64,000 nucleotides of DNA, from contig NC_018719.1 of the NCBI RefSeq assembly GCF_000303155.1, positions 2,542,001 to 2,606,000 of the forward strand. The letters are read 5' to 3'. This document shows positions 1 to 64,000 of the stretch, piece after piece. The position numbers and the translations under genes are program-made. The first letter of the stretch is position 1. Each line of letters opens with the position of its first letter. This DNA comes from Candidatus Nitrososphaera gargensis Ga9.2 (GTDB taxonomy: Archaea; Thermoproteota; Nitrososphaeria; Nitrososphaerales; Nitrososphaeraceae). Under the pieces are notes generated by a model. That model had not been told where the DNA came from, did no database searches, and saw only the letters and a list, made by a program, of their open reading frames with translations.

Positions 1-58
1 CTTACCTACTCACTAGACAGTTACTTTACAACTTATATTTCGCAGAGCGGATAATAGC

Positions 59-808
59 ATGAAAGTGGAAAGCGATGCCCCTCACGAAAAATCTTCTGCC
101 CTCAAGGAAGAGGCCAAGGCAGAGGATTCTGTTGTAGTGGTAAAAGAAAAGCAAGTGATCTCTGGTGACGGCAAGACGGCGCAGATACTTGTTGAAGAAG
201 AAGAAGAAGAGCAAGAAGCGCTTTCTGCGGCTGATTTTCACAACAACGACAACAAGATTCTGGCAGTATTGAACGAAACGGGATCGAACTATTCGTTCAA
301 GGGCCTGATGCGCAAGCTCAACCTTCACCAGCAAAGCCTGTCAAGAGCGCTGCATAGGCTCGAAGGAATGGGGCTTGTGGAAAAGTCGCTGGTAGGGTAC
401 AGGCTCAGCAGGACAGGCGAGTCTGCGATTTCAAAGTTTGATATGCATAGGCCAAAGGGCAGGGAATACATGCAATTGTTGCAGACCTACATCCCACTCA
501 ATGTGAGAGCTACCGAAATCATACGCCAGCTGGTAGGCAAATGGTTCAAGAACCTCAGGTGGCTTGGCATGATAGAGAGCGGCACTGGCTACACCCTCCA
601 GTGGTCAAGCGACGACGGCTCATTCCAGATCAACCTGCGGCTAATCTCCGACTACATTGTGATAGAGACCAACGCGTCCACCGAAAAGGAAAAGGTTGAG
701 GCTATGGTGGGGTCGTACGCGATCTATGAGCAGATAACAAAGGCGATGCAGAGCAAGCTTGGCGCATACATGGACAGGCAGCAGCTTGGCCACAGCAACA
801 ATAATTGA
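59..808 (+). CDS. winged-helix DNA-binding regulator with acidic N-terminal tail
   Basis: The 249-residue protein has a disordered acidic N-terminus (about residues 1-58, with a run of Glu near 47-54), then a MarR/ArsR-like winged helix (about 62-125) with the recognition-helix pattern LHQQSLSRALHRLEGMGLVE. The C-terminal 110 residues form a second domain carrying the motif GKWFKNLRWLG. The whole wHTH-plus-C-domain layout recurs in the gene at 38718-39311 (GKWFGMLRWFG), so the two are paralogs. The C-domain probably senses a ligand or mediates dimerisation; that is inference. The ATG start sits in an AT-rich region, with no obvious operon partner. I do not know the regulon. Confidence 0.75.
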   Translation: MKVESDAPHEKSSALKEEAKAEDSVVVVKEKQVISGDGKTAQILVEEEEEEQEALSAADFHNNDNKILAVLNETGSNYSFKGLMRKLNLHQQSLSRALHRLEGMGLVEKSLVGYRLSRTGESAISKFDMHRPKGREYMQLLQTYIPLNVRATEIIRQLVGKWFKNLRWLGMIESGTGYTLQWSSDDGSFQINLRLISDYIVIETNASTEKEKVEAMVGSYAIYEQITKAMQSKLGAYMDRQQLGHSNNN

Positions 809-817
809 TAGCAATTA

Positions 818-1333
818 TCAACAAAAATTAGTGGTGGTGCGGATGGGGGCCTGCGCACCTGCTCTTTTTCTCTGTTCACGTTTCATGGCCCAGTACATAG
901 CAGGATATGACACCACGTATCCGGCCGGCAGTATTATGCTAAGGCCCAGCCAGAATATTGGCTCGGTCAGTGACGCCATCATAAAGCCCGGTATGGTAAA
1001 CGCCAGTAGGTTCTCAGTGAACTCCATTGCCGAGATGCTTGCAGTGTCGCCAACTACCGTCACCCTTGCTGCCTGCCTCAAAGGCAATGTCTTTAGCATC
1101 AGTATCAGAGTAAACACATAGCCGACAGCAAACGCCAGCCCTACGGCCAGCACAAGCGTCGAGGTCACGTCCCACCCTAGCAGGAATCCTATTGCGACTC
1201 CAGCTCCTTCGCCGATGTTGCATCCTATCAGGCACCTAAGGGCGTGCTTTGCAGTCGCCCACCGCAGACTGCTGCTGCCACCATGCTGATGCTGGTGCAT
1301 CTCTTTCATGTTGCTGCTATGATGTCCTTGCAT
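818..1333 (-). CDS. DUF4396-type integral membrane protein with His-rich N-terminus
   Basis: The 171-residue protein starts with a His/Met-rich segment (MQGHHSSNMKEMHQHQHGG), which could bind copper or another transition metal. The hydrophobic core follows, with the family-like pattern KHALRCLIGCNIGEGAGVAIG and about four membrane segments between residues 30 and 150. DUF4396 proteins are of unknown function and often occur near metal-handling genes. A decayed copper-binding (DUF326-like) gene lies 1.2 kb away. The gene converges with the regulator ending at 808. A later Met at residue 9 could also be the start. Confidence 0.72.
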   Translation of the reverse strand: MQGHHSSNMKEMHQHQHGGSSSLRWATAKHALRCLIGCNIGEGAGVAIGFLLGWDVTSTLVLAVGLAFAVGYVFTLILMLKTLPLRQAARVTVVGDTASISAMEFTENLLAFTIPGFMMASLTEPIFWLGLSIILPAGYVVSYPAMYWAMKREQRKRAGAQAPIRTTTNFC

Positions 1334-1393
1334 CGCATTGGCTATACACGTTGCATATATAGCGACAGCAGTTTACAAGGCTCCGTTAACTTA

Positions 1394-1663
1394 ACCACCA
1401 TCCCTAGCCAGAAATGACATGAACCGCATCCTGTCTGCTCCCATGTGCAAATATAGAAAGAACAACTTGAACTAGTTCCACACATGCTGCCTGCTGCAAT
1501 CTGCCTTTTTTCTGCATGGAAAGTGGTCGTCGAAACATTCTGTCCTGTCGTCCTTGATATTCTGTATAAACCGCTCCATCAAATTCTTCAGTTCTGTACC
1601 ATAGACATGATGATGATGACGATGACGTAGACGGAGCCACCTGCATGCGTCATTATGTACCAT
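1394..1663 (-). pseudogene. possible decayed small gene (protein-like frame with one stop)
   Basis: The minus-strand frame starting at 1663 reads protein-like from about codon 22 (YGTELKNLMERFIQNIKDD), reaches a TAG at about 1472, then continues open and hydrophobic (FKLFFLYLHMGADRMRFMSF) to about 1394. The N-terminal part crosses a GAT/CAT trinucleotide run and is doubtful. I do not recognise a family. It may equally be chance. Confidence 0.25.
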
Positions 1664-1669
1664 TGAGCA

Positions 1670-2165
1670 CCATCTGTGAATATTGGCTTCCTACCTACCT
1701 CCTTTGCAGCTGCTTGAAGAACCGGTAGCATACGAAAATGGTTCTGTCACGAGACAGGTGCATGGCCAAGTAGGTACCTAGTACTGGTTCATATGCAACC
1801 CATAGCCAGTAGTAGTCAATGCCGTCTATCTGAAGCAATGTTTTTCGTCAACAAATATCGCACTTACAAGGTGTCTGTCTGTCCGAAACCTGTCTGCACA
1901 ATCTGCGTATTTCTGTACCCATTTTCATACCGTAACGTGGCTCGTTCTCTTTTTGATGACAGTGCCAATGATTTGTGGCTGCCATAGCCTGAAACTCCTA
2001 GAATTGAAATACACACAAGTATAGACCATATCTGATTATAGCTGGGTCTGTTCTGGTTCTTCTCACATGGCAATGAAAAGCTAAGACAGTCCTAGCTATA
2101 CGAATTACCTAAGTTAACAGAGCCTTTACAATTGTAAAATATTATTATTATCCGCCGACGTTGCG
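1670..2165. other. intergenic stretch, nothing recognised
   Basis: About 500 bases of AT-rich sequence. The open frames here are short, conflict with each other and do not read like proteins. I see no RNA gene or repeat. Confidence 0.5.
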
Positions 2166-2169
2166 GCAG

Positions 2170-2277
2170 TCATGCCACTCGCCGCATGACGCAGTGATGC
2201 TGCTTGCAAAAATACCAGGCCTCTTCCCAAGGCGTCAAACTTGTACCGCATGAGGAACAGGACTGGTCGGGGTTCAT
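2170..2277 (-). CDS. possible 35-residue zinc-binding micro-protein
   Basis: From the ATG at 2277 the minus strand encodes 35 residues containing SCSSCGTSLTPWEEAWYFC followed by KQHHC. This gives two CxxC-like half-sites (CSSC, then C-x3-HHC) typical of a small zinc finger. A second frame from the ATG at 2281 is also open for about 48 codons but has no motif. The window holds several similar micro-proteins, which raises plausibility. Function is unknown. Confidence 0.35.
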   Translation of the reverse strand: MNPDQSCSSCGTSLTPWEEAWYFCKQHHCVMRRVA

Positions 2278-2347
2278 TCATGGATAGGTCATCATGCCTC
2301 TGTTTTATTAATTAAATCCGGTAGGCAAATATCGGCGTTTAGCGAAA

Positions 2348-2377
2348 GGTTCCCCTAACCCTTCGAAGGGTTCCCCA
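2348..2377. repeat. perfect 16-bp palindrome flanked by direct repeats
   Basis: Positions 2357-2372 read AACCCTTCGAAGGGTT, a perfect palindrome. The octamer GGTTCCCC occurs on both sides (2348-2355 and 2370-2377). It lies between the micro-ORF at 2170-2277 and the dead Cys-rich gene. It could be an operator or a relic of an insertion site; no T-run follows, so a terminator is less likely. Confidence 0.55.
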
Positions 2378-2580
2378 AAAGCACGCTGGCCCGGAAGTTA
2401 TAGGTGCTTTCTTCATCTTCCCCTACGTTGCCGGCTTCCGGGCCTCTCCCAGTCCCAGCTTGCACATTTGAAAGTCACCTTGGCGCAAATGGTTCCGGGT
2501 TCCGGGCCGCTGTTTATTGCTCTTCAATAGAATTACAAACGCCAGACGACAAAAAAGAAGAAGGTGGCTCGGTATTCTTC

Positions 2581-2933
2581 TTATCTAGCCATCCTTCTGC
2601 ATTCTTCGGCACAACTACGGCATGCTTGTGCGCACCTCTTGCAGTGGTCAACGTTGTGCCTATCGCATTCTTGAGCGCAGGCGTCGCAGATGTTGGCACA
2701 CAGGTTGCAAAATTGCTTTGCAAACTGGCTGTCCATTGACATTAGCGATGCAGACGCTCAGCAGACGGCGGCGCATTCCCGGTTGATCTGGGCGCAGCTG
2801 GCCATCATCTTGACATCCTGCTCACGGAGATCAGAGGTGGCGCAGAACTCGCATGCTTCGGCGCATCTCATGCAAGCGTCTATGCAGCTTTGCCTTTTGT
2901 ATTCTGGAGTGCAGCGGCGCTACTACTAGCCAT
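2581..2933 (-). pseudogene. DUF326-type four-helix-bundle copper-binding protein, broken
   Basis: The minus strand encodes a clear Cys-rich DUF326-like protein. An intact N-terminus (MASSSAA from the ATG at 2933) is followed one base out of frame by TPEYKRQSCIDACMRCAEAC. A TGA at 2758-2760 interrupts after CAAVC, and the same frame resumes with MSMDSQFAKQFCNLCANIC and ends ECRRMAR-stop at 2581. The Cys spacing (CxxxC and CxxCxxxC repeats along four helices) matches this family, which stores or detoxifies Cu(I). One deletion near 2913 plus one nonsense codon makes a functional product unlikely. Confidence 0.75.
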
Positions 2934-3115
2934 GCCAGTCTTTGCAGCCGTTATCGTATTTATCAGCAAGCTAATTCTTTTCGCGCCTGACATTATGGTT
3001 TTGCAAATTTCTTGGAAAAAGGATGATGTGATTTGAGTCGCTCTTGCCTATGACCATAGCAATTAGCTGATAGATTTTTCATTCTTGCTTTATAGGATAT
3101 TCGCCTACCTCTGGC

Positions 3116-3401
3116 ATGCCAAAAGAGAAGCGCCTGAACATGCTATCAAAAGAGCCAGCAGAAAATGAAGCGGAAAAATGATCAACACCCGCAGCAGGAT
3201 AGCCGCGCCCTACAACCGCCGTGAAAAGACAGTAGAGCTAGATGGCGGCCAGCAGTAAATAATCCACATGAGGACCGGTCGTCATGACTGGGCCATCTTT
3301 CCAGAGATTCGTACCTGTGCGATAATTGCGGTAGGGGGTTTCCAACTAAGGAAAAGTACGATGCCCATAGGCTGCAGCGCACTAGTGCGATTTTTTGCAG
3401 C
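3116..3401 (+). pseudogene. possible remnant of a C2H2 zinc-finger gene
   Basis: The plus strand has a short open stretch from the ATG at 3116 (MPKEKRLNMLSKEPAENEAEK, then stop). Further on, out of frame, it shows SYLCDNCGRGFPTKEKYDAH, which is the first three ligands and linker of a C2H2 finger. The second His is missing and the start of this frame is blocked by stops. It overlaps the 3' end of the gene on the other strand. I read it as a decayed small zinc-finger gene, with low confidence. Confidence 0.3.
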
Positions 3402-4025
3402 TCAGCTCTTGCTCAGGTTTTCCGTTATCAGCATCAGGGCTTTTGGAGGGTTTGAAAGCACCAGCCAAAAGTTGTGGCCGCTCTTGTTGAGAGCTCTGTT
3501 TACCGTAGCGACCATTATCGCGCTGGATACGGCCGCCACCAGCGCCGAGGCAGGCAGTACGCCCATGAACTGCAAGAGCAGGCCGCCGACATAGTACGAG
3601 CCATTGACCAGAAACGGCCAAAAGATTGGGTTTGCAGGATGGTGGAGCCAGTCGACAAGCACGTGAGACAGGGCGCCGATGGCCGCAGATACGTAAAGGC
3701 TAACGTCCATTATTTTGACGCGGTCAAAGCCGCGTATCCCAAGCCTTCCCACCTTCAAGAGCCTGCCAAGTATCTTAACAAACAGGATCGTCAGGGCGAC
3801 ATCTACGGTCAGAGCGCCGACGATTGAATGCAGAACCAGCCTGTCAGGGGCCGGCGAGCAGGGAAAGTCCCACCCGCAGAACACCGACCAGCCAAAGATC
3901 CAAGCGACAAGAGGCTCGATGTCTGGGATCATGGCACCTACCGTCATGGCGGCAAAGCTCAGCCTGCCAAGGCCAGGCTTGAGCATCCACCACACAAAGG
4001 CAACATGAAGAGGGGTAAGCGTCAC
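3402..4025 (-). CDS. membrane protein, DUF4184 / YdjM-like metal-dependent hydrolase family
   Basis: The 207-residue protein has four to five membrane segments and the characteristic His/Asp motifs: TPLHVAF at the start, GAMIPDIEP near 31-39, DRLVLHSIVGA near 61-71 and SHVLVDWLHHPAN near 119-131. In YdjM/DUF4184-type proteins these form a presumed membrane-embedded metal site; substrates are unknown. It diverges from the gene starting at 4065 with only 39 bp between them, so both promoters must lie in that gap or overlap coding sequence. Confidence 0.7.
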   Translation of the reverse strand: MTLTPLHVAFVWWMLKPGLGRLSFAAMTVGAMIPDIEPLVAWIFGWSVFCGWDFPCSPAPDRLVLHSIVGALTVDVALTILFVKILGRLLKVGRLGIRGFDRVKIMDVSLYVSAAIGALSHVLVDWLHHPANPIFWPFLVNGSYYVGGLLLQFMGVLPASALVAAVSSAIMVATVNRALNKSGHNFWLVLSNPPKALMLITENLSKS

Positions 4026-4064
4026 TACAGGTTGATCTCTGTAATACCTGTCCTTCAGCCATAT

Positions 4065-4691
4065 ATGGCAAGCGTATCCTCTCCCCTCAATTGTTCTGTA
4101 ACTTTCTCAAACAATCGCTATCTGCTTGGCCGCTTTAGCAAGATTGCACAGTTGCACGGCCACCCTTGGCTTGAAAACCCTATCCTGTCGATAGCGCTGA
4201 TCGCTGTAGGGTTTGTCCTTCTCTTTATATCGCTGTACATGATGAAAAGGGAGCCCAAGCATGGCTACAACCTAGAGAGGAAAATTGCCGGCCACAAGAT
4301 CCTTGATACGAGCAACAGGTGGATGGTGTTCTCGGCGTTTATCGGGCTCGTGGCGATAGGCGCGCACTATCTAGCAGAGTATGCACTTCATATCTACGAC
4401 ATCACGCCTGTTGACCGGATCACCCACGGCATTTCAGGTATGGCGGTGGCGGCAGCCATCCTCAACGCCAACCTCACAAGGGGGAGGAGGGTCTACTACC
4501 CGACGGCCATAGGCGTGTCGTGGGCAGCGTTTATCATCTGGGAGGTGTATGAACTACTATCAGTCATGTTTGACCCAAACACCAATATCGAGACGGGACC
4601 TTGGGACTTGGGGATAGACTTGTGGATAGACACGCTTGGCGCTCTGGCGATATGCTTCATTTATGACGAGTTCAACGAGCAAGACCAGTAG
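4065..4691 (+). CDS. multi-spanning membrane protein, YjdF/DUF2238-like
   Basis: I chose the ATG at 4065 (208 residues); the frame is open further upstream but that part is antisense to the divergent gene and not protein-like. About five membrane segments follow. Conserved-looking polar motifs sit between them: DRITHGISGMAVA, WEVYELLSVMFDPNT and WDLGIDLWIDTLGAL. The Asp-rich final motif resembles YjdF/DUF2238 membrane proteins, whose function is unknown. The family call is tentative. Confidence 0.6.
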   Translation: MASVSSPLNCSVTFSNNRYLLGRFSKIAQLHGHPWLENPILSIALIAVGFVLLFISLYMMKREPKHGYNLERKIAGHKILDTSNRWMVFSAFIGLVAIGAHYLAEYALHIYDITPVDRITHGISGMAVAAAILNANLTRGRRVYYPTAIGVSWAAFIIWEVYELLSVMFDPNTNIETGPWDLGIDLWIDTLGALAICFIYDEFNEQDQ

Positions 4692-4760
4692 CAGTAGTAG
4701 CTGTGACCTGCTTCCGGCGTTGCCGGTCAATTTACCCGGCGCCTTTCATAATAGAGCAAG

Positions 4761-5339
4761 ATGACAACAATAGTAGGCATCAAGACCAAGGAAGGAGTCG
4801 TGCTGGGCTCTGACAAGCGCGCCAGCAAGGGCTTCTTCATCGGGTCGAAAATAACGCAAAAGATAGCCAAGATAGACGACACGCTCGCAGTGGCAATAGC
4901 CGGCCAGCTGTCAGACGCGGAATACCTGATCAAGGTGGCAAAGGCGGAGCGCAGGCTGATCGAGCTACGCAGGGGGTTCCCGCTGACTGTCAAAGAGTCT
5001 GCACGCCTGATATCCAACCTTGCATATTCCGGCATGAAGAACTATCAGCCGTATTTTGTAGAGCTGCTAGTGGCAGGGGTAGATCAGGAAGGCGGGCACA
5101 TCTATGCTGCCGACATGAGCGGTGCGATAACAAGCGAGGACTTTGCGTCTTCTGGCTCCGGCTCGCCAATAGCGTACGGAGTGCTTGAGAGCATGTACCA
5201 CAAAGAGATCACGAACGAGGAAGCCAAGCAGGTCGCCACAAAGGCAGTGTCTGCAGCAATGGAGCGCGATCCGGGCTCTGGCAACGGGATAGACGTGCTA
5301 GTGATCCCGAACTTGGTAGTACAGGAGGTTGCAAGGTAG
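4761..5339 (+). CDS. psmB: 20S proteasome beta subunit
   Basis: The 192-residue protein begins M-TTIVGIKTKEGVVLGSD, so removal of the initiator Met alone would expose the catalytic Thr1; there is no longer propeptide. With Thr as residue 1, the known catalytic set is in place: Thr1, Asp17, Lys33 (ITQK), Ser129 in the SGSGSP motif, and the Asp/Ser pair in ERDPGSGNGID. It forms the proteolytic inner ring of the archaeal 20S core. The next gene, starting 2 bp after its stop, is an alpha-like subunit, so the two are surely co-transcribed. Confidence 0.93.
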   Translation: MTTIVGIKTKEGVVLGSDKRASKGFFIGSKITQKIAKIDDTLAVAIAGQLSDAEYLIKVAKAERRLIELRRGFPLTVKESARLISNLAYSGMKNYQPYFVELLVAGVDQEGGHIYAADMSGAITSEDFASSGSGSPIAYGVLESMYHKEITNEEAKQVATKAVSAAMERDPGSGNGIDVLVIPNLVVQEVAR

Positions 5340-5341
5340 AG

Positions 5342-6013
5342 ATGACAGCAGAAACTGGAAGCTACGGTTCAGCAACAAGATACCCGTACTTTTACGGGCC
5401 TGAAGGCCGGCTAGTGCTAGTCGACAGCGCGCTGGAAGCCGTACGCAGGGGATCTACTACAATTGGGATCAAGACGCCGGCGTTTGCGCTGCTGGCAAGC
5501 CACATCAAACCCGTCAGGCCGCTGATAGACCCTGCTGAAAAGATATTCACAATCGACGGCCATGTCGGGGCAACAGGCTCGGGGTACATCGGAGACATAC
5601 TGCAGCTGATCGAGGAGCTGAGGCTTGAGGCGCAGAAGCACAGGCTCAACTTTGAAAGCCCGATCGACATCGGATCGCTTGCAAAGCACCTTGGGTCGTT
5701 CCTGCACAACTATACAATATACGCTGTCAGGCCGCAGGCGGCATCAGTGATCGTTGCAGGCGTAGATCAGGCCGGCGTACAGCTCTACCAAGTGGACCCA
5801 AGCGGCACCTTCATGAGAGGCTCGGGCTTTGTGATCGGCCAGTCGGCTGACATTGCACTGGACGTGGTGCAGCGCGAATACAGCGCCGACATGAGCGTCG
5901 AGCAGGCAGTCGGGCTGAGCAACAAGGCGATAGAAAAGGCACTAGGCGAGCGGCCTGTAGTCGAAATAGGCGTAGTCACAGCTCAGGACAGGCGGTTTCA
6001 GAAGCTGCACTAG
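5342..6013 (+). CDS. divergent proteasome alpha-like subunit
   Basis: The 223-residue protein has the alpha-subunit fold signature GRLVLVDSALEAVRRGSTTI, equivalent to the H0 helix and first strand of PsmA, and later alpha-like blocks (AGVDQAGVQLYQVDPSG). It lacks an N-terminal Thr nucleophile. The gate-forming Tyr-Asp-Arg motif of ordinary alpha subunits is not visible; the segment before GRL reads RYPYFYGPE instead. It directly follows the beta gene. It could be the only alpha partner of this beta or a second specialised one; a canonical psmA elsewhere in the genome would decide. Membership in the superfamily is secure, the exact role is not. Confidence 0.8.
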   Translation: MTAETGSYGSATRYPYFYGPEGRLVLVDSALEAVRRGSTTIGIKTPAFALLASHIKPVRPLIDPAEKIFTIDGHVGATGSGYIGDILQLIEELRLEAQKHRLNFESPIDIGSLAKHLGSFLHNYTIYAVRPQAASVIVAGVDQAGVQLYQVDPSGTFMRGSGFVIGQSADIALDVVQREYSADMSVEQAVGLSNKAIEKALGERPVVEIGVVTAQDRRFQKLH

Positions 6014-6017
6014 CTAG

Positions 6018-6407
6018 TTAGCTACTACTTTTTTTCTGCGCAGCCACGGTAGCAGCGGTAGCTACTCTCAACCCTGCTGGGCGCTTCCACTTTTCGGCCC
6101 AGCGGGCCAATTCTTTTATTATCACTTCAAGCTCCTTTGCCTGAGGGGTCATGCTATACTCCACCCTTGGCGGCACTTCAGGATAGATCTTTTTTGTGAC
6201 CAACCCTTCGCGCTCCAGCTCCAGTAGGCGCTCCGATAGCACCGTGCTGCTGATGCCAGCCAGCGATCGCTTTAGCTCGTTGAACCTGATGACTTCTTTT
6301 GTGCTGAGGTTCTTCAAAATGTGGAGAGACCACCTTCTGCCCAGCACTTCCCATACACCTACTATAGCGCACGTCGCGCCCTTGCCGTCCGTTAGTCCTT
6401 CTATCAT
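6018..6407 (-). CDS. HxlR-family winged-helix transcriptional regulator
   Basis: The 129-residue protein carries the HxlR signature: an N-terminal Cys (C13), WEVLGRRWSLHILKNL, RFNELKRSLAGISSTVLSER, then the wing KKIYPEVPPRVEYSMT. HxlR proteins are usually redox- or aldehyde-responsive regulators. It converges with the proteasome alpha-like gene, 4 bp apart. Its AT-rich upstream region (6408-6498) is short. Confidence 0.88.
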   Translation of the reverse strand: MIEGLTDGKGATCAIVGVWEVLGRRWSLHILKNLSTKEVIRFNELKRSLAGISSTVLSERLLELEREGLVTKKIYPEVPPRVEYSMTPQAKELEVIIKELARWAEKWKRPAGLRVATAATVAAQKKSSS

Positions 6408-6498
6408 ACCTAGTAGTAATTACTGACTTGCTAATAAATATTGCACAATGTCTATCTATAGAGGAGCACCTGATCTAGCCAAAAAGAAAGGAGAAGGT

Positions 6499-6882
6499 TT
6501 ACCTAGTTATCGGTTTTGAACCTCTGCCCTTGAAGAAGAATATCGCAGCAACGCCGCCAAAGATAGCGCCTAGGATTCCGATAAAGACTGCCATCTGGCC
6601 TGTCTCAGTTGAGAGCATTGGTGTTCCAGATCCAGACGAGGGATTCTCCTGCGCCGCCGTCAGCCTTTCCCTTGCCAAGATGTTAACATCGGTGCATTGG
6701 CTTCTTTCAATGCCCAGCTCTTCACACCGGGCCAGCTGTTCCTGTGTTACCTGACCACCAGCAGCCCCTGATCCGCCATACTGAGCGCTCGCGTCCCCGT
6801 GAGACGAGATTGCAAATAGCCCAGCCAGCATCACAGCTACTGGTAATGTGTAGTTCAGGACAGAGCTCTTTGTCCTACTCAT
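6499..6882 (-). CDS. secreted or membrane-anchored small protein
   Basis: I chose the ATG at 6882 (127 residues, MSRTKSSVLNYTLP); upstream codons in frame read poorly. Residues 8-30 are a signal peptide or first membrane segment ending near DASAQ. The middle is a short hydrophilic region with two Cys (RCEELGIERSQC), which could form a disulfide outside the membrane. A second membrane segment (about 96-115) ends in a basic tail, KGRGSKPITR, a C-terminal anchor layout. No family recognised. Confidence 0.6.
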   Translation of the reverse strand: MSRTKSSVLNYTLPVAVMLAGLFAISSHGDASAQYGGSGAAGGQVTQEQLARCEELGIERSQCTDVNILARERLTAAQENPSSGSGTPMLSTETGQMAVFIGILGAIFGGVAAIFFFKGRGSKPITR

Positions 6883-6939
6883 ATGCTTGACAAGGTTGGA
6901 GGATATCCTAATTACGAATTTGCAAACATAGTATCGCAA

Positions 6940-7253
6940 CCAGAGTACGTGATTTTATTCTGAAGCACGAATCCAACAATATCTATTAATGCCATCTTAT
7001 ATTGCATGATTAACCCCAGAGTCGCCGGAAATTGGATCGGTTAGCGATAATTACCTTGTCGCGCATCATGCAGCCGCCTGAGCATGGCTGGGGCCGGCAA
7101 GCTGCCCCAGGATGTGAAGGAACGCGAATTTGGTTGGCTGGGTCTGGTGATGATTGGCCTGTTTGTTAAGCCCAGCCAACTACTACTCTGACGATGACGA
7201 GCCTATGCGAACCAAAACGTTTTAATTGGTTTTACAAAAGTCGGATTACGTGC
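6940..7253. other. intergenic region with a long hairpin upstream of tRNA-Asp
   Basis: The 314-bp gap holds a 10-bp perfect inverted repeat, GTTGGCTGGG at 7133-7142 and CCCAGCCAAC at 7171-7180, with a 28-base spacer. A smaller GGGG/CCCC stem lies just before it. An open frame of 35 codons overlaps it (ATG near 7084, MAGAGKLPQDVKEREFGW). It may be a small RNA, a micro-gene or the end of an upstream transcript. Confidence 0.4.
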
Positions 7254-7574
7254 GCCCGGGTAGTATAGAGATACCTGGTTGCTTCTGTTGACCAGAATCG
7301 TACAGTCCGGTCCAGTATGGGGGACTGTCACTCCTCCGACCCGGGTTCGAATCCCGGCCCGGGCGCTTACAGCTTCTTTCTTGTTCGAATACAGCGTCCT
7401 AAAGAATGACTTTGAAATTCTTTCAGCACCAAGTCTGTTAGTAGCCTTGCCCAATACTTCTCCAGCCTTGCAGAACCTGCAAGTCTGAGCATAGTTGAGC
7501 TGGTTCAGCTTTGCATTACACCATTCGCAGCGGCGAGAGCACTTACCACAGACAGCAAGCGAGGTATTCTGCAT
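7203..7574 (-). CDS. Cys-rich zinc-ribbon protein; C-terminal part antisense to tRNA-Asp
   Basis: The first 75 residues are convincing: CGKCSRRCEWC and CRFCKAGEVLG form tandem CxxC/CxxxC zinc sites, followed by a basic helix (NRLGAERISKSFFRTLYSNK). The frame is open further upstream and adds more Cys (FCGKLCERCKGK, about 7613-7578), but no ATG, GTG or TTG precedes it, so the true start may be lost or frameshifted. After residue 75 the frame runs antisense through the whole tRNA gene to 7203 and stops being protein-like. The real gene probably ended near 7370. Confidence 0.5.
   Translation of the reverse strand: MQNTSLAVCGKCSRRCEWCNAKLNQLNYAQTCRFCKAGEVLGKATNRLGAERISKSFFRTLYSNKKEAVSARAGIRTRVGGVTVPHTGPDCTILVNRSNQVSLYYPGARNPTFVKPIKTFWFA
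7254..7365 (+). tRNA. tRNA-Asp (GTC) with an intron-like insertion in the D-loop
   Basis: The acceptor halves are GCCCGGG (7254-7260) and CCCGGGC (7358-7364), with discriminator G at 7365. The T-arm is CCGGG-TTCGAAT-CCCGG and the anticodon loop CTGTCAC gives GTC. A canonical tRNA of about 75 nt appears only if about 37 bases (roughly 7269-7305) are removed from the D-loop, joining GTATAG to TCCGGTCCAGTAT. That segment carries its own hairpin, CTGGTT paired with GACCAG, as expected of a bulge-helix-bulge intron. Exact splice points are ambiguous by a few bases. CCA is not encoded. Confidence 0.88.
7269..7305 (+). other. putative archaeal tRNA intron (D-loop, non-canonical position)
   Basis: The 37-base insertion separates the two halves of the D-loop of tRNA-Asp and folds by itself (stem 7276-7281 with 7291-7296). 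Archaeal introns at non-canonical tRNA positions are known and are removed by the heteromeric tRNA endonuclease. Boundaries are inferred from restoring a normal D-arm. Confidence 0.7.
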
Positions 7575-7723
7575 CTTGCCCTTGCAACGTTCGCAGAGCT
7601 TACCACAAAAGATGAAGATAGTTGTAGTATATCTAAAGTTAATGGTGAAGGATGGTTGCTACGAATCGTGGACAAATGTAGGGTCGCTTTGGAATCAGCT
7701 TCTAAGGCATTCTCCTCGTTCTG

Positions 7724-7730
7724 TTATATC
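7724..7730 (+). promoter_or_regulatory. TATA box of TFB gene
   Basis: TTATATC is centred about 28 bases before the ATG at 7755, the spacing expected for an archaeal promoter driving a leaderless or nearly leaderless mRNA. Confidence 0.5.
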
Positions 7731-7754
7731 TCATAGAGCGCATCAAAGCGCGTT

Positions 7755-8648
7755 ATGCTAATAAAGTCGGCGGGCATCATATGCCCAAACTGCGGCGACG
7801 GCCAAAAGGTCACCGATGTCGAGTCGGGCGAGCTTATCTGCACAAAGTGCGGCTTTGTGATACGCGAGCGCGTAGGCAATGAGGAGGAGGACTGGAGCGT
7901 CCTTGCCAGAGAGCCGGGCAGCAAATTGAGGACCAGCCCCACTTCGCTTGCCCGCTCTGGCATGGGCCTCTCCACGATTATCGGCAGGCCGGACATGAGC
8001 GCCGGCAGCGGCCTCAACGCGGCCATGCGATCGACCTTTGACCGCCTGCGGGCGTGGGATTTCAGGATAAAGGGGCAGGACGAGCGGAGCCTCAGGCGCG
8101 CATTTGTTGAGCTTGACAGGCTGCGGAGCGCGCTCGGGCTGTCAGATGCGATAGTCGAAAAGACCGCCTACATCTACCGCCGGGCGCAGGAGCGGGGGCT
8201 TGTACGGGGCAGGACGATGCGCGCCGTGCTGGGTGCGGCCATCTACATCGTGCAGAGGGAGATGGGCGTCTCTGGCACCCTGCAGGACATCATAAACGCG
8301 ACAAACACGACAGAAAAGGATCTTGCAAGGGCCTATAGGATACTGTTACGCGAGCTTGACCTGAAGGTCCCGATGCTTGACCCTGCAAAGTGTGTCTCCC
8401 GTGTGGCGAGCAAGGCCAACATAAGCGAGCGCACAAAGCGGAAGGCGATGGACATGATCTACAACGTCATAAAGAGCGGGCTTGCGGCAGGCAAGGACCC
8501 TATGGGGCTTGCAGCATCGGTGCTGTACATAGCCTGCACGAGCAGTGGCGAGCCAAAAAGCCAGGCTGCTATAGCGGACGCGGCCGGCGTATCAGAAGTG
8601 ACCTTGAGAAAGAACCAGCGAATGATTATCGAGCAGGCGGCTACATGA
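7755..8648 (+). CDS. tfb: transcription initiation factor IIB (TFB)
   Basis: The 297-residue protein has the N-terminal zinc ribbon (C10, C13, C29, C32), then the B-reader/linker segment (EEDWSVLAREPGSKLRTSPTS) and two cyclin-like repeats (about 100-195 and 200-295). The second repeat ends in the BRE-contacting helix-turn-helix (SQAAIADAAGVSEVTLRKNQ). TFB binds TBP and the BRE and recruits RNA polymerase. Length is typical. Nitrososphaeria encode several TFBs, so this may be one of several paralogs. It stands alone with its own TATA box. Confidence 0.95.
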   Translation: MLIKSAGIICPNCGDGQKVTDVESGELICTKCGFVIRERVGNEEEDWSVLAREPGSKLRTSPTSLARSGMGLSTIIGRPDMSAGSGLNAAMRSTFDRLRAWDFRIKGQDERSLRRAFVELDRLRSALGLSDAIVEKTAYIYRRAQERGLVRGRTMRAVLGAAIYIVQREMGVSGTLQDIINATNTTEKDLARAYRILLRELDLKVPMLDPAKCVSRVASKANISERTKRKAMDMIYNVIKSGLAAGKDPMGLAASVLYIACTSSGEPKSQAAIADAAGVSEVTLRKNQRMIIEQAAT

Positions 8649-8686
8649 GCTGAAAAATTTGAACGTGCTTCTTCGGCGGCATTCTA

Positions 8687-9099
8687 TTATCTTTCTATCG
8701 AGGTAGCGGAACCAACAACAATCACACCCACGATATCGTATCTATCAAGACCCTCTGAAGAGGGAAAGGCTGCGGCCGGTATAGTTATTTCGCCTAAGAA
8801 GCGGCTGGGCTGTATCTTCAGCAATGCCCAGAATGACTCGTTCCCGCTATTGTAGTCTATGCCATAATAATGCTTTCCATCTTCTCCCAAGAATCCAAAG
8901 CGGCATTCCTGCGTTTCTGCACCACCGCCAAATAGACCAAACCATGGCTTTTTGTGCGGCAGGCAGCCACCTTGCCAACCATAGTTACTGTTCTTTTGCC
9001 AGAAGCCAGTTCAGCCTGAGCAGTAATGATGGCAAATGCCCCTATTATTAGAAGAGCGGCTGATATGCCAAATGCAATGTAGAGCCAAGAGCTTGACAT
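8687..9099 (-). pseudogene. secreted one-domain protein split by a frameshift
   Basis: From the ATG at 9099 the protein starts with a signal or anchor helix (WLYIAFGISAALLIIGAFAII) and runs to GKRTVTMVGKV. There a single missing base near 8967-8970 switches the frame to GGCLPHKKPWFGLFGG, then QECRFGFLGEDGKHYYGID, ending SATSIER at 8687. Reading GT-N-GGC restores VGCLPHKK, a pattern I associate with small secreted proteins having CLPHK and an ECxFG motif that could form a disulfide. Function unknown. It is either a fresh pseudogene or a sequencing indel. Confidence 0.65.
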
Positions 9100-9295
9100 A
9101 TGGTGGCTGCCATCATAACATCACATCTGCTTCTTTTGAGCCTTTAGCTACTCCCGGTGCTCGTACTAATTTTTGTAGCATAGAGTTTTTTAATATTCAG
9201 CAATTTTTACTACAATTGGCACTGCAAGAAGAAACTATACGCAGTTTTGGTGATTGAAAGGCGGCTTGTTAAACCCGGCAAATAATAATAATGGA

Positions 9296-9649
9296 TCAGC
9301 GAGCATCCGAAGTAGTAAAGATGACCCTTTGCGCGGGCGTTGATTGGGCTACCTTTTCTATCTCGACCATAGAAGCACCTTTATTATTTGTATTCAATGC
9401 TACTATGTTACTTATTCTTGCCTGTGGCAAGATGATGCCCAATTCATGCAAATATGTTATTGTAGAATCGCTTGGCTGCTTGTAGCCATCCTCTATTAGC
9501 ATGCAAATTACCCCTGTGCTGCGCACTCCTCGTACTATATCGCCAGAATTGATACCAAGCTCCCGCATCTGGCTACTCTCGATCCTGATAATTGATGTGT
9601 TAAAGTCTTCTTGGAGCGGAGGGTACGGCCTGAAGGATGTCTTCAGCAT
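9296..9649 (-). CDS. stand-alone CDC48/VAT N-domain-like protein
   Basis: The 117-residue protein reads like the double-psi beta-barrel N-domain of CDC48/VAT: SIIRIESSQMRELGINSGDI followed by a second half, LHELGIILPQARISNIVALN, and the beta-hairpin end STPAQRVIFTT. Two pseudo-repeats of the form R(I/L)xxxxMxxLGIxxGD are visible. In CDC48 this domain binds substrates and adaptors ahead of two AAA modules. Here no ATPase follows; the frame stops right after the domain. It may be an adaptor or a truncated relic. Family assignment is from pattern only. Confidence 0.5.
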   Translation of the reverse strand: MLKTSFRPYPPLQEDFNTSIIRIESSQMRELGINSGDIVRGVRSTGVICMLIEDGYKQPSDSTITYLHELGIILPQARISNIVALNTNNKGASMVEIEKVAQSTPAQRVIFTTSDAR

Positions 9650-9659
9650 TGACGATTAA

Positions 9660-10057
9660 TTGCTGCATTATTCTTTTAAATCATGCTACAAACTGAGTCA
9701 TAATAGGTTCATTCGTAGGTGTTAAAATTGCTATACCTGCCCTTGTTTTTGAGCCTTTGATCACAGGTTGCACAAACCCAACCTCAAATTAGTTCTTTAA
9801 TAATACAAACTGCCATTGCTGCTCAATGTCAGCTAGTGCCAGCTTTGCAATGGAATCAAGGCAGAATAATTTTTTGTTTGGAATATTCGTCCGTGCTCAA
9901 AATATTTCAATTTTGGAATATTATTCCAGACGCAAGCGTGGAAGATGGAATAAAAATATTCCAGAGTATAAAAGAACTGAACTATTCCTGCATTATTCTT
10001 GGACTGGAAACGCGCATGTGTATCTCGACATGCTCCACTAGAAGCGTGTGCACGAGG
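9660..10057. other. AT-rich intergenic stretch with repeated GGAATATT-like words
   Basis: Words of the type GAATATT/AATATTCC recur at about 9880-9960. Frames of 71 and 92 codons exist. One includes a fairly natural stretch (IIPDASVEDGIKIFQS) but then runs antisense into the phosphatase gene. I see no supported gene. Confidence 0.4.
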
Positions 10058-10864
10058 TCAGAACAGAGCTGCAAGGCGCTCGCGCATGCCGTCGTTTGCA
10101 ACCACCATATATGACAGCCTGGTCTTGACGTCAAGGTCCGACTCTAGGTCCGAGCCGCTGTCAGAGTATGCCTTTGCTCCCGCCTCCTTTGCGATCAGGT
10201 AGCCGGCGGCAATGTCGGTCGGCCGGATCTTACCGCGCAGGTCAATGTAGGCGTCCAGAAGCCCTCGGGCGAGAAAGCACATTTCAAGCGCGTTTGCGCC
10301 AAACTGCCGGGTGTGGTCGGCCTCTGCGATTATAGGAGCAAGACGCTCGATGACTGTGGGCTTGACTCCCGATATGTTGATGCCTATCGCGGGGTCTGCC
10401 GGGCTCTCCTTCTTGGCCGATATCCTTTTGCCGTTGAGGAATGCGCCCTTGCCCTTTGAAGCGTAGTAGAGATCGCCCCTTGCAAGGTCGATTATCGCCG
10501 CGTCGGTTACGGTGCTCAGCCTAAAGTCGGTCGCATAGGCGATAGAGCAGCAGTAGAACGGTATCCCGCGCACAGCGTTCGTGGTGCCGTCGATCGCATC
10601 CATTATAATGTAGCCGCGCTTGCCCTCGATCCTGCCGCACTCTTCGCCAATTATCGTGGCGTCTATTCCTCGCTTCCTGAGGATATCGATCACAGTCTTT
10701 TCCGCTATCAGGTCTATCCTGCGCGACATGTCGCCTCCCGCCCCCCTGCCTATCTGCCTGCTCGCCCGGTCAGTCCCGGCAAGGCCGCGGGTCTTGGCGT
10801 GGACCTGCCTGCATGCCTGCTTTAGAACGTCTACTACTATTACCATTATTACATGCGCAAGCAC
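10058..10864 (-). CDS. inositol monophosphatase / archaeal FBPase family phosphatase
   Basis: The 268-residue protein contains the family metal-site motifs: an acidic IIGEECGR loop (Glu ligand), MDAIDGTTNAVRGIPFYCCS (DxDGT) and RPTDIAAGYLIAKEAGA (the WDxAAG-type motif, with T replacing W). In archaea this family includes inositol-1-phosphatase and fructose-1,6-bisphosphatase activities; sequence alone does not separate them. Several hydrophobic residues precede the fold, and a start at the Met at residue 7 is possible. Confidence 0.85.
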   Translation of the reverse strand: MLAHVIMVIVVDVLKQACRQVHAKTRGLAGTDRASRQIGRGAGGDMSRRIDLIAEKTVIDILRKRGIDATIIGEECGRIEGKRGYIIMDAIDGTTNAVRGIPFYCCSIAYATDFRLSTVTDAAIIDLARGDLYYASKGKGAFLNGKRISAKKESPADPAIGINISGVKPTVIERLAPIIAEADHTRQFGANALEMCFLARGLLDAYIDLRGKIRPTDIAAGYLIAKEAGAKAYSDSGSDLESDLDVKTRLSYMVVANDGMRERLAALF

Positions 10865-10979
10865 CCTTCAACGCAGACTCAATAAAAAGATTTTATGATG
10901 ATATGATGCCCGCGCGCAGAGGTTTAACCCAGAACAATCTCGCTTCCTATATTTAATTCCGGGCGACCTCGGTCTTTTC

Positions 10980-11123
10980 ATGCTACACTGCCCCGATTGC
11001 GGCTGCGAGATGTTCCAGCGGATCATCGTGACAAAGCTGGGCGATGTCAATGGTTGGAGCTGCGTCTCATGCAAGGCATTCTACAAGATAAAGGAGCTGA
11101 AGAAGGCAATCCTTACAGTCTAA
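10980..11123 (+). CDS. 47-residue zinc-ribbon protein
   Basis: The ATG at 10980 opens a 47-codon gene with HCPDCGCEMFQRIIVTKLGD and WSCVSCKAFYKIKELKK, i.e. CPxCGC and CxxC knuckles of a rubredoxin-like zinc ribbon ending in a basic helix. It lies 27-96 bp before the proline dehydrogenase start on the same strand and may be co-transcribed. Function unknown. Confidence 0.7.
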   Translation: MLHCPDCGCEMFQRIIVTKLGDVNGWSCVSCKAFYKIKELKKAILTV

Positions 11124-11219
11124 AGTTATATCAGAGAAACACGATTATTTTTGTTGCTATTGGAGACTACTACTGCGACTGCGTCATCAACCCACTCGCA
11201 CAGCTATGACGCTGGCCTC

Positions 11220-12062
11220 ATGGAGCGGCTGCTGTTCAGGGTGGCAAAAAAGTGGGTCGCCGGCTATGACGCTGGCGAGGCGATAGCAGCTGCGCTTGAT
11301 TCCAACAGCAGAGGCATGTCCGCCATCCTGAACTTCCTTGGCGAGGACACCACCGACGCCAAGATCGTGGATCAGACTGTAAGGGAGTACCTGTCATTGA
11401 TGGACCTGATCGGCAAAAGGCAGGTGCGGGGATGCGTGTCGGTCAAGCCGACCCAGCTTGGCCTTGCGATCGACTATGACATGTGCCTGCAAAATTTCAA
11501 GAGGCTTACTGCCAGAGCAAAAGAGCTTGATCAATTCATGTGGATAGACATGGAGTCTGTCAAGTTCACCGAGGACACGATTGCTATCTATCTGGAGCTT
11601 TACAAGCAGTACGACATGACTGGCGTAGCAATACAGTCATACCTGCGCCGGAGCGCAAGCGACCTACTGCACATAGCCGAGCATGGCGGCAAGGTGAGGC
11701 TTGTCAAGGGCGCGTATCACGAGCCTGAGGAACACGCTTTTTCTACAAAAGAGGAGGTTGACGCCAATTATGTAAAGCTCATGAGGATGCTCTTTGAAAG
11801 CGGAAGCTTTTTTGCCATAGCGACCCACGACTCGAACATGATCGAAGAGGCCATCAGGCTGAGCAATGACAGTACAAAGGAGTTCGAGTTCCAGTTGCTG
11901 ATGGGGATCCGGGATGAGTTGAAAAACGAGCTTACCACAAAAGAATTTGCAGTTGCCGAGTACATCCCCTACGGCAGCCAGTGGCTTCCCTACTCTGTGC
12001 GCAGGATAAGGGAGCGCAAGCGCAACCTGCTTTTATTGGCCAGATCTCTCATTCAACAATAA
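11220..12062 (+). CDS. proline dehydrogenase
   Basis: The protein oxidises proline to 1-pyrroline-5-carboxylate with FAD and passes electrons to the quinone pool. The TIM-barrel blocks are clear: SVKPTQLGL, VRLVKGAYHEPEE, ATHDSNMIEEA and the signature EYIPYGSQWLPYSVRRIRER. I chose the ATG at 11220 (280 residues, MERLLFRVAKKWV); the frame is open back to a TTG at 11151, but that stretch (TTTATASSTHSHS) is not family-like. Its partner P5C dehydrogenase converges on the other strand and overlaps its end by 14 bp. Confidence 0.9.
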   Translation: MERLLFRVAKKWVAGYDAGEAIAAALDSNSRGMSAILNFLGEDTTDAKIVDQTVREYLSLMDLIGKRQVRGCVSVKPTQLGLAIDYDMCLQNFKRLTARAKELDQFMWIDMESVKFTEDTIAIYLELYKQYDMTGVAIQSYLRRSASDLLHIAEHGGKVRLVKGAYHEPEEHAFSTKEEVDANYVKLMRMLFESGSFFAIATHDSNMIEEAIRLSNDSTKEFEFQLLMGIRDELKNELTTKEFAVAEYIPYGSQWLPYSVRRIRERKRNLLLLARSLIQQ

Positions 12063-13620
12063 TAGTCTGGCTCTGCTCGCGCATAAACTGCGTAAGGTAA
12101 TGCGGCCCGCCCGTCCCCCTGCCTGTGGTGCCTGAGCTCTTCCAGCCGCCAAAGGGCTGGCATCCGACCATCGCGCCGGTGGTCGCGCTCGCCTGCCTGT
12201 TGACGTAAACGACACCGGCTTCGATGCAGTCGAGGAACTCTTTGATCTCTTCCTGCTTGCCGCTGAATATGCCGGCCGTCAGGCCATAGTCGGACTCGTT
12301 TGCAAGCTTGATCGCGTCGTCAAACTTTTCATAGTGGGCCACGCACAGGATCGGCACGAATAGCTCCTCCTTGAACAGCCGGTGCTTTTTTGGAAGTCCC
12401 GTTACAATCATGGGCTGGACGTAGTAGCCGTGCTTTAGCTCGCCGTCTTTTATGGCAGAGCCGCCGACCAGGACCTTGCCATCCCTGTCAGCCATCTTGG
12501 CGTACCGCTGGTATTTCTTGTAGGCGTCCTCGTTGGCAAGCGGGCCGACAAAGGTGTTGGGGTCAAGTGGGTTTCCGACAGGCAGGTCCCTTGTCTTTTC
12601 TACAAGCCTCTTGACGAACTCGTCTTTTACTTTCTTGTGCACATAGACGCGTGAGCATGCGCTGCACTTTTGCCCCGAGTAGCCAAATGCCGCCTTGAGC
12701 ACACCGTCGACTGCCTTGCCAATGTCAGCGGTCTCGGTCACTATAGCAGGGTTCTTGCCGCCAAGCTCTGCTATAAGCGGCTTGGGTCTTGTTTTGCTGA
12801 ACTCTTGGGCCATGCCATAGCCTACATCACGGGAGCCGGTGAACACGATCCCTGAAACGTCCTTGTTGCTGACGAGCTCGCCTCCAACCTTGCCGCCTGG
12901 GCCTATCACCAAGTTAAAGACGCCATCTGGCAGCCCCGCCTGCTTGAACACCTCGGCAAATTTGCATGCGATTATCGGCGTATTGCTCGACGGCTTGACG
13001 ACCACGGTGTTGCCTGTAATGATCGCTCCGGTACTCATGCCGACCAAGATGGCGGCAGGAAAATTGAATGGAGCGATGACTCCCCACACGCCGTAGGGCT
13101 TCATGACGCTTCTGCTCTTTTCGTTTGGTTGGGCGCTTTTCATCACTGTTTCAAAGCCATTGTTCCTCTCCATTTCTTCAGAGTAGTAGCGCAAAAAGTC
13201 AATAGCCTCGTCGACATCCGCTATGGCCTCATAGCGGTTCTTGCCGTTCTCGTACGAGATCCATGCGGCAAGCTCAAACTTGCGCTGGCTCATAATGTCC
13301 GCTGCAGATCGGCATATCTGCACGCGCTCTTGGTAGTTCGTCCGGCTCCAGCTCTCAAACGCCTTTTTGGCCGCCGCCACGGCCTGCTTTACATGGCTGG
13401 CGCTTCCAACCGGAAGGTGGCCAAGCACTATTCTGGTATCTATTGGCGATACGTGAGATGTGGTGGCTGGCGTCCTTACCTCCCTACCGCCTATTATCAT
13501 TGCATATTTCCTGCCAAACTCTGTCCTTACCTGCTCCAGTGCCCTCTCGTACCTATCGTGAAACTGCCCTTCCGCCTTCTCTGCCATGAACCTGCGCACG
13601 GTGTGCTCGTTTTCAAACAT
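12049..13620 (-). CDS. 1-pyrroline-5-carboxylate (L-glutamate gamma-semialdehyde) dehydrogenase
   Basis: The 523-residue NAD(P)-dependent aldehyde dehydrogenase converts pyrroline-5-carboxylate/glutamate semialdehyde to glutamate. The catalytic residues are visible: Glu285 in PLIAELGGKNP and Cys319 in GYSGQKCSACSR, plus the Rossmann motif VFTGSRDVGYG and the C-terminal GGWKSSGTTGRGTGG. The length and the RCA-type N-terminus (FMAEKAEGQFHDRY) fit the RocA/PutA group. With the convergent proline dehydrogenase it completes proline-to-glutamate catabolism. Confidence 0.93.
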   Translation of the reverse strand: MFENEHTVRRFMAEKAEGQFHDRYERALEQVRTEFGRKYAMIIGGREVRTPATTSHVSPIDTRIVLGHLPVGSASHVKQAVAAAKKAFESWSRTNYQERVQICRSAADIMSQRKFELAAWISYENGKNRYEAIADVDEAIDFLRYYSEEMERNNGFETVMKSAQPNEKSRSVMKPYGVWGVIAPFNFPAAILVGMSTGAIITGNTVVVKPSSNTPIIACKFAEVFKQAGLPDGVFNLVIGPGGKVGGELVSNKDVSGIVFTGSRDVGYGMAQEFSKTRPKPLIAELGGKNPAIVTETADIGKAVDGVLKAAFGYSGQKCSACSRVYVHKKVKDEFVKRLVEKTRDLPVGNPLDPNTFVGPLANEDAYKKYQRYAKMADRDGKVLVGGSAIKDGELKHGYYVQPMIVTGLPKKHRLFKEELFVPILCVAHYEKFDDAIKLANESDYGLTAGIFSGKQEEIKEFLDCIEAGVVYVNRQASATTGAMVGCQPFGGWKSSGTTGRGTGGPHYLTQFMREQSQTIIVE

Positions 13621-13704
13621 CTACTACTGATATCGTGACAAGAACCTTAAAAATCATGAGTGATAGAAAAGAATACTAATTACTTTTACCCACCACCCTA
13701 CACA

Positions 13705-13905
13705 ATGAGCGCTACCAGCAGCAAATCGCGGATAGTACTCTTCCTGTTGGTAGTCATTGCGCTGGTCTTTTTCATAACAAGCTTTGTGGCTGCGGCATTT
13801 ACAAATAGCGTCAACAACAGTATTCAAGAGGCTAGCTCCCAAGCAAGCTGCATAATAGTGCAGACTGGCGAAGATAAAGTGTTTGGCGAATGCGGTTTCT
13901 CCTAG
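13705..13905 (+). CDS. small single-pass membrane protein
   Basis: From the ATG at 13705 the 66-residue protein has one strong membrane helix (IVLFLLVVIALVFFITSFVA) followed by a Ser/Asn-rich external segment with two Cys (ASCIIVQTGEDK, FGECGFS). The frame is open 15 codons upstream, but that part is a low-complexity Tyr/Pro stretch. Its stop overlaps the stop of the convergent surface-protein gene by 4 bp. No family recognised. Confidence 0.55.
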   Translation: MSATSSKSRIVLFLLVVIALVFFITSFVAAAFTNSVNNSIQEASSQASCIIVQTGEDKVFGECGFS

Positions 13906-15917
13906 CGCCTTAACCGCTTCCAGGCCAGTATTGCTGCCAGGCCAGCTGCGGCTATAGCTGCAGGCAGTGGAAATTCCGGCACTGCAGTTGTACCCTGTAT
14001 TGTGATCTTTTGCAGGTCGTGTTCGTGCTCTATTGTTATCATAGCATGCGTCTGATTCTCTGCCGTGCTGACGCCTTCTGCCGCCGACGTGCCGTCAAGG
14101 CTGACTGCAAAGGGTCCGGCCATGAATTCTTTGGGAATTGAGAATTCTGATCTGCCTGATGCATCCTGCACGCCTTCCAGGCTAATGTTGATGCTCCTGC
14201 TCGGCGGGTCAAAGGCTGCATCCACTATGCGCGAGTTCGTTTGCAGGCCTACACCATATTGCATCCCTTCATGTTCAAAAACGACTGTCCCCTTCCTCAC
14301 GAGCACCGTTTCGACTGGCGGTGAAAGAGGCTTTTGCGCTATCACAACCCCGGTTATTTTGGTTGCTGGCATCTTGTCCAGCCTGATGACCGTCGCCGCA
14401 CTGCTTGGCACAGTCGCACTCTTGTACCCGTCTGCCGATACTGTGACTTCATCAAAGAGCGATCTTGTGCTATTATCCTTGATAGGGATGATCAGTTCGT
14501 ATGCCCCGTGAGGGCCGGTCTTGGCTGCAAACAATTCGGCACTTGGGATGACGCTGGCAAAGCTTGGTACTACTGAAGCATTCTCTATGGGCCTGCCGCT
14601 GCTACTGTCTGTTACCTTGCCTCTTATTGTAATTGTTTCTCCAAAATCAAGGACGATATTTGCAAGGCTGCCGGCCTGAACCTCGATTAAACTGCTAACA
14701 GGCACGCTGCCAAAGGACGCCGTGACGACATAGGTGCCGCTGCTAATGCCGCTGTCAAGAGTAAACCTGCCATCCTGATCGGTTTTTGCGGTAGCCGTGC
14801 CTGCTGCAAGGAATAGTGCAAGCTGCGTATCGTCCACATGCAGCCCCTTTGGCATTGCAAAGATGGTGGCATCTGCAACAGGGTTGCCGTTTGGTTCAAC
14901 CACCCTTCCACTGATTGTGCCGGATTTGTGCAGTGTAAAATTAACTGTATTATTTTCTGCCGGCAAAGTCACGGCAGCGCTTGCAGGGGCGTACTCCTTG
15001 CTGAAAAGTGACGGGATGATGATGGTGTATTCTCCTGGTGCCAGATCGTTGTCAAGCGTATAGCGCCCGTCAGAATCTGTAATTGCTGCAGTATCGACCA
15101 TGATGCCGTTGCTATCAAATGCAAACACTGCCACGTCTGGCACAGCATTACCGGCGCTATCTGTTACTCTGCCGGATATGGCATGTGAGTTCTTTAGCTG
15201 CACGTTCAGCGTGGTGAGCTTGCCCTGCTCCAGCTGCACTTCAGAGACATGCGATATGTATCCTGCATCTTGTGTTTTGAACAGGATTGGGACTTTGTTC
15301 TGAAGCGAACCAAGCTCGGTATTGTTTAAAAGATTTTGCAATATGGCAATGTCAATTCCGGGCTTGAAAGCATAGATATCGTATTGGCCAGTCTTCAAGC
15401 CGGTGTCAAGCACGAAAACTCCATCGTCCATTGTAATATCATAATTGGCCGAATGCGGGCTTGATGCTGCAACTACAATGCCAGGGATTGGTCTGCCCTG
15501 CTCGTCTGTAATGCGCCCGGATACCATAGCAGACGGCTGCATAAAGATCGTCAGGTTTTTGGCCGCGCTAGTGCCGTCAACTACTACTATGTTGTTTGAT
15601 GACGCTACAAAACCGGGCACAAACACTGTTACGTTGTAGATGCCCGGATCAAGCGATTCGTTTAGCTCAAACCTGCCGAATGCGTCTGTTGATACATGAG
15701 GTGTAAAAGCTGACAGCAGCTCTGCCGTTTCAAGCGCATTTCGCACGTTGGAAGGCGAGCCTCCTGTCGCAATTATCGATTGGAGTATCAGGTCTTCCTG
15801 CCCGTTCACTACTACAAGGGCGTTTTTTACAGGAACCCCGCTCTGCGCGCTGGCAGGCATCATAATGATGACGGTCATTACTGCTAGCGCTAGGACAGCT
15901 AGAGCGAGTTTTTTCAC
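13902..15917 (-). CDS. large surface protein with carboxypeptidase-regulatory-like repeats and PEF-CTERM-like anchor
   Basis: The 671-residue protein starts with a signal peptide (KKLALAVLALAVMTVIIM, cleavage near PASAQS). It then has four to five carboxypeptidase-D regulatory-like / Ig-like repeats, each with the pattern SGRVTDxxGxPIPxxxVxA ... DGRFTLDSGLxxGxYxV (repeat starts near residues 133, 246, 335 and 430). The C-terminus is VPEFPLPAAIAAAGLAAIL followed by AWKRLRR: a Pro-Glu-Phe motif, a membrane helix and a basic tail. That is the layout of PEF/PEFG-CTERM sorting signals processed by archaeosortases. It is likely an S-layer-associated or adhesive surface protein. Confidence 0.85.
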   Translation of the reverse strand: MKKLALAVLALAVMTVIIMMPASAQSGVPVKNALVVVNGQEDLILQSIIATGGSPSNVRNALETAELLSAFTPHVSTDAFGRFELNESLDPGIYNVTVFVPGFVASSNNIVVVDGTSAAKNLTIFMQPSAMVSGRITDEQGRPIPGIVVAASSPHSANYDITMDDGVFVLDTGLKTGQYDIYAFKPGIDIAILQNLLNNTELGSLQNKVPILFKTQDAGYISHVSEVQLEQGKLTTLNVQLKNSHAISGRVTDSAGNAVPDVAVFAFDSNGIMVDTAAITDSDGRYTLDNDLAPGEYTIIIPSLFSKEYAPASAAVTLPAENNTVNFTLHKSGTISGRVVEPNGNPVADATIFAMPKGLHVDDTQLALFLAAGTATAKTDQDGRFTLDSGISSGTYVVTASFGSVPVSSLIEVQAGSLANIVLDFGETITIRGKVTDSSSGRPIENASVVPSFASVIPSAELFAAKTGPHGAYELIIPIKDNSTRSLFDEVTVSADGYKSATVPSSAATVIRLDKMPATKITGVVIAQKPLSPPVETVLVRKGTVVFEHEGMQYGVGLQTNSRIVDAAFDPPSRSINISLEGVQDASGRSEFSIPKEFMAGPFAVSLDGTSAAEGVSTAENQTHAMITIEHEHDLQKITIQGTTAVPEFPLPAAIAAAGLAAILAWKRLRR

Positions 15918-15963
15918 CTGTAAGGATTGTCTGGTGTATTTTTAAGGCAACCCGAAGACTGTT

Positions 15964-18606
15964 CTAGATGATAGAGCAGCCACGGCAGATTATCTTGCTC
16001 TTGATAAGCCCCTTTTTCTGCGAGCAGTTGCTGCATACCTTCCTGTTGCAAATGCTGCAAGTGCCACTATGGTTGGCACATGCAGGAGACCGGCATATCT
16101 CGCACCGGATATAGTGAGCAGCGCAGAAGGTAGAGCTGCAAATATAGCATATCGCGCGGTGTTCCATGCATGCCGGCTCTAGGCACATCTTGCAGTACGC
16201 AAGGTGGGTACTGCATAACAGGTTGCCGCAACTACAGATCGAGCCTTCTGCGAGTGCTACTGAGCATGAAGAGCACCTGCCCCACGTCCCCTGCCCGGTG
16301 TAGGCGCTCCACATCACGTCGCCATAATGCTCTTTTGAATCATTCACAAGGATCCTAGCTCGATATACTGTCTCAACAAGCCAGCCGGTGATGCCAAAGC
16401 TTGTCTTGCTCTTGATGTTGCCAAGCGCCTGATGGAACCTTTCTTTTTCTTCATGTTGTATATCTTTCAGCTCGTCTTCAAGCGCCTTTCTGTTGGTGTG
16501 CAGCTGCTCTATCTTCCTCCTTGTTGACAATATCCTTTGTTTGTTTGTATCAATTCTGTTTTCTATGGATATCAGGCGCGGCTTGAGGCTCTTTTTCTTC
16601 TTGCTTTCCTTCTTTACATCCTTGTATAGCTTTTCGTATTCTTTTACCGTGTCAATGTCAGTGTTGATTGATTGCTGCAATTTTGCAACCTTTTCATCAA
16701 TGTTGGCAATCTTGGCGCGAGGCTTTTCTGATCTTGCTGCAATGTTCTCCTTTCTTTTTTCTTCAATCAGAATGTCAAACTTGTGCCTGAGCTCTTTTTC
16801 AATTCTGTTGACTGCCTTTTGGATTTCACCTTTCCATGCCTCGGCCTCTTTGCGCGTTTCTGCAGGGACAAGGCGATGTGAAGTTATGATGTGCTCCTCT
16901 GGTATATCGACAAGACCATCGTCGTCGCCGATGGCAGCAAACTCTACTATCTTATCAAGCGACTGTTTGGCATAACCTTTTTCAAAAACTGAGACGTTCA
17001 GCTCAAAGACAGGATAGAATCTTTCCTCCGGCTCTACCGATAGCACCTTGATCGATCTGAGGTTGCTTCCAAGCTTGATAAAGCTGGACAGGTCCTTTGG
17101 CTCAAACTTCTTTTCCAGCAAGAGGAATGTTTCGTCGTCGCTTGCAGCCAACACTATTGGGTCTTCATGCGCTACAACAGGCAGCAGGAGCCTGGCCGGC
17201 TTTTCCGGCTCTTCTTCAATTATAGGTTCTTCTTCTCTCCCTTCCTCCTCCTTTTCAGCAACGGGTTCACTTTTCTTAAACTCAGCCATCAGTTGGGCTA
17301 TCTCGCTGTTCTCAAGTGGTCCCCTGTGGTATGTCAGGGTCCACCTCGACTTGATGACGCCTCTGAACTTGGGATCAAAAGTGTTGCAGAAAAATTCGCC
17401 TGGCCGCAGCCTTGCGATTTCCCTTTCTGCGTCGGAATCGAGCTCCAGCCCCACGCTTACGCGCTGGATGTCGCGGTGCGCGCCAAGCCTCCCGATAAAG
17501 CGAACATTGGCGTTTGAAATCACCTTGTAGTCCAAGTCGACTGCGTTCTGGCTTGCAAGGAGCATCCCTAAGCCAAACGCCCTTGCCTGTTTGATCAGCA
17601 GCAACAGCAGCTTCTTGGAGGGCGGCTCTCGGACAGGCGGGCAGTAGCCGGCGATTTCATCAAAATACAGAAGGTAGCGGAGCGTTTGCGCGCTGCCCTG
17701 CTTGATCAGCCATTGGAACAGCTGCTGTAGTATCAGCTCGACAAACAGGTGCTTTTCCTGCTCTGACTGGATGTTGCGAAGATCCAAGATATTGATGGAT
17801 GGGCTGTTGAACAATTCTGAGAAATTAATTGATTTAGCTGACGACCATGACCGCAGCTTTGGATCTGATATTAGCAGATTTATTCTTGTTACAAGGTCTT
17901 TCCTTTCCTTATCGGATACTACCTTGGAGACTGGAAGCGAGCCGACATAGCTGAATGATGGGCTTTCAATATTCCTGATGAGGTCTTTTACCGTGAGGCT
18001 CTCGCCGTTTTTCCACGCGTTCTCAAGGATTGCAGAAACGAAGGTTACTTGCTTTCTGTCACTTTCTCCATAGCCTGCAAGACGGAGGAGGTTGAAAGAA
18101 GTGAGGTCAAGCAGATCCGCAGCCGAAGCAATGTCGGTGCTCAGCAGCTGATTGAAATCTTTTGGGGCAGATAGGTCAGGTGAAATTCCGACTGCAAGCC
18201 CGGCCGACGACTTTGGTGTAAAAATCCTGACGGTCACTTTATCAAAGTTTGCAGCTGCGTTTGGCGCTACCTTAAATTCAGCTGCCTTGTCGCGGTACGT
18301 TTTCTGCAGGCTGGCAGCATATTTTGCCCTGTCAATTTTTAGTGCATCCGCCTCCTTACCAGACCATGTTGAGAAATCGAAACTGACTGACTTGAATGCA
18401 AGGTTGCCGATGTCGCCTTTTGGATCGATGGCAAAGGTCGGAATCCCCTGCAACGCGGCCTCTTCCACAATGACCTTGGAAAGTACTGTCTTGCCAGAGC
18501 CGGTGGCTCCAAGGATTATCGCATGTTTTGTAAGCGACGCACGGTCAAGCTCAAATTTTGTGCCATCTATTGCCTGTCCTATATTGAATTTGGCAGGGCT
18601 GTCCAA
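15964..18606 (-). CDS. HerA/FtsK-superfamily ATPase with coiled coil and C-terminal zinc-finger cluster
   Basis: The 880-residue protein has a HerA-type ATPase core: Walker A GATGSGKT at 33-40, and Walker B RYLLYFDEIAGYCPP near 310-325, followed by the sensor region ARAFGLGMLLASQNAVDLD. A Glu-rich linker comes next. Residues about 590-730 are strongly coiled coil. The last 110 residues hold some 20 Cys/His in CxxC and CxxxCxxxH arrangements (for example CSSCSVALAEGSICSCG), like stacked B-box/RING-type fingers. HerA ATPases pump DNA, often with NurA or other nucleases; no such partner lies next to it. The three-part architecture suggests a DNA-handling machine with its own protein- or DNA-binding tail. 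Confidence 0.85.
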   Translation of the reverse strand: MDSPAKFNIGQAIDGTKFELDRASLTKHAIILGATGSGKTVLSKVIVEEAALQGIPTFAIDPKGDIGNLAFKSVSFDFSTWSGKEADALKIDRAKYAASLQKTYRDKAAEFKVAPNAAANFDKVTVRIFTPKSSAGLAVGISPDLSAPKDFNQLLSTDIASAADLLDLTSFNLLRLAGYGESDRKQVTFVSAILENAWKNGESLTVKDLIRNIESPSFSYVGSLPVSKVVSDKERKDLVTRINLLISDPKLRSWSSAKSINFSELFNSPSINILDLRNIQSEQEKHLFVELILQQLFQWLIKQGSAQTLRYLLYFDEIAGYCPPVREPPSKKLLLLLIKQARAFGLGMLLASQNAVDLDYKVISNANVRFIGRLGAHRDIQRVSVGLELDSDAEREIARLRPGEFFCNTFDPKFRGVIKSRWTLTYHRGPLENSEIAQLMAEFKKSEPVAEKEEEGREEEPIIEEEPEKPARLLLPVVAHEDPIVLAASDDETFLLLEKKFEPKDLSSFIKLGSNLRSIKVLSVEPEERFYPVFELNVSVFEKGYAKQSLDKIVEFAAIGDDDGLVDIPEEHIITSHRLVPAETRKEAEAWKGEIQKAVNRIEKELRHKFDILIEEKRKENIAARSEKPRAKIANIDEKVAKLQQSINTDIDTVKEYEKLYKDVKKESKKKKSLKPRLISIENRIDTNKQRILSTRRKIEQLHTNRKALEDELKDIQHEEKERFHQALGNIKSKTSFGITGWLVETVYRARILVNDSKEHYGDVMWSAYTGQGTWGRCSSCSVALAEGSICSCGNLLCSTHLAYCKMCLEPACMEHRAICYICSSTFCAAHYIRCEICRSPACANHSGTCSICNRKVCSNCSQKKGLIKSKIICRGCSII

Positions 18607-18681
18607 GTATGGAGTGCAGTATAGAGTGACATCTTAAAAAGTGCTGTGGAATATGCATGATGTAATAATCATTGCCAAGAT

Positions 18682-18816
18682 CTACGTAAGTGCAGTTCCG
18701 ATCAGTTTTGGGTGGGAATTTTTGCAGTGTTGAATGTATTCCTCGATAGACCGGCATTCTTGCCCACACTCGTTGCATGCAAACTCGTATCTCTTGTGAT
18801 CGAGTTCTTCCTCCAT
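18682..18816 (-). CDS. 44-residue C2H2-type zinc-finger protein
   Basis: The ATG at 18816 opens a 44-codon frame, MEEELDHKRYEFACNECGQE and onward, with C-x2-C, then IEEYIQHCKNSHP. The ligands C14/C17 and H33/H38 give a classic single C2H2 finger, with an extra Cys next to each pair. The stop is TAG at 18682. It is one of several micro zinc-finger proteins in this window; such single-finger proteins are common in archaea and little studied. Confidence 0.6.
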   Translation of the reverse strand: MEEELDHKRYEFACNECGQECRSIEEYIQHCKNSHPKLIGTALT

Positions 18817-19009
18817 TGTATTTACGCAGACACTTCTATTAATAAAATGTTTATGGTGATGTGTTCTAGGACTTGGTGGCTGCCATGCGATTGCCAGATG
18901 TCCAACCTATGCCAAAGGGAGTTTGTGAATCAATCTTTTTACTAGTGCTTTCCTATGTATAATTACACCACTTTCTTTTTTATTGGCGGTATCGTCTCTG
19001 GTTTTAGCC

Positions 19010-19189
19010 GTGCCAGAGCAAGAATTTCATCAAGAAATGAACAAGATAAACAATTGGCTGGTGGAATTGAGATCCTTGGGCGTTGACGCCAAGAGCAGAA
19101 ATGATTTGAATAATGAGAAAGAGCTTCAAGATGCAACAGATAACATTAAACGATCACTGTATGAAGAATACAAAAAAGCCTACGCATAG
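19010..19189 (+). CDS. small helical protein of unknown function
   Basis: From a GTG at 19010 the product is 59 residues, VPEQEFHQEMNKINNWLVEL and onward, highly charged and predicted to form two helices. An ATG at 19038 would give 50 residues. The stop codon lies inside the hairpin of a terminator (19178-19197), which supports it as a real transcribed gene. No family recognised. Confidence 0.5.
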   Translation: MPEQEFHQEMNKINNWLVELRSLGVDAKSRNDLNNEKELQDATDNIKRSLYEEYKKAYA

Positions 19190-19213
19190 ACGTAGGCAAC
19201 ATTTTTCTTTTGT
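19178..19213 (+). terminator. hairpin plus T-rich terminator overlapping a stop codon
   Basis: GCCTACG (19178-19184) pairs with CGTAGGC (19191-19197) over a 6-base loop containing the TAG stop region, followed by ATTTTTCTTTTGTTTG. Archaeal terminators need only a T-run; the perfect stem strengthens it. Confidence 0.6.
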
Positions 19214-19267
19214 TTGTATAGCTTATGTGTGTTCGGCGCAACTGAAAGTTTTACTACCATTGCCTAG

Positions 19268-19942
19268 TTAGAGCAGCCGATAACGCAGCAAAAGCTCGCC
19301 AGTCTTTTTCCTCTCTACCTTGACCAGCTTGAGCCGTATTCCCTGCGCGATTTCATCAAAGCCGTCACCTTCAACAAGCGTTGTTGCCAGCCTACCGCCA
19401 GCTATTCGTGGAGCAATTGTCACGGTCAACTCATCAACAAGCCCAAGGCGCAAAAGAGACCAGTTGAGCTCGCCGCCGCCCTCAACAAGTATTCTTCTGA
19501 GCCCCATCTTTTCCAGCCTGCGAAACAGCTCTTTCAGGTTGACTCCATGAGGCACGGCAGCGCTCTGACCCTTTTTTCCTTCGCTTATGACAAGCACCTT
19601 AGCGCCCATGTCCTCTAGCTTGTGTATTTTTTCCTCTGGCGCTTGATCTGTGACTGCCACGATAGTCTTGATCTTGGACGCCGTGCGCATTATTTGTGAA
19701 TCAATCGGAATTCTTCCCCTGCTGTCAACAATTATTCTGGTTGGATTTTTGCCCTTGACCAGCCTTACTGTGAGCTGGGGATCGTCTGCCAAGATCGTCG
19801 AAATACCTACTACTACTGCATCAACGGTAGCACGCAGCTTGTGAACGCGCACAAGATCCTCTTTTGAGGAAATTTTCGAGTCTCCGCTTGCAGTAGCGAT
19901 CTTGCCATCAACTGTCATTGCGCCGTTCATTATTACCCTCAA
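19268..19942 (-). CDS. arfC: 2,5-diamino-6-(ribosylamino)-pyrimidinone 5'-phosphate reductase (riboflavin)
   Basis: The 224-residue protein is of the RibD C-terminal/DHFR-like reductase family. It reduces the ribosyl side chain to ribityl with NADPH, early in archaeal riboflavin synthesis. Diagnostic blocks are NGAMTVDGKIATASGDSKIS, VDAVVVGISTILADDPQLTVR, NPTRIIVDSRGRIP and RRILVEGGGELNWSLL. Length fits archaeal MJ0671-type enzymes. Its start overlaps the end of the amidohydrolase gene by 4 bp, so the two are translationally coupled within the rib cluster. Confidence 0.9.
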   Translation of the reverse strand: MRVIMNGAMTVDGKIATASGDSKISSKEDLVRVHKLRATVDAVVVGISTILADDPQLTVRLVKGKNPTRIIVDSRGRIPIDSQIMRTASKIKTIVAVTDQAPEEKIHKLEDMGAKVLVISEGKKGQSAAVPHGVNLKELFRRLEKMGLRRILVEGGGELNWSLLRLGLVDELTVTIAPRIAGGRLATTLVEGDGFDEIAQGIRLKLVKVERKKTGELLLRYRLL

Positions 19943-21138
19943 TTTATTGCCTCCACAAATCGCCCGTCGATCATGACAGCTCTGATTGAGTTCTGGCTCA
20001 GCCTGTGAACTACTGCGGCATATGGGTCGTGCATAGGGTACAGATCTACATGCTTTTTGTCAACGAATATCAAGTCTGCAGCGCGGCCAGCCTCTATGCA
20101 GCCAGAATTCAGCCGGAGAATTTGCGCGGCGTTTACAGTTGCCATTTTTAACAGCTGGCGCGGCTCTATCATTTCTTCACCTTCAGTTGCCCTTGATGCT
20201 TTCCAGATGTAATCCAGCTCCCTCAAGATGTCCGGCGAGTTCAGCATCACGTTGTCTGTGCCAATGGCCACTAGGCAACCGTGCCTGAGCATCAGGGCAA
20301 CCCTTGGCATGCCTGCACCCAGCACGCCATTTGCCCTTGGGCAGACTACAATTCCTGTTCTGTTTTTTGCAGTAACTGAAATTTCGTCTTCTGTCGCATT
20401 CGCCATGTGCACTATAAAGTCTGGTTTCAAGTGATCCATCACCCTAGCGACTTCGCTTCTGCCAGTGTGCGCCTTTGAAAACTCGACCGTTTCTTTTGAC
20501 TCGGCAGCATGTATAGCGACCAATTTTTCTCCTGCCAATTGTCTATATTGCGAAAGCGCCATGTCGGTGTTTTCATTTGCACCACTAATTCCAAGTCCAT
20601 CTGCGATCTCTAGCACTTGCTGGGTCTGCCCTATTGCTTCGGGCGGCAGGCCTGCAACATCTTTTGGGTTGCTGTAATAATTTGCTCTGCCAAGCGCCAC
20701 GCATTTTACTGGCAGATCTGCGATCGCATCTCTCAAGAGCTTTACTCCCCCCGGTCCGTCTTCTCTAAAGTCGGCAAAGGCAATGATGCCTTTTTTCATC
20801 ATCGATATAGCAGAATTCCGGATGAACGCCTTTAGGTGCTCTGGCTGGCTCTTTTGCAGGATCTTCTTTTTTGCTCCAAACACAGGATGGACACGCGCAT
20901 TGAGCCGATGGCCGGCAGCAATGTCCTTCCCTATTGAGTCTGCGATATGAGTGTGTGCGTTGATAAATCCTGGTATGACCAGAAACCCGCTGGCGTCCAG
21001 CTTCTTCCTGCCAGGGCCTCTGTAGCTGCCTGCAGCAGCGCTCTTGATTCTTCCGTCCTTGATCTCGACGTATCCCTTCTCAACATAATCGAGCTCTTTG
21101 CCCAACAACAGGCTGGCGTTGGTTATGACTAGAGACAT
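19939..21138 (-). CDS. amidohydrolase (ATZ/TRZ-type deaminase family) embedded in the riboflavin operon
   Basis: The 399-residue metal-dependent hydrolase has all ligands of a deaminase-type amidohydrolase: PGFINAHTHIADS (HxH), IHAAESKETVEF, a third His in IVHMANATEDEI, and Asp in AIGTDNVMLNS. Composite-domain beta strands flank the barrel. Relatives deaminate guanine, S-adenosylhomocysteine, methylthioadenosine or related ring amines. It overlaps arfA upstream (10 bp) and arfC downstream (4 bp), so it is tightly coupled to riboflavin synthesis. I infer that it may perform the pyrimidine deamination step between these enzymes. A generic SAH/MTA deaminase role is the alternative. Confidence 0.85.
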   Translation of the reverse strand: MSLVITNASLLLGKELDYVEKGYVEIKDGRIKSAAAGSYRGPGRKKLDASGFLVIPGFINAHTHIADSIGKDIAAGHRLNARVHPVFGAKKKILQKSQPEHLKAFIRNSAISMMKKGIIAFADFREDGPGGVKLLRDAIADLPVKCVALGRANYYSNPKDVAGLPPEAIGQTQQVLEIADGLGISGANENTDMALSQYRQLAGEKLVAIHAAESKETVEFSKAHTGRSEVARVMDHLKPDFIVHMANATEDEISVTAKNRTGIVVCPRANGVLGAGMPRVALMLRHGCLVAIGTDNVMLNSPDILRELDYIWKASRATEGEEMIEPRQLLKMATVNAAQILRLNSGCIEAGRAADLIFVDKKHVDLYPMHDPYAAVVHRLSQNSIRAVMIDGRFVEAIN

Positions 21139-21881
21139 CGTATTTCATATATTGGTTGGATTTTTCCTTGCTTGCGCAGGTCTCTAATGGTGTCAAGAGC
21201 CTTGGTCGCCCCCTCTGCTGCCATTCTGCCTGTTTTACCTATGCCTATTCCGCAGTTGAGCTTGATATCGATTCCTGCTGTTACTTTTTTTATTACAGCG
21301 TCTGTCTGCTCTTTTGTCACGCCGTTTGAGATGACCATAAAGTTGTCGCCGCCAAGGAAGAACGTGAGTGCGTTGCGTTTGAGGAACTCTTCAGCAAGCC
21401 TGCTGTAGATCTTCATAACCAAGGCAGTTATTTCATATGGCGACAGGCGATCGCCCACCTTTGTCGAGCTATCGACATCGATGTGCATTATCTGCGCCAT
21501 GTCGGCGTCATCAAGAGCATTGCCAAATATTCTGGCTTCATTATCAAGCATCCTGCCCTCTTTTCTTGCATTGTAGGCGTTCAAGTTCGCTTCAAACGCG
21601 GTCTTGCCGGCGCCGATCGCCATGGACATCTTTAGGTCGTTGTACAGCTCTGCCAGCTCGCGCTGTATCTCCTTGTGGTCCAGAGCATCAAGGCCGTTCG
21701 TTATTGCAAAATACTCATCGAACCTGTTGAAGAAGACGATGCAGTTCTTTTCTGAAAAGAGCCGCTGCACGTCATGGTAGATTTTTGCCTGTAGCATCTG
21801 CAGTTGTGCTTCCCTGTCGCTTCCAAGCGTGACCGTCCAAGGCCCGTATCCTTCGATCCTAATTATTGTCAGCTGTATCAT
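21129..21881 (-). CDS. arfA: GTP cyclohydrolase III (archaeal, forms FAPy)
   Basis: The 250-residue protein matches archaeal GTP cyclohydrolase III, which opens GTP to 2-amino-5-formylamino-6-ribosylamino-pyrimidinone phosphate, the first step of archaeal riboflavin and F420 chromophore synthesis. Key blocks: MIQLTIIRIEGYGPWTVTLG, NRFDEYFAITNGLD, MSMAIGAGKTAFEANLNAY, and FFLGGDNFMVISNG near residue 165 (the second palm-domain copy with its GGDN metal site). It overlaps ribH by 23 bp upstream and the amidohydrolase by 10 bp downstream. Confidence 0.93.
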   Translation of the reverse strand: MIQLTIIRIEGYGPWTVTLGSDREAQLQMLQAKIYHDVQRLFSEKNCIVFFNRFDEYFAITNGLDALDHKEIQRELAELYNDLKMSMAIGAGKTAFEANLNAYNARKEGRMLDNEARIFGNALDDADMAQIMHIDVDSSTKVGDRLSPYEITALVMKIYSRLAEEFLKRNALTFFLGGDNFMVISNGVTKEQTDAVIKKVTAGIDIKLNCGIGIGKTGRMAAEGATKALDTIRDLRKQGKIQPIYEIRCL

Positions 21882-22326
21882 TTATTACCACTGTTCCCTC
21901 GCCGACTGCCTTTTGTAGCTTTCTCAGCCGGGCAACCATGTTGACAGCTGCGTTTACAGCTCTCACTGGCACAAGCTCTGCCCGCTCTCTTGCCTGGTCT
22001 ATCGTCATACCCGGCCCCGTTACTCCAAGCGCCACCGGCTTGCCGTGCTTTAGCGACAGGTCTGCTATCAGCCGCGCCGCGTTTTCAGCTACAATGTCAT
22101 CATGTCTTGTGTCCCCTTTTATCACGGCGCCAAGGGTGACTACCGCGTCAATGTTTTTCTTTTTCAGTAACCGCTCGACAGCAAGGGGCATGTCAAAAGT
22201 GCCTGGCACATACAAGACATAGCTCACCTTGGCGCCTATCTTACCTGCATGATTCCTTGCGCGCTCGAGCATCTTGAACGTTATTTCGCTGTTGAACTCG
22301 GAAACCACTATTGCAAGATGTGTCAA
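21859..22326 (-). CDS. ribH: 6,7-dimethyl-8-ribityllumazine synthase
   Basis: I chose a TTG start at 22326 (155 residues), because translation from 22377 would overlap ribB by 41 bp and add a non-conserved head. Conserved blocks: AIVVSEFNSEIT (substrate pocket), VPGTFDMPLAVERLL, VTLGAVIKGDTRHDDIV with the catalytic His region, and PVALGVTGPGMT. It condenses the ribityl-pyrimidine with dihydroxybutanone phosphate. The start falls 11 bp after the ribB stop. Confidence 0.9.
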   Translation of the reverse strand: MTHLAIVVSEFNSEITFKMLERARNHAGKIGAKVSYVLYVPGTFDMPLAVERLLKKKNIDAVVTLGAVIKGDTRHDDIVAENAARLIADLSLKHGKPVALGVTGPGMTIDQARERAELVPVRAVNAAVNMVARLRKLQKAVGEGTVVINDTADNN

Positions 22327-22336
22327 CAATTGCCAG

Positions 22337-23017
22337 CTATGCCACCTTGGCATGAGCTTTGAGCTCGCTTGCATCAATCAATGGGATGTTGAACTTGTCC
22401 GCGTATTCTTGTGCGTCTTCGATCGAAAGCGCCTTGTGCGTGTCAGAATCCATCATTTCACACAGGGCAACTGCAGGCGTGAGCCCTGCAAGCTGCATCA
22501 TGTAAACACACAGCTCGGTATGACCCATCCTGTCCTGCAGCAGGCGCTTTGACGCTATCAGAATCGGCACATGGCCCGGCGCGCGGAAATTCTTGGCAAA
22601 GTCATCCACGCCGCCATCGTCAATTTTCTTGCAGACCTGTGCCATCTTGGATATCGTCAACGCCCTGTCATGATCGGTGATGCCAGTGTACGTCGAGCGG
22701 TGGTTGACCGAAATCGAGAATGATGGCTTGTCGCCGTATGCTGCCCTGCCTTCTGTCAATTTTGAAAATACAGGGTTTACCTTACCCATACTGGCGATCA
22801 TATCATGCATATAGACAAGCCCTAGTTTTGTTGTAATGTTGTTTGCAATCGCAAGGCACACAAGGCCGCCGGCATCCTTCCGCATCGTTACAATGTGATG
22901 CGGCTTGACATACTCTGCCGCAACCACCATGTCGATCTCGTTCTCGCGTCCCTTGCCGTCGTGAACGAGGACGAACTTGCCGGCCTTGAGAGCAGCTATT
23001 GCTTCAGTAAGAGACAA
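22337..23017 (-). CDS. ribB: 3,4-dihydroxy-2-butanone 4-phosphate synthase
   Basis: The 226-residue enzyme makes the four-carbon unit of lumazine from ribulose 5-phosphate. The signature is complete: FVLVHDGKGRENEIDMVVAA (acidic Mg site), HHIVTMRKDAGGLVCLAI, SFSISVNHRSTYTGITDHDR and RAPGHVPILIAS. It starts at a TTG (23017). A TATA-like box lies on the minus strand about 28 bases upstream. First gene of a tightly packed run ribB-ribH-arfA-amidohydrolase-arfC. Confidence 0.93.
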   Translation of the reverse strand: MSLTEAIAALKAGKFVLVHDGKGRENEIDMVVAAEYVKPHHIVTMRKDAGGLVCLAIANNITTKLGLVYMHDMIASMGKVNPVFSKLTEGRAAYGDKPSFSISVNHRSTYTGITDHDRALTISKMAQVCKKIDDGGVDDFAKNFRAPGHVPILIASKRLLQDRMGHTELCVYMMQLAGLTPAVALCEMMDSDTHKALSIEDAQEYADKFNIPLIDASELKAHAKVA

Positions 23018-23040
23018 TACAGCTAGCTTTGCAGGCAGAT

Positions 23041-23050
23041 ATTATTAATA
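23041..23050 (-). promoter_or_regulatory. TATA box of the ribB-led operon
   Basis: ATTATTAATA on the plus strand (TATTAATAAT on the coding strand) is centred about 28 bases upstream of the ribB start at 23017, implying a nearly leaderless mRNA. A start this close means the structured element further upstream is probably not in the ribB leader. Confidence 0.5.
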
Positions 23051-23132
23051 GATTACTAAAAATCTGGTTGCTACCACTATTTTGGTAGTGTTAAGTCCTC
23101 AGGTGTTGGTTTCCGTTGTTAAAAAACAGTTG

Positions 23133-23246
23133 GTGCGGATAGAGAGTGGGATTTAGCCCGACTGGTTACAGGGTTATGCATCATCGCTATGTGCCCATGA
23201 TGCTAGGACTTCCCATTCTCACGCTTGTCTGTTATTAGCATCCAAG
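23133..23246. ncRNA. structured intergenic element, possible small RNA
   Basis: Between ribE and ribB the sequence folds into a long hairpin: GAGAGTGGGA (about 23144) pairs with TCCCATTCTC (about 23212) with one G-U, extended outside by GCG/CGC. Inside is a perfect 7-bp stem GCATCAT/ATGATGC with a 12-base loop. Pairing works on either strand, so direction is not resolved. It shows no FMN-riboswitch consensus, and no protein-like frame covers it. The rest of the 457-bp gap (23018-23474) holds nothing else I recognise. Confidence 0.45.
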
Positions 23247-23474
23247 CGCGGGCCTCTAGAAAGCCCTACCCTCCCAGCTACAATAGATGCAAAGGTATGA
23301 TAAAAATTCACTGCTTGGATAAAGCCAGCCTCAAGAGCTCGTTCCAACCACGCATTTTTAATGCCGCCGCTTGAGCTGGTATCTTGCCCTCTAGTGCTAT
23401 ATTTGGATTTACAAAATTGTGCTGTATCCTGTTACACTCAGAGATGTTTTTGCAGTTTTCCATCCGTGCTCTAA

Positions 23475-24068
23475 CTATTTTGGCAGATTGCTGGCAACAT
23501 ATTTGCCAAGAATATCTGTCTCGATGTTCACCCTGTCGCCCTTGCGCCTCAAGCCCAGCGTTGTTACGCTCAGAGTGTGAGGGATGAGCGATACAGAGAC
23601 GCGATCGCCGTCAATATCTACCAGTGTGAGGCTGACGCCGTCAACCGCTATCGAGCCCTTTGAGACAAGCGATCCTGCCAGCCCCTTGTCCAGCTTTATC
23701 CAGAGCTTTGTCTCGGACGGCAACTTTTGAATGTCCTCAATGATGCCAGTGCCGTCCACGTGACCCAAGACAAAGTGACCCTCAAGCCTGTCGCCGACTT
23801 TCATGGATCTTTCGATGTTCACCTTGTCGCCGGCCTTGACCTTGCCAAGGTTTGTTCTCCTTATCGTTTCAGCCACCATCTCAAACTCGGCTTCGCCTTT
23901 TGAGAGTTTCGTCACCGTAAGACAGGCGCCGTTTATGCAGACGCTGTCGCCACGCTTGAGACTGCGCCCAAGCCTGCCGAGGCTGACCCTCATAATGGTG
24001 TCTGCCCCTCTTTTGCTCTTTGAGACAGACCTGACTCTGCCCATTCCCTCGACAATGCCGGTGAACAT
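23475..24068 (-). CDS. ribE: riboflavin synthase, bacterial/eukaryotic (RibE) type
   Basis: The 197-residue protein has two tandem lumazine-binding barrels. Each begins with the typical pattern, MFTGIVEGMGRV and FVLGHVDGTGIIEDI, and contains VCINGACLTVT and IAVDGVSLTLVDI with VSLIPHTLSVTTLG. It dismutates two lumazines to riboflavin. Most euryarchaea use an unrelated archaeal riboflavin synthase, so the bacterial-type enzyme is a lineage trait here. It starts on ATG at 24068 and shares an AT-box region with the divergent HDAC-like gene. Confidence 0.93.
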   Translation of the reverse strand: MFTGIVEGMGRVRSVSKSKRGADTIMRVSLGRLGRSLKRGDSVCINGACLTVTKLSKGEAEFEMVAETIRRTNLGKVKAGDKVNIERSMKVGDRLEGHFVLGHVDGTGIIEDIQKLPSETKLWIKLDKGLAGSLVSKGSIAVDGVSLTLVDIDGDRVSVSLIPHTLSVTTLGLRRKGDRVNIETDILGKYVASNLPK

Positions 24069-24090
24069 GTACCCTGTCTAATGGATGTTG

Positions 24091-24100
24091 AATATTTATT
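24091..24100. promoter_or_regulatory. shared AT-box between divergent ribE and HDAC-family genes
   Basis: AATATTTATT sits about 27 bases upstream of both start codons (24068 minus, 24127 plus) and reads as a TATA element in either direction. A single box may serve both genes. Confidence 0.45.
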
Positions 24101-24126
24101 TGCAATCTCTCGCATTCATATGCTGT

Positions 24127-25095
24127 ATGTGCCAGATAGCCGTGTTTTACGGTGAGGCGCTTGCAAGGTATGGGTTCGAGGGATCGCACCCGTTTGGCAC
24201 CGACAGGCTGGGTGCGTTCTGGTCCAAGTTGCAGAGTGAGAATGTTGACAACATAGTCGTAGAAGAGCCGATGCTTGGGACCGACCAAGACGCGCTTTCA
24301 TTTCACGACAAAGAATATGTCGATCTTGTCAGAATGGCATCGAGACATGGTGGCGGCATGCTGCTAGACAGGGGTGACACTCCGGCGTTCAAGGGCGTCT
24401 TTGAAGCGTCGCTCTATGTTATCGGATCAACTCTGGCTGCGCTAGACATGGTGGTAGCCGGCAAGGACAGCAAGGGAAGAAAGATAGACCACGCGTTCAA
24501 TCCGATCGGAGGGTTGCATCATGCCCGGCGCGACACCGCCGGCGGCTTTTGCGTATTCAATGATATCGGAGTGGCCATCCTTGCCGCGCGCAAAAAGTAC
24601 GGGATAAATCGCGTGATGTATGTCGACATCGACGCGCACCACGGCGATGGCGTCTTTTACGAGTTTGAAGATGATCCATTGCTGTTCTTTGCAGACATTC
24701 ACGAGGACGGCAGGCATCTTTATCCGGGCACAGGTTCTGCAAGTGAAATTGGAAAAGGGACGGCAGCAGGGACGAAGCTGAATTTGCCGCTGGAGCCAGG
24801 CGCCGGCGATGACGAATTCATCAAGGCGTTTGATAAGGTCGAGCAGTTTGTCGACGGCATCAAGCCTGAACTTATAATACTGCAGTGCGGCGCTGACGGG
24901 CTGGCCGGCGACCCAATAACGCACATGCAGTACAGCCCGGCAGCTCATAGATATGCGGCCGATGCATTGCATAGATTGGCGCACAAGCATTGCATGGGAA
25001 GAATAATTGCACTTGGCGGAGGAGGCTATAACAGGGCAAATATTGGTGCAGCATGGACTGAAGTTGTACGTTCATTTGCTATGGCGAAGCCGTAA
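24127..25095 (+). CDS. histone deacetylase / acetoin-utilisation (AcuC) family hydrolase
   Basis: I chose the ATG at 24127 (322 residues, MCQIAVFYGEALARYGFEGS); the frame is open slightly earlier. The zinc-dependent arginase/deacetylase fold is clear: GGLHHARRDTAGGFCVFNDI (catalytic HH pair), YVDIDAHHGDGVFYEF (Asp/His zinc ligands), ILQCGADGLAGDPI and LGGGGYNRANIGAAW. Archaeal members deacetylate Alba-like proteins, acetyl-CoA synthetase or small acetyl amines; the substrate cannot be told here. Confidence 0.9.
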   Translation: MCQIAVFYGEALARYGFEGSHPFGTDRLGAFWSKLQSENVDNIVVEEPMLGTDQDALSFHDKEYVDLVRMASRHGGGMLLDRGDTPAFKGVFEASLYVIGSTLAALDMVVAGKDSKGRKIDHAFNPIGGLHHARRDTAGGFCVFNDIGVAILAARKKYGINRVMYVDIDAHHGDGVFYEFEDDPLLFFADIHEDGRHLYPGTGSASEIGKGTAAGTKLNLPLEPGAGDDEFIKAFDKVEQFVDGIKPELIILQCGADGLAGDPITHMQYSPAAHRYAADALHRLAHKHCMGRIIALGGGGYNRANIGAAWTEVVRSFAMAKP

Positions 25096-25234
25096 GATGG
25101 ATAATCTGCCGCGACAGGATGCGACATTAGAAGGATTGGATTTTCGTTGTTATTATGGATAGTCAATTCAGTATTTTCCATCATGAATTTTTAATATAAG
25201 ATTCAGAGTTCGCCCTACGGGCTCGTTACAACAA

Positions 25235-26548
25235 TTGCTGCATCCTTTCCATAGCTTCTGGCCGGCAAAGGGCCTTACATGGGCGTACTATCTAATTCCA
25301 TTTAACGCTAGTACAAGTGGCCTGTCTACTGCCATTCCATTATACTTGCTCAATTATGGTGGTGGAGTCAAAGAAGTCGCGCTGGCGATATTCTTGTCGG
25401 CTATTGCCAGCACTATTGGATCATTGCTATGGGGCAAACTAATAGACAGGATGCGCCTGAGAACAGCTGTAATCATAGTTGGCGCTGCATCGCTCTCAAT
25501 ACTTGCAGTTTGTACATATTTTGCGTCAGATATTTCAGTACTCATTCTGATATCTACTATGGTTGGGTTTCTCACAGCAGGGATAGGTCCTGTGACAAAT
25601 GTTTTCGTGATGGAAAGATCCGCAAGAAAAGACTGGGTCATGACCTCAAGTTGGATCACTCTTGCTACCTGTGCAGGAATCGTCATCGCAATGCTAGCCG
25701 GATATTTGTGGCTCATGTTCTATCAGGATGATGCAAGATCTTTTGCAATAGTTTGTTCAGGGCTTGCAATGATCTCGATAATAATGGCGTCAACTTTGTC
25801 AAGAAATGTAAAGCCGGCGTCATATCTCGGTGCCGACAAAAAAGAACTCTCACCAAATGCCGCCAACCAAGGTATCAAGAGCTGGCGCAGTATGCTCGGG
25901 GGCATGACAAAAAGAGAATGTATCTTTCTTGTTGGGTTGTGCCTCTATTTTATTTCAGGCAACCTTTTCTTTACTCCGTATACCCCATTTTTAAAAGAAA
26001 ACGGGATAAGCGATTCAGAAATCTTTTTGGCATATACGATACTCCACCTGTCAAAAGTTATCTATCTGCCATTTAACAGCAGAGCCACGTCTGCCCTAGG
26101 AGGCGAAAATAACACTATCAAGTGGGCTTATGTTCCAAGACTAATAGGGATATTGTCAATAGCAGCCTTTGCGGCAGGAGTAGCAGGAAACTCGGCAACT
26201 ATACTGTTGACGATAACTTTTGTGGCCTTCATTGCAATAGATGTTTCATTCAGCATGTGGCATACGGCAACTACCGCTCTCTTTATGAGAGGAATATCCT
26301 TGGGGAATGAAGGCAAGATGTTTGGGATCAATGGTGGTGTTGTTGGGATAGGGCTCTTCTTGGGCTCTGTCATAGCTGGAGAAGCAGCACCCCAGTTTGG
26401 ATACACGGCCACATTCTCGATGTCAGCCGGGCTGTTTGCCATATCGTTCATTATCATGGCGATGTTATTCAAGAATGCCCATCAAAATGCAAAGGCAGTA
26501 AGCAGAGCATTTAGTTTGCGCTTTTGGATGACGAAAAGAATCGCATAG
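25235..26548 (+). CDS. MFS transporter
   Basis: The 437-residue protein has about 12 membrane segments in two halves with a cytoplasmic loop near residues 195-220. The major-facilitator motif after helix 2 appears as GSLLWGKLIDRMRLRTAVII. It begins at a TTG (25235). Substrate unknown. It reads with the two genes that follow on the same strand. Confidence 0.8.
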   Translation: MLHPFHSFWPAKGLTWAYYLIPFNASTSGLSTAIPLYLLNYGGGVKEVALAIFLSAIASTIGSLLWGKLIDRMRLRTAVIIVGAASLSILAVCTYFASDISVLILISTMVGFLTAGIGPVTNVFVMERSARKDWVMTSSWITLATCAGIVIAMLAGYLWLMFYQDDARSFAIVCSGLAMISIIMASTLSRNVKPASYLGADKKELSPNAANQGIKSWRSMLGGMTKRECIFLVGLCLYFISGNLFFTPYTPFLKENGISDSEIFLAYTILHLSKVIYLPFNSRATSALGGENNTIKWAYVPRLIGILSIAAFAAGVAGNSATILLTITFVAFIAIDVSFSMWHTATTALFMRGISLGNEGKMFGINGGVVGIGLFLGSVIAGEAAPQFGYTATFSMSAGLFAISFIIMAMLFKNAHQNAKAVSRAFSLRFWMTKRIA

Positions 26549-26585
26549 TAATGATATACTATGTTGTTTCAATGTACTATTATCT

Positions 26586-26780
26586 ATGCAATCAAAAGAT
26601 AAGACAAAAGTTGGTGATGTCGATATGTCAAAGATAGGCGACAAAGCAGGAATCCACTCGGATGACCAAGCAAGACATCTTGAGAGGGGCCAAGAAAAGG
26701 AGTTTGAAATAATAGAGGGCAATGAGACTGGCTCTTGGCAAATAAAAGAAAAAGATGAAGAATCAGCAAGCGACCAGTAA
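26586..26780 (+). CDS. small acidic hydrophilic protein
   Basis: The 64-residue product is rich in Asp, Glu and Lys without hydrophobic core (MQSKDKTKVGDVDMSKIGDK), likely disordered. It sits 37 bp after the transporter stop and 27 bp before the PhaC-like gene, so it is probably in one transcript. It might be a small accessory protein; it does not look like PhaE. Function unknown. Confidence 0.45.
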   Translation: MQSKDKTKVGDVDMSKIGDKAGIHSDDQARHLERGQEKEFEIIEGNETGSWQIKEKDEESASDQ

Positions 26781-26807
26781 CTTATATTGAGAGCTTTGTG
26801 ATTGGAT

Positions 26808-28133
26808 ATGGATCGAGAATTTACTCCAATAGATAATCTGCAAAAGGCCATTACGGCAAACAACAGCATGATTTTCCATTACTGGCTGGTGTATGCATCA
26901 GCATCCATGAAACCTAGCTCGTATGTCACTGATTCTTTGCCATTTTATTTCCACAGGTGGTTATCGCAAAGCGATATAGAGTCAAACCGATATCTGCGGT
27001 CTGAATCATTTCTAGATTCTTTGATCGGGTTCACAAAGTCTGTTGCTACACTCTATTCGACAACAAACGCGATATGTTTTCCTGCAATAACTGCCATTAC
27101 TCATCTGCACAGGGACATCGGCGCTATGCAAGGAAGTTTGTTAGAGCTGCAAGAGACCCCTCACGAGGTTGTATATCAGATGGATGACGTAAAGCTACTA
27201 CATTATTATGACTTGCAACAAAATCGATCGACAAAAAAATATCCTGTTCCTTTGTTAATCGTGTATGCTCCCGTTAACCGCTATCATATCATGGATATCA
27301 GAAAAGGAAGAAGCATCGTGGAGCAATTTGTATCAGCCGGCTTTGACGTCTACCTTTTGGATTGGGGTGCGCAGCTAAACAACAAGCCATCTGTTTCGGG
27401 CTATGTAGGCTATATACACAGAGCAGTAGATCTAATCAAGAAGGCTTCGCACTCGGAGCAGGTCAGCATTCTTGGCTACAGCTGGGGAGGTGTTTTGTCA
27501 ATGATCTATTCCTCTCTACGGGGTACAGATGTCAGGAATCTGATACTCCAGTCTGCTCATGTTGATTTCCATAAGGACAGCAGTATCCTTGCCTCTTGGT
27601 TTCGCAAGTTACCCGTGGACGATATTGCCAGAGCGTTTGACACCATTGACTGCCACTTCATCAATTTCGCGCTGATAATGAGAAATCCTGCTGTGCATTC
27701 ATTTGATGCACTCAGGTTTGCAGCAGACATGAATAGCTGGACACCTTCAATGAAATTTGGATTGGATACAATGCGAATAATTGCATGGCTGAATGATACT
27801 CCATTGATCCCTGCCGGCTTTTTCAGAGACTATATCAGCAAGCTCTATCAGCAGAACCAGCTCGTCAAAAATAAGCTAGAGATAGCACTGCCAGATGGCA
27901 AGCTGGAAACGGTCGATCTAGCTAGGATAACAATGCCCTTGCTAAATATTGTAGGCGACCTAGATGATATTTGCACACCTCCCGCCAGCATTCCGATTAA
28001 CGATATTGCCACCAGCAAGGATAAGAAATTGCTCAGATATCCAACTGGTCATATTGAGCTCTCTGTAAGTTCGGCTGTTCACAAGGAACTATGGCCTCAG
28101 GTGGTAAAATGGCTCGAGCAAAGATCACTATAA
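26808..28133 (+). CDS. PHA synthase (class III PhaC)-like alpha/beta hydrolase with Ser nucleophile
   Basis: The 441-residue protein aligns by pattern with class III PhaC: YPVPLLIVYAPVNRYHIMDI, DVYLLDWGAQ, and late Asp and His in GDLDDICTPP and PTGHIELSVS. The nucleophile elbow reads ILGYSWGGVL, with Ser225 where PHA synthases have Cys (GxCxGG). Such a change would favour hydrolysis over polymerisation, so it may be a PHA depolymerase-like or other acyl hydrolase. I chose the ATG at 26808. No phaE gene is adjacent. Confidence 0.75.
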   Translation: MDREFTPIDNLQKAITANNSMIFHYWLVYASASMKPSSYVTDSLPFYFHRWLSQSDIESNRYLRSESFLDSLIGFTKSVATLYSTTNAICFPAITAITHLHRDIGAMQGSLLELQETPHEVVYQMDDVKLLHYYDLQQNRSTKKYPVPLLIVYAPVNRYHIMDIRKGRSIVEQFVSAGFDVYLLDWGAQLNNKPSVSGYVGYIHRAVDLIKKASHSEQVSILGYSWGGVLSMIYSSLRGTDVRNLILQSAHVDFHKDSSILASWFRKLPVDDIARAFDTIDCHFINFALIMRNPAVHSFDALRFAADMNSWTPSMKFGLDTMRIIAWLNDTPLIPAGFFRDYISKLYQQNQLVKNKLEIALPDGKLETVDLARITMPLLNIVGDLDDICTPPASIPINDIATSKDKKLLRYPTGHIELSVSSAVHKELWPQVVKWLEQRSL

Positions 28134-28212
28134 TTTTCTATTTGCTTACGCTATGAGATTAAGACTAAATCGGAATTTGGTAAATTTATTGTCAACTGTA
28201 TAACATGATGTA

Positions 28213-28368
28213 ATGCCAACAACAGTAAGAGAGATGTTTGGCTTTACCATATACTTGATGCACTTGGCAGACTATTTGCAGGGCCGAAAGGATAGAACAT
28301 GTCCCATATGTAAGAGGCGTTTTGATACATTTAAAGAAATGGACATTCACAGGCAAAAAGAACATTGA
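28213..28368 (+). CDS. 51-residue C2H2 zinc-finger protein
   Basis: From the ATG at 28213 the product ends RTCPICKRRFDTFKEMDIHR-QKEH, a textbook C2H2 finger (C-x2-C-x12-H-x4-H). A short amphipathic helix (FTIYLMHLADYLQG) precedes it. It is shorter than usual gene-calling cut-offs. Related micro-proteins occur elsewhere in this window. Confidence 0.7.
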   Translation: MPTTVREMFGFTIYLMHLADYLQGRKDRTCPICKRRFDTFKEMDIHRQKEH

Positions 28369-28472
28369 GAATCTGCCAAGTGACAATGAATGTGAAATGG
28401 TCATCACATTATCAGTATAATGACGATGGTCTCTAAGCACGCAACATATCTGGATTGGGAGACAAAAAACTT

Positions 28473-29007
28473 TCAGAGTTTCGTTCTTCTCTTTGAAGTA
28501 GATGAGTCTCTATACAGGCCGTCGGATAGAGAGTTATAGGATTGTCGCTTCTTACCGGCCGGATGTAGTAGTTGTATTGGTGTCATATTTGTTGTTCTAG
28601 ACTGACCGGTAGCTGTTTGGTTAGATATTGTTTCTGGACTGGAAGTGGCAGCTACTTCAGTGGCATCGCCAGCAGGGCGATGTATTTCAGCCAAGCCTTG
28701 TAAAATTTGTGAGAGGCTCATTAACACACCCAGCGTATCATTGTTCTGCGCTGCTACAATTGCGGCATCCAGTTGTCCATGTAGCTGCAATGTAACGTTA
28801 CCTGCAGTAATCGTTTGGTTATTGCCAGTCTGATTGGTATTACCTTGAGGCGGTACAGTGGTTGTTGACGTTCCTTGCGTGCTTGAATTGTTCTGACTCT
28901 GTGCCTGTGCAGAGATAGTATTTGGAGTATTACTAATATTATTGTCGATAATGTACTTAGCGATAATAGAACCGTGCCTACCAAGGCAACAATAATTTTT
29001 TATTCAT
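28473..29007 (-). pseudogene. secreted Asn/Thr-rich protein with two frameshifts
   Basis: The ATG at 29007 starts MNKK. Adding one A to the A6 run just after it gives a good signal peptide (IIVALVGTVLLSLSTLST). A second missing base then moves to the frame reading SAQAQSQNNSSTQGTS, with a T/N/Q-rich linker and a helical domain QLHGQLDAAIVAAQNNDTLG-VLMSLSQILQGL, ending at 28473. The longest open frame (28790-28473) is therefore only the C-terminal part. I recognise no family. The breaks could be indel errors in the sequence. Confidence 0.5.
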
Positions 29008-29094
29008 TGGCAATAATGGAAGAAACAAAGCTTTTAACACTTTGATGAGCAATGTAGTGATTCTCGCAACTTACTAGAATTAGCAGAAATAAAT

Positions 29095-29160
29095 ATGAAC
29101 AATGAATTTAGCGGCGAAACACAGTTCAAGGATGTACCAATGGCAAAAAGAGATAGATGA
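29095..29160 (+). other. possible 21-residue micro-ORF
   Basis: ATG at 29095 opens MNNEFSGETQFKDVPMAKRD-R-stop. It reads naturally but is too short to trust. No motif. Confidence 0.2.
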
Positions 29161-29193
29161 TCAGCTTCTTTTAGGGACAATATATAGCAGAGT

Positions 29194-30576
29194 TTATACC
29201 GCAGAGTCAGAAATTGTATCTAGGATATTCCTCTGCGTTCGGTAGAATATTCCCCTCTTGCGCAAGAATCCATAAAATGAGCCTATGGCAAAAGCCGGCA
29301 TCGTAAGGATATTCAATGCCAGCAATCCGGCAACATCTCTAATTCCATATTTTCTAATGCCAGCGCATGTTCGCGTTGCAATAAAGTTCGCAATAACAAT
29401 AGATACTAGTAGTCCAGCTTGAATTGCAAAAGATATCACTAGTATCTGATTGTTCGCCACAATCAAGGTACTGCTATCTGCTAAGATTAGTGACAAAATC
29501 GCAGCATCAATCATAGCTAAAGCAAGTATGGAAATGAATTTTGCATATTGCAATCCAGTTAGAGCCAATTCAAATTTCTCTGTAAATGATAAACTTTTGC
29601 TTTTCAACACTTGATTTGCTTTTTTCTTAAATCCACGTGTATGCCCTTCACTCACTCTTAACCTCTGTTTGAAATAAGAGCCAAAATTCGTTGTAGCTTC
29701 GCAGTATGATACCAAAGATGCATCAAATACTACGCGGAGTTTTGGGAATAACTGTGGATTTTTGCAATTACAATGCAAATCTAGCGTCAGCTCCCAATCC
29801 TCGCAGAGATCAGTTGAGAACCTTGTAGCCTTCAGGATGTCTGTTCTTATCATGAACAAGCTGCCTGTGATCTGTACTGGAAGCTGCAGCTCATTCTTTG
29901 CAAGGAATTCAATAGCATTTCTTTGTGCAAGCCTAAAGTCAATTCCCCGAGCGACCCAGTTAGAGATTTCTTCTTGATGTATAGGATTACTTGTTGAGAT
30001 AGGAAATCCTTGTATTGCAATCACTGAATCGTCCCATTGCCGGGCTTGCGAAAATCGAATTATGAATTGCTCGATGGTATCGGGAGCAAGAACGTTGTCC
30101 GCATCTATGACCAAAACATATGCTGATTTTGTATCTAGATGATCAAGAGCTAAATTAAGCGCGCCTCCCTTCCATCCGTTTCTATTCTTCCTACGTATAG
30201 TTTTTAGGTTTGGCAATTTTGCAGCTGTATCCGTAATAATGTCGTACGTATCATCCTCGGAATCATCAATAATTATTACTTCAAATCGTGATTTTGGGTA
30301 TATCAGACCACAAATAGAGCGGATTAGCCGCCTGATGACTAAGGACTCGTTATGGGTTGGTACAAGTAAGGAGACAAATGGAAGGTTGCTATTGAAATGA
30401 GGAGTCTCAGCCTGATCGATAAATTTCTCGCGGTGTTTGATACGAGATTTGATGGAGAGTAGTTGGCCAGCTTTCTTGTTCGCAATATGGATAAACATGA
30501 ACGAACGGATGAGGTAAACAAGCAAAAACAAAGAGACAAACAACGAAACCCATGCCAAGGTTTCAAGTAGTAACAA
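29194..30576 (-). CDS. membrane-bound family 2 glycosyltransferase
   Basis: The 460-residue protein has an N-terminal membrane helix (7-28), a GT-A domain with VSLLVPTHNESLVIRRLIRS, VIIIDDSEDDTYDII, GGALNLALDH, LVIDADNVLAP (DxD) and a QxxRW-like RLRVSEGHTRGF. Three to four C-terminal membrane helices follow (about 355-440). This is the layout of processive or lipid-dependent polysaccharide synthases (cellulose/hyaluronan-synthase-like). The start is TTG at 30576. It probably acts in exopolysaccharide or cell-surface glycan assembly. Confidence 0.88.
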   Translation of the reverse strand: MLLLETLAWVSLFVSLFLLVYLIRSFMFIHIANKKAGQLLSIKSRIKHREKFIDQAETPHFNSNLPFVSLLVPTHNESLVIRRLIRSICGLIYPKSRFEVIIIDDSEDDTYDIITDTAAKLPNLKTIRRKNRNGWKGGALNLALDHLDTKSAYVLVIDADNVLAPDTIEQFIIRFSQARQWDDSVIAIQGFPISTSNPIHQEEISNWVARGIDFRLAQRNAIEFLAKNELQLPVQITGSLFMIRTDILKATRFSTDLCEDWELTLDLHCNCKNPQLFPKLRVVFDASLVSYCEATTNFGSYFKQRLRVSEGHTRGFKKKANQVLKSKSLSFTEKFELALTGLQYAKFISILALAMIDAAILSLILADSSTLIVANNQILVISFAIQAGLLVSIVIANFIATRTCAGIRKYGIRDVAGLLALNILTMPAFAIGSFYGFLRKRGIFYRTQRNILDTISDSAV

Positions 30577-30733
30577 CAGAAATCATGAGCACAGTTTTGT
30601 TTTATTGGATTTGACAAAAGTTTCTGGAAAGCGATTTAGTCAGTCTCATTAATATCAAAAAACGAATTAATCTACTGAGTTCTTCTTAGGTTTTAAAGTA
30701 ACTATTCAATCTACCAATCTGAGTTCAGCCGTT

Positions 30734-32536
30734 TCAACTGGCAGCAATAGGTAGTGTAAATGTGAACGTTGCCCCTTTTCCGTTTTCATTATTCTCGGCC
30801 CTTATTGTGCCACCATGAGCCTCAACAATATTCTTTGTGAGAAAGAGCCCCAATCCTGTTCCCTTTTCTGACTTGGACGCAAACTTGGTAAACAGCTTTG
30901 GGAATACTTCTGGATCTATTCCGCTGCCAGTATCCTTTACCGTAATAATTGCATGGTCGTCTTTTGCTTCTGATGTAACGACAATGGAGCCACTTTCAGT
31001 GAACTTGACAGCATTTCCAACTATATTTGATATGGCTTGAGTGATTCTTTCCTCGTCTGCTTCAACGAGGATTGGCGAATTTTTCGGCTCAAACAATAGT
31101 TTCAGACCCTTCTTCTTGGTCTTGCCGTTTGAGTCCAAGGTGACGCGAACATCTGCAATGATATTTGTTATCCTTTCATTTATGTCCAGAATCTTCCTGT
31201 TCAGCTTTAGCGAATTGCTTTCAATCCGCGCAACTTCTAGAATAGTTGATGACAGCCTCTCAAGCCTTTTCGCATTTCTGACTATCAGGTCTAGCTCTGG
31301 CTTTGTTATCTCCACTCGATCTTTGTTTTCAAACCCAGCATCAATCAGCTCAGTAGCGCCCAATATTGGCTGTATCGGCGTTCGGAGCTCGTGCGCAGCG
31401 ATGTTGATGAATTCTTTTTGCAGCCTGTCATTTGCCTTCAATTGTTCGTTTGCCTCTGCAAGTTGCCTGTTTGCATTTTCAAGTTCCTGTGTCCTCCTTT
31501 TCACCTCTTTGTTCAGGTTTCTGTTGAGCCACACTGCAAAGGCGACAAATAGCCCGACTGCTGTAGCTAGTGCAACCTGTTGCACAAATACCTGAGTGCG
31601 CTCCGCTGCCAAGATACTGTTGATATTTGAGTAGATCACAGAAGTAGGAGTGACTACAAACACCACATAGGCTAGCTTGTTCTGGACAAAAACCGGATGC
31701 CCTGATGTCAGGCGCTCGCCAGCCTCTATCGTATAGACTGTATGTGCAGGCTGGCCAGACAGCACCTGTCGCATCGCATTGTTAAGGTCTGCATTCTGCT
31801 GGGTAAACTGCTGGGTATATTCATCAAAAAAATTCTTGCCAATCAGATCGTGGTTACCGTGGACAAGATGGTTTGCATTTGTGTCAAGGACCGCCAGATA
31901 CTGCGACTTGATCTGGTAAATGTTGCCATACCGTCCAAAAAGGTCTATGGTCGGTATTGCGACACCGACAAGGCCGACATATTCTTTTGTTTCTCTGTTT
32001 ATGATAGGATGCACAATCGCTATCCTATATTTCCCGTCGATCCCCTGGAAGCCATCAGAGAAAACAGGCGCTCTGGTTGCATGTGCCTGCTGAACATAAT
32101 CTCTTTCTGAAAAATCAGCGCCTTCAAGCGTCTGCTGTTCTGGTGAGTCGACGATATTTAGGACTGCAACATCGTCTTTATCAAAGACAAACAGGTAGTC
32201 AACGTATGATATTTCATTGGCTGTGTCGAAATACTTTTGGGCTAACTGACGGACTTCGGGAGATGTCAGATCTCCATTTTGCAGCAGCTCGATATTTGCC
32301 AAGGCTTCCAGCCTCATCAGTATAGAGTCCATATCTGATCCAATGTGCTGCGCAAGAGCTTTTGTAGTCTCTAGCTGGCGGTCCTTCTGCTGCTCAAACA
32401 GGCTCTGGCGTATGTTAGCCTCTGTATTATTATAAGTGACGTAGAGTATAGCAAATGCCAGTCCCGCCACCACAGCAACGCCAATAACGGCAGGAATAAG
32501 CCACCTTGAAGCGTTCTTTTCCAATCTTTTTTCCAT
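30734..32536 (-). CDS. membrane sensor histidine kinase with extracellular Cache domain
   Basis: I chose the ATG at 32536 (600 residues). Two membrane helices (about 12-35 and 310-330) bracket a dCache-type sensor domain (FVFDKDDVAVLNIVDSP, YRIAIVHPIINRETKEYVGL). A coiled coil leads to the HisKA box FINIAAHELRTPIQPILGAT and a HATPase_c domain (SNIVGNAVKFTESGSIVV, DTGSGIDPEVFPKLFTKF, KGTGLGLFLTKNIV). It should autophosphorylate on the HisKA His and signal to an unlinked response regulator; none is adjacent. Confidence 0.92.
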   Translation of the reverse strand: MEKRLEKNASRWLIPAVIGVAVVAGLAFAILYVTYNNTEANIRQSLFEQQKDRQLETTKALAQHIGSDMDSILMRLEALANIELLQNGDLTSPEVRQLAQKYFDTANEISYVDYLFVFDKDDVAVLNIVDSPEQQTLEGADFSERDYVQQAHATRAPVFSDGFQGIDGKYRIAIVHPIINRETKEYVGLVGVAIPTIDLFGRYGNIYQIKSQYLAVLDTNANHLVHGNHDLIGKNFFDEYTQQFTQQNADLNNAMRQVLSGQPAHTVYTIEAGERLTSGHPVFVQNKLAYVVFVVTPTSVIYSNINSILAAERTQVFVQQVALATAVGLFVAFAVWLNRNLNKEVKRRTQELENANRQLAEANEQLKANDRLQKEFINIAAHELRTPIQPILGATELIDAGFENKDRVEITKPELDLIVRNAKRLERLSSTILEVARIESNSLKLNRKILDINERITNIIADVRVTLDSNGKTKKKGLKLLFEPKNSPILVEADEERITQAISNIVGNAVKFTESGSIVVTSEAKDDHAIITVKDTGSGIDPEVFPKLFTKFASKSEKGTGLGLFLTKNIVEAHGGTIRAENNENGKGATFTFTLPIAAS

Positions 32537-32717
32537 GACTACGTCGTTCCAGGTACAGAGACTCAATCTAGCTCGTTATGTGCCTGCTTAAATGGTTGTA
32601 TGGTGGAATATTCTATTTTGGGTATCCTTGAATGTTCTCATGAGGCTTGTCAAAATTTCTTTTTACATACATCACGCTATCTAGCTCTAGCCAGAGGATA
32701 TCCTTTGCGCAGACATA

Positions 32718-33296
32718 ATGCCATTTGGCCTCTGGAAGAAGAAGGCTCAGCCTACGGTAGTAGATAGGCAAAGGCAGGTAGACATAGGCTATGCCATCAA
32801 GAAGCTGGAGCAGGGTGATCTATCGCTCATCGAAGGTGCTACCGTTGACGGATCAGTTGTCTTGACAATGTACAACATTTCGCTAATGGAGCCCCGGACA
32901 GCGCGGGCGATGGAGGGCGGCATAAGGGGCAGGATAGCAAAGGGCCTGTACTTTTATGTCGCGCAGCCGCAGAGTCCCGAGCCGGCAGAAGAGCTGGTAG
33001 AAGTTGATAGGGGCACAATTACCATAACTGTCGAAGGTCTGGTGTTCGCCGGCAAGTCACGGCACATTGGGGTCGGCTTTGGCGCAATAGAGTCCATAAG
33101 CCACAGCCAGAACGGGATAACCATTGTTGCCAAGAACAATATGCAGAAGCTGCACTTTGAAGGTGCCGATAGAGTCGTAATGTCCCTGAAGGTGCAGGAC
33201 AGGGTGTATAGCCAGCCGCTCACCGGCAAGCTGATGCGGCTGCTAGTTGAAGCAGTAATCAGGATCTCCTTTGGAGCAGATGATCGGTCGTCATGA
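32718..33296 (+). CDS. PH-like-domain protein of unknown function in a DnaJ cassette
   Basis: The 192-residue protein begins with a basic MPFGLWKKKAQP head and a helix (VDIGYAIKKLEQGDLS). The rest is beta-rich with a stretch like a small bacterial PH domain (GLVFAGKSRHIGVGFGAIES, then SQNGITIVAKNN). Its stop overlaps the DnaJ-domain gene by 4 bp (ATGA), so they are translationally coupled. I cannot name the family. Confidence 0.55.
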   Translation: MPFGLWKKKAQPTVVDRQRQVDIGYAIKKLEQGDLSLIEGATVDGSVVLTMYNISLMEPRTARAMEGGIRGRIAKGLYFYVAQPQSPEPAEELVEVDRGTITITVEGLVFAGKSRHIGVGFGAIESISHSQNGITIVAKNNMQKLHFEGADRVVMSLKVQDRVYSQPLTGKLMRLLVEAVIRISFGADDRSS

Positions 33297-33820
33297 ACTA
33301 TTATGCTGTGCTTGGGATCTCGCCAGACGCCACTGCCGATGAAGTGAGGCAGGCGTACTTTAGGCTGGCTAAGCTATATCACCCAGATAGGAACAAGTCG
33401 CCGGAAGCAACCGAAAAGATGGCCGAGATCAACTTGGCGTACGAGACCCTGCGCGACGAGCACAGGCGCAAAGAGTACGACCTTGAAAACAGGATCACGA
33501 TAAACTCGAAAGAACGCTTTACTGTGCAGTACGAAGATGAAGAGGAGATAGGGCGCCAGCCGGGGCCGTTTGGCAAATGCGTAAGGTGCAACTTTGTTAA
33601 CAATTCAGGCGTGTTTGTATGCTCGACGTGCGGCAACGTCTTTGACCCGCATGCAAAGCATGAAGATAAAGAACGCGATGAAGAATATGAAGAAAAGACT
33701 ACGGAGGATGTCCTGTCCGAAATAATCCGGTGCCCCCAGTGCAATGAGGTCAACACGTACAGCCGTGGCTCGTGCTGGCAGTGCGGGCTGGTTTTTGGGA
33801 TAGACGAAATAGCAGAATAA
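33293..33820 (+). CDS. J-domain protein with two zinc ribbons
   Basis: The 175-residue protein opens with a J domain (YYAVLGISPDATADEVRQAY, HPD motif in LYHPDRNKSPEA), so it should stimulate an Hsp70 ATPase. In place of the DnaJ G/F region it has two double-CxxC ribbons: CVRCNFVNNSGVFVCSTCG near 94-112 and CPQCNEVNTYSRGSCWQCG near 147-165, separated by an acidic stretch. It is not the general DnaJ but a specialised co-chaperone, coupled to the PH-like gene. Confidence 0.85.
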   Translation: MNYYAVLGISPDATADEVRQAYFRLAKLYHPDRNKSPEATEKMAEINLAYETLRDEHRRKEYDLENRITINSKERFTVQYEDEEEIGRQPGPFGKCVRCNFVNNSGVFVCSTCGNVFDPHAKHEDKERDEEYEEKTTEDVLSEIIRCPQCNEVNTYSRGSCWQCGLVFGIDEIAE

Positions 33821-33832
33821 TAATTAAGATAG

Positions 33833-34729
33833 ATGTGCGGCACAAGAAAATGTGGTGCTGTGCACTTGAAGCAGGCCTTTGCAAAAGCAGGCGGCTTGAA
33901 CATAAGATATCTTGAAGGCGGCAGCGATCCTGCAGATAGCAGCAGGAAGAAACGCCATCATGTTTTGTTTATCCACGGCCTTGGGTCTTCTGCAGACAGG
34001 TGGCTTGACATACCAGACGCACTGGCGTTGCTCGACTTACATACCGTTGCCTTGGATCTTCCAGGCTTTGGCATGAGCGACAAGCCTGAAGACATAGATT
34101 ATACCATTGACAGGTTTGTGGAAGTGGTGGCAGATTTTATGGGCAAGGCAGGAATGGGAGAAGAGGGCCCTGTAAGCTTTGTGGGGCATTCCCTTGGAGG
34201 CTATGTAGCGGCTCAGCTGGCGGCAAGACACAGGAACCTTATCGACAGGCTTGTCCTGATTGACACGTCTGGGATGCTGCATGGGCCGACGCCCCTTCTG
34301 CAGCAATACCTCGAAGCAGCGATGAACCCTTCAAAAGAGTCTGTAAGGGCAGTGTTCGAACAACTCGTCGCAGACCCAATAAGGATACCAGATATTTTAG
34401 TTAACGGGTTTATCTATCGGATAAATCAGCCGGGCGCGAAGCATGCCTTCAAGTCGGCCTTTGATAACAGCGTTTACAATCAGATAGGAGTTGATGCACT
34501 GAAGCAGATAGGCGATAGCAAGGTTCCCACGTTGATAATATGGGGAATGCAGGACAGGCTGATCCCGCTTGAATACTCCAGGGTTTTTCAAGAATCAATA
34601 AGCGGCTCGAGCGTCGTAATAGTGGAGGATGCGGGTCACGCCCCGTTTGCTGAAAAGCCGGCAATAGTCTGCGAGTTGTTGCACAGGTTCTTGATTATAG
34701 ATACGCAGGAAAAGAAAGCGATAACTTAA
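33833..34729 (+). CDS. alpha/beta hydrolase
   Basis: The 298-residue protein has the fold's hallmarks: FIHGLGSSADRWLD (oxyanion region), VGHSLGGYVAAQLA (Ser nucleophile), LIIWGMQDRLIP (acid) and EDAGHAPFAEKP (His). It starts 13 bp after the J-domain gene and is probably in the same transcript. Substrate unknown; esterase or C-C hydrolase activity are both possible. Confidence 0.85.
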   Translation: MCGTRKCGAVHLKQAFAKAGGLNIRYLEGGSDPADSSRKKRHHVLFIHGLGSSADRWLDIPDALALLDLHTVALDLPGFGMSDKPEDIDYTIDRFVEVVADFMGKAGMGEEGPVSFVGHSLGGYVAAQLAARHRNLIDRLVLIDTSGMLHGPTPLLQQYLEAAMNPSKESVRAVFEQLVADPIRIPDILVNGFIYRINQPGAKHAFKSAFDNSVYNQIGVDALKQIGDSKVPTLIIWGMQDRLIPLEYSRVFQESISGSSVVIVEDAGHAPFAEKPAIVCELLHRFLIIDTQEKKAIT

Positions 34730-34733
34730 AAGA
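34727..34733 (+). promoter_or_regulatory. TATA-like box of glyA
   Basis: TTAAAAG lies about 35 bases before the glyA ATG, just at the stop of the previous gene, giving a short 5' leader. Confidence 0.35.
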
Positions 34734-34764
34734 ACCAATTCCCTCACCAAAGAAGCGAGATATC

Positions 34765-36084
34765 ATGAGTGCCAAGAAGGCTTATGACGACGTCCTGAAG
34801 CTGATGCGCGAGCATCACGACTGGTTTGACAGGTCCATACCGCTCATTGCAAGCGAAAACATCCCAAGCCCGGCGGTGAGGGAGGCCATCATGTCTGACT
34901 TTGGCAACCGCTACGCGGAGGGGTGGCCCGGCGAGCGCGTTTATGCAGGCTGCATTTACATTGATCAGGTTGAATTGATATGCAATGACCTTGCGCGTAA
35001 AGTGTTCCGCGCAGAGTTTGCGGACTGTCGTGCGACCTCTGGTGTCGTAGCAAACCTTGCAATATATGCGGCATTTACAAATCCAGGGGACTGGATGATG
35101 GCGGCTTCAATACCGGCAGGTGGACACATTTCTCACGGCAAGAAGGAACATGCCGGTACCGCCGGCCTTGTGCATGGGTTGAACATAGAGCACTATCCAT
35201 TTTCAAAAGAAGAGATGACAATTGATGTTGATGCGACCAAGAAAAAGATAGACGAGATGGTACGCGAAGGCAAGCCTCCCACCATGGGCATGTTCGGCGG
35301 CAGTCTGTTTCTGTTCCCACACCCGGTGAAAGAGCTTGCAGAATACATGCACCAGCATGGCATGTACGTCAACTATGACGGGGCTCATGTTGCTGGATTG
35401 ATAGCTGGTGGCGAGTTCCAGGACCCATTGAGAGAGGGTGTTGACTCGATGACCATGAGCTCGCACAAGACTCTGTGGGGCCCGCAGGGTGGAATCATTG
35501 TGTCGCTTGAAAAGCATGCCGAAGCCATCAAAAAGGCAGTATTCCCTGGCAACACTAGCAGCCACCACCTGCACCATGTCGCAGGCAAGGCAATCGCACT
35601 TGCTGAATCACTTGAATTTGGCAAGCAGTATGCCAAGCAGGTCATCAAGAACGCAAAAGCCCTTGCAGAGGCGCTGGCTGGATATGGCTTTAGAGTTTTA
35701 GGAGAAAAGCGCGGCTATACTGCATCGCACCAGATTGCGGTTGATGTCATGAAGTTTGGCGATGGTGGCACAATTGAAAAACAGCTAGAGAAGGCGGGCA
35801 TAATTCTGAACAGGCAGCTGCTGCCGGGTGATATCAAGGCTGGCAGGCACTATATGCACCCAAGTGGAGTGAGGATAGGCGTGCCAGAGACGACGCGCCT
35901 TGGCATGAAAGAGAGTGAGATGAAAGAGATTGCCAACTTTATCAAGCGCGTAGTTATAGACAAGCAGGACCCTGCAATTGTGGCCAAAGATGTTGCAGAG
36001 TTTAGAAAACAGTTCCAGAAGGTGCAGTATGCGTTTGATAACGCAGTCAAGGCGTACGAGTACATAAGCCTGACCGGAAGATAG
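34765..36084 (+). CDS. glyA: serine hydroxymethyltransferase
   Basis: The 439-residue PLP enzyme interconverts serine and glycine with a pterin one-carbon carrier. Diagnostic sequence: IPLIASENIPSPAVREA, YAEGWPGERVYAGC, DGAHVAGLIAGG, and the PLP lysine K235 in MTMSSHKTLWGPQGG. Length fits archaeal SHMT. It ends about 45 bp before a degraded tRNA 3' end that may mark an island boundary. Confidence 0.95.
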   Translation: MSAKKAYDDVLKLMREHHDWFDRSIPLIASENIPSPAVREAIMSDFGNRYAEGWPGERVYAGCIYIDQVELICNDLARKVFRAEFADCRATSGVVANLAIYAAFTNPGDWMMAASIPAGGHISHGKKEHAGTAGLVHGLNIEHYPFSKEEMTIDVDATKKKIDEMVREGKPPTMGMFGGSLFLFPHPVKELAEYMHQHGMYVNYDGAHVAGLIAGGEFQDPLREGVDSMTMSSHKTLWGPQGGIIVSLEKHAEAIKKAVFPGNTSSHHLHHVAGKAIALAESLEFGKQYAKQVIKNAKALAEALAGYGFRVLGEKRGYTASHQIAVDVMKFGDGGTIEKQLEKAGIILNRQLLPGDIKAGRHYMHPSGVRIGVPETTRLGMKESEMKEIANFIKRVVIDKQDPAIVAKDVAEFRKQFQKVQYAFDNAVKAYEYISLTGR

Positions 36085-36130
36085 AGATGCGATTGAACCT
36101 CCATCAGCTCTCAGAATAATATATCATATA

Positions 36131-36173
36131 GTTCGGAGTAACTAAATTCGGGTTCGAATCCCTCCGAACCCGC
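36131..36173 (+). other. tRNA 3'-end remnant (possible attachment site)
   Basis: The sequence contains a perfect T-loop TTCGAAT (36153-36159) followed by CGAACCC-G-C like an acceptor 3' strand and discriminator. The matching 5' half of a tRNA is absent and the T-stem is imperfect. An 8-bp inverted repeat GTTCGGAG (36131-36138)/CTCCGAAC (36162-36169) gives a mini-helix instead. Archaeal integrases insert at tRNA 3' ends and leave such partial copies. The gene content and base composition change just after it. Confidence 0.5.
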
Positions 36174-36370
36174 TTACACTCTGCATCTTGATACACTGTT
36201 TTTGAGGATCACTTTGCCAAGTGGAAGCGTGCCCACAAATCGCCAGCCGATACCCGTAACTTGACGGGAGATGAGTTTGATTTCACGAGGTGAATTGATA
36301 CTGGCCTCCCTTGAAGTCACCAGAACTATTAATAGACTGATTCACTTCAATCCCTGAAAAGTGTGATGAC
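36174..36370. other. spacer after tRNA remnant
   Basis: A 33-codon open stretch without a start (about 36193-36294, containing EDHFAKWKRAHKSPADTRN) reads protein-like and could be the tail of a lost gene. No family recognised. Confidence 0.25.
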
Positions 36371-37876
36371 ATGAAATCTGAGAACCCTGTCATAAACCAG
36401 GTTCTTGATGCTTACAAACCTATATGGTCGATAAATCACGCCACTTCTCTATTGGGTTGGGACTTTGAGACTTACATGCCTAAGAAAGGCTCTGAAGAAA
36501 GAGGAGTGGCCTATTCTCAGCTTCATCTGCTGCATAAAGGGCTTTTGCTAAGCAAGAATTTTGTTGACCTTGTCGAATCAGCAAAGAAACAACAGGAGGG
36601 CCTAAACGACGTAGAGAAGGGCATTATACGGATACTTGATAGGGACATAACCAAGCAGCTAAAGATACCAAAAGAGCTTATTGAAGCCGAGTCTCTGGAA
36701 AGAATAAGGGGCAACATGGTCTGGAGGCAGGCAAGGGAAAAATCCGATTTCAAGATGTACGAGCCCCACCTCAAAAAGATGATAGAAATAAAGAAGCAAA
36801 TCGCTGACAAGATAGGCTATGAAAAGCATCCGTATGACGTGCTTTTGGATCAATTCGAAGAGGAGCTTACAGTAGACGATTTGGATAAGGTATTTGGAGT
36901 GCTGACTCCGCAAATTCAGAAAATATTGAAAAAGCTCATGGATTCAGGCAGCCCATTTTGCAAGGAAAGCAATCTTGGAAAATCAAGGTATGACATTCAA
37001 AAGGTCGATGAACTCAATCGCAAAATTCTAGAACTCCTGCAATACGACATGGAACGTTTCAGAATCGATGTATCTACCCATCCATTTACAGAGGCCATGG
37101 GTCTCAATGACGTCAGAATAACAACTCGTTATGAATGGACTGACTTCAAAAGGTCCATATCTAGTACTATTCATGAAGCCGGTCATGCCTTGTATCACTT
37201 GCAGTGCGATCAATCATTATCCGTCACTCCCGTCGAAGGCGGATCTTCGCTAGGACTTCATGAATCCCAGTCAAGGTTTTGGGAGAACATTGTAGGCAGA
37301 AGCAGGCCATTTATTCAATTGATCGCACCTTTGATTAGAAAGCAAGTAAATTTCGCAAACCAGGCTACCGATGAGGAGCTGTACCTTTATTTCAACAATG
37401 TCAAGCCTGATTATATACGAGTCGACGCCGATGAAGTTACCTACAATCTCCATATAGCAATAAGGTACGAGATAGAGAAGAAGATATTTGGAGATGAGCT
37501 AGACGTCTCTGAAATTCCTCAGTTTTGGAACGATAGAATGGAACAATTGCTTGGAGTGAGACCAACCGAAGATTCGCAGGGTGTGCTTCAAGATACTCAT
37601 TGGAGTAGTGGCCTCTTTGGGTATTTTCCTACTTACACTTTAGGAAACTTGGTTTCAGCAATAATTGCTTCAAAGATGCGCAAAGACCTGAAGGATTATG
37701 AGGAAAACATCAGCAAGGGCGATTTCAAGTCCATCAGAGAATGGTTAAGACTAAAAATACACCAACACGGATCTGTTTATGCGCCCAAGGTGCTTCTTAA
37801 GAATATCTTAAATGAAGAAGGATATAATCCAGATTACTTCGTGACCTACATAGAGACCAAGTACCTTGTGTCTTGA
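36371..37876 (+). CDS. M32-family carboxypeptidase (Taq type)
   Basis: The 501-residue protein is a thermostable-carboxypeptidase-like zinc peptidase. The zinc site is HEAGH (His268, Glu269, His272) in STIHEAGHALYHLQCDQS, with the third ligand Glu in the following LGLHESQSRFWENIVGRS block. The all-helical N-terminus and the HWSSGLFGYFPTYTLGN block also match. It removes C-terminal residues from peptides. AT-rich codon use compared with the glyA side. Confidence 0.93.
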   Translation: MKSENPVINQVLDAYKPIWSINHATSLLGWDFETYMPKKGSEERGVAYSQLHLLHKGLLLSKNFVDLVESAKKQQEGLNDVEKGIIRILDRDITKQLKIPKELIEAESLERIRGNMVWRQAREKSDFKMYEPHLKKMIEIKKQIADKIGYEKHPYDVLLDQFEEELTVDDLDKVFGVLTPQIQKILKKLMDSGSPFCKESNLGKSRYDIQKVDELNRKILELLQYDMERFRIDVSTHPFTEAMGLNDVRITTRYEWTDFKRSISSTIHEAGHALYHLQCDQSLSVTPVEGGSSLGLHESQSRFWENIVGRSRPFIQLIAPLIRKQVNFANQATDEELYLYFNNVKPDYIRVDADEVTYNLHIAIRYEIEKKIFGDELDVSEIPQFWNDRMEQLLGVRPTEDSQGVLQDTHWSSGLFGYFPTYTLGNLVSAIIASKMRKDLKDYEENISKGDFKSIREWLRLKIHQHGSVYAPKVLLKNILNEEGYNPDYFVTYIETKYLVS

Positions 37877-37970
37877 TAGCTGTAAAGGATAAATTAGAAA
37901 AGCGCCCGTGAAATTAGCGCTGTACTTCTTAGTAGATACCCTTATGAGCTGATTACGTTAGTCTGTAGTC

Positions 37971-38411
37971 TTGTTGGATATACCTACCAATGTACTAAAT
38001 GAATACCTAATCCCAAAGGATTATGTCAAACCTGATGTCCGGGTTGGAAACTACTTTCTGGAATGGAATACTTCCTCATATGGAATACCACAAAAGGAGG
38101 TTTCAAACCTTAGACGATTTATTGCAGATTTGGCTCCATTTCTGTCAACCTTCATCTTCGAGGCTGCTCTTGGAATTCCAAGAAGCATCAGAGAAAAAGC
38201 AAGTAGCAAGGAAGCTCACAATTTCGAGGAAGCTTTTTCGCCACGATTAATGATTGCTCGCAAGATTCGTAATTCCGAGTATGTACTACAGATGACAGCT
38301 GATGGCGCCGCAACACTTAGCCGAAGTGAGACTATTGCAGGCGATGGCAAGCAGGCCGATCTTGCCTTGAATTGGAATTTGGGACAGATACTCTTTGATA
38401 GGCAGCGATAA
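37971..38411 (+). CDS. hypothetical protein
   Basis: The 146-residue product starts at TTG (37971) and is soluble, mixed alpha/beta by appearance (LDIPTNVLNEYLIPKDYVKP). No motif, signal peptide or membrane helix. It follows the carboxypeptidase on the same strand by 94 bp. I do not recognise it. Confidence 0.5.
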   Translation: MLDIPTNVLNEYLIPKDYVKPDVRVGNYFLEWNTSSYGIPQKEVSNLRRFIADLAPFLSTFIFEAALGIPRSIREKASSKEAHNFEEAFSPRLMIARKIRNSEYVLQMTADGAATLSRSETIAGDGKQADLALNWNLGQILFDRQR

Positions 38412-38425
38412 CAACGACAGCAGCA

Positions 38426-38680
38426 TCACCAAGTAGGTATCCACAAACAATTATTGACATCTCGTACGACATGTGTAGCTATAGCGCAGGAATAACTTAA
38501 AAGCAGAATAGCAAACCCACCGTAAAGTACTATTCTAAATTCGACTGAAAGCATGTGTGATAAGGCGGGATAATTGACCACCAACCAAAAATTGAACACT
38601 ACCCATTTGGACATTGTTATTAATCCACCAGCAGCTATAACAGTTCCCTTTTGTGACCAAGTTATGGGAGCATTGGTCAA
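38426..38680 (-). CDS. small three-helix membrane protein
   Basis: The 84-residue product has hydrophobic segments at about 13-33, 45-60 and 50-70 (VEFRIVLYGGFAILLLSYSC) and plausible charge pattern. It diverges from the regulator at 38718 with 37 bp between starts, so that regulator may control it. No family recognised. Confidence 0.45.
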   Translation of the reverse strand: MTNAPITWSQKGTVIAAGGLITMSKWVVFNFWLVVNYPALSHMLSVEFRIVLYGGFAILLLSYSCAIATHVVRDVNNCLWIPTW

Positions 38681-38717
38681 TAAATCCTAGTATGCTCATA
38701 TTCTCTATTACATTCAA

Positions 38718-39311
38718 TTGGCTGGATTTTCAAACCAATTCTCCAAAAAGGAAGCAAGTATACTGCAATTAATTATTGAAGAAAATCTTTCAAATTTTAT
38801 TTTTGATGGGATCAAGAGGAAAATCGGAATGCATCAAGAGACTCTATCGAGGGCCCTTGATGAGCTAGAACGTGCAGGTGTAATAGCCAAGACGAATCAA
38901 GGATACCGCGTCGCTGATAATATAAGAGAAGAGCATCATTTTGCAACCCCACTAAGCTATAATCCATCATCCTCTGTATATGTTGCTGTTCCATTGATCC
39001 AGACTATCCTTCCAGAGGATGTAGATTCGCAATCTATTCTTTCAGGCCTTCAAGGAAAATGGTTTGGAATGCTGCGCTGGTTTGGATCTTCAGAGACAGA
39101 AAGCAGCATAACTCTTAAGTGGCTGACAGTGGATGGCAAAGTACAGATTGATGCCCTTTTTTCAGATTCATCGCTAATTATAGAAGGCAAGCTGCTACAA
39201 AACAAAAACAATAATAAAAATAAAGATTTGAGCAATGCCGTCAGGGCATCGCATCAACTAATGGAGCAGATCATCAAACTCTACTCAAAACAAAATAATG
39301 CAATTGTTTAG
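38718..39311 (+). CDS. winged-helix regulator, paralog of the gene at 59-808
   Basis: The 197-residue protein has an N-terminal wHTH (ASILQLIIEENLSNFIFDGI, then MHQETLSRALDELERAGVIA) and the same C-terminal domain as the first gene of the window (GKWFGMLRWFG; then a strand pattern SSITLKWLTVDGKVQIDALF). It lacks the acidic N-terminal tail. The start is TTG (38718). It diverges from a small membrane-protein gene. Confidence 0.7.
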   Translation: MAGFSNQFSKKEASILQLIIEENLSNFIFDGIKRKIGMHQETLSRALDELERAGVIAKTNQGYRVADNIREEHHFATPLSYNPSSSVYVAVPLIQTILPEDVDSQSILSGLQGKWFGMLRWFGSSETESSITLKWLTVDGKVQIDALFSDSSLIIEGKLLQNKNNNKNKDLSNAVRASHQLMEQIIKLYSKQNNAIV

Positions 39312-39415
39312 CGCAATATGTAATTGTTGAACATCTATTGATTGACTGAGTTACTAATTTTGCTAGTCAACAAATAATGCAACATCCATAGATAGTACAT
39401 ACAGGTGAAACATGA

Positions 39416-40366
39416 TTGAGCAAAAACAATGAATCTCCTTCAAGCACGCTAACGTCGCTGTCTGATGCAATAATAAGTGTTGCAGAAAAGGTCTCGCCGT
39501 CAGTGGTGGGAGTGCAAACGGGACGGATGTTTGGAGGCGGCTCTGGCGTTATTTGGAGCAATGATGGCTACATCGTTACATGCTATCATGTCGTCAAGGG
39601 TTTCAAAGAAGTTCAGGTAAGCTCTCAGGAGCTTGGAAGTGCCATGCATGCAGACGTGGTCGGCAAGGACCCTTACTCTGATATTGCAATATTGAAAATC
39701 AGCAATGCAAAGAACAACGGCAAGACATTGCAACCAATTGAAATTTCTGATAGTGAAGATCTAAAAGCAGGTCAAATGATACTTGCTCTTGCCAATCCTT
39801 TTGGAGAGCAGGCAAGCATAACAAAAGGAATCATCACATCATCGAGAAGCTCTGTGAGAGGACGGTGGCGAAGGACAATGATGAACAACGTGGTCATAAC
39901 AGATGCCCGGCTGAATCCGGGTTACTCTGGAGGACCATTGGTAGACGCAAGTGGCAAGATGATAGGTTTGAACGCCTTTTACATATCTTCCAGAGGCATT
40001 GCAATCAGGACAAGCAAAGTCAAAGGGATTGTAGAAAACCTGAAGAGTTACGGGAGGGTCAGGCGCGCATATTTGGGGATTACCTCATACTCCATCTCCA
40101 TTCCAGAAGAGGTAGCAAAGCAGGCAGGAATAAACCAAGATTCCGGGCTGATGGTTGTTTCAGTCGAACCTAATTCTCCTGCAAAGAAGGCCGGCCTACT
40201 GATAGGTGATGTGGTATTGAGCCTTGACGGAAAACAAGTTGAGAGTTTACATGACATAGAGCAGTTGCTGACGCAAGAGCTGATTGGCAAAGCTGTAAAG
40301 TTGGTTGTTCTTAGATCTGAAAAATTAACGGAACTAACAATAGTTCCTGATGATGCCTCCCATTGA
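39416..40366 (+). CDS. HtrA/DegP-like serine protease with PDZ domain
   Basis: The 316-residue protein is a trypsin-fold S1C protease with triad His58 (VTCYHVVKG), Asp89 (DPYSDIAIL) and Ser171 (NPGYSGGPLVD; GNSGGP in most relatives). A PDZ domain follows (about 225-310; RRAYLGITSYS, SVEPNSPAKKAGLLIGDVVL). It has no signal peptide or membrane helix, so it is cytoplasmic unless the start is wrong. It probably handles damaged proteins. The start is TTG at 39416. Confidence 0.92.
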   Translation: MSKNNESPSSTLTSLSDAIISVAEKVSPSVVGVQTGRMFGGGSGVIWSNDGYIVTCYHVVKGFKEVQVSSQELGSAMHADVVGKDPYSDIAILKISNAKNNGKTLQPIEISDSEDLKAGQMILALANPFGEQASITKGIITSSRSSVRGRWRRTMMNNVVITDARLNPGYSGGPLVDASGKMIGLNAFYISSRGIAIRTSKVKGIVENLKSYGRVRRAYLGITSYSISIPEEVAKQAGINQDSGLMVVSVEPNSPAKKAGLLIGDVVLSLDGKQVESLHDIEQLLTQELIGKAVKLVVLRSEKLTELTIVPDDASH

Positions 40367-40689
40367 AGAGAGAAGAAGCTAGCTAGCCAATTAATCAATA
40401 ATGTGTACACACATCTTCAGCATAAGGAATCGGAAAATTTAGATGAGTTCGGCTCACCCGACAGATAGAAAATCCAAGCAGGATTCTTGAAAACAAGGTG
40501 TGATAGACGTGAGGGGCAACCTACTGCTGATGTCTAAGACCGGCATGGTTCAAGAGAGTAGAGAACATAGCAATTGGGCGTTCAATCTTCGTCTTGTGTC
40601 GTGGTTTAAGAATGAAGTACCTTGTTCTGCCATTTTCCACGTTAGTCCGTCTCCAAATCTCGTAAATATTCAAGAATTGTGTTTGGATC
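40367..40689. other. intergenic stretch, nothing recognised
   Basis: A 323-bp gap between htrA-like and RTX genes. An open frame (40500-40844) runs through it and into the next gene out of frame, without recognisable protein features. Confidence 0.4.
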
Positions 40690-41442
40690 ATGATACACGC
40701 AAAAGACCTTTACCGGAACAGATCACGGTTCATCGTACCGGTTCTGCTAGGTGTGGTGCTCGCAATGCCGTCAACGATTGCAGCCGTCTCGGCAGCGGAC
40801 CTGACCGGCACAAACAGAAGCGACATGATCTATGGGACAGGTGAGGATGATACCATCCATGGCTTAGGAGGCAGAGACATAATTTCAGCCGGTGCTGGCA
40901 ACGACAAAGCATATGGCGGCTCTGGTGCCGACAAGATATACGGATACAGGGGCGACGACTTGCTTGACGGCGGAGAAGGGAATGACTACATCCAAGACTC
41001 TTATGGATACAACACCGTGTACGGGCGCGGCGGCGCAGACACAATAAACATACTATTTGTGGAGGACACTGGCGATCAGTTTGGCAGCGTTGGCGGCACC
41101 ATCCATGGCGGCTCTGGGCCAGATACTATAAGCTGCGAAGGCTACTCGTGCGCCATATACGGCGAGGGCGACAACGACAAGATATACTTGCAGCCGCACG
41201 ACGTAGAAAACGTTGCATATGGCGGCATTGACAATGACTATATCAAAGGCATAGGGCAGGCAGGAGCGCTGTACGGAGAGGATGGAGACGATACTCTTGT
41301 GGGCGGCGCAGAGCATCATGGCGGCGCAGGCGCTGACAGGTTTGTCTGCGATCAATACACCGAAATCTTTGACTACAATCCGGCAGAGGGCGACGTTATA
41401 GAAAACGAGTCGCTTTGTGGAGGTGTAACAATGTCCTCCTAG
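40690..41442 (+). CDS. secreted RTX-type calcium-binding repeat protein
   Basis: The 250-residue protein has a signal peptide (RFIVPVLLGVVLAMPSTIAA, cleavage near VSAADL). It then has a series of GGxGxDxIYG nonapeptide repeats: GTGEDDTIHGLGGRDII, GAGNDKAYGGSGADKIYGY, GGEGNDYIQ, GRGGADTINI and, after a loop, GGSGPDTISCEGYSCAIYG and GEDGDDTLVGGAEHHGGAG. These form Ca-binding parallel beta rolls. The repeats are degenerate in the middle. Four Cys allow disulfides. It is likely an extracellular or surface-associated protein; the start is ATG at 40690. Confidence 0.88.
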   Translation: MIHAKDLYRNRSRFIVPVLLGVVLAMPSTIAAVSAADLTGTNRSDMIYGTGEDDTIHGLGGRDIISAGAGNDKAYGGSGADKIYGYRGDDLLDGGEGNDYIQDSYGYNTVYGRGGADTINILFVEDTGDQFGSVGGTIHGGSGPDTISCEGYSCAIYGEGDNDKIYLQPHDVENVAYGGIDNDYIKGIGQAGALYGEDGDDTLVGGAEHHGGAGADRFVCDQYTEIFDYNPAEGDVIENESLCGGVTMSS

Positions 41443-41553
41443 TAGATCCTTTTTTGTCACAGACTACACACACGCCCCCTGCATTAATTCCCCAAGAAAC
41501 AACCAACAATATCGAGGCAGTCGCCGGCTTCATAGCCTTGGCCTGCGACCAGT

Positions 41554-42030
41554 TTATTCCCGCAAAAGATGAAAATCAATAATAAAGAGGAAGGGTTCAA
41601 CAGGTGCAACTGTGATATTGAAGAGCTTTGCAAGTTCTAAAGGGCCATCAGACACGAACATTGTGTGATCCGTCCTTTCCATCACCTGCCGCGCTAGTTT
41701 CACAGGATTCTGCATGTGCTGCACCATGCCGACGGACCCAGCTGCAAGGTCCTTTCCGTTCATTATTGATGCATTCATTTCAATTCTCTTGTCCAAGATC
41801 AGGCAGGAGTCAATGCCAACGTTGAAAAGACCTGAATCCTCCATGCTTGCAACAGCTGATTCAACTGCGTTAACAGCTGCTGCATCACCATCTGATTTCT
41901 CTAAAATATCATATCCTGTGCTAACGGAGTTTTCGAGGGCTTTTGAGATATCTTGGGCATGTTTTGAAGATTTTCTTATTTTACCTGTTCCCGCTCCGCC
42001 ATGAATCATGATACCAAAGCTAACGGGCAT
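41554..42030 (-). pseudogene. isoaspartyl peptidase / type 2 asparaginase, C-terminally truncated
   Basis: The 158-residue frame matches the first half of Ntn-hydrolase asparaginases: MIHGGAGTGKIRKSSKHAQD, DAAAVNAVESAVASMEDSG, FNVGIDSCLILDKRIEMNAS and MNGKDLAAGSVGMVQHMQNP. It ends at 41554 before the Thr nucleophile (the GTVGAVA block) and the whole beta subunit, both missing. The last residues (FLFIIDFHLLRE) are not family-like. Without Thr it cannot self-process or act, so it is a gene fragment. Confidence 0.75.
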
Positions 42031-42135
42031 AGCATATGTCTTGATTCATATTATTTTTCGAGAAATATGAGTTATACCTTAATGTCTTTTTCTTTCTTTA
42101 TTATTTGTTGCATATATCCCTGTCCTCTACATTTT

Positions 42136-43565
42136 TTATTTTGCCACTTTTTGCAACGGGATGAACACAAACAATGCAACCAATATTGCTGACAAGAGCC
42201 AAGCACCCGGATATCCTGCCCAAGATTTAACTGTAAACGAGAACACAAGTGGCATCCACAGTATGCCAAGGAGAGACAGACCATTTATCCAAGCGATGTT
42301 TAGTGCACTGTAATCTGGCATCTTGTCCTTAGACTTATCGTGTTTTTCTTCTTCTCCCCTTCTAGGTTCCAATTCTGGGCTGTTGTCATCGTTTCTATCT
42401 TTTTGTTCATGTACGTCACTACCGGTTGTTGATGATATTATGATCCTCATCCTACGCGCTATGGCATATGCAAGAGTAAACGCACCACCAGAAAAGAATC
42501 CAATCGAAATGACCGAGATGATTATGACTGGCATAATTTGGGAAGACATTGCCGCAAAAGATATGCTTATACCGGCTCCGCAAATCACTAGAATCTTTCT
42601 TGCATTCTTGACTGCCCTATCATAGAAGCCGCCAATCAATGGCGCTGATATGATGGCAGATATCAGCGCCATGCTTGCAATCACTCCTGCGCCTTCAAGC
42701 GAAATATTGAGGCTCTGTAGGTAAACTACGATGAATGTAAGCAGCAAGGCCCAAGAGGCTTGAACGCCTATCAGGACAAGGCCAAGCGCAATTAATAGAG
42801 TGTTCGATAATATTCGCCAAATATCTGAAGTGTCTAATCCTCTGCTGGTGCCTTCCTGTGCTTGTTTATTGGCCGAAGGAGAAGAAGATTTTTCCTCCTT
42901 CTCCTCTCTGCGTTCATCATCAAGAGCTCCCCCATCATGGGTTATTGATGATGATCCTTTAAGCCGCCGCCCTGCCTCATGAGAAGTAGGAACAGCCACA
43001 AACATCAGGATGGCTGTCACGATGCCGATTGCACCGCTCAGTATAAGGCTTGGCCTCCAGCCAACTATCTGGGCGATAACAATCCAAGCAAATATCCCGA
43101 TAATTCCGCCGAGTGTGCAGAATTCATAAGACCAATTGAAAAGCCAGAAAATTTCGCGCTTGCATATCTAGCTATGAGCACAATGCCTGAGCTGAAAAAG
43201 AATGCCATGCCTGCGCCCACTATAAAGCGCAGCCAGACAAGCTGAGATGCCTCTGATGAAAACCCATAGAGCAGAGCTGCAATAGATGATAGTGCTATTC
43301 CAAATATGGCTGAACTCCTAGGAGTAAATTTGGCTGCAAATATGCCTGCAGGGATTTGAAATATCCCAACTCCGATGAAAAATGCTGCAGATATGGAACC
43401 CAGCAGAGCAATATCATCATTCTCAAAATCAAGTGCGATAAGCGGAAATATTGCAGCAACATTGAACCAGTTTACGGCATGGAAGATCCTGGCAATAATG
43501 ATAGAAAGTGATGCCGCAACATCTTTGGAAAGAAAGCGATTAGCAGTATTATCTCTGTTTTTCAT
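42136..43565 (-). pseudogene. MFS transporter split by a one-base deletion
   Basis: From 43565 the frame encodes the first five to six membrane helices and reaches SIGLMNSAHSAE, then diverges. Restoring one base near 43117 gives NS(A)TLGGIIGIFAWIVIAQ-IVGWRPSLILSGAIG and joins the second half, which continues to 42136. The joined product is about 476 residues with 12 helices and a charged central loop (about residues 185-230). No substrate motif. A single indel could also be a sequencing error. Confidence 0.75.
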
Positions 43566-43689
43566 TTTTTAGTAGTTATCTAATTTCTTGTATCCCAAGA
43601 TTATTAGCAGTATTAAATATAAAATACACGAAATAGCCCGTTATTCCAGATCAGAACAACTAGCGAGCTGGATATATAATATTTCACGA

Positions 43690-44592
43690 TTAGACCAAGG
43701 ATACTGTATTGTCATAACCAAGGTTCCTTCTCATGTCAATTGTGGATTCGTCCATCTCTACAAGTTGGTCCTTGGTCGCTTTCTGTATCCATTTCTTGTT
43801 CATATCTTTGATAGGTGGCATCCTGTCCTCAAATTCACTATACCAGTCCAATTCGCAAAAATCTAGAATTCTTTTAAGCTCGTTGTATGGTTCTGCGATA
43901 AGGTTTTCATAACGGACTTCGTAGTACCTGTCTCGTCCAAATGCGCTTGCTTCCCTCGCTTTTCTGACATATTCTGCCCAAGCTAGGCCGTAATTATAAA
44001 GCTCGGAACGATTTGACTGATACTTTTCACCTAAAATATCTTTAAAACCAACAAGCAGGATAGGACTAGTCGCGCCTCCATCTTTTTTGTTTAATATTGA
44101 AAATGCTACTGCTCTGCCATCTCGTATTATATGCACGAACTTTGCATCTGGAAATATTGCATTGAGTAGTCTAACTCGAAAACTGTTTTGTAGATTCTTG
44201 TTCACAAATCGTGGACGGCCCCAAAGACTCTGAACCTGAAGCACTTTTTTTCTAAAATAGGTAGCCATTTCTTCGGAATAGTCTTGTTCTGTCATGTAGT
44301 TATAATATCCAAAATACATCATCCAGAAGGCATCTGCCTCGTTTGGAAGATTAGAATCCCGGTCACGGTGGATAAGATTTTGTAACATAAATAACGCTTT
44401 TCTCCGGTCGCCTAGGAATCTTCCAGTCCTGCGTAGTCCTGCACGGAACATGTTATGACTGATGTATGCAGCATCTCGGTGTAAACACAGGATTTGGTAA
44501 AGTAAGCTAGTGCCAGAACCGGGCGACCCAATAATTAGGATGGGTTTTACAGGGCTATGACCCAACTGGGGATGGTTGGATGTTGTCGTCAT
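43690..44592 (-). CDS. sulfotransferase-family protein
   Basis: I chose the ATG at 44592 (300 residues). The 5'-phosphosulfate loop is IIGSPGSGTSLLYQIL and the 3'-phosphate site FPDAKFVHIIRDGRAVAFSI, followed by YYEVRYENLIAEPYNELKRI. This is the PAPS-dependent sulfotransferase fold. In archaea such enzymes may sulfate surface glycans or lipids. It precedes a 490-bp gap in which I see no gene. Confidence 0.88.
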   Translation of the reverse strand: MTTTSNHPQLGHSPVKPILIIGSPGSGTSLLYQILCLHRDAAYISHNMFRAGLRRTGRFLGDRRKALFMLQNLIHRDRDSNLPNEADAFWMMYFGYYNYMTEQDYSEEMATYFRKKVLQVQSLWGRPRFVNKNLQNSFRVRLLNAIFPDAKFVHIIRDGRAVAFSILNKKDGGATSPILLVGFKDILGEKYQSNRSELYNYGLAWAEYVRKAREASAFGRDRYYEVRYENLIAEPYNELKRILDFCELDWYSEFEDRMPPIKDMNKKWIQKATKDQLVEMDESTIDMRRNLGYDNTVSLV

Positions 44593-44607
44593 ATAATCAT
44601 GGTGCAC

Positions 44608-45090
44608 CTTTTTTACATAATTGTTGTTGACCGTCCTCTATACCCAAGTGCATAGAGTATTTTTGCAGTGTCATAATGGGATACAAACGGTAACAACCAA
44701 CAGGAGGCATAAACAATATGAAAAATAAACGCGTCCTCTCCGCTAGAATTCTGACATGAGTGTGCATTGGCTTACTATCGTATAACTGTAACAGCGATAA
44801 AATATGTGGATTAAGTAGATTGTATCAGGAAATATATCCCTGTCCTTTGGAATACAAAAAATATTGATAAAATCATCGCGATAATGATTATTCAAGCTAT
44901 AGCCCTGCTCTGACAATATCCTAATATTTGGTCATTCTAGGTACATAGGCTTAGTTTAGCTCAGTTCCACTACACCATCAAAGGTAAGAAATTAAGAATA
45001 CAATCAGTCGAAAAGAAGTATAGTGAGTGTCTGTCTCTAGTTGTATCATTATTCGTTAGCAACATGTGCTCTCAGTATCTTTTAGGATAA
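44608..45090. other. intergenic stretch, nothing recognised
   Basis: AT-rich; no long or protein-like frame on either strand, no clear hairpin. Confidence 0.45.
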
Positions 45091-45097
45091 GAAGAAA

Positions 45098-45595
45098 ATG
45101 AAGATTGGATTAATTTCTGACACCCACGATAACATCAGAAACATAGAAATTGCGACAGAGATATTTGCTGAAAGAAAGGTCGACCTCATTATCCATGCAG
45201 GCGACATAACAACTCCTGAAGCTGTCGAAGCATTCTCTGACAGTATTAGAGTAATAGGAGTTTTGGGAAACAACGATGTTGATATAAAAGGTCTGACTAA
45301 TGCTTTTCAAAAAATAAAAGGCGAACTAAGGGGCGATTTTTGTGAAATTGAACAAGACGGTTTACTCATTGCTGTCTATCATGGAACCGAGTTCAAAAGG
45401 CGAGAATCCATAATTCAATCAGGCAAATACGATGTTGTAGTTTATGGACATACGCACAAGACAGAGAATAATATAGTGGGTAACAAGACGATGGTTATCA
45501 ATCCGGGAACTGCTAACGGCTGGTTTTTTGGTTACAGGGCAACCGCTGCGATACTGGATACAATAACCAAGGAGTGCGAGTTTGTAGATTTATAA
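45098..45595 (+). CDS. metallophosphoesterase, YfcE/MJ0936 family
   Basis: The 165-residue calcineurin-like phosphoesterase has all five metal motifs: LISDTHDN, HAGDI, GNND, HGT (VYHGTEFKR) and GHTH. Members hydrolyse phosphodiesters of unknown natural substrate. Length is typical of MJ0936. It stands alone. Confidence 0.92.
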   Translation: MKIGLISDTHDNIRNIEIATEIFAERKVDLIIHAGDITTPEAVEAFSDSIRVIGVLGNNDVDIKGLTNAFQKIKGELRGDFCEIEQDGLLIAVYHGTEFKRRESIIQSGKYDVVVYGHTHKTENNIVGNKTMVINPGTANGWFFGYRATAAILDTITKECEFVDL

Positions 45596-45706
45596 GAGTT
45601 AATGGGGGTTCAGGAGGATTTAAGGAAAGTAGGAAAAAATGGCTTCAGTAGCTCTCCTGGGCTTTATGCCTGCCTCTACTCTCTCCCTCTTCTTGTCTAG
45701 TCACCT

Positions 45707-45996
45707 TTACATTGGTGGTAATGCCAAGGCCAAACTATTAGAAAACTTTGGAGCATAGATAACTGAATCATGATTTCGAAGCAGCTCTTGCATCCATTCC
45801 TTATCAAGGCTTTCCAAAATATTATCAACATAGTATATGGACACATACATGTTACATTATAACTTTCAAATCGTTTCCTACCTTCCTGTTCGAGTTGTAG
45901 TTGCATGGCCAAAGCCCTTCCTCTTGCTTTAATCAGGTTCGCCTCTGAAGCCACAATCCCAAAGAGTTTATCAACATCAATTTCATTATTCATCAT
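45707..45996 (-). pseudogene. small helical protein with one frameshift
   Basis: From 45996 the frame reads MMNNEIDVDKLFGIVASEAN and on to RKRFESYNVTC. One missing base then moves to YVSIYYVDNILESLDKEWMQ, ending KFSNSLALALPPM-stop at 45707. Both halves read naturally and together give about 97 residues. No family recognised. Confidence 0.45.
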
Positions 45997-46083
45997 TTGA
46001 GCTTATAGTATGTCACTTTCAGAAGCCTGATCTCTTGGACGGTCGCTATGAGCTAGACACACGCAAGTTTCTCCTCTTTGTAA

Positions 46084-46279
46084 TCAGCTTTTTAAGTATC
46101 GCATCTCGATTTGTCTTGCCGATTCTATCTCTTCATATGTGCCTACACGAAGAAGAATTATCAAAACCAATACTATTGTCAATAAAATCATTGACCTGAT
46201 TGAAACTTAGCGGGGCACTACTTTCTGCATCTAAATATTCAGTAGCAATTTCTTTGATGGCTGCAGTCGGTTTTGACAT
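46084..46279 (-). pseudogene. small hypothetical gene with one frameshift
   Basis: ATG at 46279 gives MSKPTAAIKEIATEYLDAES and onward to FNQVNDFIDNS. The next frame then gives LLRVGTYEEIESARQIEMRY-LKS-stop at 46084. The switch needs one extra or two missing bases near 46155. Both parts look like coding sequence. Function unknown. Confidence 0.4.
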
Positions 46280-46330
46280 TGGTGTAATACCGATGGTATA
46301 ATGATAATGATAATAATTTAGGTCATCCAA

Positions 46331-46790
46331 GGTTTATGAAATATCTCATGAGCATTATAAGAACTTGTATATCATGACACAGAAGCAATTTTTACTGATG
46401 AGACAATACATAAATAACAACAGGCAATCAATACGCCTGCTTTGGCAATAACTACTACAGCAATTATTCAGCCATAGCGGCAAAGGCTTTTTGTTCTGAG
46501 AGGCATTATTGGTCACACGAACGAGCTCATGCTTTAGAGCCTCTTTACAATGACCAAGCCACTCTAAATTCAACAGCCAATATTTTTTGCTTCTAGAGCG
46601 AGCCGCTATTGCAGCTCTAGCATATTTTGTCTTAAAGCTAAGGATGACTTGCTCTATGTAACTTTTGGAAATTATCAGGCCTTGTATTCACTCATATTTT
46701 CCATCTAGATATGTGCGTTACGTTTTATAGTAATATACGGCACAAAGTTACAACTTGACATAACTGTTATAAAGAGTATCATCGTAAGAG
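46331..46790. other. intergenic stretch, nothing recognised
   Basis: A 72-codon minus-strand frame (46573-46355) has no motif and odd composition. I leave it unannotated. Confidence 0.4.
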
Positions 46791-46797
46791 TGCCGTC

Positions 46798-47595
46798 TTG
46801 TCAGATCTTCTAAAAACTCACAACATTTCCATCATTGAGATGACAAACGAACACTCCATTTTAGGCATCTACAAAAAAGTTTTCGATTATCTAGCAGCAG
46901 GTTTTGCGATCATATATGGCGTTGAAATGGATGGAAATAATGTGAAGCGCAAAATGGCAAAATTAAATGAAACTGTATTAAATAAGAGTATTTCAAATGG
47001 TTCTTTGATAATAGTTGATCGGCCTTTGATTTATGCTGGGAGATATCACAATCCAGTTGATTGGTCAAAAAATAGTTTGGCAAAAAGCATTTTGGAAGCT
47101 AAGCACGTATCACTCAATATTCGCGGCATCATAATCTTTGTCAATCCTCAAATCGAACTTGAAACAGGAAACTACAAGGAAGAACCACTAGACTTTGAGA
47201 ATTTTGTTGGAAAGAGATTCAACATTCCGATCGAGGTAGTATACTGTTATGATCTAAAAGTTGTTTTGTCTCTTAAGCCATCAATCCTTCTAAAGATATT
47301 GAAAATCCATCATCTAAGCACAATTGATACAAATTCAATCCATCATACTATGCCAAATAAAGTGATGATGGAGGTAGCTACAATATTTGAGCAAGGACTG
47401 GTCGACATATTTGGCAAAGATGCAAGTGAGCTAATTTTCAAGACACTATCAATCCTCTATGGAATAGACAAACACCAAATCCCCTTAAAACTCGATATTG
47501 TTGAGCAAAAACTTGAGAACGCAATTGGACGTTTCAATGCCTCGCGTGTATTCTCAGCCATTAATTTGCGCTTGATAAATGAATGCCTACATTAA
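46798..47595 (+). CDS. MEDS-like sensor protein with C-terminal helical output domain
   Basis: The 265-residue protein has an N-terminal alpha/beta domain like MEDS/DcmR sensory domains (AAGFAIIYGVEMDGNNVKRK, then GSLIIVDRPLIYAG). It ends in a helical domain of about 65 residues (IFEQGLVDIFGKDASELIFK, then LSILYGIDKHQ). That last domain recurs in the genes at 60841-61668, 61789-62322 and 62450-62701. The start is TTG at 46798. Presumed cytoplasmic signalling protein specific to Nitrososphaeria. Confidence 0.65.
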   Translation: MSDLLKTHNISIIEMTNEHSILGIYKKVFDYLAAGFAIIYGVEMDGNNVKRKMAKLNETVLNKSISNGSLIIVDRPLIYAGRYHNPVDWSKNSLAKSILEAKHVSLNIRGIIIFVNPQIELETGNYKEEPLDFENFVGKRFNIPIEVVYCYDLKVVLSLKPSILLKILKIHHLSTIDTNSIHHTMPNKVMMEVATIFEQGLVDIFGKDASELIFKTLSILYGIDKHQIPLKLDIVEQKLENAIGRFNASRVFSAINLRLINECLH

Positions 47596-47687
47596 TCACT
47601 TTATTGTTTTGCCTGCATCTCTGTCTCTGCAAGTTTCGACTCGCACAGTAAAAATTATTAACGCATTTGGCGGAGGGCTTGCATAGA

Positions 47688-48617
47688 ATGGTTGAAATTC
47701 CTGAGCTTGCACCTGAAATGGCAAGCAGCTCTATTTCACAGTTACTTTCAACTTTATCCTCTAATGATAGTCTTGCACTGTTTATGTTAGCAAGCAATGG
47801 AATCAAAGCGGATTCTTCAACCATAGAAAAAACTGGGCTAACAAAGAGAAAGTACTATACAAGACTTAATCAGCTTATTGATGCAGGCTTGATCAGTAAG
47901 TACGACGGCATCTATGCCCATACATCGTTAGGTCGGATCATTTATCAGAATCACATTCTTCAACTTATGGAAACAGCAAAAAACAGAAAAACACTTCAAA
48001 TGATAGACACACTAAGAAATACAAAACAATATTCCAATGATGAGATACAAAATTTTATAGAAAAGGTGGTTGGTCGCCCTCGCGCAATGAACAATCCATC
48101 TATAGATATCAAGTTCTTCTGGAGCTATAGCGAACTGGCATCTTGGATAGTTCAACGTTCCCATTATGTCAAACGGGAGATTCTTTTGGCAAGTCGATTC
48201 TTTGATGAAGTAATTATTAATGCAGTATCTTCAAAAGCAAATGCAGGAATTGATGTAAGAGTAATAGCAGATCGTTCATTAATAGGAAAATTTCTCAATG
48301 AGCAGAGGGGCAATAGCCTTGATAAGGTAGACAAGCATGCACGTGAGCGCAAGACTGTTACTACCAATCCATGGTATCCTAGTCGAGTCAAAAGAATTGT
48401 AGGGCAAGTCCCATTCTGTCTTATGATCTTTGATCGCAATGAAATCGCCTTAGAATTGGTCGATTGGAGCGAAACACAGAAAATAAAATGGGGCATTACA
48501 TGTGCAGATGAAAAGATGGCTGCTGACTTGACAAAATATTACTTCAAACTCTGGGATGCCACAGCTCCCACTACAGCACAACAACAAGAAGAAGCAGCAT
48601 CACTCTCTCGCCATTAA
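47688..48617 (+). CDS. transcriptional regulator with winged helix and TrmB/PLD-like effector domain
   Basis: From the ATG at 47688 (309 residues) the N-terminal part is a winged helix (SNDSLALFMLASNGIKADSS, TKRKYYTRLNQLIDAGLISK). A linker helix leads to a C-terminal domain like that of TrmB-type regulators (ILLASRFFDEVIINAVSSKA, IDVRVIADRSLIGKFLNEQ, FCLMIFDRNEIALELVDW). Such domains bind sugars or other small ligands. It lies 1 gene from an MFS transporter (48892), which might be its target. Confidence 0.65.
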   Translation: MVEIPELAPEMASSSISQLLSTLSSNDSLALFMLASNGIKADSSTIEKTGLTKRKYYTRLNQLIDAGLISKYDGIYAHTSLGRIIYQNHILQLMETAKNRKTLQMIDTLRNTKQYSNDEIQNFIEKVVGRPRAMNNPSIDIKFFWSYSELASWIVQRSHYVKREILLASRFFDEVIINAVSSKANAGIDVRVIADRSLIGKFLNEQRGNSLDKVDKHARERKTVTTNPWYPSRVKRIVGQVPFCLMIFDRNEIALELVDWSETQKIKWGITCADEKMAADLTKYYFKLWDATAPTTAQQQEEAASLSRH

Positions 48618-48891
48618 CTAAAATATAGTGATGCAATACGAAGCGAGACAAGAATCTAACCAGACATATATTTTCGCAGGCATATAGAAAAAATCTTCTT
48701 GCACAAGTTGCTTTACATAGCATATGCAAATAAAAAGTGGCCACAGGCTCCCCATCCCCTAAAAATCGCTAGTGGGAACAATAATGCAAAGCAAATGATG
48801 AATGAATGTTTCTTTGAATATTGAAAATTAAAGGAGTTTCCGAAATTCGCGTATTGATTATTATTGAGGCAATGTTGAGAAAGGTCTCTTA

Positions 48892-50253
48892 ATGAGCAGA
48901 TTGGATGTACTAATCGATGACCTAGCTAAGAGGATTGATGGTCTAAAAGGTATACCCCTTGCATCGAGCGCCATCTTCGCAATAAGCTTCTCAAGTTTTT
49001 TCGCTTTTTATGATATTACAAATTATGCATATATTGCACCTGTTCTGAAATCAACTTTCTCAGTTGGCGATAACGAGATCGCAGTTGGCGCGTCAACAAC
49101 AGTAATTGGATATGTAATAGGAGCTTTTGTTATTACTGTTTTTGCTGATTCTAATGGTAGAAGACCTGCACTTATTGCCTCCACCCTGATCCTTGGCATA
49201 GGATCACTTCTGGCAGCCTTTTCTCAAGATATGGTGCAAATGAGCATCTTTAGGCTTTTGACTGGAATTGGAATAGGTTCAGAAATTGCAGTTGCAAGCG
49301 CGTATATTGGCGAGATGTCTCCAAAATCAAAAAGAGGCAAGTACACTTCAATCGTAATTGTACTTGGATGGGTAGGTTTGGCCTCTTCTGGTCCCATTTC
49401 CTTGATGCTTATCCAACAGGGAAATAATGTGGCTGGAATTGATGGATGGAGAGCAGTGCTGGCCATTCCCAGTATTGCTGCCTTTTTGTCCTTATTATTT
49501 AGGATCCGCATGCCAGAATCTCCACGTTGGCTCCTTTCTAAGAATCGACTTGGGGAGACTAATACAGTTCTTGCCTCTCTCAATATCAGACCGCTTGAAA
49601 GGAAGCACGATTATGCTGCCACCACATTTGCCAAGAATAATCATCGACGTAAGAATAGGTGGCACCACCTTCTAAAGAATAGGACTATTGCAACGCGTAT
49701 TGCATTATTGATAGCAGTCTGGGTTTGCATATTTGTTCCAGTATATGCATCACTGCTCCTTGTTGTAGAATATATAAACCAAGGATATTCTTTGACTGAT
49801 TCAATTTCTATTAACATTATTAGCGGTATCGGCTTCGTTGTTGGAGGCATTCTTTCTATTTTTATTTCTGAGCGATTAGAAAGAAAATATCAGATTTTAA
49901 TTGCCAGTATCATTATGGCAATAGGATTTATTCTCAGAGGAATATTGATCCATGACTATGCGGGCCTTGTTATTGCAGGCTTTATAGCCTTTGGAGCAAA
50001 TGCATGGCTCGTTTCTAGCCTATATGCCTACACTGCAGAGGTCTTTCCTACAAGAATACGAACCTTTGGTTTCGGTATAATTGAGGGATCTAGTAGAGCA
50101 ATTTCTTCAATAGGTCCATTCATTTTCGTTTTATTAAGTCCATTTGGATTCTTGAATACTATGGTAGCTATATCGTTATTCTGCTTTGGGGCTGCCACAA
50201 TAATCTTGATAGGGCCACACACCCGCGGGCGGTCACTGGAAAGTCTGAATTGA
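48892..50253 (+). CDS. MFS transporter, sugar/organic-acid porter type
   Basis: The 453-residue protein has 12 membrane helices and the sugar-porter-type motifs: ADSNGRRPALIASTLI after helix 2, RLLTGIGIGSEIAVASAYIG on helix 4, PKSKRGKYTS, PESPRWLLSKNRLGE before the central loop, and EVFPTRIRTFGFG after helix 10. Substrates of such proteins are sugars or carboxylates. Intact, unlike its broken relative at 42136-43565. Confidence 0.88.
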   Translation: MSRLDVLIDDLAKRIDGLKGIPLASSAIFAISFSSFFAFYDITNYAYIAPVLKSTFSVGDNEIAVGASTTVIGYVIGAFVITVFADSNGRRPALIASTLILGIGSLLAAFSQDMVQMSIFRLLTGIGIGSEIAVASAYIGEMSPKSKRGKYTSIVIVLGWVGLASSGPISLMLIQQGNNVAGIDGWRAVLAIPSIAAFLSLLFRIRMPESPRWLLSKNRLGETNTVLASLNIRPLERKHDYAATTFAKNNHRRKNRWHHLLKNRTIATRIALLIAVWVCIFVPVYASLLLVVEYINQGYSLTDSISINIISGIGFVVGGILSIFISERLERKYQILIASIIMAIGFILRGILIHDYAGLVIAGFIAFGANAWLVSSLYAYTAEVFPTRIRTFGFGIIEGSSRAISSIGPFIFVLLSPFGFLNTMVAISLFCFGAATIILIGPHTRGRSLESLN

Positions 50254-50296
50254 TGATAAAAAGATCAGAGCAATGTTATGAACGGGATATCATATC

Positions 50297-50762
50297 ATGA
50301 GCATATATCATATCTCTGCTGTTACTCTAAAAGTAAGAGACATAAAGAAATCATTCAACTTTTACTCAAAGTTGCCCGGCTTCAAGCTGGTATATGGCGG
50401 TGGGGCGATAGATCGATTTACCACATCTGAAATTGGAGGTAGCAACATGTACCTGAATTTAGAACTCTGATGATGATACAAACGCCAATGACCCTAGAAC
50501 ACAAACGAACCAGAGAGATTTTGGCCGGATAATATTTCATACTGAAGATATCGATAGCCTGTACCGCTACATGAAAAATGACAAGGCTATTTCCGAATCT
50601 GTTACTTTTGAAACGGAACCTGCAGAAACATCATGGGGAGAAAGATTCTTTCATGTAAGGGAGTCGGATAGTTATCAGCTTTCATTTGCACACCCACTTG
50701 AAAGAAAATCTCTTATTCTTCCGAGAAGTAATAATGCTACTTTCATGCTTCTACAGCAGTAG
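50297..50762 (+). pseudogene. glyoxalase/bleomycin-resistance (VOC) family protein, frameshifted
   Basis: The ATG at 50297 gives SIYHISAVTLKVRDIKKSFN-FYSKLPGFKLVYGGG, a typical VOC N-terminus, up to MYLNLEL-stop near 50471. Shifting by one base there resumes NSDDDTNAND, then DFGRIIFHTEDIDSLYRYM and WGERFFHVRESDSYQLSFAH, the VOC second half with its Glu/His metal strand. The product would be about 154 residues. One inserted (or two lost) bases break it. Confidence 0.7.
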
Positions 50763-51177
50763 TTAACAACTTCTCCCGCCTTATCATTGGCAGAATCTTA
50801 TCTATAATGATGCCTTCATGATCTGCTGCCATGTCAAATGAAACCGTAAGGGCGGCCAAATTTGGATGATCCAGTGGAATAGTGGCCCTCTTGATCTTCT
50901 TGTACAGTGCAAAAGTGTAGATCACATCTCCCAATTTTGACTCATAGTCCTCTCTTGTCTTCATACGAAGGACTGTCTTTAACGTATAACTCTTGAGCTC
51001 TTCCTCGTTAAGCAGAGGCACAAGCCCTTTTCGCAGTTCATAGGAGATCAGGCTTCCCATATGGTTGGCAAGGCCTGCAAATCTGATTGAATTATCTAGC
51101 TGCAACACCTGACTGCAAATCCTCTTTGCAGTGCTATAAAGAAGATCAGATGGTGATGAAGAGTGGGATGATGTCAT
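50743..51177 (-). CDS. DUF6659-like (roadblock-like) protein
   Basis: I chose the ATG at 51177 (144 residues). It shares a domain with the gene at 60406-60819: DNSIRFAGLANHMGSLISYE and the motif RMKTREDYESKLGDVIYTFA-LYKKIKRATIPLD. The fold pattern suits a roadblock/LC7-like profilin fold used in small signalling proteins. Known from thaumarchaeal genomes, function unknown. Its 3' end overlaps the broken glyoxalase gene by 20 bp. Confidence 0.6.
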   Translation of the reverse strand: MTSSHSSSPSDLLYSTAKRICSQVLQLDNSIRFAGLANHMGSLISYELRKGLVPLLNEEELKSYTLKTVLRMKTREDYESKLGDVIYTFALYKKIKRATIPLDHPNLAALTVSFDMAADHEGIIIDKILPMIRREKLLTTAVEA

Positions 51178-51634
51178 TTTGGTAATTGTGTAATAACATA
51201 ATGCTCTTACCAACTTAATTGCATTTGCGGTGGTTCCGATATAACCCAAAGGGAGATCAGCATCTTCACAAGAAATTATTGTTGTGCTCGTCTCTAGCCA
51301 ACTTGCTGCTACTACTACAATATTTTTCTCTCTATCTGAGATCAAGTGCTATTGCGTTCTAGCCTTTAGTTACATAAATTACAGCATCATGATGTAGCAA
51401 TAGTTGCTGAACCAGAGGATCATCATCTAGCGAGATATATCCTTGATAGAATAGGGACACATCCAGACCTCAGAAGAAGGTAATTTGGCAAACTTCTGAC
51501 CCACCTTTTCCAGCTCTAACTAGAGATGCATTGACTTTGGCAAACGGTCGTCGCCATCATCATTACGGCTATCATATGAAACAGCGTTGTTATCCATTAC
51601 TATTCCCGTCCCCATAACCTAGGGTTTCATATCT

Positions 51635-52000
51635 TCATAAAGATAAGCAGATAGTCGGTGCATAAGAAGATCTAATGAAAATTATTTTCGTTTTTTGCGT
51701 TCTCCTCTGATACAAAGAAGGATTGAAACAGGCTACTATTGTTATTATTATTTGACAGTACCTTATCTTTAATCGATTATTATTCAAATAACTAAATACG
51801 TCAATACCATTATCTAACAATTCACGCTCTATAATGTCTGCTTCGGACTTGTCGTGGGCTATGCAGGAGCATGATGCGTTTTCTCTTAGACCTTTTGCAA
51901 GGAACCTGCATTGCAGCATTCTGGCGAACTCGGGTTTCTCATAAAGCAACAGAATATGCTTGACAGAATTTTGTGGGTCATGATTTCCTCCAATCGACAA
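51635..52000 (-). pseudogene. MEDS-domain protein fragment
   Basis: A TTG at 52000 opens a MEDS-like N-terminus: VKHILLLYEKPEFARMLQCR, then IAHDKSEADIIERELLDNGI-DVFSYLNNNRL. After about residue 80 the frame loses sense (RYCQIIITIVACFNP), and no other frame gives the rest of the domain. It is a truncated or decayed relative of the sensor genes at 46798 and 60841. The flanks (51346-51634, 52001-52200) hold nothing I recognise. Confidence 0.55.
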
Positions 52001-52219
52001 ACCATCGATAAGATCATGTGCAGATGCTATGCCTTGAATGCATATAAAATTCTCTTTTGTAGGCCGTCTAATGCCTATAAAAGTTCATCAGCGATTATCC
52101 TCTAGTAAAATCACAGGTGAGAACAATATATAGTCCAATTTCAGGCGCAACAGTGAGGGCATTCTTCTCTGCGTAAGATTTTGGCAAGGCACAGTAAAAG
52201 ATACGACACGCATATAGGC

Positions 52220-52226
52220 ATAAAAT
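52220..52226 (+). promoter_or_regulatory. TATA box of msrB-msrA operon
   Basis: ATAAAAT is centred about 24 bases before the msrB ATG at 52247, consistent with a leaderless transcript. Confidence 0.45.
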
Positions 52227-52246
52227 GAGCAAGATAGGACGCGTAT

Positions 52247-52636
52247 ATGAGTTACCACTACAACAAGTTGACTCCCGAGGAAGAAAGGGTCATAGTGCAC
52301 AAGGGAACAGAGCCTCCTTTCACCGGAGAATACGACAATTTTTACAAAGAAGGCACGTATGTCTGCCGGCGCTGTGACCAGCCGCTTTTTTCATCCAAGA
52401 GCAAATTTGATGCTGGTTGCGGGTGGCCGGCCTTTGATGACAGCTTTCCGGGTGCGCTAAAACGCCTGCCGGATCCTGACGGCATAAGGACAGAAATAGA
52501 ATGCGCAAAATGCGGTGCTCATCTCGGACATGAATTTATTGGAGAACAATTGACTGCCAAGAACACTAGAGAATGCGTCAATTCGCTGTCGATACGTTTT
52601 ATTCCAGCAGAGCAAAAAAAGAGTGACACAATATGA
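52247..52636 (+). CDS. msrB: peptide methionine (R)-S-oxide reductase
   Basis: The 129-residue protein reduces the R-epimer of methionine sulfoxide. Two zinc CxxC pairs (CRRCDQP and CAKCGAHLGHEF), the substrate block GCGWPAFDDSFPGAL and the catalytic Cys in RECVNSLSIRF are visible (His replaced by Glu before the Cys: most MsrB have HCVNS). It overlaps msrA by 4 bp (ATGA). Confidence 0.94.
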   Translation: MSYHYNKLTPEEERVIVHKGTEPPFTGEYDNFYKEGTYVCRRCDQPLFSSKSKFDAGCGWPAFDDSFPGALKRLPDPDGIRTEIECAKCGAHLGHEFIGEQLTAKNTRECVNSLSIRFIPAEQKKSDTI

Positions 52637-53187
52637 AGGAGAATAATATCGAAGTTGCTACACTTGCCAATGGCTGCTTCTGGTGTTCAGAGGCAATATT
52701 TACAAGGCTAAAGGGCGTCAAGTCAGTCGTACCCGGCTATTCAGGAGGATTGATAGAGAACCCTACTTACGACGAAGTATGCACAGGAACTACAGGTCAC
52801 GCAGAAGCCGCCCAGATTGAATTTGACCCAAGCATCATATCATTTGAAAAGCTGCTAGATGTTTTCTGGCATACCCACGACCCCACCACTCTCAATAGAC
52901 AGGGCGCCGATGTTGGCACGCAATACAGATCGGTAATATTTTACCACAATGAAAAGCAGAGAGAGATAGCAGAAAGATCAAAAATGGAGCTTGAAAAGAG
53001 CGGCATTTACAAAGACCCAATTGTGACAGAGATCACGCCTTTCAAAAAGTTCTATCTTGCAGAGGATTATCACAAGAAATACTATGAATCGCATAAGAGT
53101 GCTCCATATTGCAGGTTTGTCATTGAGCCGAAAATTCACAAATTGCTCAATAAATACGGAAAGGACATAAAAAGCGAGTATAGCTAG
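52633..53187 (+). CDS. msrA: peptide methionine (S)-S-oxide reductase
   Basis: The 184-residue protein reduces the S-epimer. The catalytic motif is NGCFWCSEAIFTRLKGV, followed by VVPGYSGG, YDEVCTGTTGHAEAAQ, FWHTHDPTTLNRQGADVGTQ and RSVIFYHNE. Translationally coupled to msrB. The pair repairs oxidised methionine in proteins and suits an aerobic ammonia oxidiser. Confidence 0.95.
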   Translation: MKENNIEVATLANGCFWCSEAIFTRLKGVKSVVPGYSGGLIENPTYDEVCTGTTGHAEAAQIEFDPSIISFEKLLDVFWHTHDPTTLNRQGADVGTQYRSVIFYHNEKQREIAERSKMELEKSGIYKDPIVTEITPFKKFYLAEDYHKKYYESHKSAPYCRFVIEPKIHKLLNKYGKDIKSEYS

Positions 53188-53237
53188 AATTTGTGCGCAG
53201 AGCTAGCTAGCAGCAGCGACTACAAGGCTGCGGTGAG

Positions 53238-53260
53238 CTGTTCGAGAGAACTCCGAACAG
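53238..53260 (+). terminator. hairpin downstream of msrA
   Basis: CTGTTCG (53238-53244) pairs perfectly with CGAACAG (53254-53260) over a 9-base loop, 50 bp after the msrA stop. There is no T-run, so it may instead be an operator or RNA-stability element. Confidence 0.3.
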
Positions 53261-53297
53261 ATACCGAGCAAGGAGAACATAGGAGAAACAAAGGCAA

Positions 53298-53540
53298 ATG
53301 GTAAGTGAACAAGGAGGAGTTTCAGGTGAAAGAAAGGAAGTGGACGTTAAAGACTATCCAAAGGCTGCCGCAATAGGGCAGATTTTAAAAGATCTTGATT
53401 TTCCTGCTGACAAAAAGAAAAAAGAGCGCACAGGGAGAGCAACTCCACAGAGCGAAGAGATACTGCCAGACTTGCAAAGAATTGAGGAAAGGCAATATGG
53501 GAGTGTTTCAGATGTCACAAAGGCAACAGGGCTTGTCTGA
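53298..53540 (+). CDS. small DUF2795-like protein
   Basis: The 80-residue hydrophilic protein contains DYPKAAAIGQILKDLDFPAD, then KKKK and a C-terminal helix (EEILPDLQRIEERQYGSVSD). The first block resembles DUF2795, a small helical family of unknown function. Start is ATG at 53298, 110 bp after msrA. Confidence 0.5.
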   Translation: MVSEQGGVSGERKEVDVKDYPKAAAIGQILKDLDFPADKKKKERTGRATPQSEEILPDLQRIEERQYGSVSDVTKATGLV

Positions 53541-53611
53541 CAATAGAAAAGATGCAAGTAACTTCTGCTAATACACAATTATTGCTGTGTGTGGGCGGCT
53601 CTCCTATTCAT

Positions 53612-53737
53612 TTATCTATCATTATTTTGCCTGCGCACTTGATCAACGTGCCTGCCCAGTTGCTCGGCAGATGCAAATGTCTCTCCGCATACCCCACAGA
53701 CAGGATGATGCGCATGCGTATGCTCGTCACCCTTCAT
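53612..53737 (-). CDS. 41-residue zinc-finger-like micro-protein
   Basis: The ATG at 53737 opens MKGDEHTHAHHPVCGVCGET-FASAEQLGRHVDQ. The block CGVCGETFASAEQLGRH has three ligands and the linker hydrophobics of a C2H2 finger; the fourth His is missing at the usual place, but the His-rich head could substitute. Small, unconfirmed. Confidence 0.4.
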   Translation of the reverse strand: MKGDEHTHAHHPVCGVCGETFASAEQLGRHVDQVRRQNNDR

Positions 53738-53894
53738 ACACTTTACACTATGGCTTCCAAGAAATAAAAAAGCAAAGGCTTCTGCAGGCTAAAGGCCTTC
53801 AGGTAACAGGGGGATATAATATACAGCCAATAAATAATCTGCTGTGCAGGACTATAACAAAAGTATATACGCAAAGCTGGGGTGATGACTTGAT

Positions 53895-54065
53895 GTGACA
53901 TTACAATGTCCTGTATGTGGTTCAGAGCTTGAGGAGCTGAGACCACCAGATGACGAAACCATTGCAAGAATGGGAATTGTAGTGGAAACAAGGACATACT
54001 ATTGCAAAGAATGTAATGAGTTGTACAGCAAAGGATGGCTAAAGGACAGGATATTTCAAAAGTGA
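53895..54065 (+). CDS. 56-residue zinc-ribbon protein
   Basis: A GTG at 53895 opens VTLQCPVCGSELEELRPPDD and continues to TRTYYCKECNELYSKGWLK, ending TGA at 54065. CPVCG and CKEC give a clear two-knuckle zinc ribbon. No ATG is available in frame. Function unknown. Confidence 0.6.
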   Translation: MTLQCPVCGSELEELRPPDDETIARMGIVVETRTYYCKECNELYSKGWLKDRIFQK

Positions 54066-54170
54066 CGCGTTGCTGCCTGTTTTTCTTCTTCTAATAGAAG
54101 ATGATGCATGGCAAAAATTGCTGTCATTTCTAGGATGTCACCTTAATGTGCTCTCTATTGAGCTTGAAAT

Positions 54171-55055
54171 ATGGAAAAGTGCACTGATAAAGCAATAATG
54201 TCATCATCAACAATCACTGTGCCTAAACGAAAGTTTGGATGGACAGGTGTTGAAGTGCCAGTGGTAGGACAAGGAACATGGATGATCGAAGGAAATACTG
54301 CTCCGGTGGCCAGTAGGCGGCATGCAGTTGAGGCGCTGCGACTGGGACTTGATCTCGGGCTAACCCATATAGACACAGCCGAGATGTACGGCAACGGCCG
54401 GGTAGAAGAAATTGTGGCTGAAGCTGTCGCCGGCCGGCGAGAGCAGGTCTTTCTGGTGAGCAAGGTTCTGCCCTCAAATGCCTCCTATGAAGGCACCATA
54501 GCGGCATGCAGGCGAAGCTTGAAGCGGCTAAGGACAGAGTGGCTTGATCTTTATCTGTTGCACTGGCCAAGCGGCTACTACCCAATCAAGGAAACCATGC
54601 GCGCCATGGAAAAGCTAGCAGACGATGGATTGATTCGGTTCATTGGCGTTAGCAATTTCGATGTGGCGCAACTGGAAGAAGCTCAGCAAGCACTGTCAAA
54701 ATACCGCATTGCATGCAACCAGGTTCCATACAACCTGAGCGACCGGCAAGTTGAGCTGGACCTGCTGCCTTACTGTGCTGACAGGCATATTGCCGTTGTA
54801 GGCTATTCGCCATTTGGTCATGGTTATTATTTCCCGTCTCCCGGGAGCCGGCAGGGGCAGCTGCTTGCAGACATTGGCAGGAGGCACGGCCGCACGCCTC
54901 GTCAAGTGGTGCTCAATTACCTTATTCGCCATCCAGAAACATTCACGATTCCAAAGGCCCGACGGCCAGAACATGTAATAGAGAATAGCAGGGGTGCCGG
55001 CTGGAGTCTAACTGAGAAGGATATTGCGGCCATTGACCGAGCCTTTCCGCTATAA
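54171..55055 (+). CDS. aldo/keto reductase
   Basis: The 294-residue (or 285 from the Met at 54198) TIM-barrel oxidoreductase has the AKR tetrad: Asp/Tyr in HIDTAEMYGNGRVEEIV, Lys in VFLVSKVLPSNAS, and His in LDLYLLHWPSGYY. The NADPH-binding end is KARRPEHVIENSRGAGWSL. It looks bacterial in style and is GC-richer than its neighbours, which suggests recent transfer. Substrate unknown. Confidence 0.92.
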   Translation: MEKCTDKAIMSSSTITVPKRKFGWTGVEVPVVGQGTWMIEGNTAPVASRRHAVEALRLGLDLGLTHIDTAEMYGNGRVEEIVAEAVAGRREQVFLVSKVLPSNASYEGTIAACRRSLKRLRTEWLDLYLLHWPSGYYPIKETMRAMEKLADDGLIRFIGVSNFDVAQLEEAQQALSKYRIACNQVPYNLSDRQVELDLLPYCADRHIAVVGYSPFGHGYYFPSPGSRQGQLLADIGRRHGRTPRQVVLNYLIRHPETFTIPKARRPEHVIENSRGAGWSLTEKDIAAIDRAFPL

Positions 55056-55069
55056 GAGAGAGAGAGAGA
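55055..55069 (+). repeat. AG dinucleotide microsatellite
   Basis: A run of seven AG units directly after the aldo/keto reductase stop codon. Such runs are slippage-prone; here it lies in non-coding DNA. Confidence 0.6.
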
Positions 55070-55350
55070 GATGATGATAACCTTCTTCAATTACCGTCAT
55101 ATGTTTCTTGTAGCCTTCACATTCACTATCGGATACTTGAACAAACAAGCGAACAGATCCTCAGGATAGAGTCGCTGACAAACAAGCTCCTTTCTGAACA
55201 CAAGGAAGCAAGGCCAGATAATTTATCGTCGGATCATGTAACTTGAGGTAATTTGCAAGCCGACGAATAGTTATAACAATACATGATTTTGATCTCTATA
55301 TATAAGTAATGTCTTACAATTATCATATGTAACTTCAAAAGGAGTAGAGT
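55070..55350. other. intergenic stretch with a protein-like fragment
   Basis: The plus frame around 55120-55247 reads HYRILEQTSEQILRIESLTN-KLLSEHKEARPDN and stops at TGA, but has no start codon. It could be the tail of a decayed gene, with a helical heptad-like pattern. Nothing else seen. Confidence 0.3.
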
Positions 55351-55356
55351 AGTACT

Positions 55357-55572
55357 TTGACAGATGATCATAGGGAGGATGATTGTGTGTGCCTTTTCTG
55401 TGGCGCTAATAACTGGGGATTATGGTATAGAGAAGACAAGCTGGTAATGAAGTGTAGAAGATGCACAAGTATTATAGAATGCCCTTTATATTTTGTAATT
55501 GCTGCCCTTAACAGCAGAATGCAGAAAGCAATGATGACTGAAAATAAAAAGGAGGAGATGCTTTTACGTTAA
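55357..55572 (+). CDS. 71-residue zinc-ribbon protein
   Basis: Starts at TTG (55357). CLFCGANNWGLWYREDKLVM followed by KCRRC gives two CxxC knuckles; a C-terminal amphipathic helix follows (PLYFVIAALNSRMQKAMMT). Function unknown. One of the set of small zinc proteins in the window. Confidence 0.55.
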   Translation: MTDDHREDDCVCLFCGANNWGLWYREDKLVMKCRRCTSIIECPLYFVIAALNSRMQKAMMTENKKEEMLLR

Positions 55573-55650
55573 AGTCGCAAGCTATAAGGTTATGGGCGAA
55601 CGGCCTGCCCTTGCAAATATGTCTATAGTTTAGACGCATTTTGTACAACA

Positions 55651-55923
55651 TTGCGCAAAGCTGCAATAGCATTGATTGTGCTTGTGGCAGGAATTATAGT
55701 CAATATTCTGGTTGTAACGGGCATATTTATGATACCATGTGTTCCAGCTACCGTTGATATGAAAGAAGAGGAAGAGAAGGAGGAGGAAGAAGAAGGGCCG
55801 CAACCTGCATTTGGTAATCTGACAACCTGTAATGAAGTTAGGTCACCGGGTTTCATAATCCTTGGAGTAGCAGATGTATTTGCTGCAGTGCTGATAGTAT
55901 CGGAATTGGTAAAACAGAGGTAG
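55651..55923 (+). CDS. small two-helix membrane protein with acidic loop
   Basis: The 90-residue protein starts at TTG, with a first membrane helix (ALIVLVAGIIVNILVVTGIF), an outside loop carrying a 15-residue Glu/Lys-rich stretch and a Cys, and a second helix (PGFIILGVADVFAAVLIVS) ending VKQR. No family recognised. Confidence 0.55.
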   Translation: MRKAAIALIVLVAGIIVNILVVTGIFMIPCVPATVDMKEEEEKEEEEEGPQPAFGNLTTCNEVRSPGFIILGVADVFAAVLIVSELVKQR

Positions 55924-56068
55924 AATCCAATAAAACATAATATAATATCTCTTCTGTCATACTCTACATTTTGTTTGTCGGCGGCTAGAGTTTTTATCTT
56001 ATATCATCTAGCTCAATCGATGCTAATGCGCTACAGTGCACGTGTCCAAGGCTCACTATAGAGGTATA

Positions 56069-57151
56069 TTATGGCTTAATGGTGCTGATTGCCTCTGCTA
56101 AATGATAAAAGGGTTCTGCAAATTTGATTCTATTGTTAATTGTCTGAGCTAAATTAAATGTCGGTATGTTAGAATCAAACCTATAATCTAATTTCCATAG
56201 CTGCCAGCCATAAATGCCGGCGTTCTTGAATCTTCGTATGTGCTGAAATAGCTGTTCCCTGCCAAGCGTGGCCCCAGCAGTGAACCCGGAATTGAATTCA
56301 CCCATCAATAGCGGATGCCCAATGGGGCAATGATAGAGCGAAAGTAAGAAAAGCGGAAACAGTTCGGCGGATAGGTGTGGCCATAGTAGATCAGATCCCG
56401 GAGATCAGACAGGCCTGTAAACTGGTTCCTCTGGTGTCCGGCGGTGTCTGTTACGCTCCCCTTGGCAAGGCTCAAGAGATAACAAACTTGTGCCGTCTCC
56501 GTAGTACCAGCGGCCGTAGCTGGCTAAGTATAAAAGCATTGTAATAGTTTGAAATAATCTGCTTTACGCCATATCTCCGGCTCGTTCAGTATTTCGTATG
56601 CAATGACGGCGGGATAATCCCTTGTCAGGGTAACAACCTCTGAGGAATTCGGCTTGCCGTTCCCATGCATCATGGCCCTAGCTGTCTCTGGCTTCCTGTC
56701 CCAAAATCGGAACCAAAAGTCCCTGGCATGATCATAGTTTGGTTGCCCAGAACCTTTGGGATAACATGCTGACAGGACGGAATCAGGAAAGCCAAGGCCC
56801 CCATCCAAGCCAGCTGCCTGTTTCCCACTGATGGTTATCTAGGACAACTTGCAAGTCATTGATGCTCGCTTGTTCTAGAATGTGAAACAAGTCTTTGTAG
56901 AATTCCTGACGGCTTCGCTCATAGCTCTCCCAATAGAATGGAACCCGGATCGTGGGGATCCCAACCAGACGGAAGATCTTCATGGAATCCTCAACATAAA
57001 ATAAAGGCAGATTTTTGTTTGGTCGATTTTGGTAGTAGGCTGCCTGAACTGCAAAGTTTACGCCAATGGCATTTGGAGATTGCCAAGGTCGCCTATTGTC
57101 GTTCCGTACATCTTTGAGAGAAATGCTGATTGTCGGGGGCGGCTTGTACAT
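56069..57151 (-). pseudogene. glycoside hydrolase (GH5-like cellulase fold), multiply frameshifted
   Basis: From 57151 the frame encodes AIGVNFAVQAAYYQNRPNKN, IFRLVGIPTIRVPFYWESYE and LQVVLDNHQWETG. One missing base near 56815 then leads to LDGGLGFPDSVLSACYPKGS and VIAYEILNEPEIWRKADYF (the NEP acid/base Glu). Further breaks pass through YLASYGRWYYGDGTSLLSL to HPLLMGEFNSGFTAGATLG (the nucleophile-Glu region) and the end at 56069. At least three shifts are needed, so the gene is dead unless the sequence is faulty. Both catalytic Glu are preserved. Confidence 0.7.
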
Positions 57152-57287
57152 TGTGATATTGGAATGAAACTACGTTATAAGATCTCGCAAAATAGCTTGC
57201 AGGCGGATTGTTCTAGGCTTAGGAGTGGGGAGGTGATGCATATGTGTTGTCATTACAAACCATCGTTATTAGTGGTGGTAGTTGTTG

Positions 57288-57560
57288 TTAGATAAACAGG
57301 TTGAACTTAGGTCAAAGATTACAGCAAATAGTAGTAGCATAAAGTATGGCATAGACGTGCTAGGAGCAAAAGTTGCAGACATATCAAGGCTGAACATCTA
57401 AGAGCCACTTGCAGTCAAGGAGCAGGTTATCAATGCAGCTACAGAGGCCGCATGCATGATGCTACGTATCGATGAAGTGATTGCTGCATCAAAGCCTAAA
57501 GAATCCTCATCAGACAGGAAATCTTCTCCCCAATATGCAGGGGCTTTGATGAGCAATAAT
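57288..57560 (+). pseudogene. C-terminal fragment of a thermosome (group II chaperonin) subunit
   Basis: The plus frame reads LDKQVELRSKITANSSSIKY-GIDVLGAKVADISRLNI, then a TAA (57399-57401), then EPLAVKEQVINAATEAACMM-LRIDEVIAASKPKES. This is the conserved chaperonin C-terminus (equatorial domain; ...IEPLxVKxQxIxxATEAAxMILRIDDVIA). A stop replaces the residue before Glu-Pro-Leu, and no earlier part of the gene is present. It is a relic, sitting between the broken glycosidase and the radical SAM gene. Confidence 0.75.
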
Positions 57561-57663
57561 AACCAATACGGGTATATAATTTTGCAGTGGATGACCAGTA
57601 AATTGAGAGAAGGAACTTCTTCATGGCGATAGCCTGTCAAGTTACCAGAGCCTCATTTTATTG

Positions 57664-58962
57664 TTATAGTTCATAAAAAGCAGCAGATTTTTCATACAAT
57701 AGTGGCTCAAAATTGAGGCCGAGCTCCTTTGCATACTGGTATGACAAAGATATTTCTTCTGGGGCGCATGCACGGGAGATATCGTTGTAGCGCTCACGAT
57801 ACTTTGACGACTCTGGATCACAAAGGTTGTCAGGATGGTACTGATCCATGATGTTGACTGGTACTTCTGGCATGTTCTTTGCAATCCACTCCAGCACCGG
57901 CTTGGTGCAGCACTCTATATGGTTTGGCATTATCAGGTGTCGAATAACCATATCCTCGCCCCATTCATGCACAAGTTTGAGGTTGCCGGTTACAGTCTCC
58001 CAATACCAAGGAGTTCTCGATATATCAAATGCGCATTTGCCAGGACCAAATTTAAAGTCTGGCAGCCACACATCCATGATGTTACGGAGGATATGCATTG
58101 CTTCTTGGCTCATGAAAAAGTTTGAATTCCAAAGCTGGGGGCAGTTGAATAACTGACCTTGGTAGAAGGCGTGCTCTGAATTTGTTTGCCAAGAATCAAA
58201 ATAATAATTACCATCATCAGACTTGACAGATTGTATGTACTTCAGCTGCCTGGTATCAGGCTTGGTAAAAGAATCAAGCAGATTTATTGCTTCTACAATC
58301 GTGTGTAGATGTATTGTGGGTTCGCCGCCTACCCAGTTTACATTATGGCAGCCTTCCATCCTAAGCTGCCATGCCATCAAAGCAAGAGCACTTGGAGTTA
58401 TCGGGATTCCATTATCCTTGTCTGTACTTATGTCTCCATTTTGACAGAATGAACATCTCATATTGCAGCTGGTGAAAAATATTGTGCCAGAGCCGCCGAT
58501 ACCCCTGAAGATAAGCTCCTCTCCGCGATGGTGAAAGTAGCTGCCTACTCTTGATGTTGATTCAAGCTGGCAGGTCCCATGCCTCGTTCCCTTGGAACGA
58601 TCAACTTTGCAGTTCCAGCGGCAAAAGTTGCAGTGTGTCAACATGCGGTTAGCTAGCTCAACGCTCAAGTCCAAAAGAGAGGGATGATGGCCTCCTGCTA
58701 CTGCCTTAGAAAGATCTGGCATTTCTCTGGTCCTAACTTTTTTCCATTTATCCAAAAAAACCTCAGTCAACAGAATGTGTTCATTCCACAGCTCCTTTTC
58801 GTTTGCAGATGAAAGGCGATCGAGATTAGATGGTATGCATTTGGCAATCAAGTACTTGGCAGGCATGTGGTTTGTCGATACGGCAAAATACCACGGCAGC
58901 CTGTCTTTGAATGATTCCCAGATTTTCAAGGATTCAAATTGTCTGGCTGTAGATTTTGTCAC
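57664..58962 (-). CDS. radical SAM protein with extra N-terminal cysteine cluster
   Basis: The 432-residue protein has the radical SAM cluster C166-x3-C170-x2-C173 in FFTSCNMRCSFCQNGDI, followed by the SAM-binding GGEPTIHLHTIVEAI. Before it is a second Cys group (C111, C114, C118 and C131 in HCNFCRWNCKV and GTRHGTCQ), as in PFL-activase-like proteins of unknown substrate. The C-terminal blocks MDQYHPDNLCDPESSKYRER and GEDMVIRHLIMPNHIECCTK are typical of this group. It starts at ATG 58962. Likely a glycyl-radical or small-molecule modifying enzyme; partner not seen. Confidence 0.82.
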   Translation of the reverse strand: MTKSTARQFESLKIWESFKDRLPWYFAVSTNHMPAKYLIAKCIPSNLDRLSSANEKELWNEHILLTEVFLDKWKKVRTREMPDLSKAVAGGHHPSLLDLSVELANRMLTHCNFCRWNCKVDRSKGTRHGTCQLESTSRVGSYFHHRGEELIFRGIGGSGTIFFTSCNMRCSFCQNGDISTDKDNGIPITPSALALMAWQLRMEGCHNVNWVGGEPTIHLHTIVEAINLLDSFTKPDTRQLKYIQSVKSDDGNYYFDSWQTNSEHAFYQGQLFNCPQLWNSNFFMSQEAMHILRNIMDVWLPDFKFGPGKCAFDISRTPWYWETVTGNLKLVHEWGEDMVIRHLIMPNHIECCTKPVLEWIAKNMPEVPVNIMDQYHPDNLCDPESSKYRERYNDISRACAPEEISLSYQYAKELGLNFEPLLYEKSAAFYEL

Positions 58963-59023
58963 TTTTAGTTGGTTAACTATCGCGTTCCTGCTATTTATTT
59001 AGATAGCACTTTCTGAATCTTTG

Positions 59024-59131
59024 TTATAGATTTGCTGCAGAGGATCTCATGCTTGCTTCATCGTTCGCAATATCTTCCGGTTCTGCTAAAAGGGAGATCG
59101 TCTCGAAATTCCTTCTCAATCTACTGGCCAT
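59024..59131 (-). CDS. possible 35-residue micro-protein
   Basis: ATG at 59131 gives MASRLRRNFETISLLAEPED-IANDEASMRSSAANL-stop. Composition is natural and helical. In-frame TTG codons upstream could extend it. It sits upstream of the radical SAM gene on the same strand. No homologue known to me. Confidence 0.35.
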   Translation of the reverse strand: MASRLRRNFETISLLAEPEDIANDEASMRSSAANL

Positions 59132-59217
59132 CTTGCACAAAGTTGCCAATGTCAAAAAATGAGTCTTTAGCTACACAACAGTTTTAGCATGCCAGGCAGC
59201 AAGATAATAATAACTAA

Positions 59218-59985
59218 TTGGCAGCTACTGAATGCTACTTTATCGGTCTGGAAAAGCCTGACCCTGTCCTGTTCCAACAGGGGCTGGCATGGCTTATCGA
59301 CAATGCAGCAAAGAGCGGCGGCAGCGCCTGGATCGCAGTCAACCAGAGGGAAAGCATCGGCAACATTGCCAAGTACCCCGGCTTTGGAAGGTTTGCGATA
59401 TTCCACAAGCGGGGCGTGAACCGGACCCTGCTGGCTGATTGCATGATAGAGCTTGTCACAAGGTTCTCGGTCCCTGAAGACGGCCGGGGCAGGCCGATGC
59501 TCGTCTTCCACCCCACCGGGGATTTTCTTTCGGCGCTAGAGCGCGTTCCAAACATACAGAAGATCTTGGTGATCCCGTTCCTTGCGCAAGAAGTCGACAA
59601 CTGGGCCAAGAGGAACTTTGCAAAAGATTTGGATAACCCCGACCTGCCATCTATCTATGTCGACGACATTGCGATCACTGCGTTCAAGCACCTGAGGTTT
59701 GCATTCACCGAAACCCCGCCTCAGACGCCTGCCCAGTACAGGGCTGCGCTGTGCCAGACGCTGCACATCCTCGTCCAGAATGGGATCAGGTTTGAGCCTC
59801 AGGCGCTCCAGTCTGCGCTTATCCAGCAGTGCGGCTGGGGGCCGGTGTCTTCAAAGCAGGTTGCCGAGCTCTCAGAGATCTTTTTGGTAGGGCAGAGCCC
59901 TGCGGGCTATGATGGGCGCGGGCCGTGGGAGCCGGACATAATGAAGCTCTGGAAGATAGAGGCAGCCAAGACCCGGGCAGAATAA
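59218..59985 (+). CDS. hypothetical protein, GC-rich
   Basis: The 255-residue soluble protein starts at TTG 59218 and appears alpha/beta, with no membrane helix, Cys pair or nucleotide motif (ECYFIGLEKPDPVLFQQGLA near the start, PWEPDIMKLWKIEAAKTRAE at the end). Its base composition returns to the GC-rich style of the first 24 kb, unlike the flanking genes. I do not recognise it. Confidence 0.65.
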   Translation: MAATECYFIGLEKPDPVLFQQGLAWLIDNAAKSGGSAWIAVNQRESIGNIAKYPGFGRFAIFHKRGVNRTLLADCMIELVTRFSVPEDGRGRPMLVFHPTGDFLSALERVPNIQKILVIPFLAQEVDNWAKRNFAKDLDNPDLPSIYVDDIAITAFKHLRFAFTETPPQTPAQYRAALCQTLHILVQNGIRFEPQALQSALIQQCGWGPVSSKQVAELSEIFLVGQSPAGYDGRGPWEPDIMKLWKIEAAKTRAE

Positions 59986-60045
59986 AATATAACGCGTTTG
60001 TTTGATCTAATCGATAAATAAAATGTCGACCATCATTTTTAGTAT

Positions 60046-60210
60046 ATGACGCAGGCATTATGGGAAAGCAGGCAGCAGGTGGCCGCATGCGCGTGCAGCG
60101 TTTGCAACCACCAAAACACGCGGACATGCATCGAAGAAAGGTGCAACTGCTGTTCAGTAGAACACGCGTTCCTCCTGACAAACCCGGCCTATGAAGAAGC
60201 TGTGCTCTAG
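60046..60210 (+). CDS. 54-residue Cys-rich micro-protein
   Basis: ATG at 60046 gives MTQALWESRQQVAACACSVC, then NHQNTRTCIEERCNCCSVEH and ends TAG at 60210. Seven Cys in CxCxxC and CxxxxCxCC arrangements suggest zinc or iron-sulfur binding. Starts about 60 bp after the hypothetical gene on the same strand. Confidence 0.55.
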   Translation: MTQALWESRQQVAACACSVCNHQNTRTCIEERCNCCSVEHAFLLTNPAYEEAVL

Positions 60211-60405
60211 TCACGCGACAATTTGTATTGAATAAGCTAGTGCACAATCTACTGCTGGGAGTATTTACGACATCATGCTGCCATATCAGGAAAGTGTAGC
60301 ATAGAAAAAACACAAACACTATATAATTAGCATAAAAAATGGTCTTTTTGCTAAATCTGACAACACTAATATGATTCAGCTATCAGAAAATTAGCATAAC
60401 CGGAT

Positions 60406-60819
60406 TTGCCACGAGTTTACGGAGAATTGTGCAATGAATTACTGGAGCTTGAGGGCATCAGGTCCGCTTTTGTAATATCAATGAAAGGCAGTATTTTATT
60501 TTCAAGCTACAAAGATGAGATACAACCGCTTCTATCAAGGCAGGAATACGAGGCGTTCCTCTTTAAAGCCGCCATTAGAATGGGCACAAGAAAGGAATTT
60601 CTTGAAAAGCTTGGCGGCATCAACTATGCATTTGCAGAGTATGGCAAGATAAACCAGTACACCATCCCGCTAGACAAAGAAGTCAAGACTCTTTTGCTAA
60701 TATCAGAAGACAAACTATCTCAGAACAGTGATGATGGTCGCCATCATAATAATAACAATACATCTTCTTCAAGCATTGATCGTATAATGAAGATTCTGAG
60801 AAAGTATGGTATGAGGTAG
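60406..60819 (+). CDS. DUF6659-like (roadblock-like) protein
   Basis: The 137-residue protein shares its whole domain with the gene at 50743-51177: EGIRSAFVISMKGSILFSSY and RMGTRKEFLEKLGGINYAFA-EYGKINQYTIPLD. A His/Asn/Ser-rich linker (about 108-120) precedes a final helix. The start is TTG (60406). It sits in the signalling cluster at the window end, diverging in function from the MEDS gene that converges on it. Confidence 0.6.
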   Translation: MPRVYGELCNELLELEGIRSAFVISMKGSILFSSYKDEIQPLLSRQEYEAFLFKAAIRMGTRKEFLEKLGGINYAFAEYGKINQYTIPLDKEVKTLLLISEDKLSQNSDDGRHHNNNNTSSSSIDRIMKILRKYGMR

Positions 60820-60840
60820 TAGCTATGATAAAATAATAAC

Positions 60841-61668
60841 CTAATAAAACACTATCTCATCCTTTATTCGATCTGCAATGATCTTTAATACCAGACCGGC
60901 AACTTCTTCTCCAATTATTCTCTTTAGCTTTTCTTCAAAAAGTTCGGGGTTTGATTTAATGTCGCCTTTATCGATCTTGTAGATCAGCCTCAACGTCTTG
61001 AGGACTAGGATGGATGTTTCTGATCCTAGCGCTTTTGTCAGCCCTTCTTCAACAATGTCGACGATCCTAGATACTATTGCTTCTTGATTATCGTTGTTGC
61101 TATTACTACTAACGATATTTTGATGCGCAATTACTAGGCGGATAAGATGGCTCAGCGGGAGTTTGTCTATTAGCTCCTTTGTATAGCAGCAAAACACCTG
61201 AAAACTGCCATCATGGCATTTAGCGGCTTCTTCTTCGTATTCTACAAGCTTTTTTTGATTTTCCTTGCTTTCAAAAAACGCTTGGTGTGGCATGCCCATA
61301 AGGATAACTCTTTTGAACTTGCCGTTTTTCGATACTGATGATACGATCTTTTGCCATTGAGTCAACAGTATCTTGTAGTCAAGCTTTGTCTGCAATGGTG
61401 AGTAAAACGAATCAGCATCTATGATTGTCAGTATGCCATTTTCAATAAAGTCCTCAACGGCCAAGCCCATTTTTGATAAGTTTCTCACCACTTGGGTGGT
61501 GTTATTCTCTACAATATACACTACAGCATAGTCTTGAGATAGATATTGAGCAATTTTTTCATAAAAAGGATGGCTTAAGGCCAATCCTTGCTGTGGTTGT
61601 TTACAGGAGGATTGTAGCAACGGCCAGTTCGATGTGCACATAAAAGAATGAGTATTATTATCATGCAT
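60841..61668 (-). CDS. MEDS-domain sensor with C-terminal helical output domain
   Basis: The 275-residue protein has a MEDS-like alpha/beta domain (EKIAQYLSQDYAVVYIVENN, NGILTIIDADSFYSPLQ, FKRVILMGMPHQAFFESKEN) and, after an Asn-rich linker, a 65-residue helical domain (IVEEGLTKALGSETSILVLK, RLIYKIDKGDIKSNPELFEE). That domain is nearly repeated as a stand-alone protein at 62450-62701. MEDS domains in methanogens sense small molecules; here the output domain is lineage-specific. Confidence 0.65.
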   Translation of the reverse strand: MHDNNTHSFMCTSNWPLLQSSCKQPQQGLALSHPFYEKIAQYLSQDYAVVYIVENNTTQVVRNLSKMGLAVEDFIENGILTIIDADSFYSPLQTKLDYKILLTQWQKIVSSVSKNGKFKRVILMGMPHQAFFESKENQKKLVEYEEEAAKCHDGSFQVFCCYTKELIDKLPLSHLIRLVIAHQNIVSSNSNNDNQEAIVSRIVDIVEEGLTKALGSETSILVLKTLRLIYKIDKGDIKSNPELFEEKLKRIIGEEVAGLVLKIIADRIKDEIVFY

Positions 61669-61788
61669 TGACGTTTGAGGAAAATTTGGAATTCCTAATA
61701 AATTTATGGAAAACAGTAATTGTTGCTTTTCTGCATATGACCAATGATACTTTTCTCTATAAAAGAGTATAGAAAAGGATAATTACAC

Positions 61789-62322
61789 TTGCATTCTTCT
61801 GAACAGAGAATTATCTTGACAGCGCAACAAAAGCATAGCATAAGCAATGACAACATCGCTAACGAACTGAAAATAACGCCAGCAATAATAGAACAGGCAT
61901 TGCAGTTTGATCTTGGACCGGAAGCAAAGAAGCTGGTGATTCAATGCATCCAGCAAAAATATGGGATGGACTTTGAGCTCGTTGGGCAGTACAAGACAGA
62001 GTTTGAGAACTACCTTCGTGAATTGCTGCATGAAAGCGCAGAGGTGATCATTGCGAGAATAGAGAGTGCAATCGAAGATTCTAAAAGAAGAGCTTTAACA
62101 ATGTCAACGACCACTCCTCCATCTAGCAAGAGATTATCAGATACTGTTCACTTTTTGTTCTGCGACCAATGTTATTGGAGTGCCTCTTTGCTGACGACAA
62201 CGTTTGAACTGAAATGCATGTCATGCAATAGCGAGCTCAAATGCGCGCTTCCTATCTCTTCAAATGAAGCGTTCAGGTATGAAATAAATAGCAAAAGAGG
62301 TCTTGCGCTGTTCTTCTCGTAA
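61789..62322 (+). CDS. helical output-domain protein with C-terminal zinc ribbon
   Basis: The 177-residue protein (TTG start at 61789) has a predicted helical head, then a copy of the same helical domain as its neighbours (DLGPEAKKLVIQCIQQKYGM, ELLHESAEVIIARIESAIE). It ends in a zinc ribbon: FLFCDQCYWSASLLTTTFEL, then KCMSCNSELKCA. The ribbon suggests nucleic-acid or protein binding. Unknown function; part of the signalling cluster. Confidence 0.6.
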   Translation: MHSSEQRIILTAQQKHSISNDNIANELKITPAIIEQALQFDLGPEAKKLVIQCIQQKYGMDFELVGQYKTEFENYLRELLHESAEVIIARIESAIEDSKRRALTMSTTTPPSSKRLSDTVHFLFCDQCYWSASLLTTTFELKCMSCNSELKCALPISSNEAFRYEINSKRGLALFFS

Positions 62323-62449
62323 TGCCGAGGGCTAAACTAGGTGGCAGCATTCCCGCATAGCTAGATAGTATCCGTAACAGGGTTACCCTCATCATCTGCC
62401 ACAATTTTTCAGATTCCTCTTATTTATCAAACGAGCCACAGCTATACAT

Positions 62450-62701
62450 ATGCGCAGAGAGGACCGAAAAGTCACAACTCTGATGGTGGAGAAGCCAGAT
62501 ATCGAGAAAATAAAGACTGCCATAGATCAAACGCTGGGAGAGGAAACATCAGAGCTAGTCTTCAGGACATTGAAGCTTGTTTACCACATAGACGAAGACA
62601 CGATCGTTTCGAATCCCGAGCTATTTAGGAAGAAAATTAAAAGGATGTTTGGAGACCAAATTGTAGAAATGATTCTTAAGGCAATCTCTGACAACGAGTA
62701 G
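62450..62701 (+). CDS. stand-alone helical output-domain protein
   Basis: The 83-residue protein (ATG 62450) consists almost only of the helical domain: IKTAIDQTLGEETSELVFRT, LKLVYHIDEDTIVSNPELFR, KKIKRMFGDQIVEMILKAI. It is the closest match in the window to the C-terminus of the MEDS protein at 60841-61668. As a single domain it could compete with or bind the full-length sensor. It may correspond to a published thaumarchaeal output domain (NitrOD5), which I cannot verify. Confidence 0.6.
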   Translation: MRREDRKVTTLMVEKPDIEKIKTAIDQTLGEETSELVFRTLKLVYHIDEDTIVSNPELFRKKIKRMFGDQIVEMILKAISDNE

Positions 62702-62788
62702 CCTTCAGACAGGCGGTCAACTATAGATTGATTTTTCAAAAAGGCTTGATTAAAATATAGTTATGTATCATGGCATACCTCGTAGTTT

Positions 62789-63328
62789 ATGCAATGTGAA
62801 AAGTTAATGACATATGATCGCCTAGCCTCCGAGAGTCTGTTTGTTGAATTTAGTCCTCTCAGGCTATCGCTGCCCCAGGTAATTTCACAAATCGTTCGAT
62901 CCTTGCCGTCTTCTTCTGTCGGTTCTTCCTTGTCCGATGATAAGGATAGATCTAAACCCCGAATTTTGTATGTAGATGATGAGTCCAGAATTACACGAGT
63001 AATCAAATATGGATTGGAGCGGTATGGATTTGTTGTCGATATTTTCAACCACCCGAAATTGGCGCTATCCTCATTTCAGCAGGGTGTTTATGACCTGCTG
63101 CTCATCGATATAAGGCTGCCAGAAATCAATGGACTTGATTTATGCAATGAACTTTTGAAGGTGGATCCGAACGTCAAGGTTTGTTTCATTACTGCATACG
63201 AATTGCGGCAAGAAGAGATAAAAAACAAGGTCTTGGGTTTAGAGACAGAGTGTATTATTAAAAAGCCGGTTTCTTTTGAAACCTTGGTCAGCAAGATAAA
63301 CGAGCAGCTTCACAGGGACAACAACTGA
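62789..63328 (+). CDS. response regulator (receiver domain)
   Basis: The 179-residue protein has a receiver domain from about residue 58: RILYVDDESRITRVIKYGLE (acidic pair), LLLIDIRLPEINGLDLC (phospho-acceptor Asp), VCFITAYELRQEE (Thr switch) and IIKKPVSFETLVSKI (Lys). The first 55 residues (LASESLFVEFSPLRLSLPQV) are not part of the fold, and a start closer to the domain is possible. No output domain. A sensor kinase follows 93 bp downstream, so they form a two-component pair. Confidence 0.85.
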   Translation: MQCEKLMTYDRLASESLFVEFSPLRLSLPQVISQIVRSLPSSSVGSSLSDDKDRSKPRILYVDDESRITRVIKYGLERYGFVVDIFNHPKLALSSFQQGVYDLLLIDIRLPEINGLDLCNELLKVDPNVKVCFITAYELRQEEIKNKVLGLETECIIKKPVSFETLVSKINEQLHRDNN

Positions 63329-63421
63329 TTGATATTTACAGAGAGTATATGTGTATATGCAAGCAAAATTTACCACGAATTATATCACAATATTTGAGTA
63401 AAAGAAGCATGGTAAAATGAT

Positions 63422-64000
63422 ATGAAGATCAGGGCAAAGCTGACTCTTGTTATCATTTCATTAATCATAGCTTCGCTAGTGATTCCATCGACTATGGCCT
63501 TGGAGTCTTTTTCACAAGGGCTTGAATCACAAATTACTCAGAACCTAGAGCAGAAAGGCATTGCAACTACAGACAAAATATCAAGGTTTATGTTTGAAAG
63601 GTATGGTATGGTGATATTAAGTTACTTACAGATCCTAGAAACAGCATAATGGCAGGTTCACGTTTTACAATCTCAGAAAATAGAATATTTGCAAACTGTT
63701 GAAGAAGCATATGGTGTCTATTCAGGGTTTTCAATTTACTACAAGAACGGAATAAAGATTGGCGATACGCATAATCTATCGCTCGGTGCCGACTACTCAA
63801 AAGAACCAGCTTTTGTAAATGCCATGAAAGGACATACCTACTACGATATAATTCCCGTTTTTCAAATGACTTTGGTCAATGTGTAATCCATTTTTCGAGT
63901 CCCCTAGTTGACAATAGTGGAAAGATAAACAGCGCATTGGTAGGGGTAATACCTATCAGCAGAATAAATGACATCATTGACGAAGCTTCACAGAACATAG
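63422..64000 (+). pseudogene. membrane sensor (histidine kinase) N-terminus, frameshifted and cut by the window end
   Basis: ATG at 63422 begins with a membrane helix (LTLVIISLIIASLVIPSTMA) and a coiled linker (LESQITQNLEQKGIATTDKI). Three frame changes within 300 bp are needed to read on: near 63612 (to DIKLLTDPRNSIMAG), near 63680 (to KIEYLQTVEEAYGVYSGFSI) and near 63862 (to SNDFGQCVIHFSSPLVDN and NSALVGVIPISRINDIIDEA). Joined, this is a Cache-type sensor domain as found in two-component kinases, fitting the response regulator upstream. The kinase part lies beyond the window. Confidence 0.6.

Follow-up and report, generated by a model that had tools for sequence, protein, structure and literature searches.

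Deamination is served by one of the last unassigned enzymes in archaeal flavin and F420 synthesis. The archaeal pyrimidine reductase has been reported to act before this step (PMC3403918, PMC13028884). A candidate family has been predicted. In table 6 of PMC8305020 (2021), HVO_2483, which is 34% identical to MJ0699, is listed as a prediction for a gap in archaeal riboflavin synthesis, credited there to the comparative genomics of Rodionova et al. 2017. In that table (PMC8305020), the entry comes after arfC and before the phosphatase gap, so that by elimination the deamination is presumably the step for which HVO_2483 and MJ0699 were put forward. Loss of arfA by deletion is known to make Haloferax volcanii auxotrophic for riboflavin (PMC8305020). 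Our literature search found no biochemical proof or assay of the archaeal deaminase step.

The amidohydrolase analyzed here (AMD) can be compared with several described systems. It belongs to the same NF005552 family as MJ0699 and HVO_2483 and has invariant columns in common with them; however, the copies of Methanocaldococcus jannaschii and of haloarchaeal plasmids lie outside rib clusters, whereas those of Nitrososphaeria and Sulfolobales lie inside. The RibD N-terminal domain and Rib2 (PF00383, CDA fold) carry out the deamination proposed for AMD, and Rib2 acts after the reductase, as is also proposed for AMD, but their fold and active site are unrelated. The COG0402 aminohydrolases (5'-deoxyadenosine/SAH deaminases, DadD, TM0936, and 8-oxoguanine deaminase) are of AMD's superfamily and have the same metal-binding and catalytic residues, but they form a separate clade, and AMD has invariant residues of its own (D67, K90, E126, and N296). 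The formamide hydrolases ArfB and BrbF act in the same pathway as AMD, and the ArfB gene adjoins arfC in some relatives, yet both their creatininase fold and their step differ from those of AMD. The bacterial counterpart BrbF is a creatininase homologue too (PMC9478397).

The riboflavin operon and its host genome

The window, a 64,000-nucleotide stretch of the genome of Candidatus Nitrososphaera gargensis Ga9.2, was analyzed using its open reading frames together with Pfam and NCBIfam profiles, which revealed the operon ribB-ribH-arfA-AMD-arfC (Table 1). The arfA and AMD frames share 10 bp (ATGTCTCTAG), in agreement with the first-pass annotation. The 4-bp overlap (TTGA) that the same annotation had described between AMD and arfC is present if arfC starts at the TTG at position 19942, whereas it disappears with the alternative ATG at 19930, which lies four codons (twelve bases) inward and leaves an 8-nt gap to AMD. 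This overlap depends on the start codon, and the two genes abut whichever start is used. The ribE gene is located 457 bp upstream of ribB on the same strand and probably belongs to a transcript separate from the ribB-to-arfC operon. The surroundings of the operon contained neither an FMN riboswitch nor any other Rfam element.

Table 1 Features of the riboflavin locus and of the AMD protein, in window coordinates.
Feature	Position	Strand	Evidence or conservation
AMD, amidohydrolase	19939-21138	minus	intact ORF, 399 aa, ATG start; PF01979 150 bits; NF005552 324.7 bits
arfA, GTP cyclohydrolase III, step 1	21129-21881	minus	GCH_III PF05165 203 bits
arfC, archaeal pyrimidine reductase, acting just before the proposed deamination	19268-19942	minus	TIGR01508 211 bits, cut-off 186
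ribH, lumazine synthase	21859-22377	minus	TIGR00114 137 bits
ribB, DHBP synthase	22337-23017	minus	TIGR00506 213 bits
ribE, bacterial-type riboflavin synthase	23475-24068	minus	PRK09289 219 bits
HTH motif, metal ligands H62 and H64, barrel strand 1	20947-20955	minus	invariant: 55/55 AMDs, 7/7 paralogs
K90, AMD-specific; candidate substrate/phosphate contact	20869-20871	minus	K in 55/55 AMDs; I in 7/7 paralogs
E126, AMD-specific; putative role as in text	20761-20763	minus	E in 55/55 AMDs; F/Y in paralogs
HAAE: H210 metal ligand, E213 proposed aminohydrolase proton shuttle	20500-20511	minus	55/55 AMDs
H244, metal/water-contacting His	20407-20409	minus	55/55 AMDs
R268 in CPRxN, AMD-specific, near-invariant; putative role as in text	20335-20337	minus	R in 53/55 AMDs, 0/7 paralogs
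D295, catalytic Asp, and N296, AMD-specific (G in paralogs)	20251-20256	minus	55/55 each

Several features around the operon were recorded. The ribE product is a riboflavin synthase of the bacterial, lumazine-binding RibE type and not of the archaeal RibC type, the latter being known from M. jannaschii. Downstream of the operon and on the same strand, positions 15964-18606 encode a HerA/FtsK-like ATPase of 880 aa whose C-terminal tail is rich in cysteine, and a histone-deacetylase-family protein (24085-25095) is divergent from ribE.

The host genome sequence, one 2.83-Mb contig (99.85% complete), was then searched for enzymes that could act in the same steps. The first-pass annotation had stated that the cluster lacks a RibD-type deaminase domain; with the PF00383 profile, the RibD N-terminal deaminase was absent from the cluster and also from the whole genome. 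Only two proteins matched PF00383. One is ComEB/dCMP-deaminase-like, the other is 423 aa long and matches no NCBIfam model, and the RibD-type motif PCxHxGRTPPC was found in neither. Three proteins matched PF01979, namely AMD, the urease alpha subunit, and a dihydropyrimidinase/dihydroorotase-like enzyme; given the identity of the other two, AMD is the only deaminase-type (COG0402) member in the genome. Two SAH hydrolases are encoded as well and, with no other COG0402-type deaminase present, a role in SAH/MTA metabolism is therefore unneeded. The PF02633 proteins of the genome are encoded away from the operon, and one of them, a creatininase-family protein (210 bits), can serve as ArfB.

Family, active site, and proposed reaction of AMD

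The score of AMD with NF005552/PRK07213 ('chlorohydrolase') exceeded the curated cut-off of 294 bits, which makes it a member of that family, and the PF01979 match spanned its full barrel. In the Pfam search, AMD matched neither PF00383 (CDA type) nor PF02633 (creatininase fold). A structural model predicted from a two-sequence alignment (the window protein and one relative) reached a pLDDT of 37 and was discarded.

In the M. jannaschii genome, where the matched stretch of PDB 2AZN (MJ0671) was present letter for letter, AMD was located at 624703-625827, beside MscS-like, primase-large-subunit-like (priL), and polymerase-small-subunit-like (polB) genes and not beside rib genes. We take these neighbors to be MJ0700-MJ0702, and because of them the Methanocaldococcus AMD appears to be the published candidate MJ0699. 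The window protein and the M. jannaschii AMD were 35% identical over 394 positions and had 15/15 invariant columns in common; the M. jannaschii AMD was likewise 35% identical to one haloarchaeal member. The first-pass annotation had put AMD forward as a candidate for an unassigned archaeal step. The deaminase reading is supported in silico, but the idea itself is not new, as MJ0699/HVO_2483 are already listed in table 6 as predicted enzymes for a riboflavin gap (PMC8305020), and AMD is a well-supported member of this known candidate family.

Alignment of 55 AMDs with 7 paralogs revealed a conserved catalytic core. All the deaminase-type ligand motifs named in the first-pass annotation were present, HTH (residues 62-64), IHAAE (209-213), VHMAN (243-247), and GTD (293-295), and the residues H62, H64, H210, E213, H244, and D295 were invariant in AMDs and paralogs alike. 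D67, K90, E126, and N296 occurred in 55/55 AMDs and 0/7 paralogs, and R379 was present in 49/55 AMDs. In a tree of the same sequences, whose outgroup is narrow (the paralogs are euryarchaeal only), AMDs and paralogs were split on one branch with a support of 100/100. This residue pattern would fit enzymes that have kept their type of reaction but act on a different, plausibly anionic substrate.

AMD might also be a deaminase of the SAH/MTA/5'-deoxyadenosine or guanine type parked in the operon, since it belongs to the same superfamily as these enzymes and weakly matches their NCBIfam models. However, the scores lay far under the respective cut-offs: 109.5 bits versus 522 for 5'-deoxyadenosine deaminase, 112 versus 609 for PRK06038, 61.7 versus 375 for guanine deaminase, and 59.2 versus 779 for a further SAH/MTA/5'-deoxyadenosine-type equivalog model; AMD was far below the cut-offs of the other deaminase NCBIfam models as well. 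The SAH/MTA-type paralogs form their separate clade and lack D67, K90, E126, R268, and N296. Together with the two SAH hydrolases of the host and the exact co-occurrence of AMD with ArfC in the order Nitrososphaerales (see below), this makes such an assignment very unlikely.

We considered that AMD is instead a metal-dependent aminohydrolase that carries out the deamination in archaeal riboflavin (and F420) synthesis, with an estimated probability of about 0.86. Both its membership in the riboflavin pathway and its reading as the deaminase of that pathway are strongly supported on the basis of gene context and sequence conservation, from which we also infer its substrate, reaction, and residue roles. 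AMD would act on the product of ArfC, 2,5-diamino-6-ribitylamino-4(3H)-pyrimidinone 5'-phosphate, and hydrolyze its C2 amino group to yield 5-amino-6-ribitylamino-2,4-pyrimidinedione 5'-phosphate and ammonia. If it works like amidohydrolases of the adenosine/cytosine-deaminase type, water would be activated by a single divalent metal bound to H62, H64, H210, and D295, E213 with H244 would shuttle protons, and attack of the water on C2 would expel ammonia. The residues D67, K90, E126, R268, and N296 may recognize the phosphorylated ribityl-pyrimidine. In most archaea, homologues would have this role, for which bacteria and fungi use an unrelated deaminase of the CDA fold. The deaminated, dephosphorylated product of the pathway also feeds F420 synthesis.

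Two further assignments within the pathway were weighed against this one. In the first, AMD is the phosphatase that produces the substrate of lumazine synthase. This function would fill a remaining archaeal gap given in table 6 (PMC8305020), and the superfamily includes some phosphoesterases; however, the HxxE-H-D site conserved in AMD is typical of aminohydrolases and not of these phosphoesterases, the deaminase step would be left without an enzyme, and the probability of this assignment is close to nil. The second assignment follows the bacterial order of steps, with AMD deaminating a ribosyl compound before ArfC acts. The deamination chemistry would be identical and the gene order arfA-AMD-arfC is compatible with it, but in archaea the reductase has been reported to come first (PMC3403918, PMC13028884), and we give this order of steps a slim chance.

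Synteny and distribution of AMD among archaea

The sample for the order Nitrososphaerales comprised 121 genomes, from which the best 30 AMD loci were fetched. Conservation of AMD next to arfA and arfC, which the first-pass annotation had proposed to check, was borne out: AMD adjoined arfA and/or arfC in all 30 of these loci, and the linkage extended beyond the class. The full arrangement ribB-ribH-arfA-AMD-arfC was present in 21 of them; the remaining loci were interrupted by contig or locus ends, with three exceptions: two had no arfC within 1.5 kb, and in the third it was approximately 1 kb away. Open frames overlapped in nearly all 30 loci, and the operon arrangement is not due to chance. 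Co-occurrence was checked by scoring AMD with NF005552 and ArfC with the C-terminal half of the TIGR00326 profile; 64 of the 121 genomes had both proteins, and the other 57 had neither. Full-length RibD above the cut-off was found in 0/121 genomes of the order.

Two genomes of the window's genus (G079 and G101, 93-99% complete) had neither AMD nor ArfC, which suggests a joint loss of riboflavin genes. In G101, a RibD-N-like deaminase match and a weak AMD-like amidohydrolase were located about 1 kb apart.

An ArfB-type creatininase gene directly followed arfC in five of the 30 loci, with AMD also present, so that in these five operons the deformylation step is already staffed. This bears on the possibility that AMD is a formamide hydrolase deformylating the ArfA product as an alternative to ArfB, which the first-pass annotation had not considered. 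AMD directly follows arfA, whose product requires deformylation, and amide cleavage is within reach of members of the amidohydrolase superfamily. However, besides the five relatives, a Bathyarchaeote also has ArfB straight after arfC in its AMD-containing operon, the host genome has its own creatininase-type ArfB candidate, and the active site of AMD is of the HxxE aminohydrolase type. Formamide hydrolysis was excluded separately in this way, through ArfB, as highly improbable, which favors the deaminase assignment.

Across Thermoproteota, an ArfC-type protein was present in 146 of 299 genomes, and 132 of these 146 also had AMD when NF005552 was combined with a profile built from 25 AMDs (A2). 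NF005552 alone misses divergent AMDs of Thermoprotei and left 38 genomes seemingly AMD-less, 24 of which were recovered by the 25-row profile. The gene orders varied. Sulfolobales-like genomes (L211-L215) have ribB-ribH-arfA-AMD, two loci (L221 and L222) have arfC-arfA-ribB-ribH-AMD accompanied by an ArfB-type gene, others (L224-L228) have arfC/AMD pairs, and the Bathyarchaeote contig JdFR-04 has RibH-ArfA-AMD-ArfC-ArfB. The linkage of AMD with rib genes survives reshuffled gene orders in both Thermoproteota and the Bathyarchaeote. AMD was also found at >220 bits in 27/27 genomes of the phylum of Methanocaldococcus and in 17 of another 19 genomes with ArfC, most of them Methanobacteriota.

At E<=1e-40, the AMD family was detected in 4/4 archaeal and 0/10 bacterial control genomes, and full RibD scored above its cut-off in 10 of the 14 controls, presumably the ten bacteria. 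M. jannaschii and S. acidocaldarius were absent from the PF00383 matches among the control genomes. No PF00383 deaminase was found in M. jannaschii, two Sulfolobales-like genomes, and four other AMD-bearing genomes; the first three have AMD and ArfC without a cytidine-deaminase-type domain. According to a 2026 review, the later riboflavin steps are common to archaea and bacteria (PMC13028884), a statement contradicted by the absence of RibD in these archaea.

Exceptions were found among the AMD-less genomes of Thermoproteota. One of them (L265, genome G362), from a genus that otherwise has ArfC only, encodes a bacterial-type GTP cyclohydrolase II-RibD fusion. The bacterial route was apparently imported there, as a replacement of AMD predicts. 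Thirteen ArfC-bearing genomes had neither AMD nor RibD: six from one genus of family f18, four from one genus of f35, and three singles. Two of the thirteen were examined (L278 and L284); their ArfC-like gene had a TrpD-like gene (Glycos_transf_3) in its neighborhood but none of ribB, ribH, and arfA. Its product still scored above the TIGR01508 cut-off, and it may be a RibD_C paralog acting on another pathway.

It is likely that archaea, domain-wide, use this non-homologous, metal-dependent amidohydrolase instead of RibD/Rib2, a second invention for a core vitamin step that would predate the split of Thermoproteota from methanogens and halophiles, with minority lineages having later replaced AMD, for example, by the GTP cyclohydrolase II-RibD fusion. 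If confirmed, the deaminase assignment would close the gap at once for ammonia-oxidizing archaea, methanogens, and Sulfolobales, correct many 'chlorohydrolase' annotations, and provide a clear case of two unrelated folds serving one vitamin step in the two prokaryotic domains.

Plasmids yielded distant bacterial amidohydrolases only, apart from haloarchaeal AMD copies (L173-L175) that were located away from rib genes. A likely essential vitamin gene is plasmid-borne in these haloarchaea, on pNRC200 of Halobacterium salinarum and on others.
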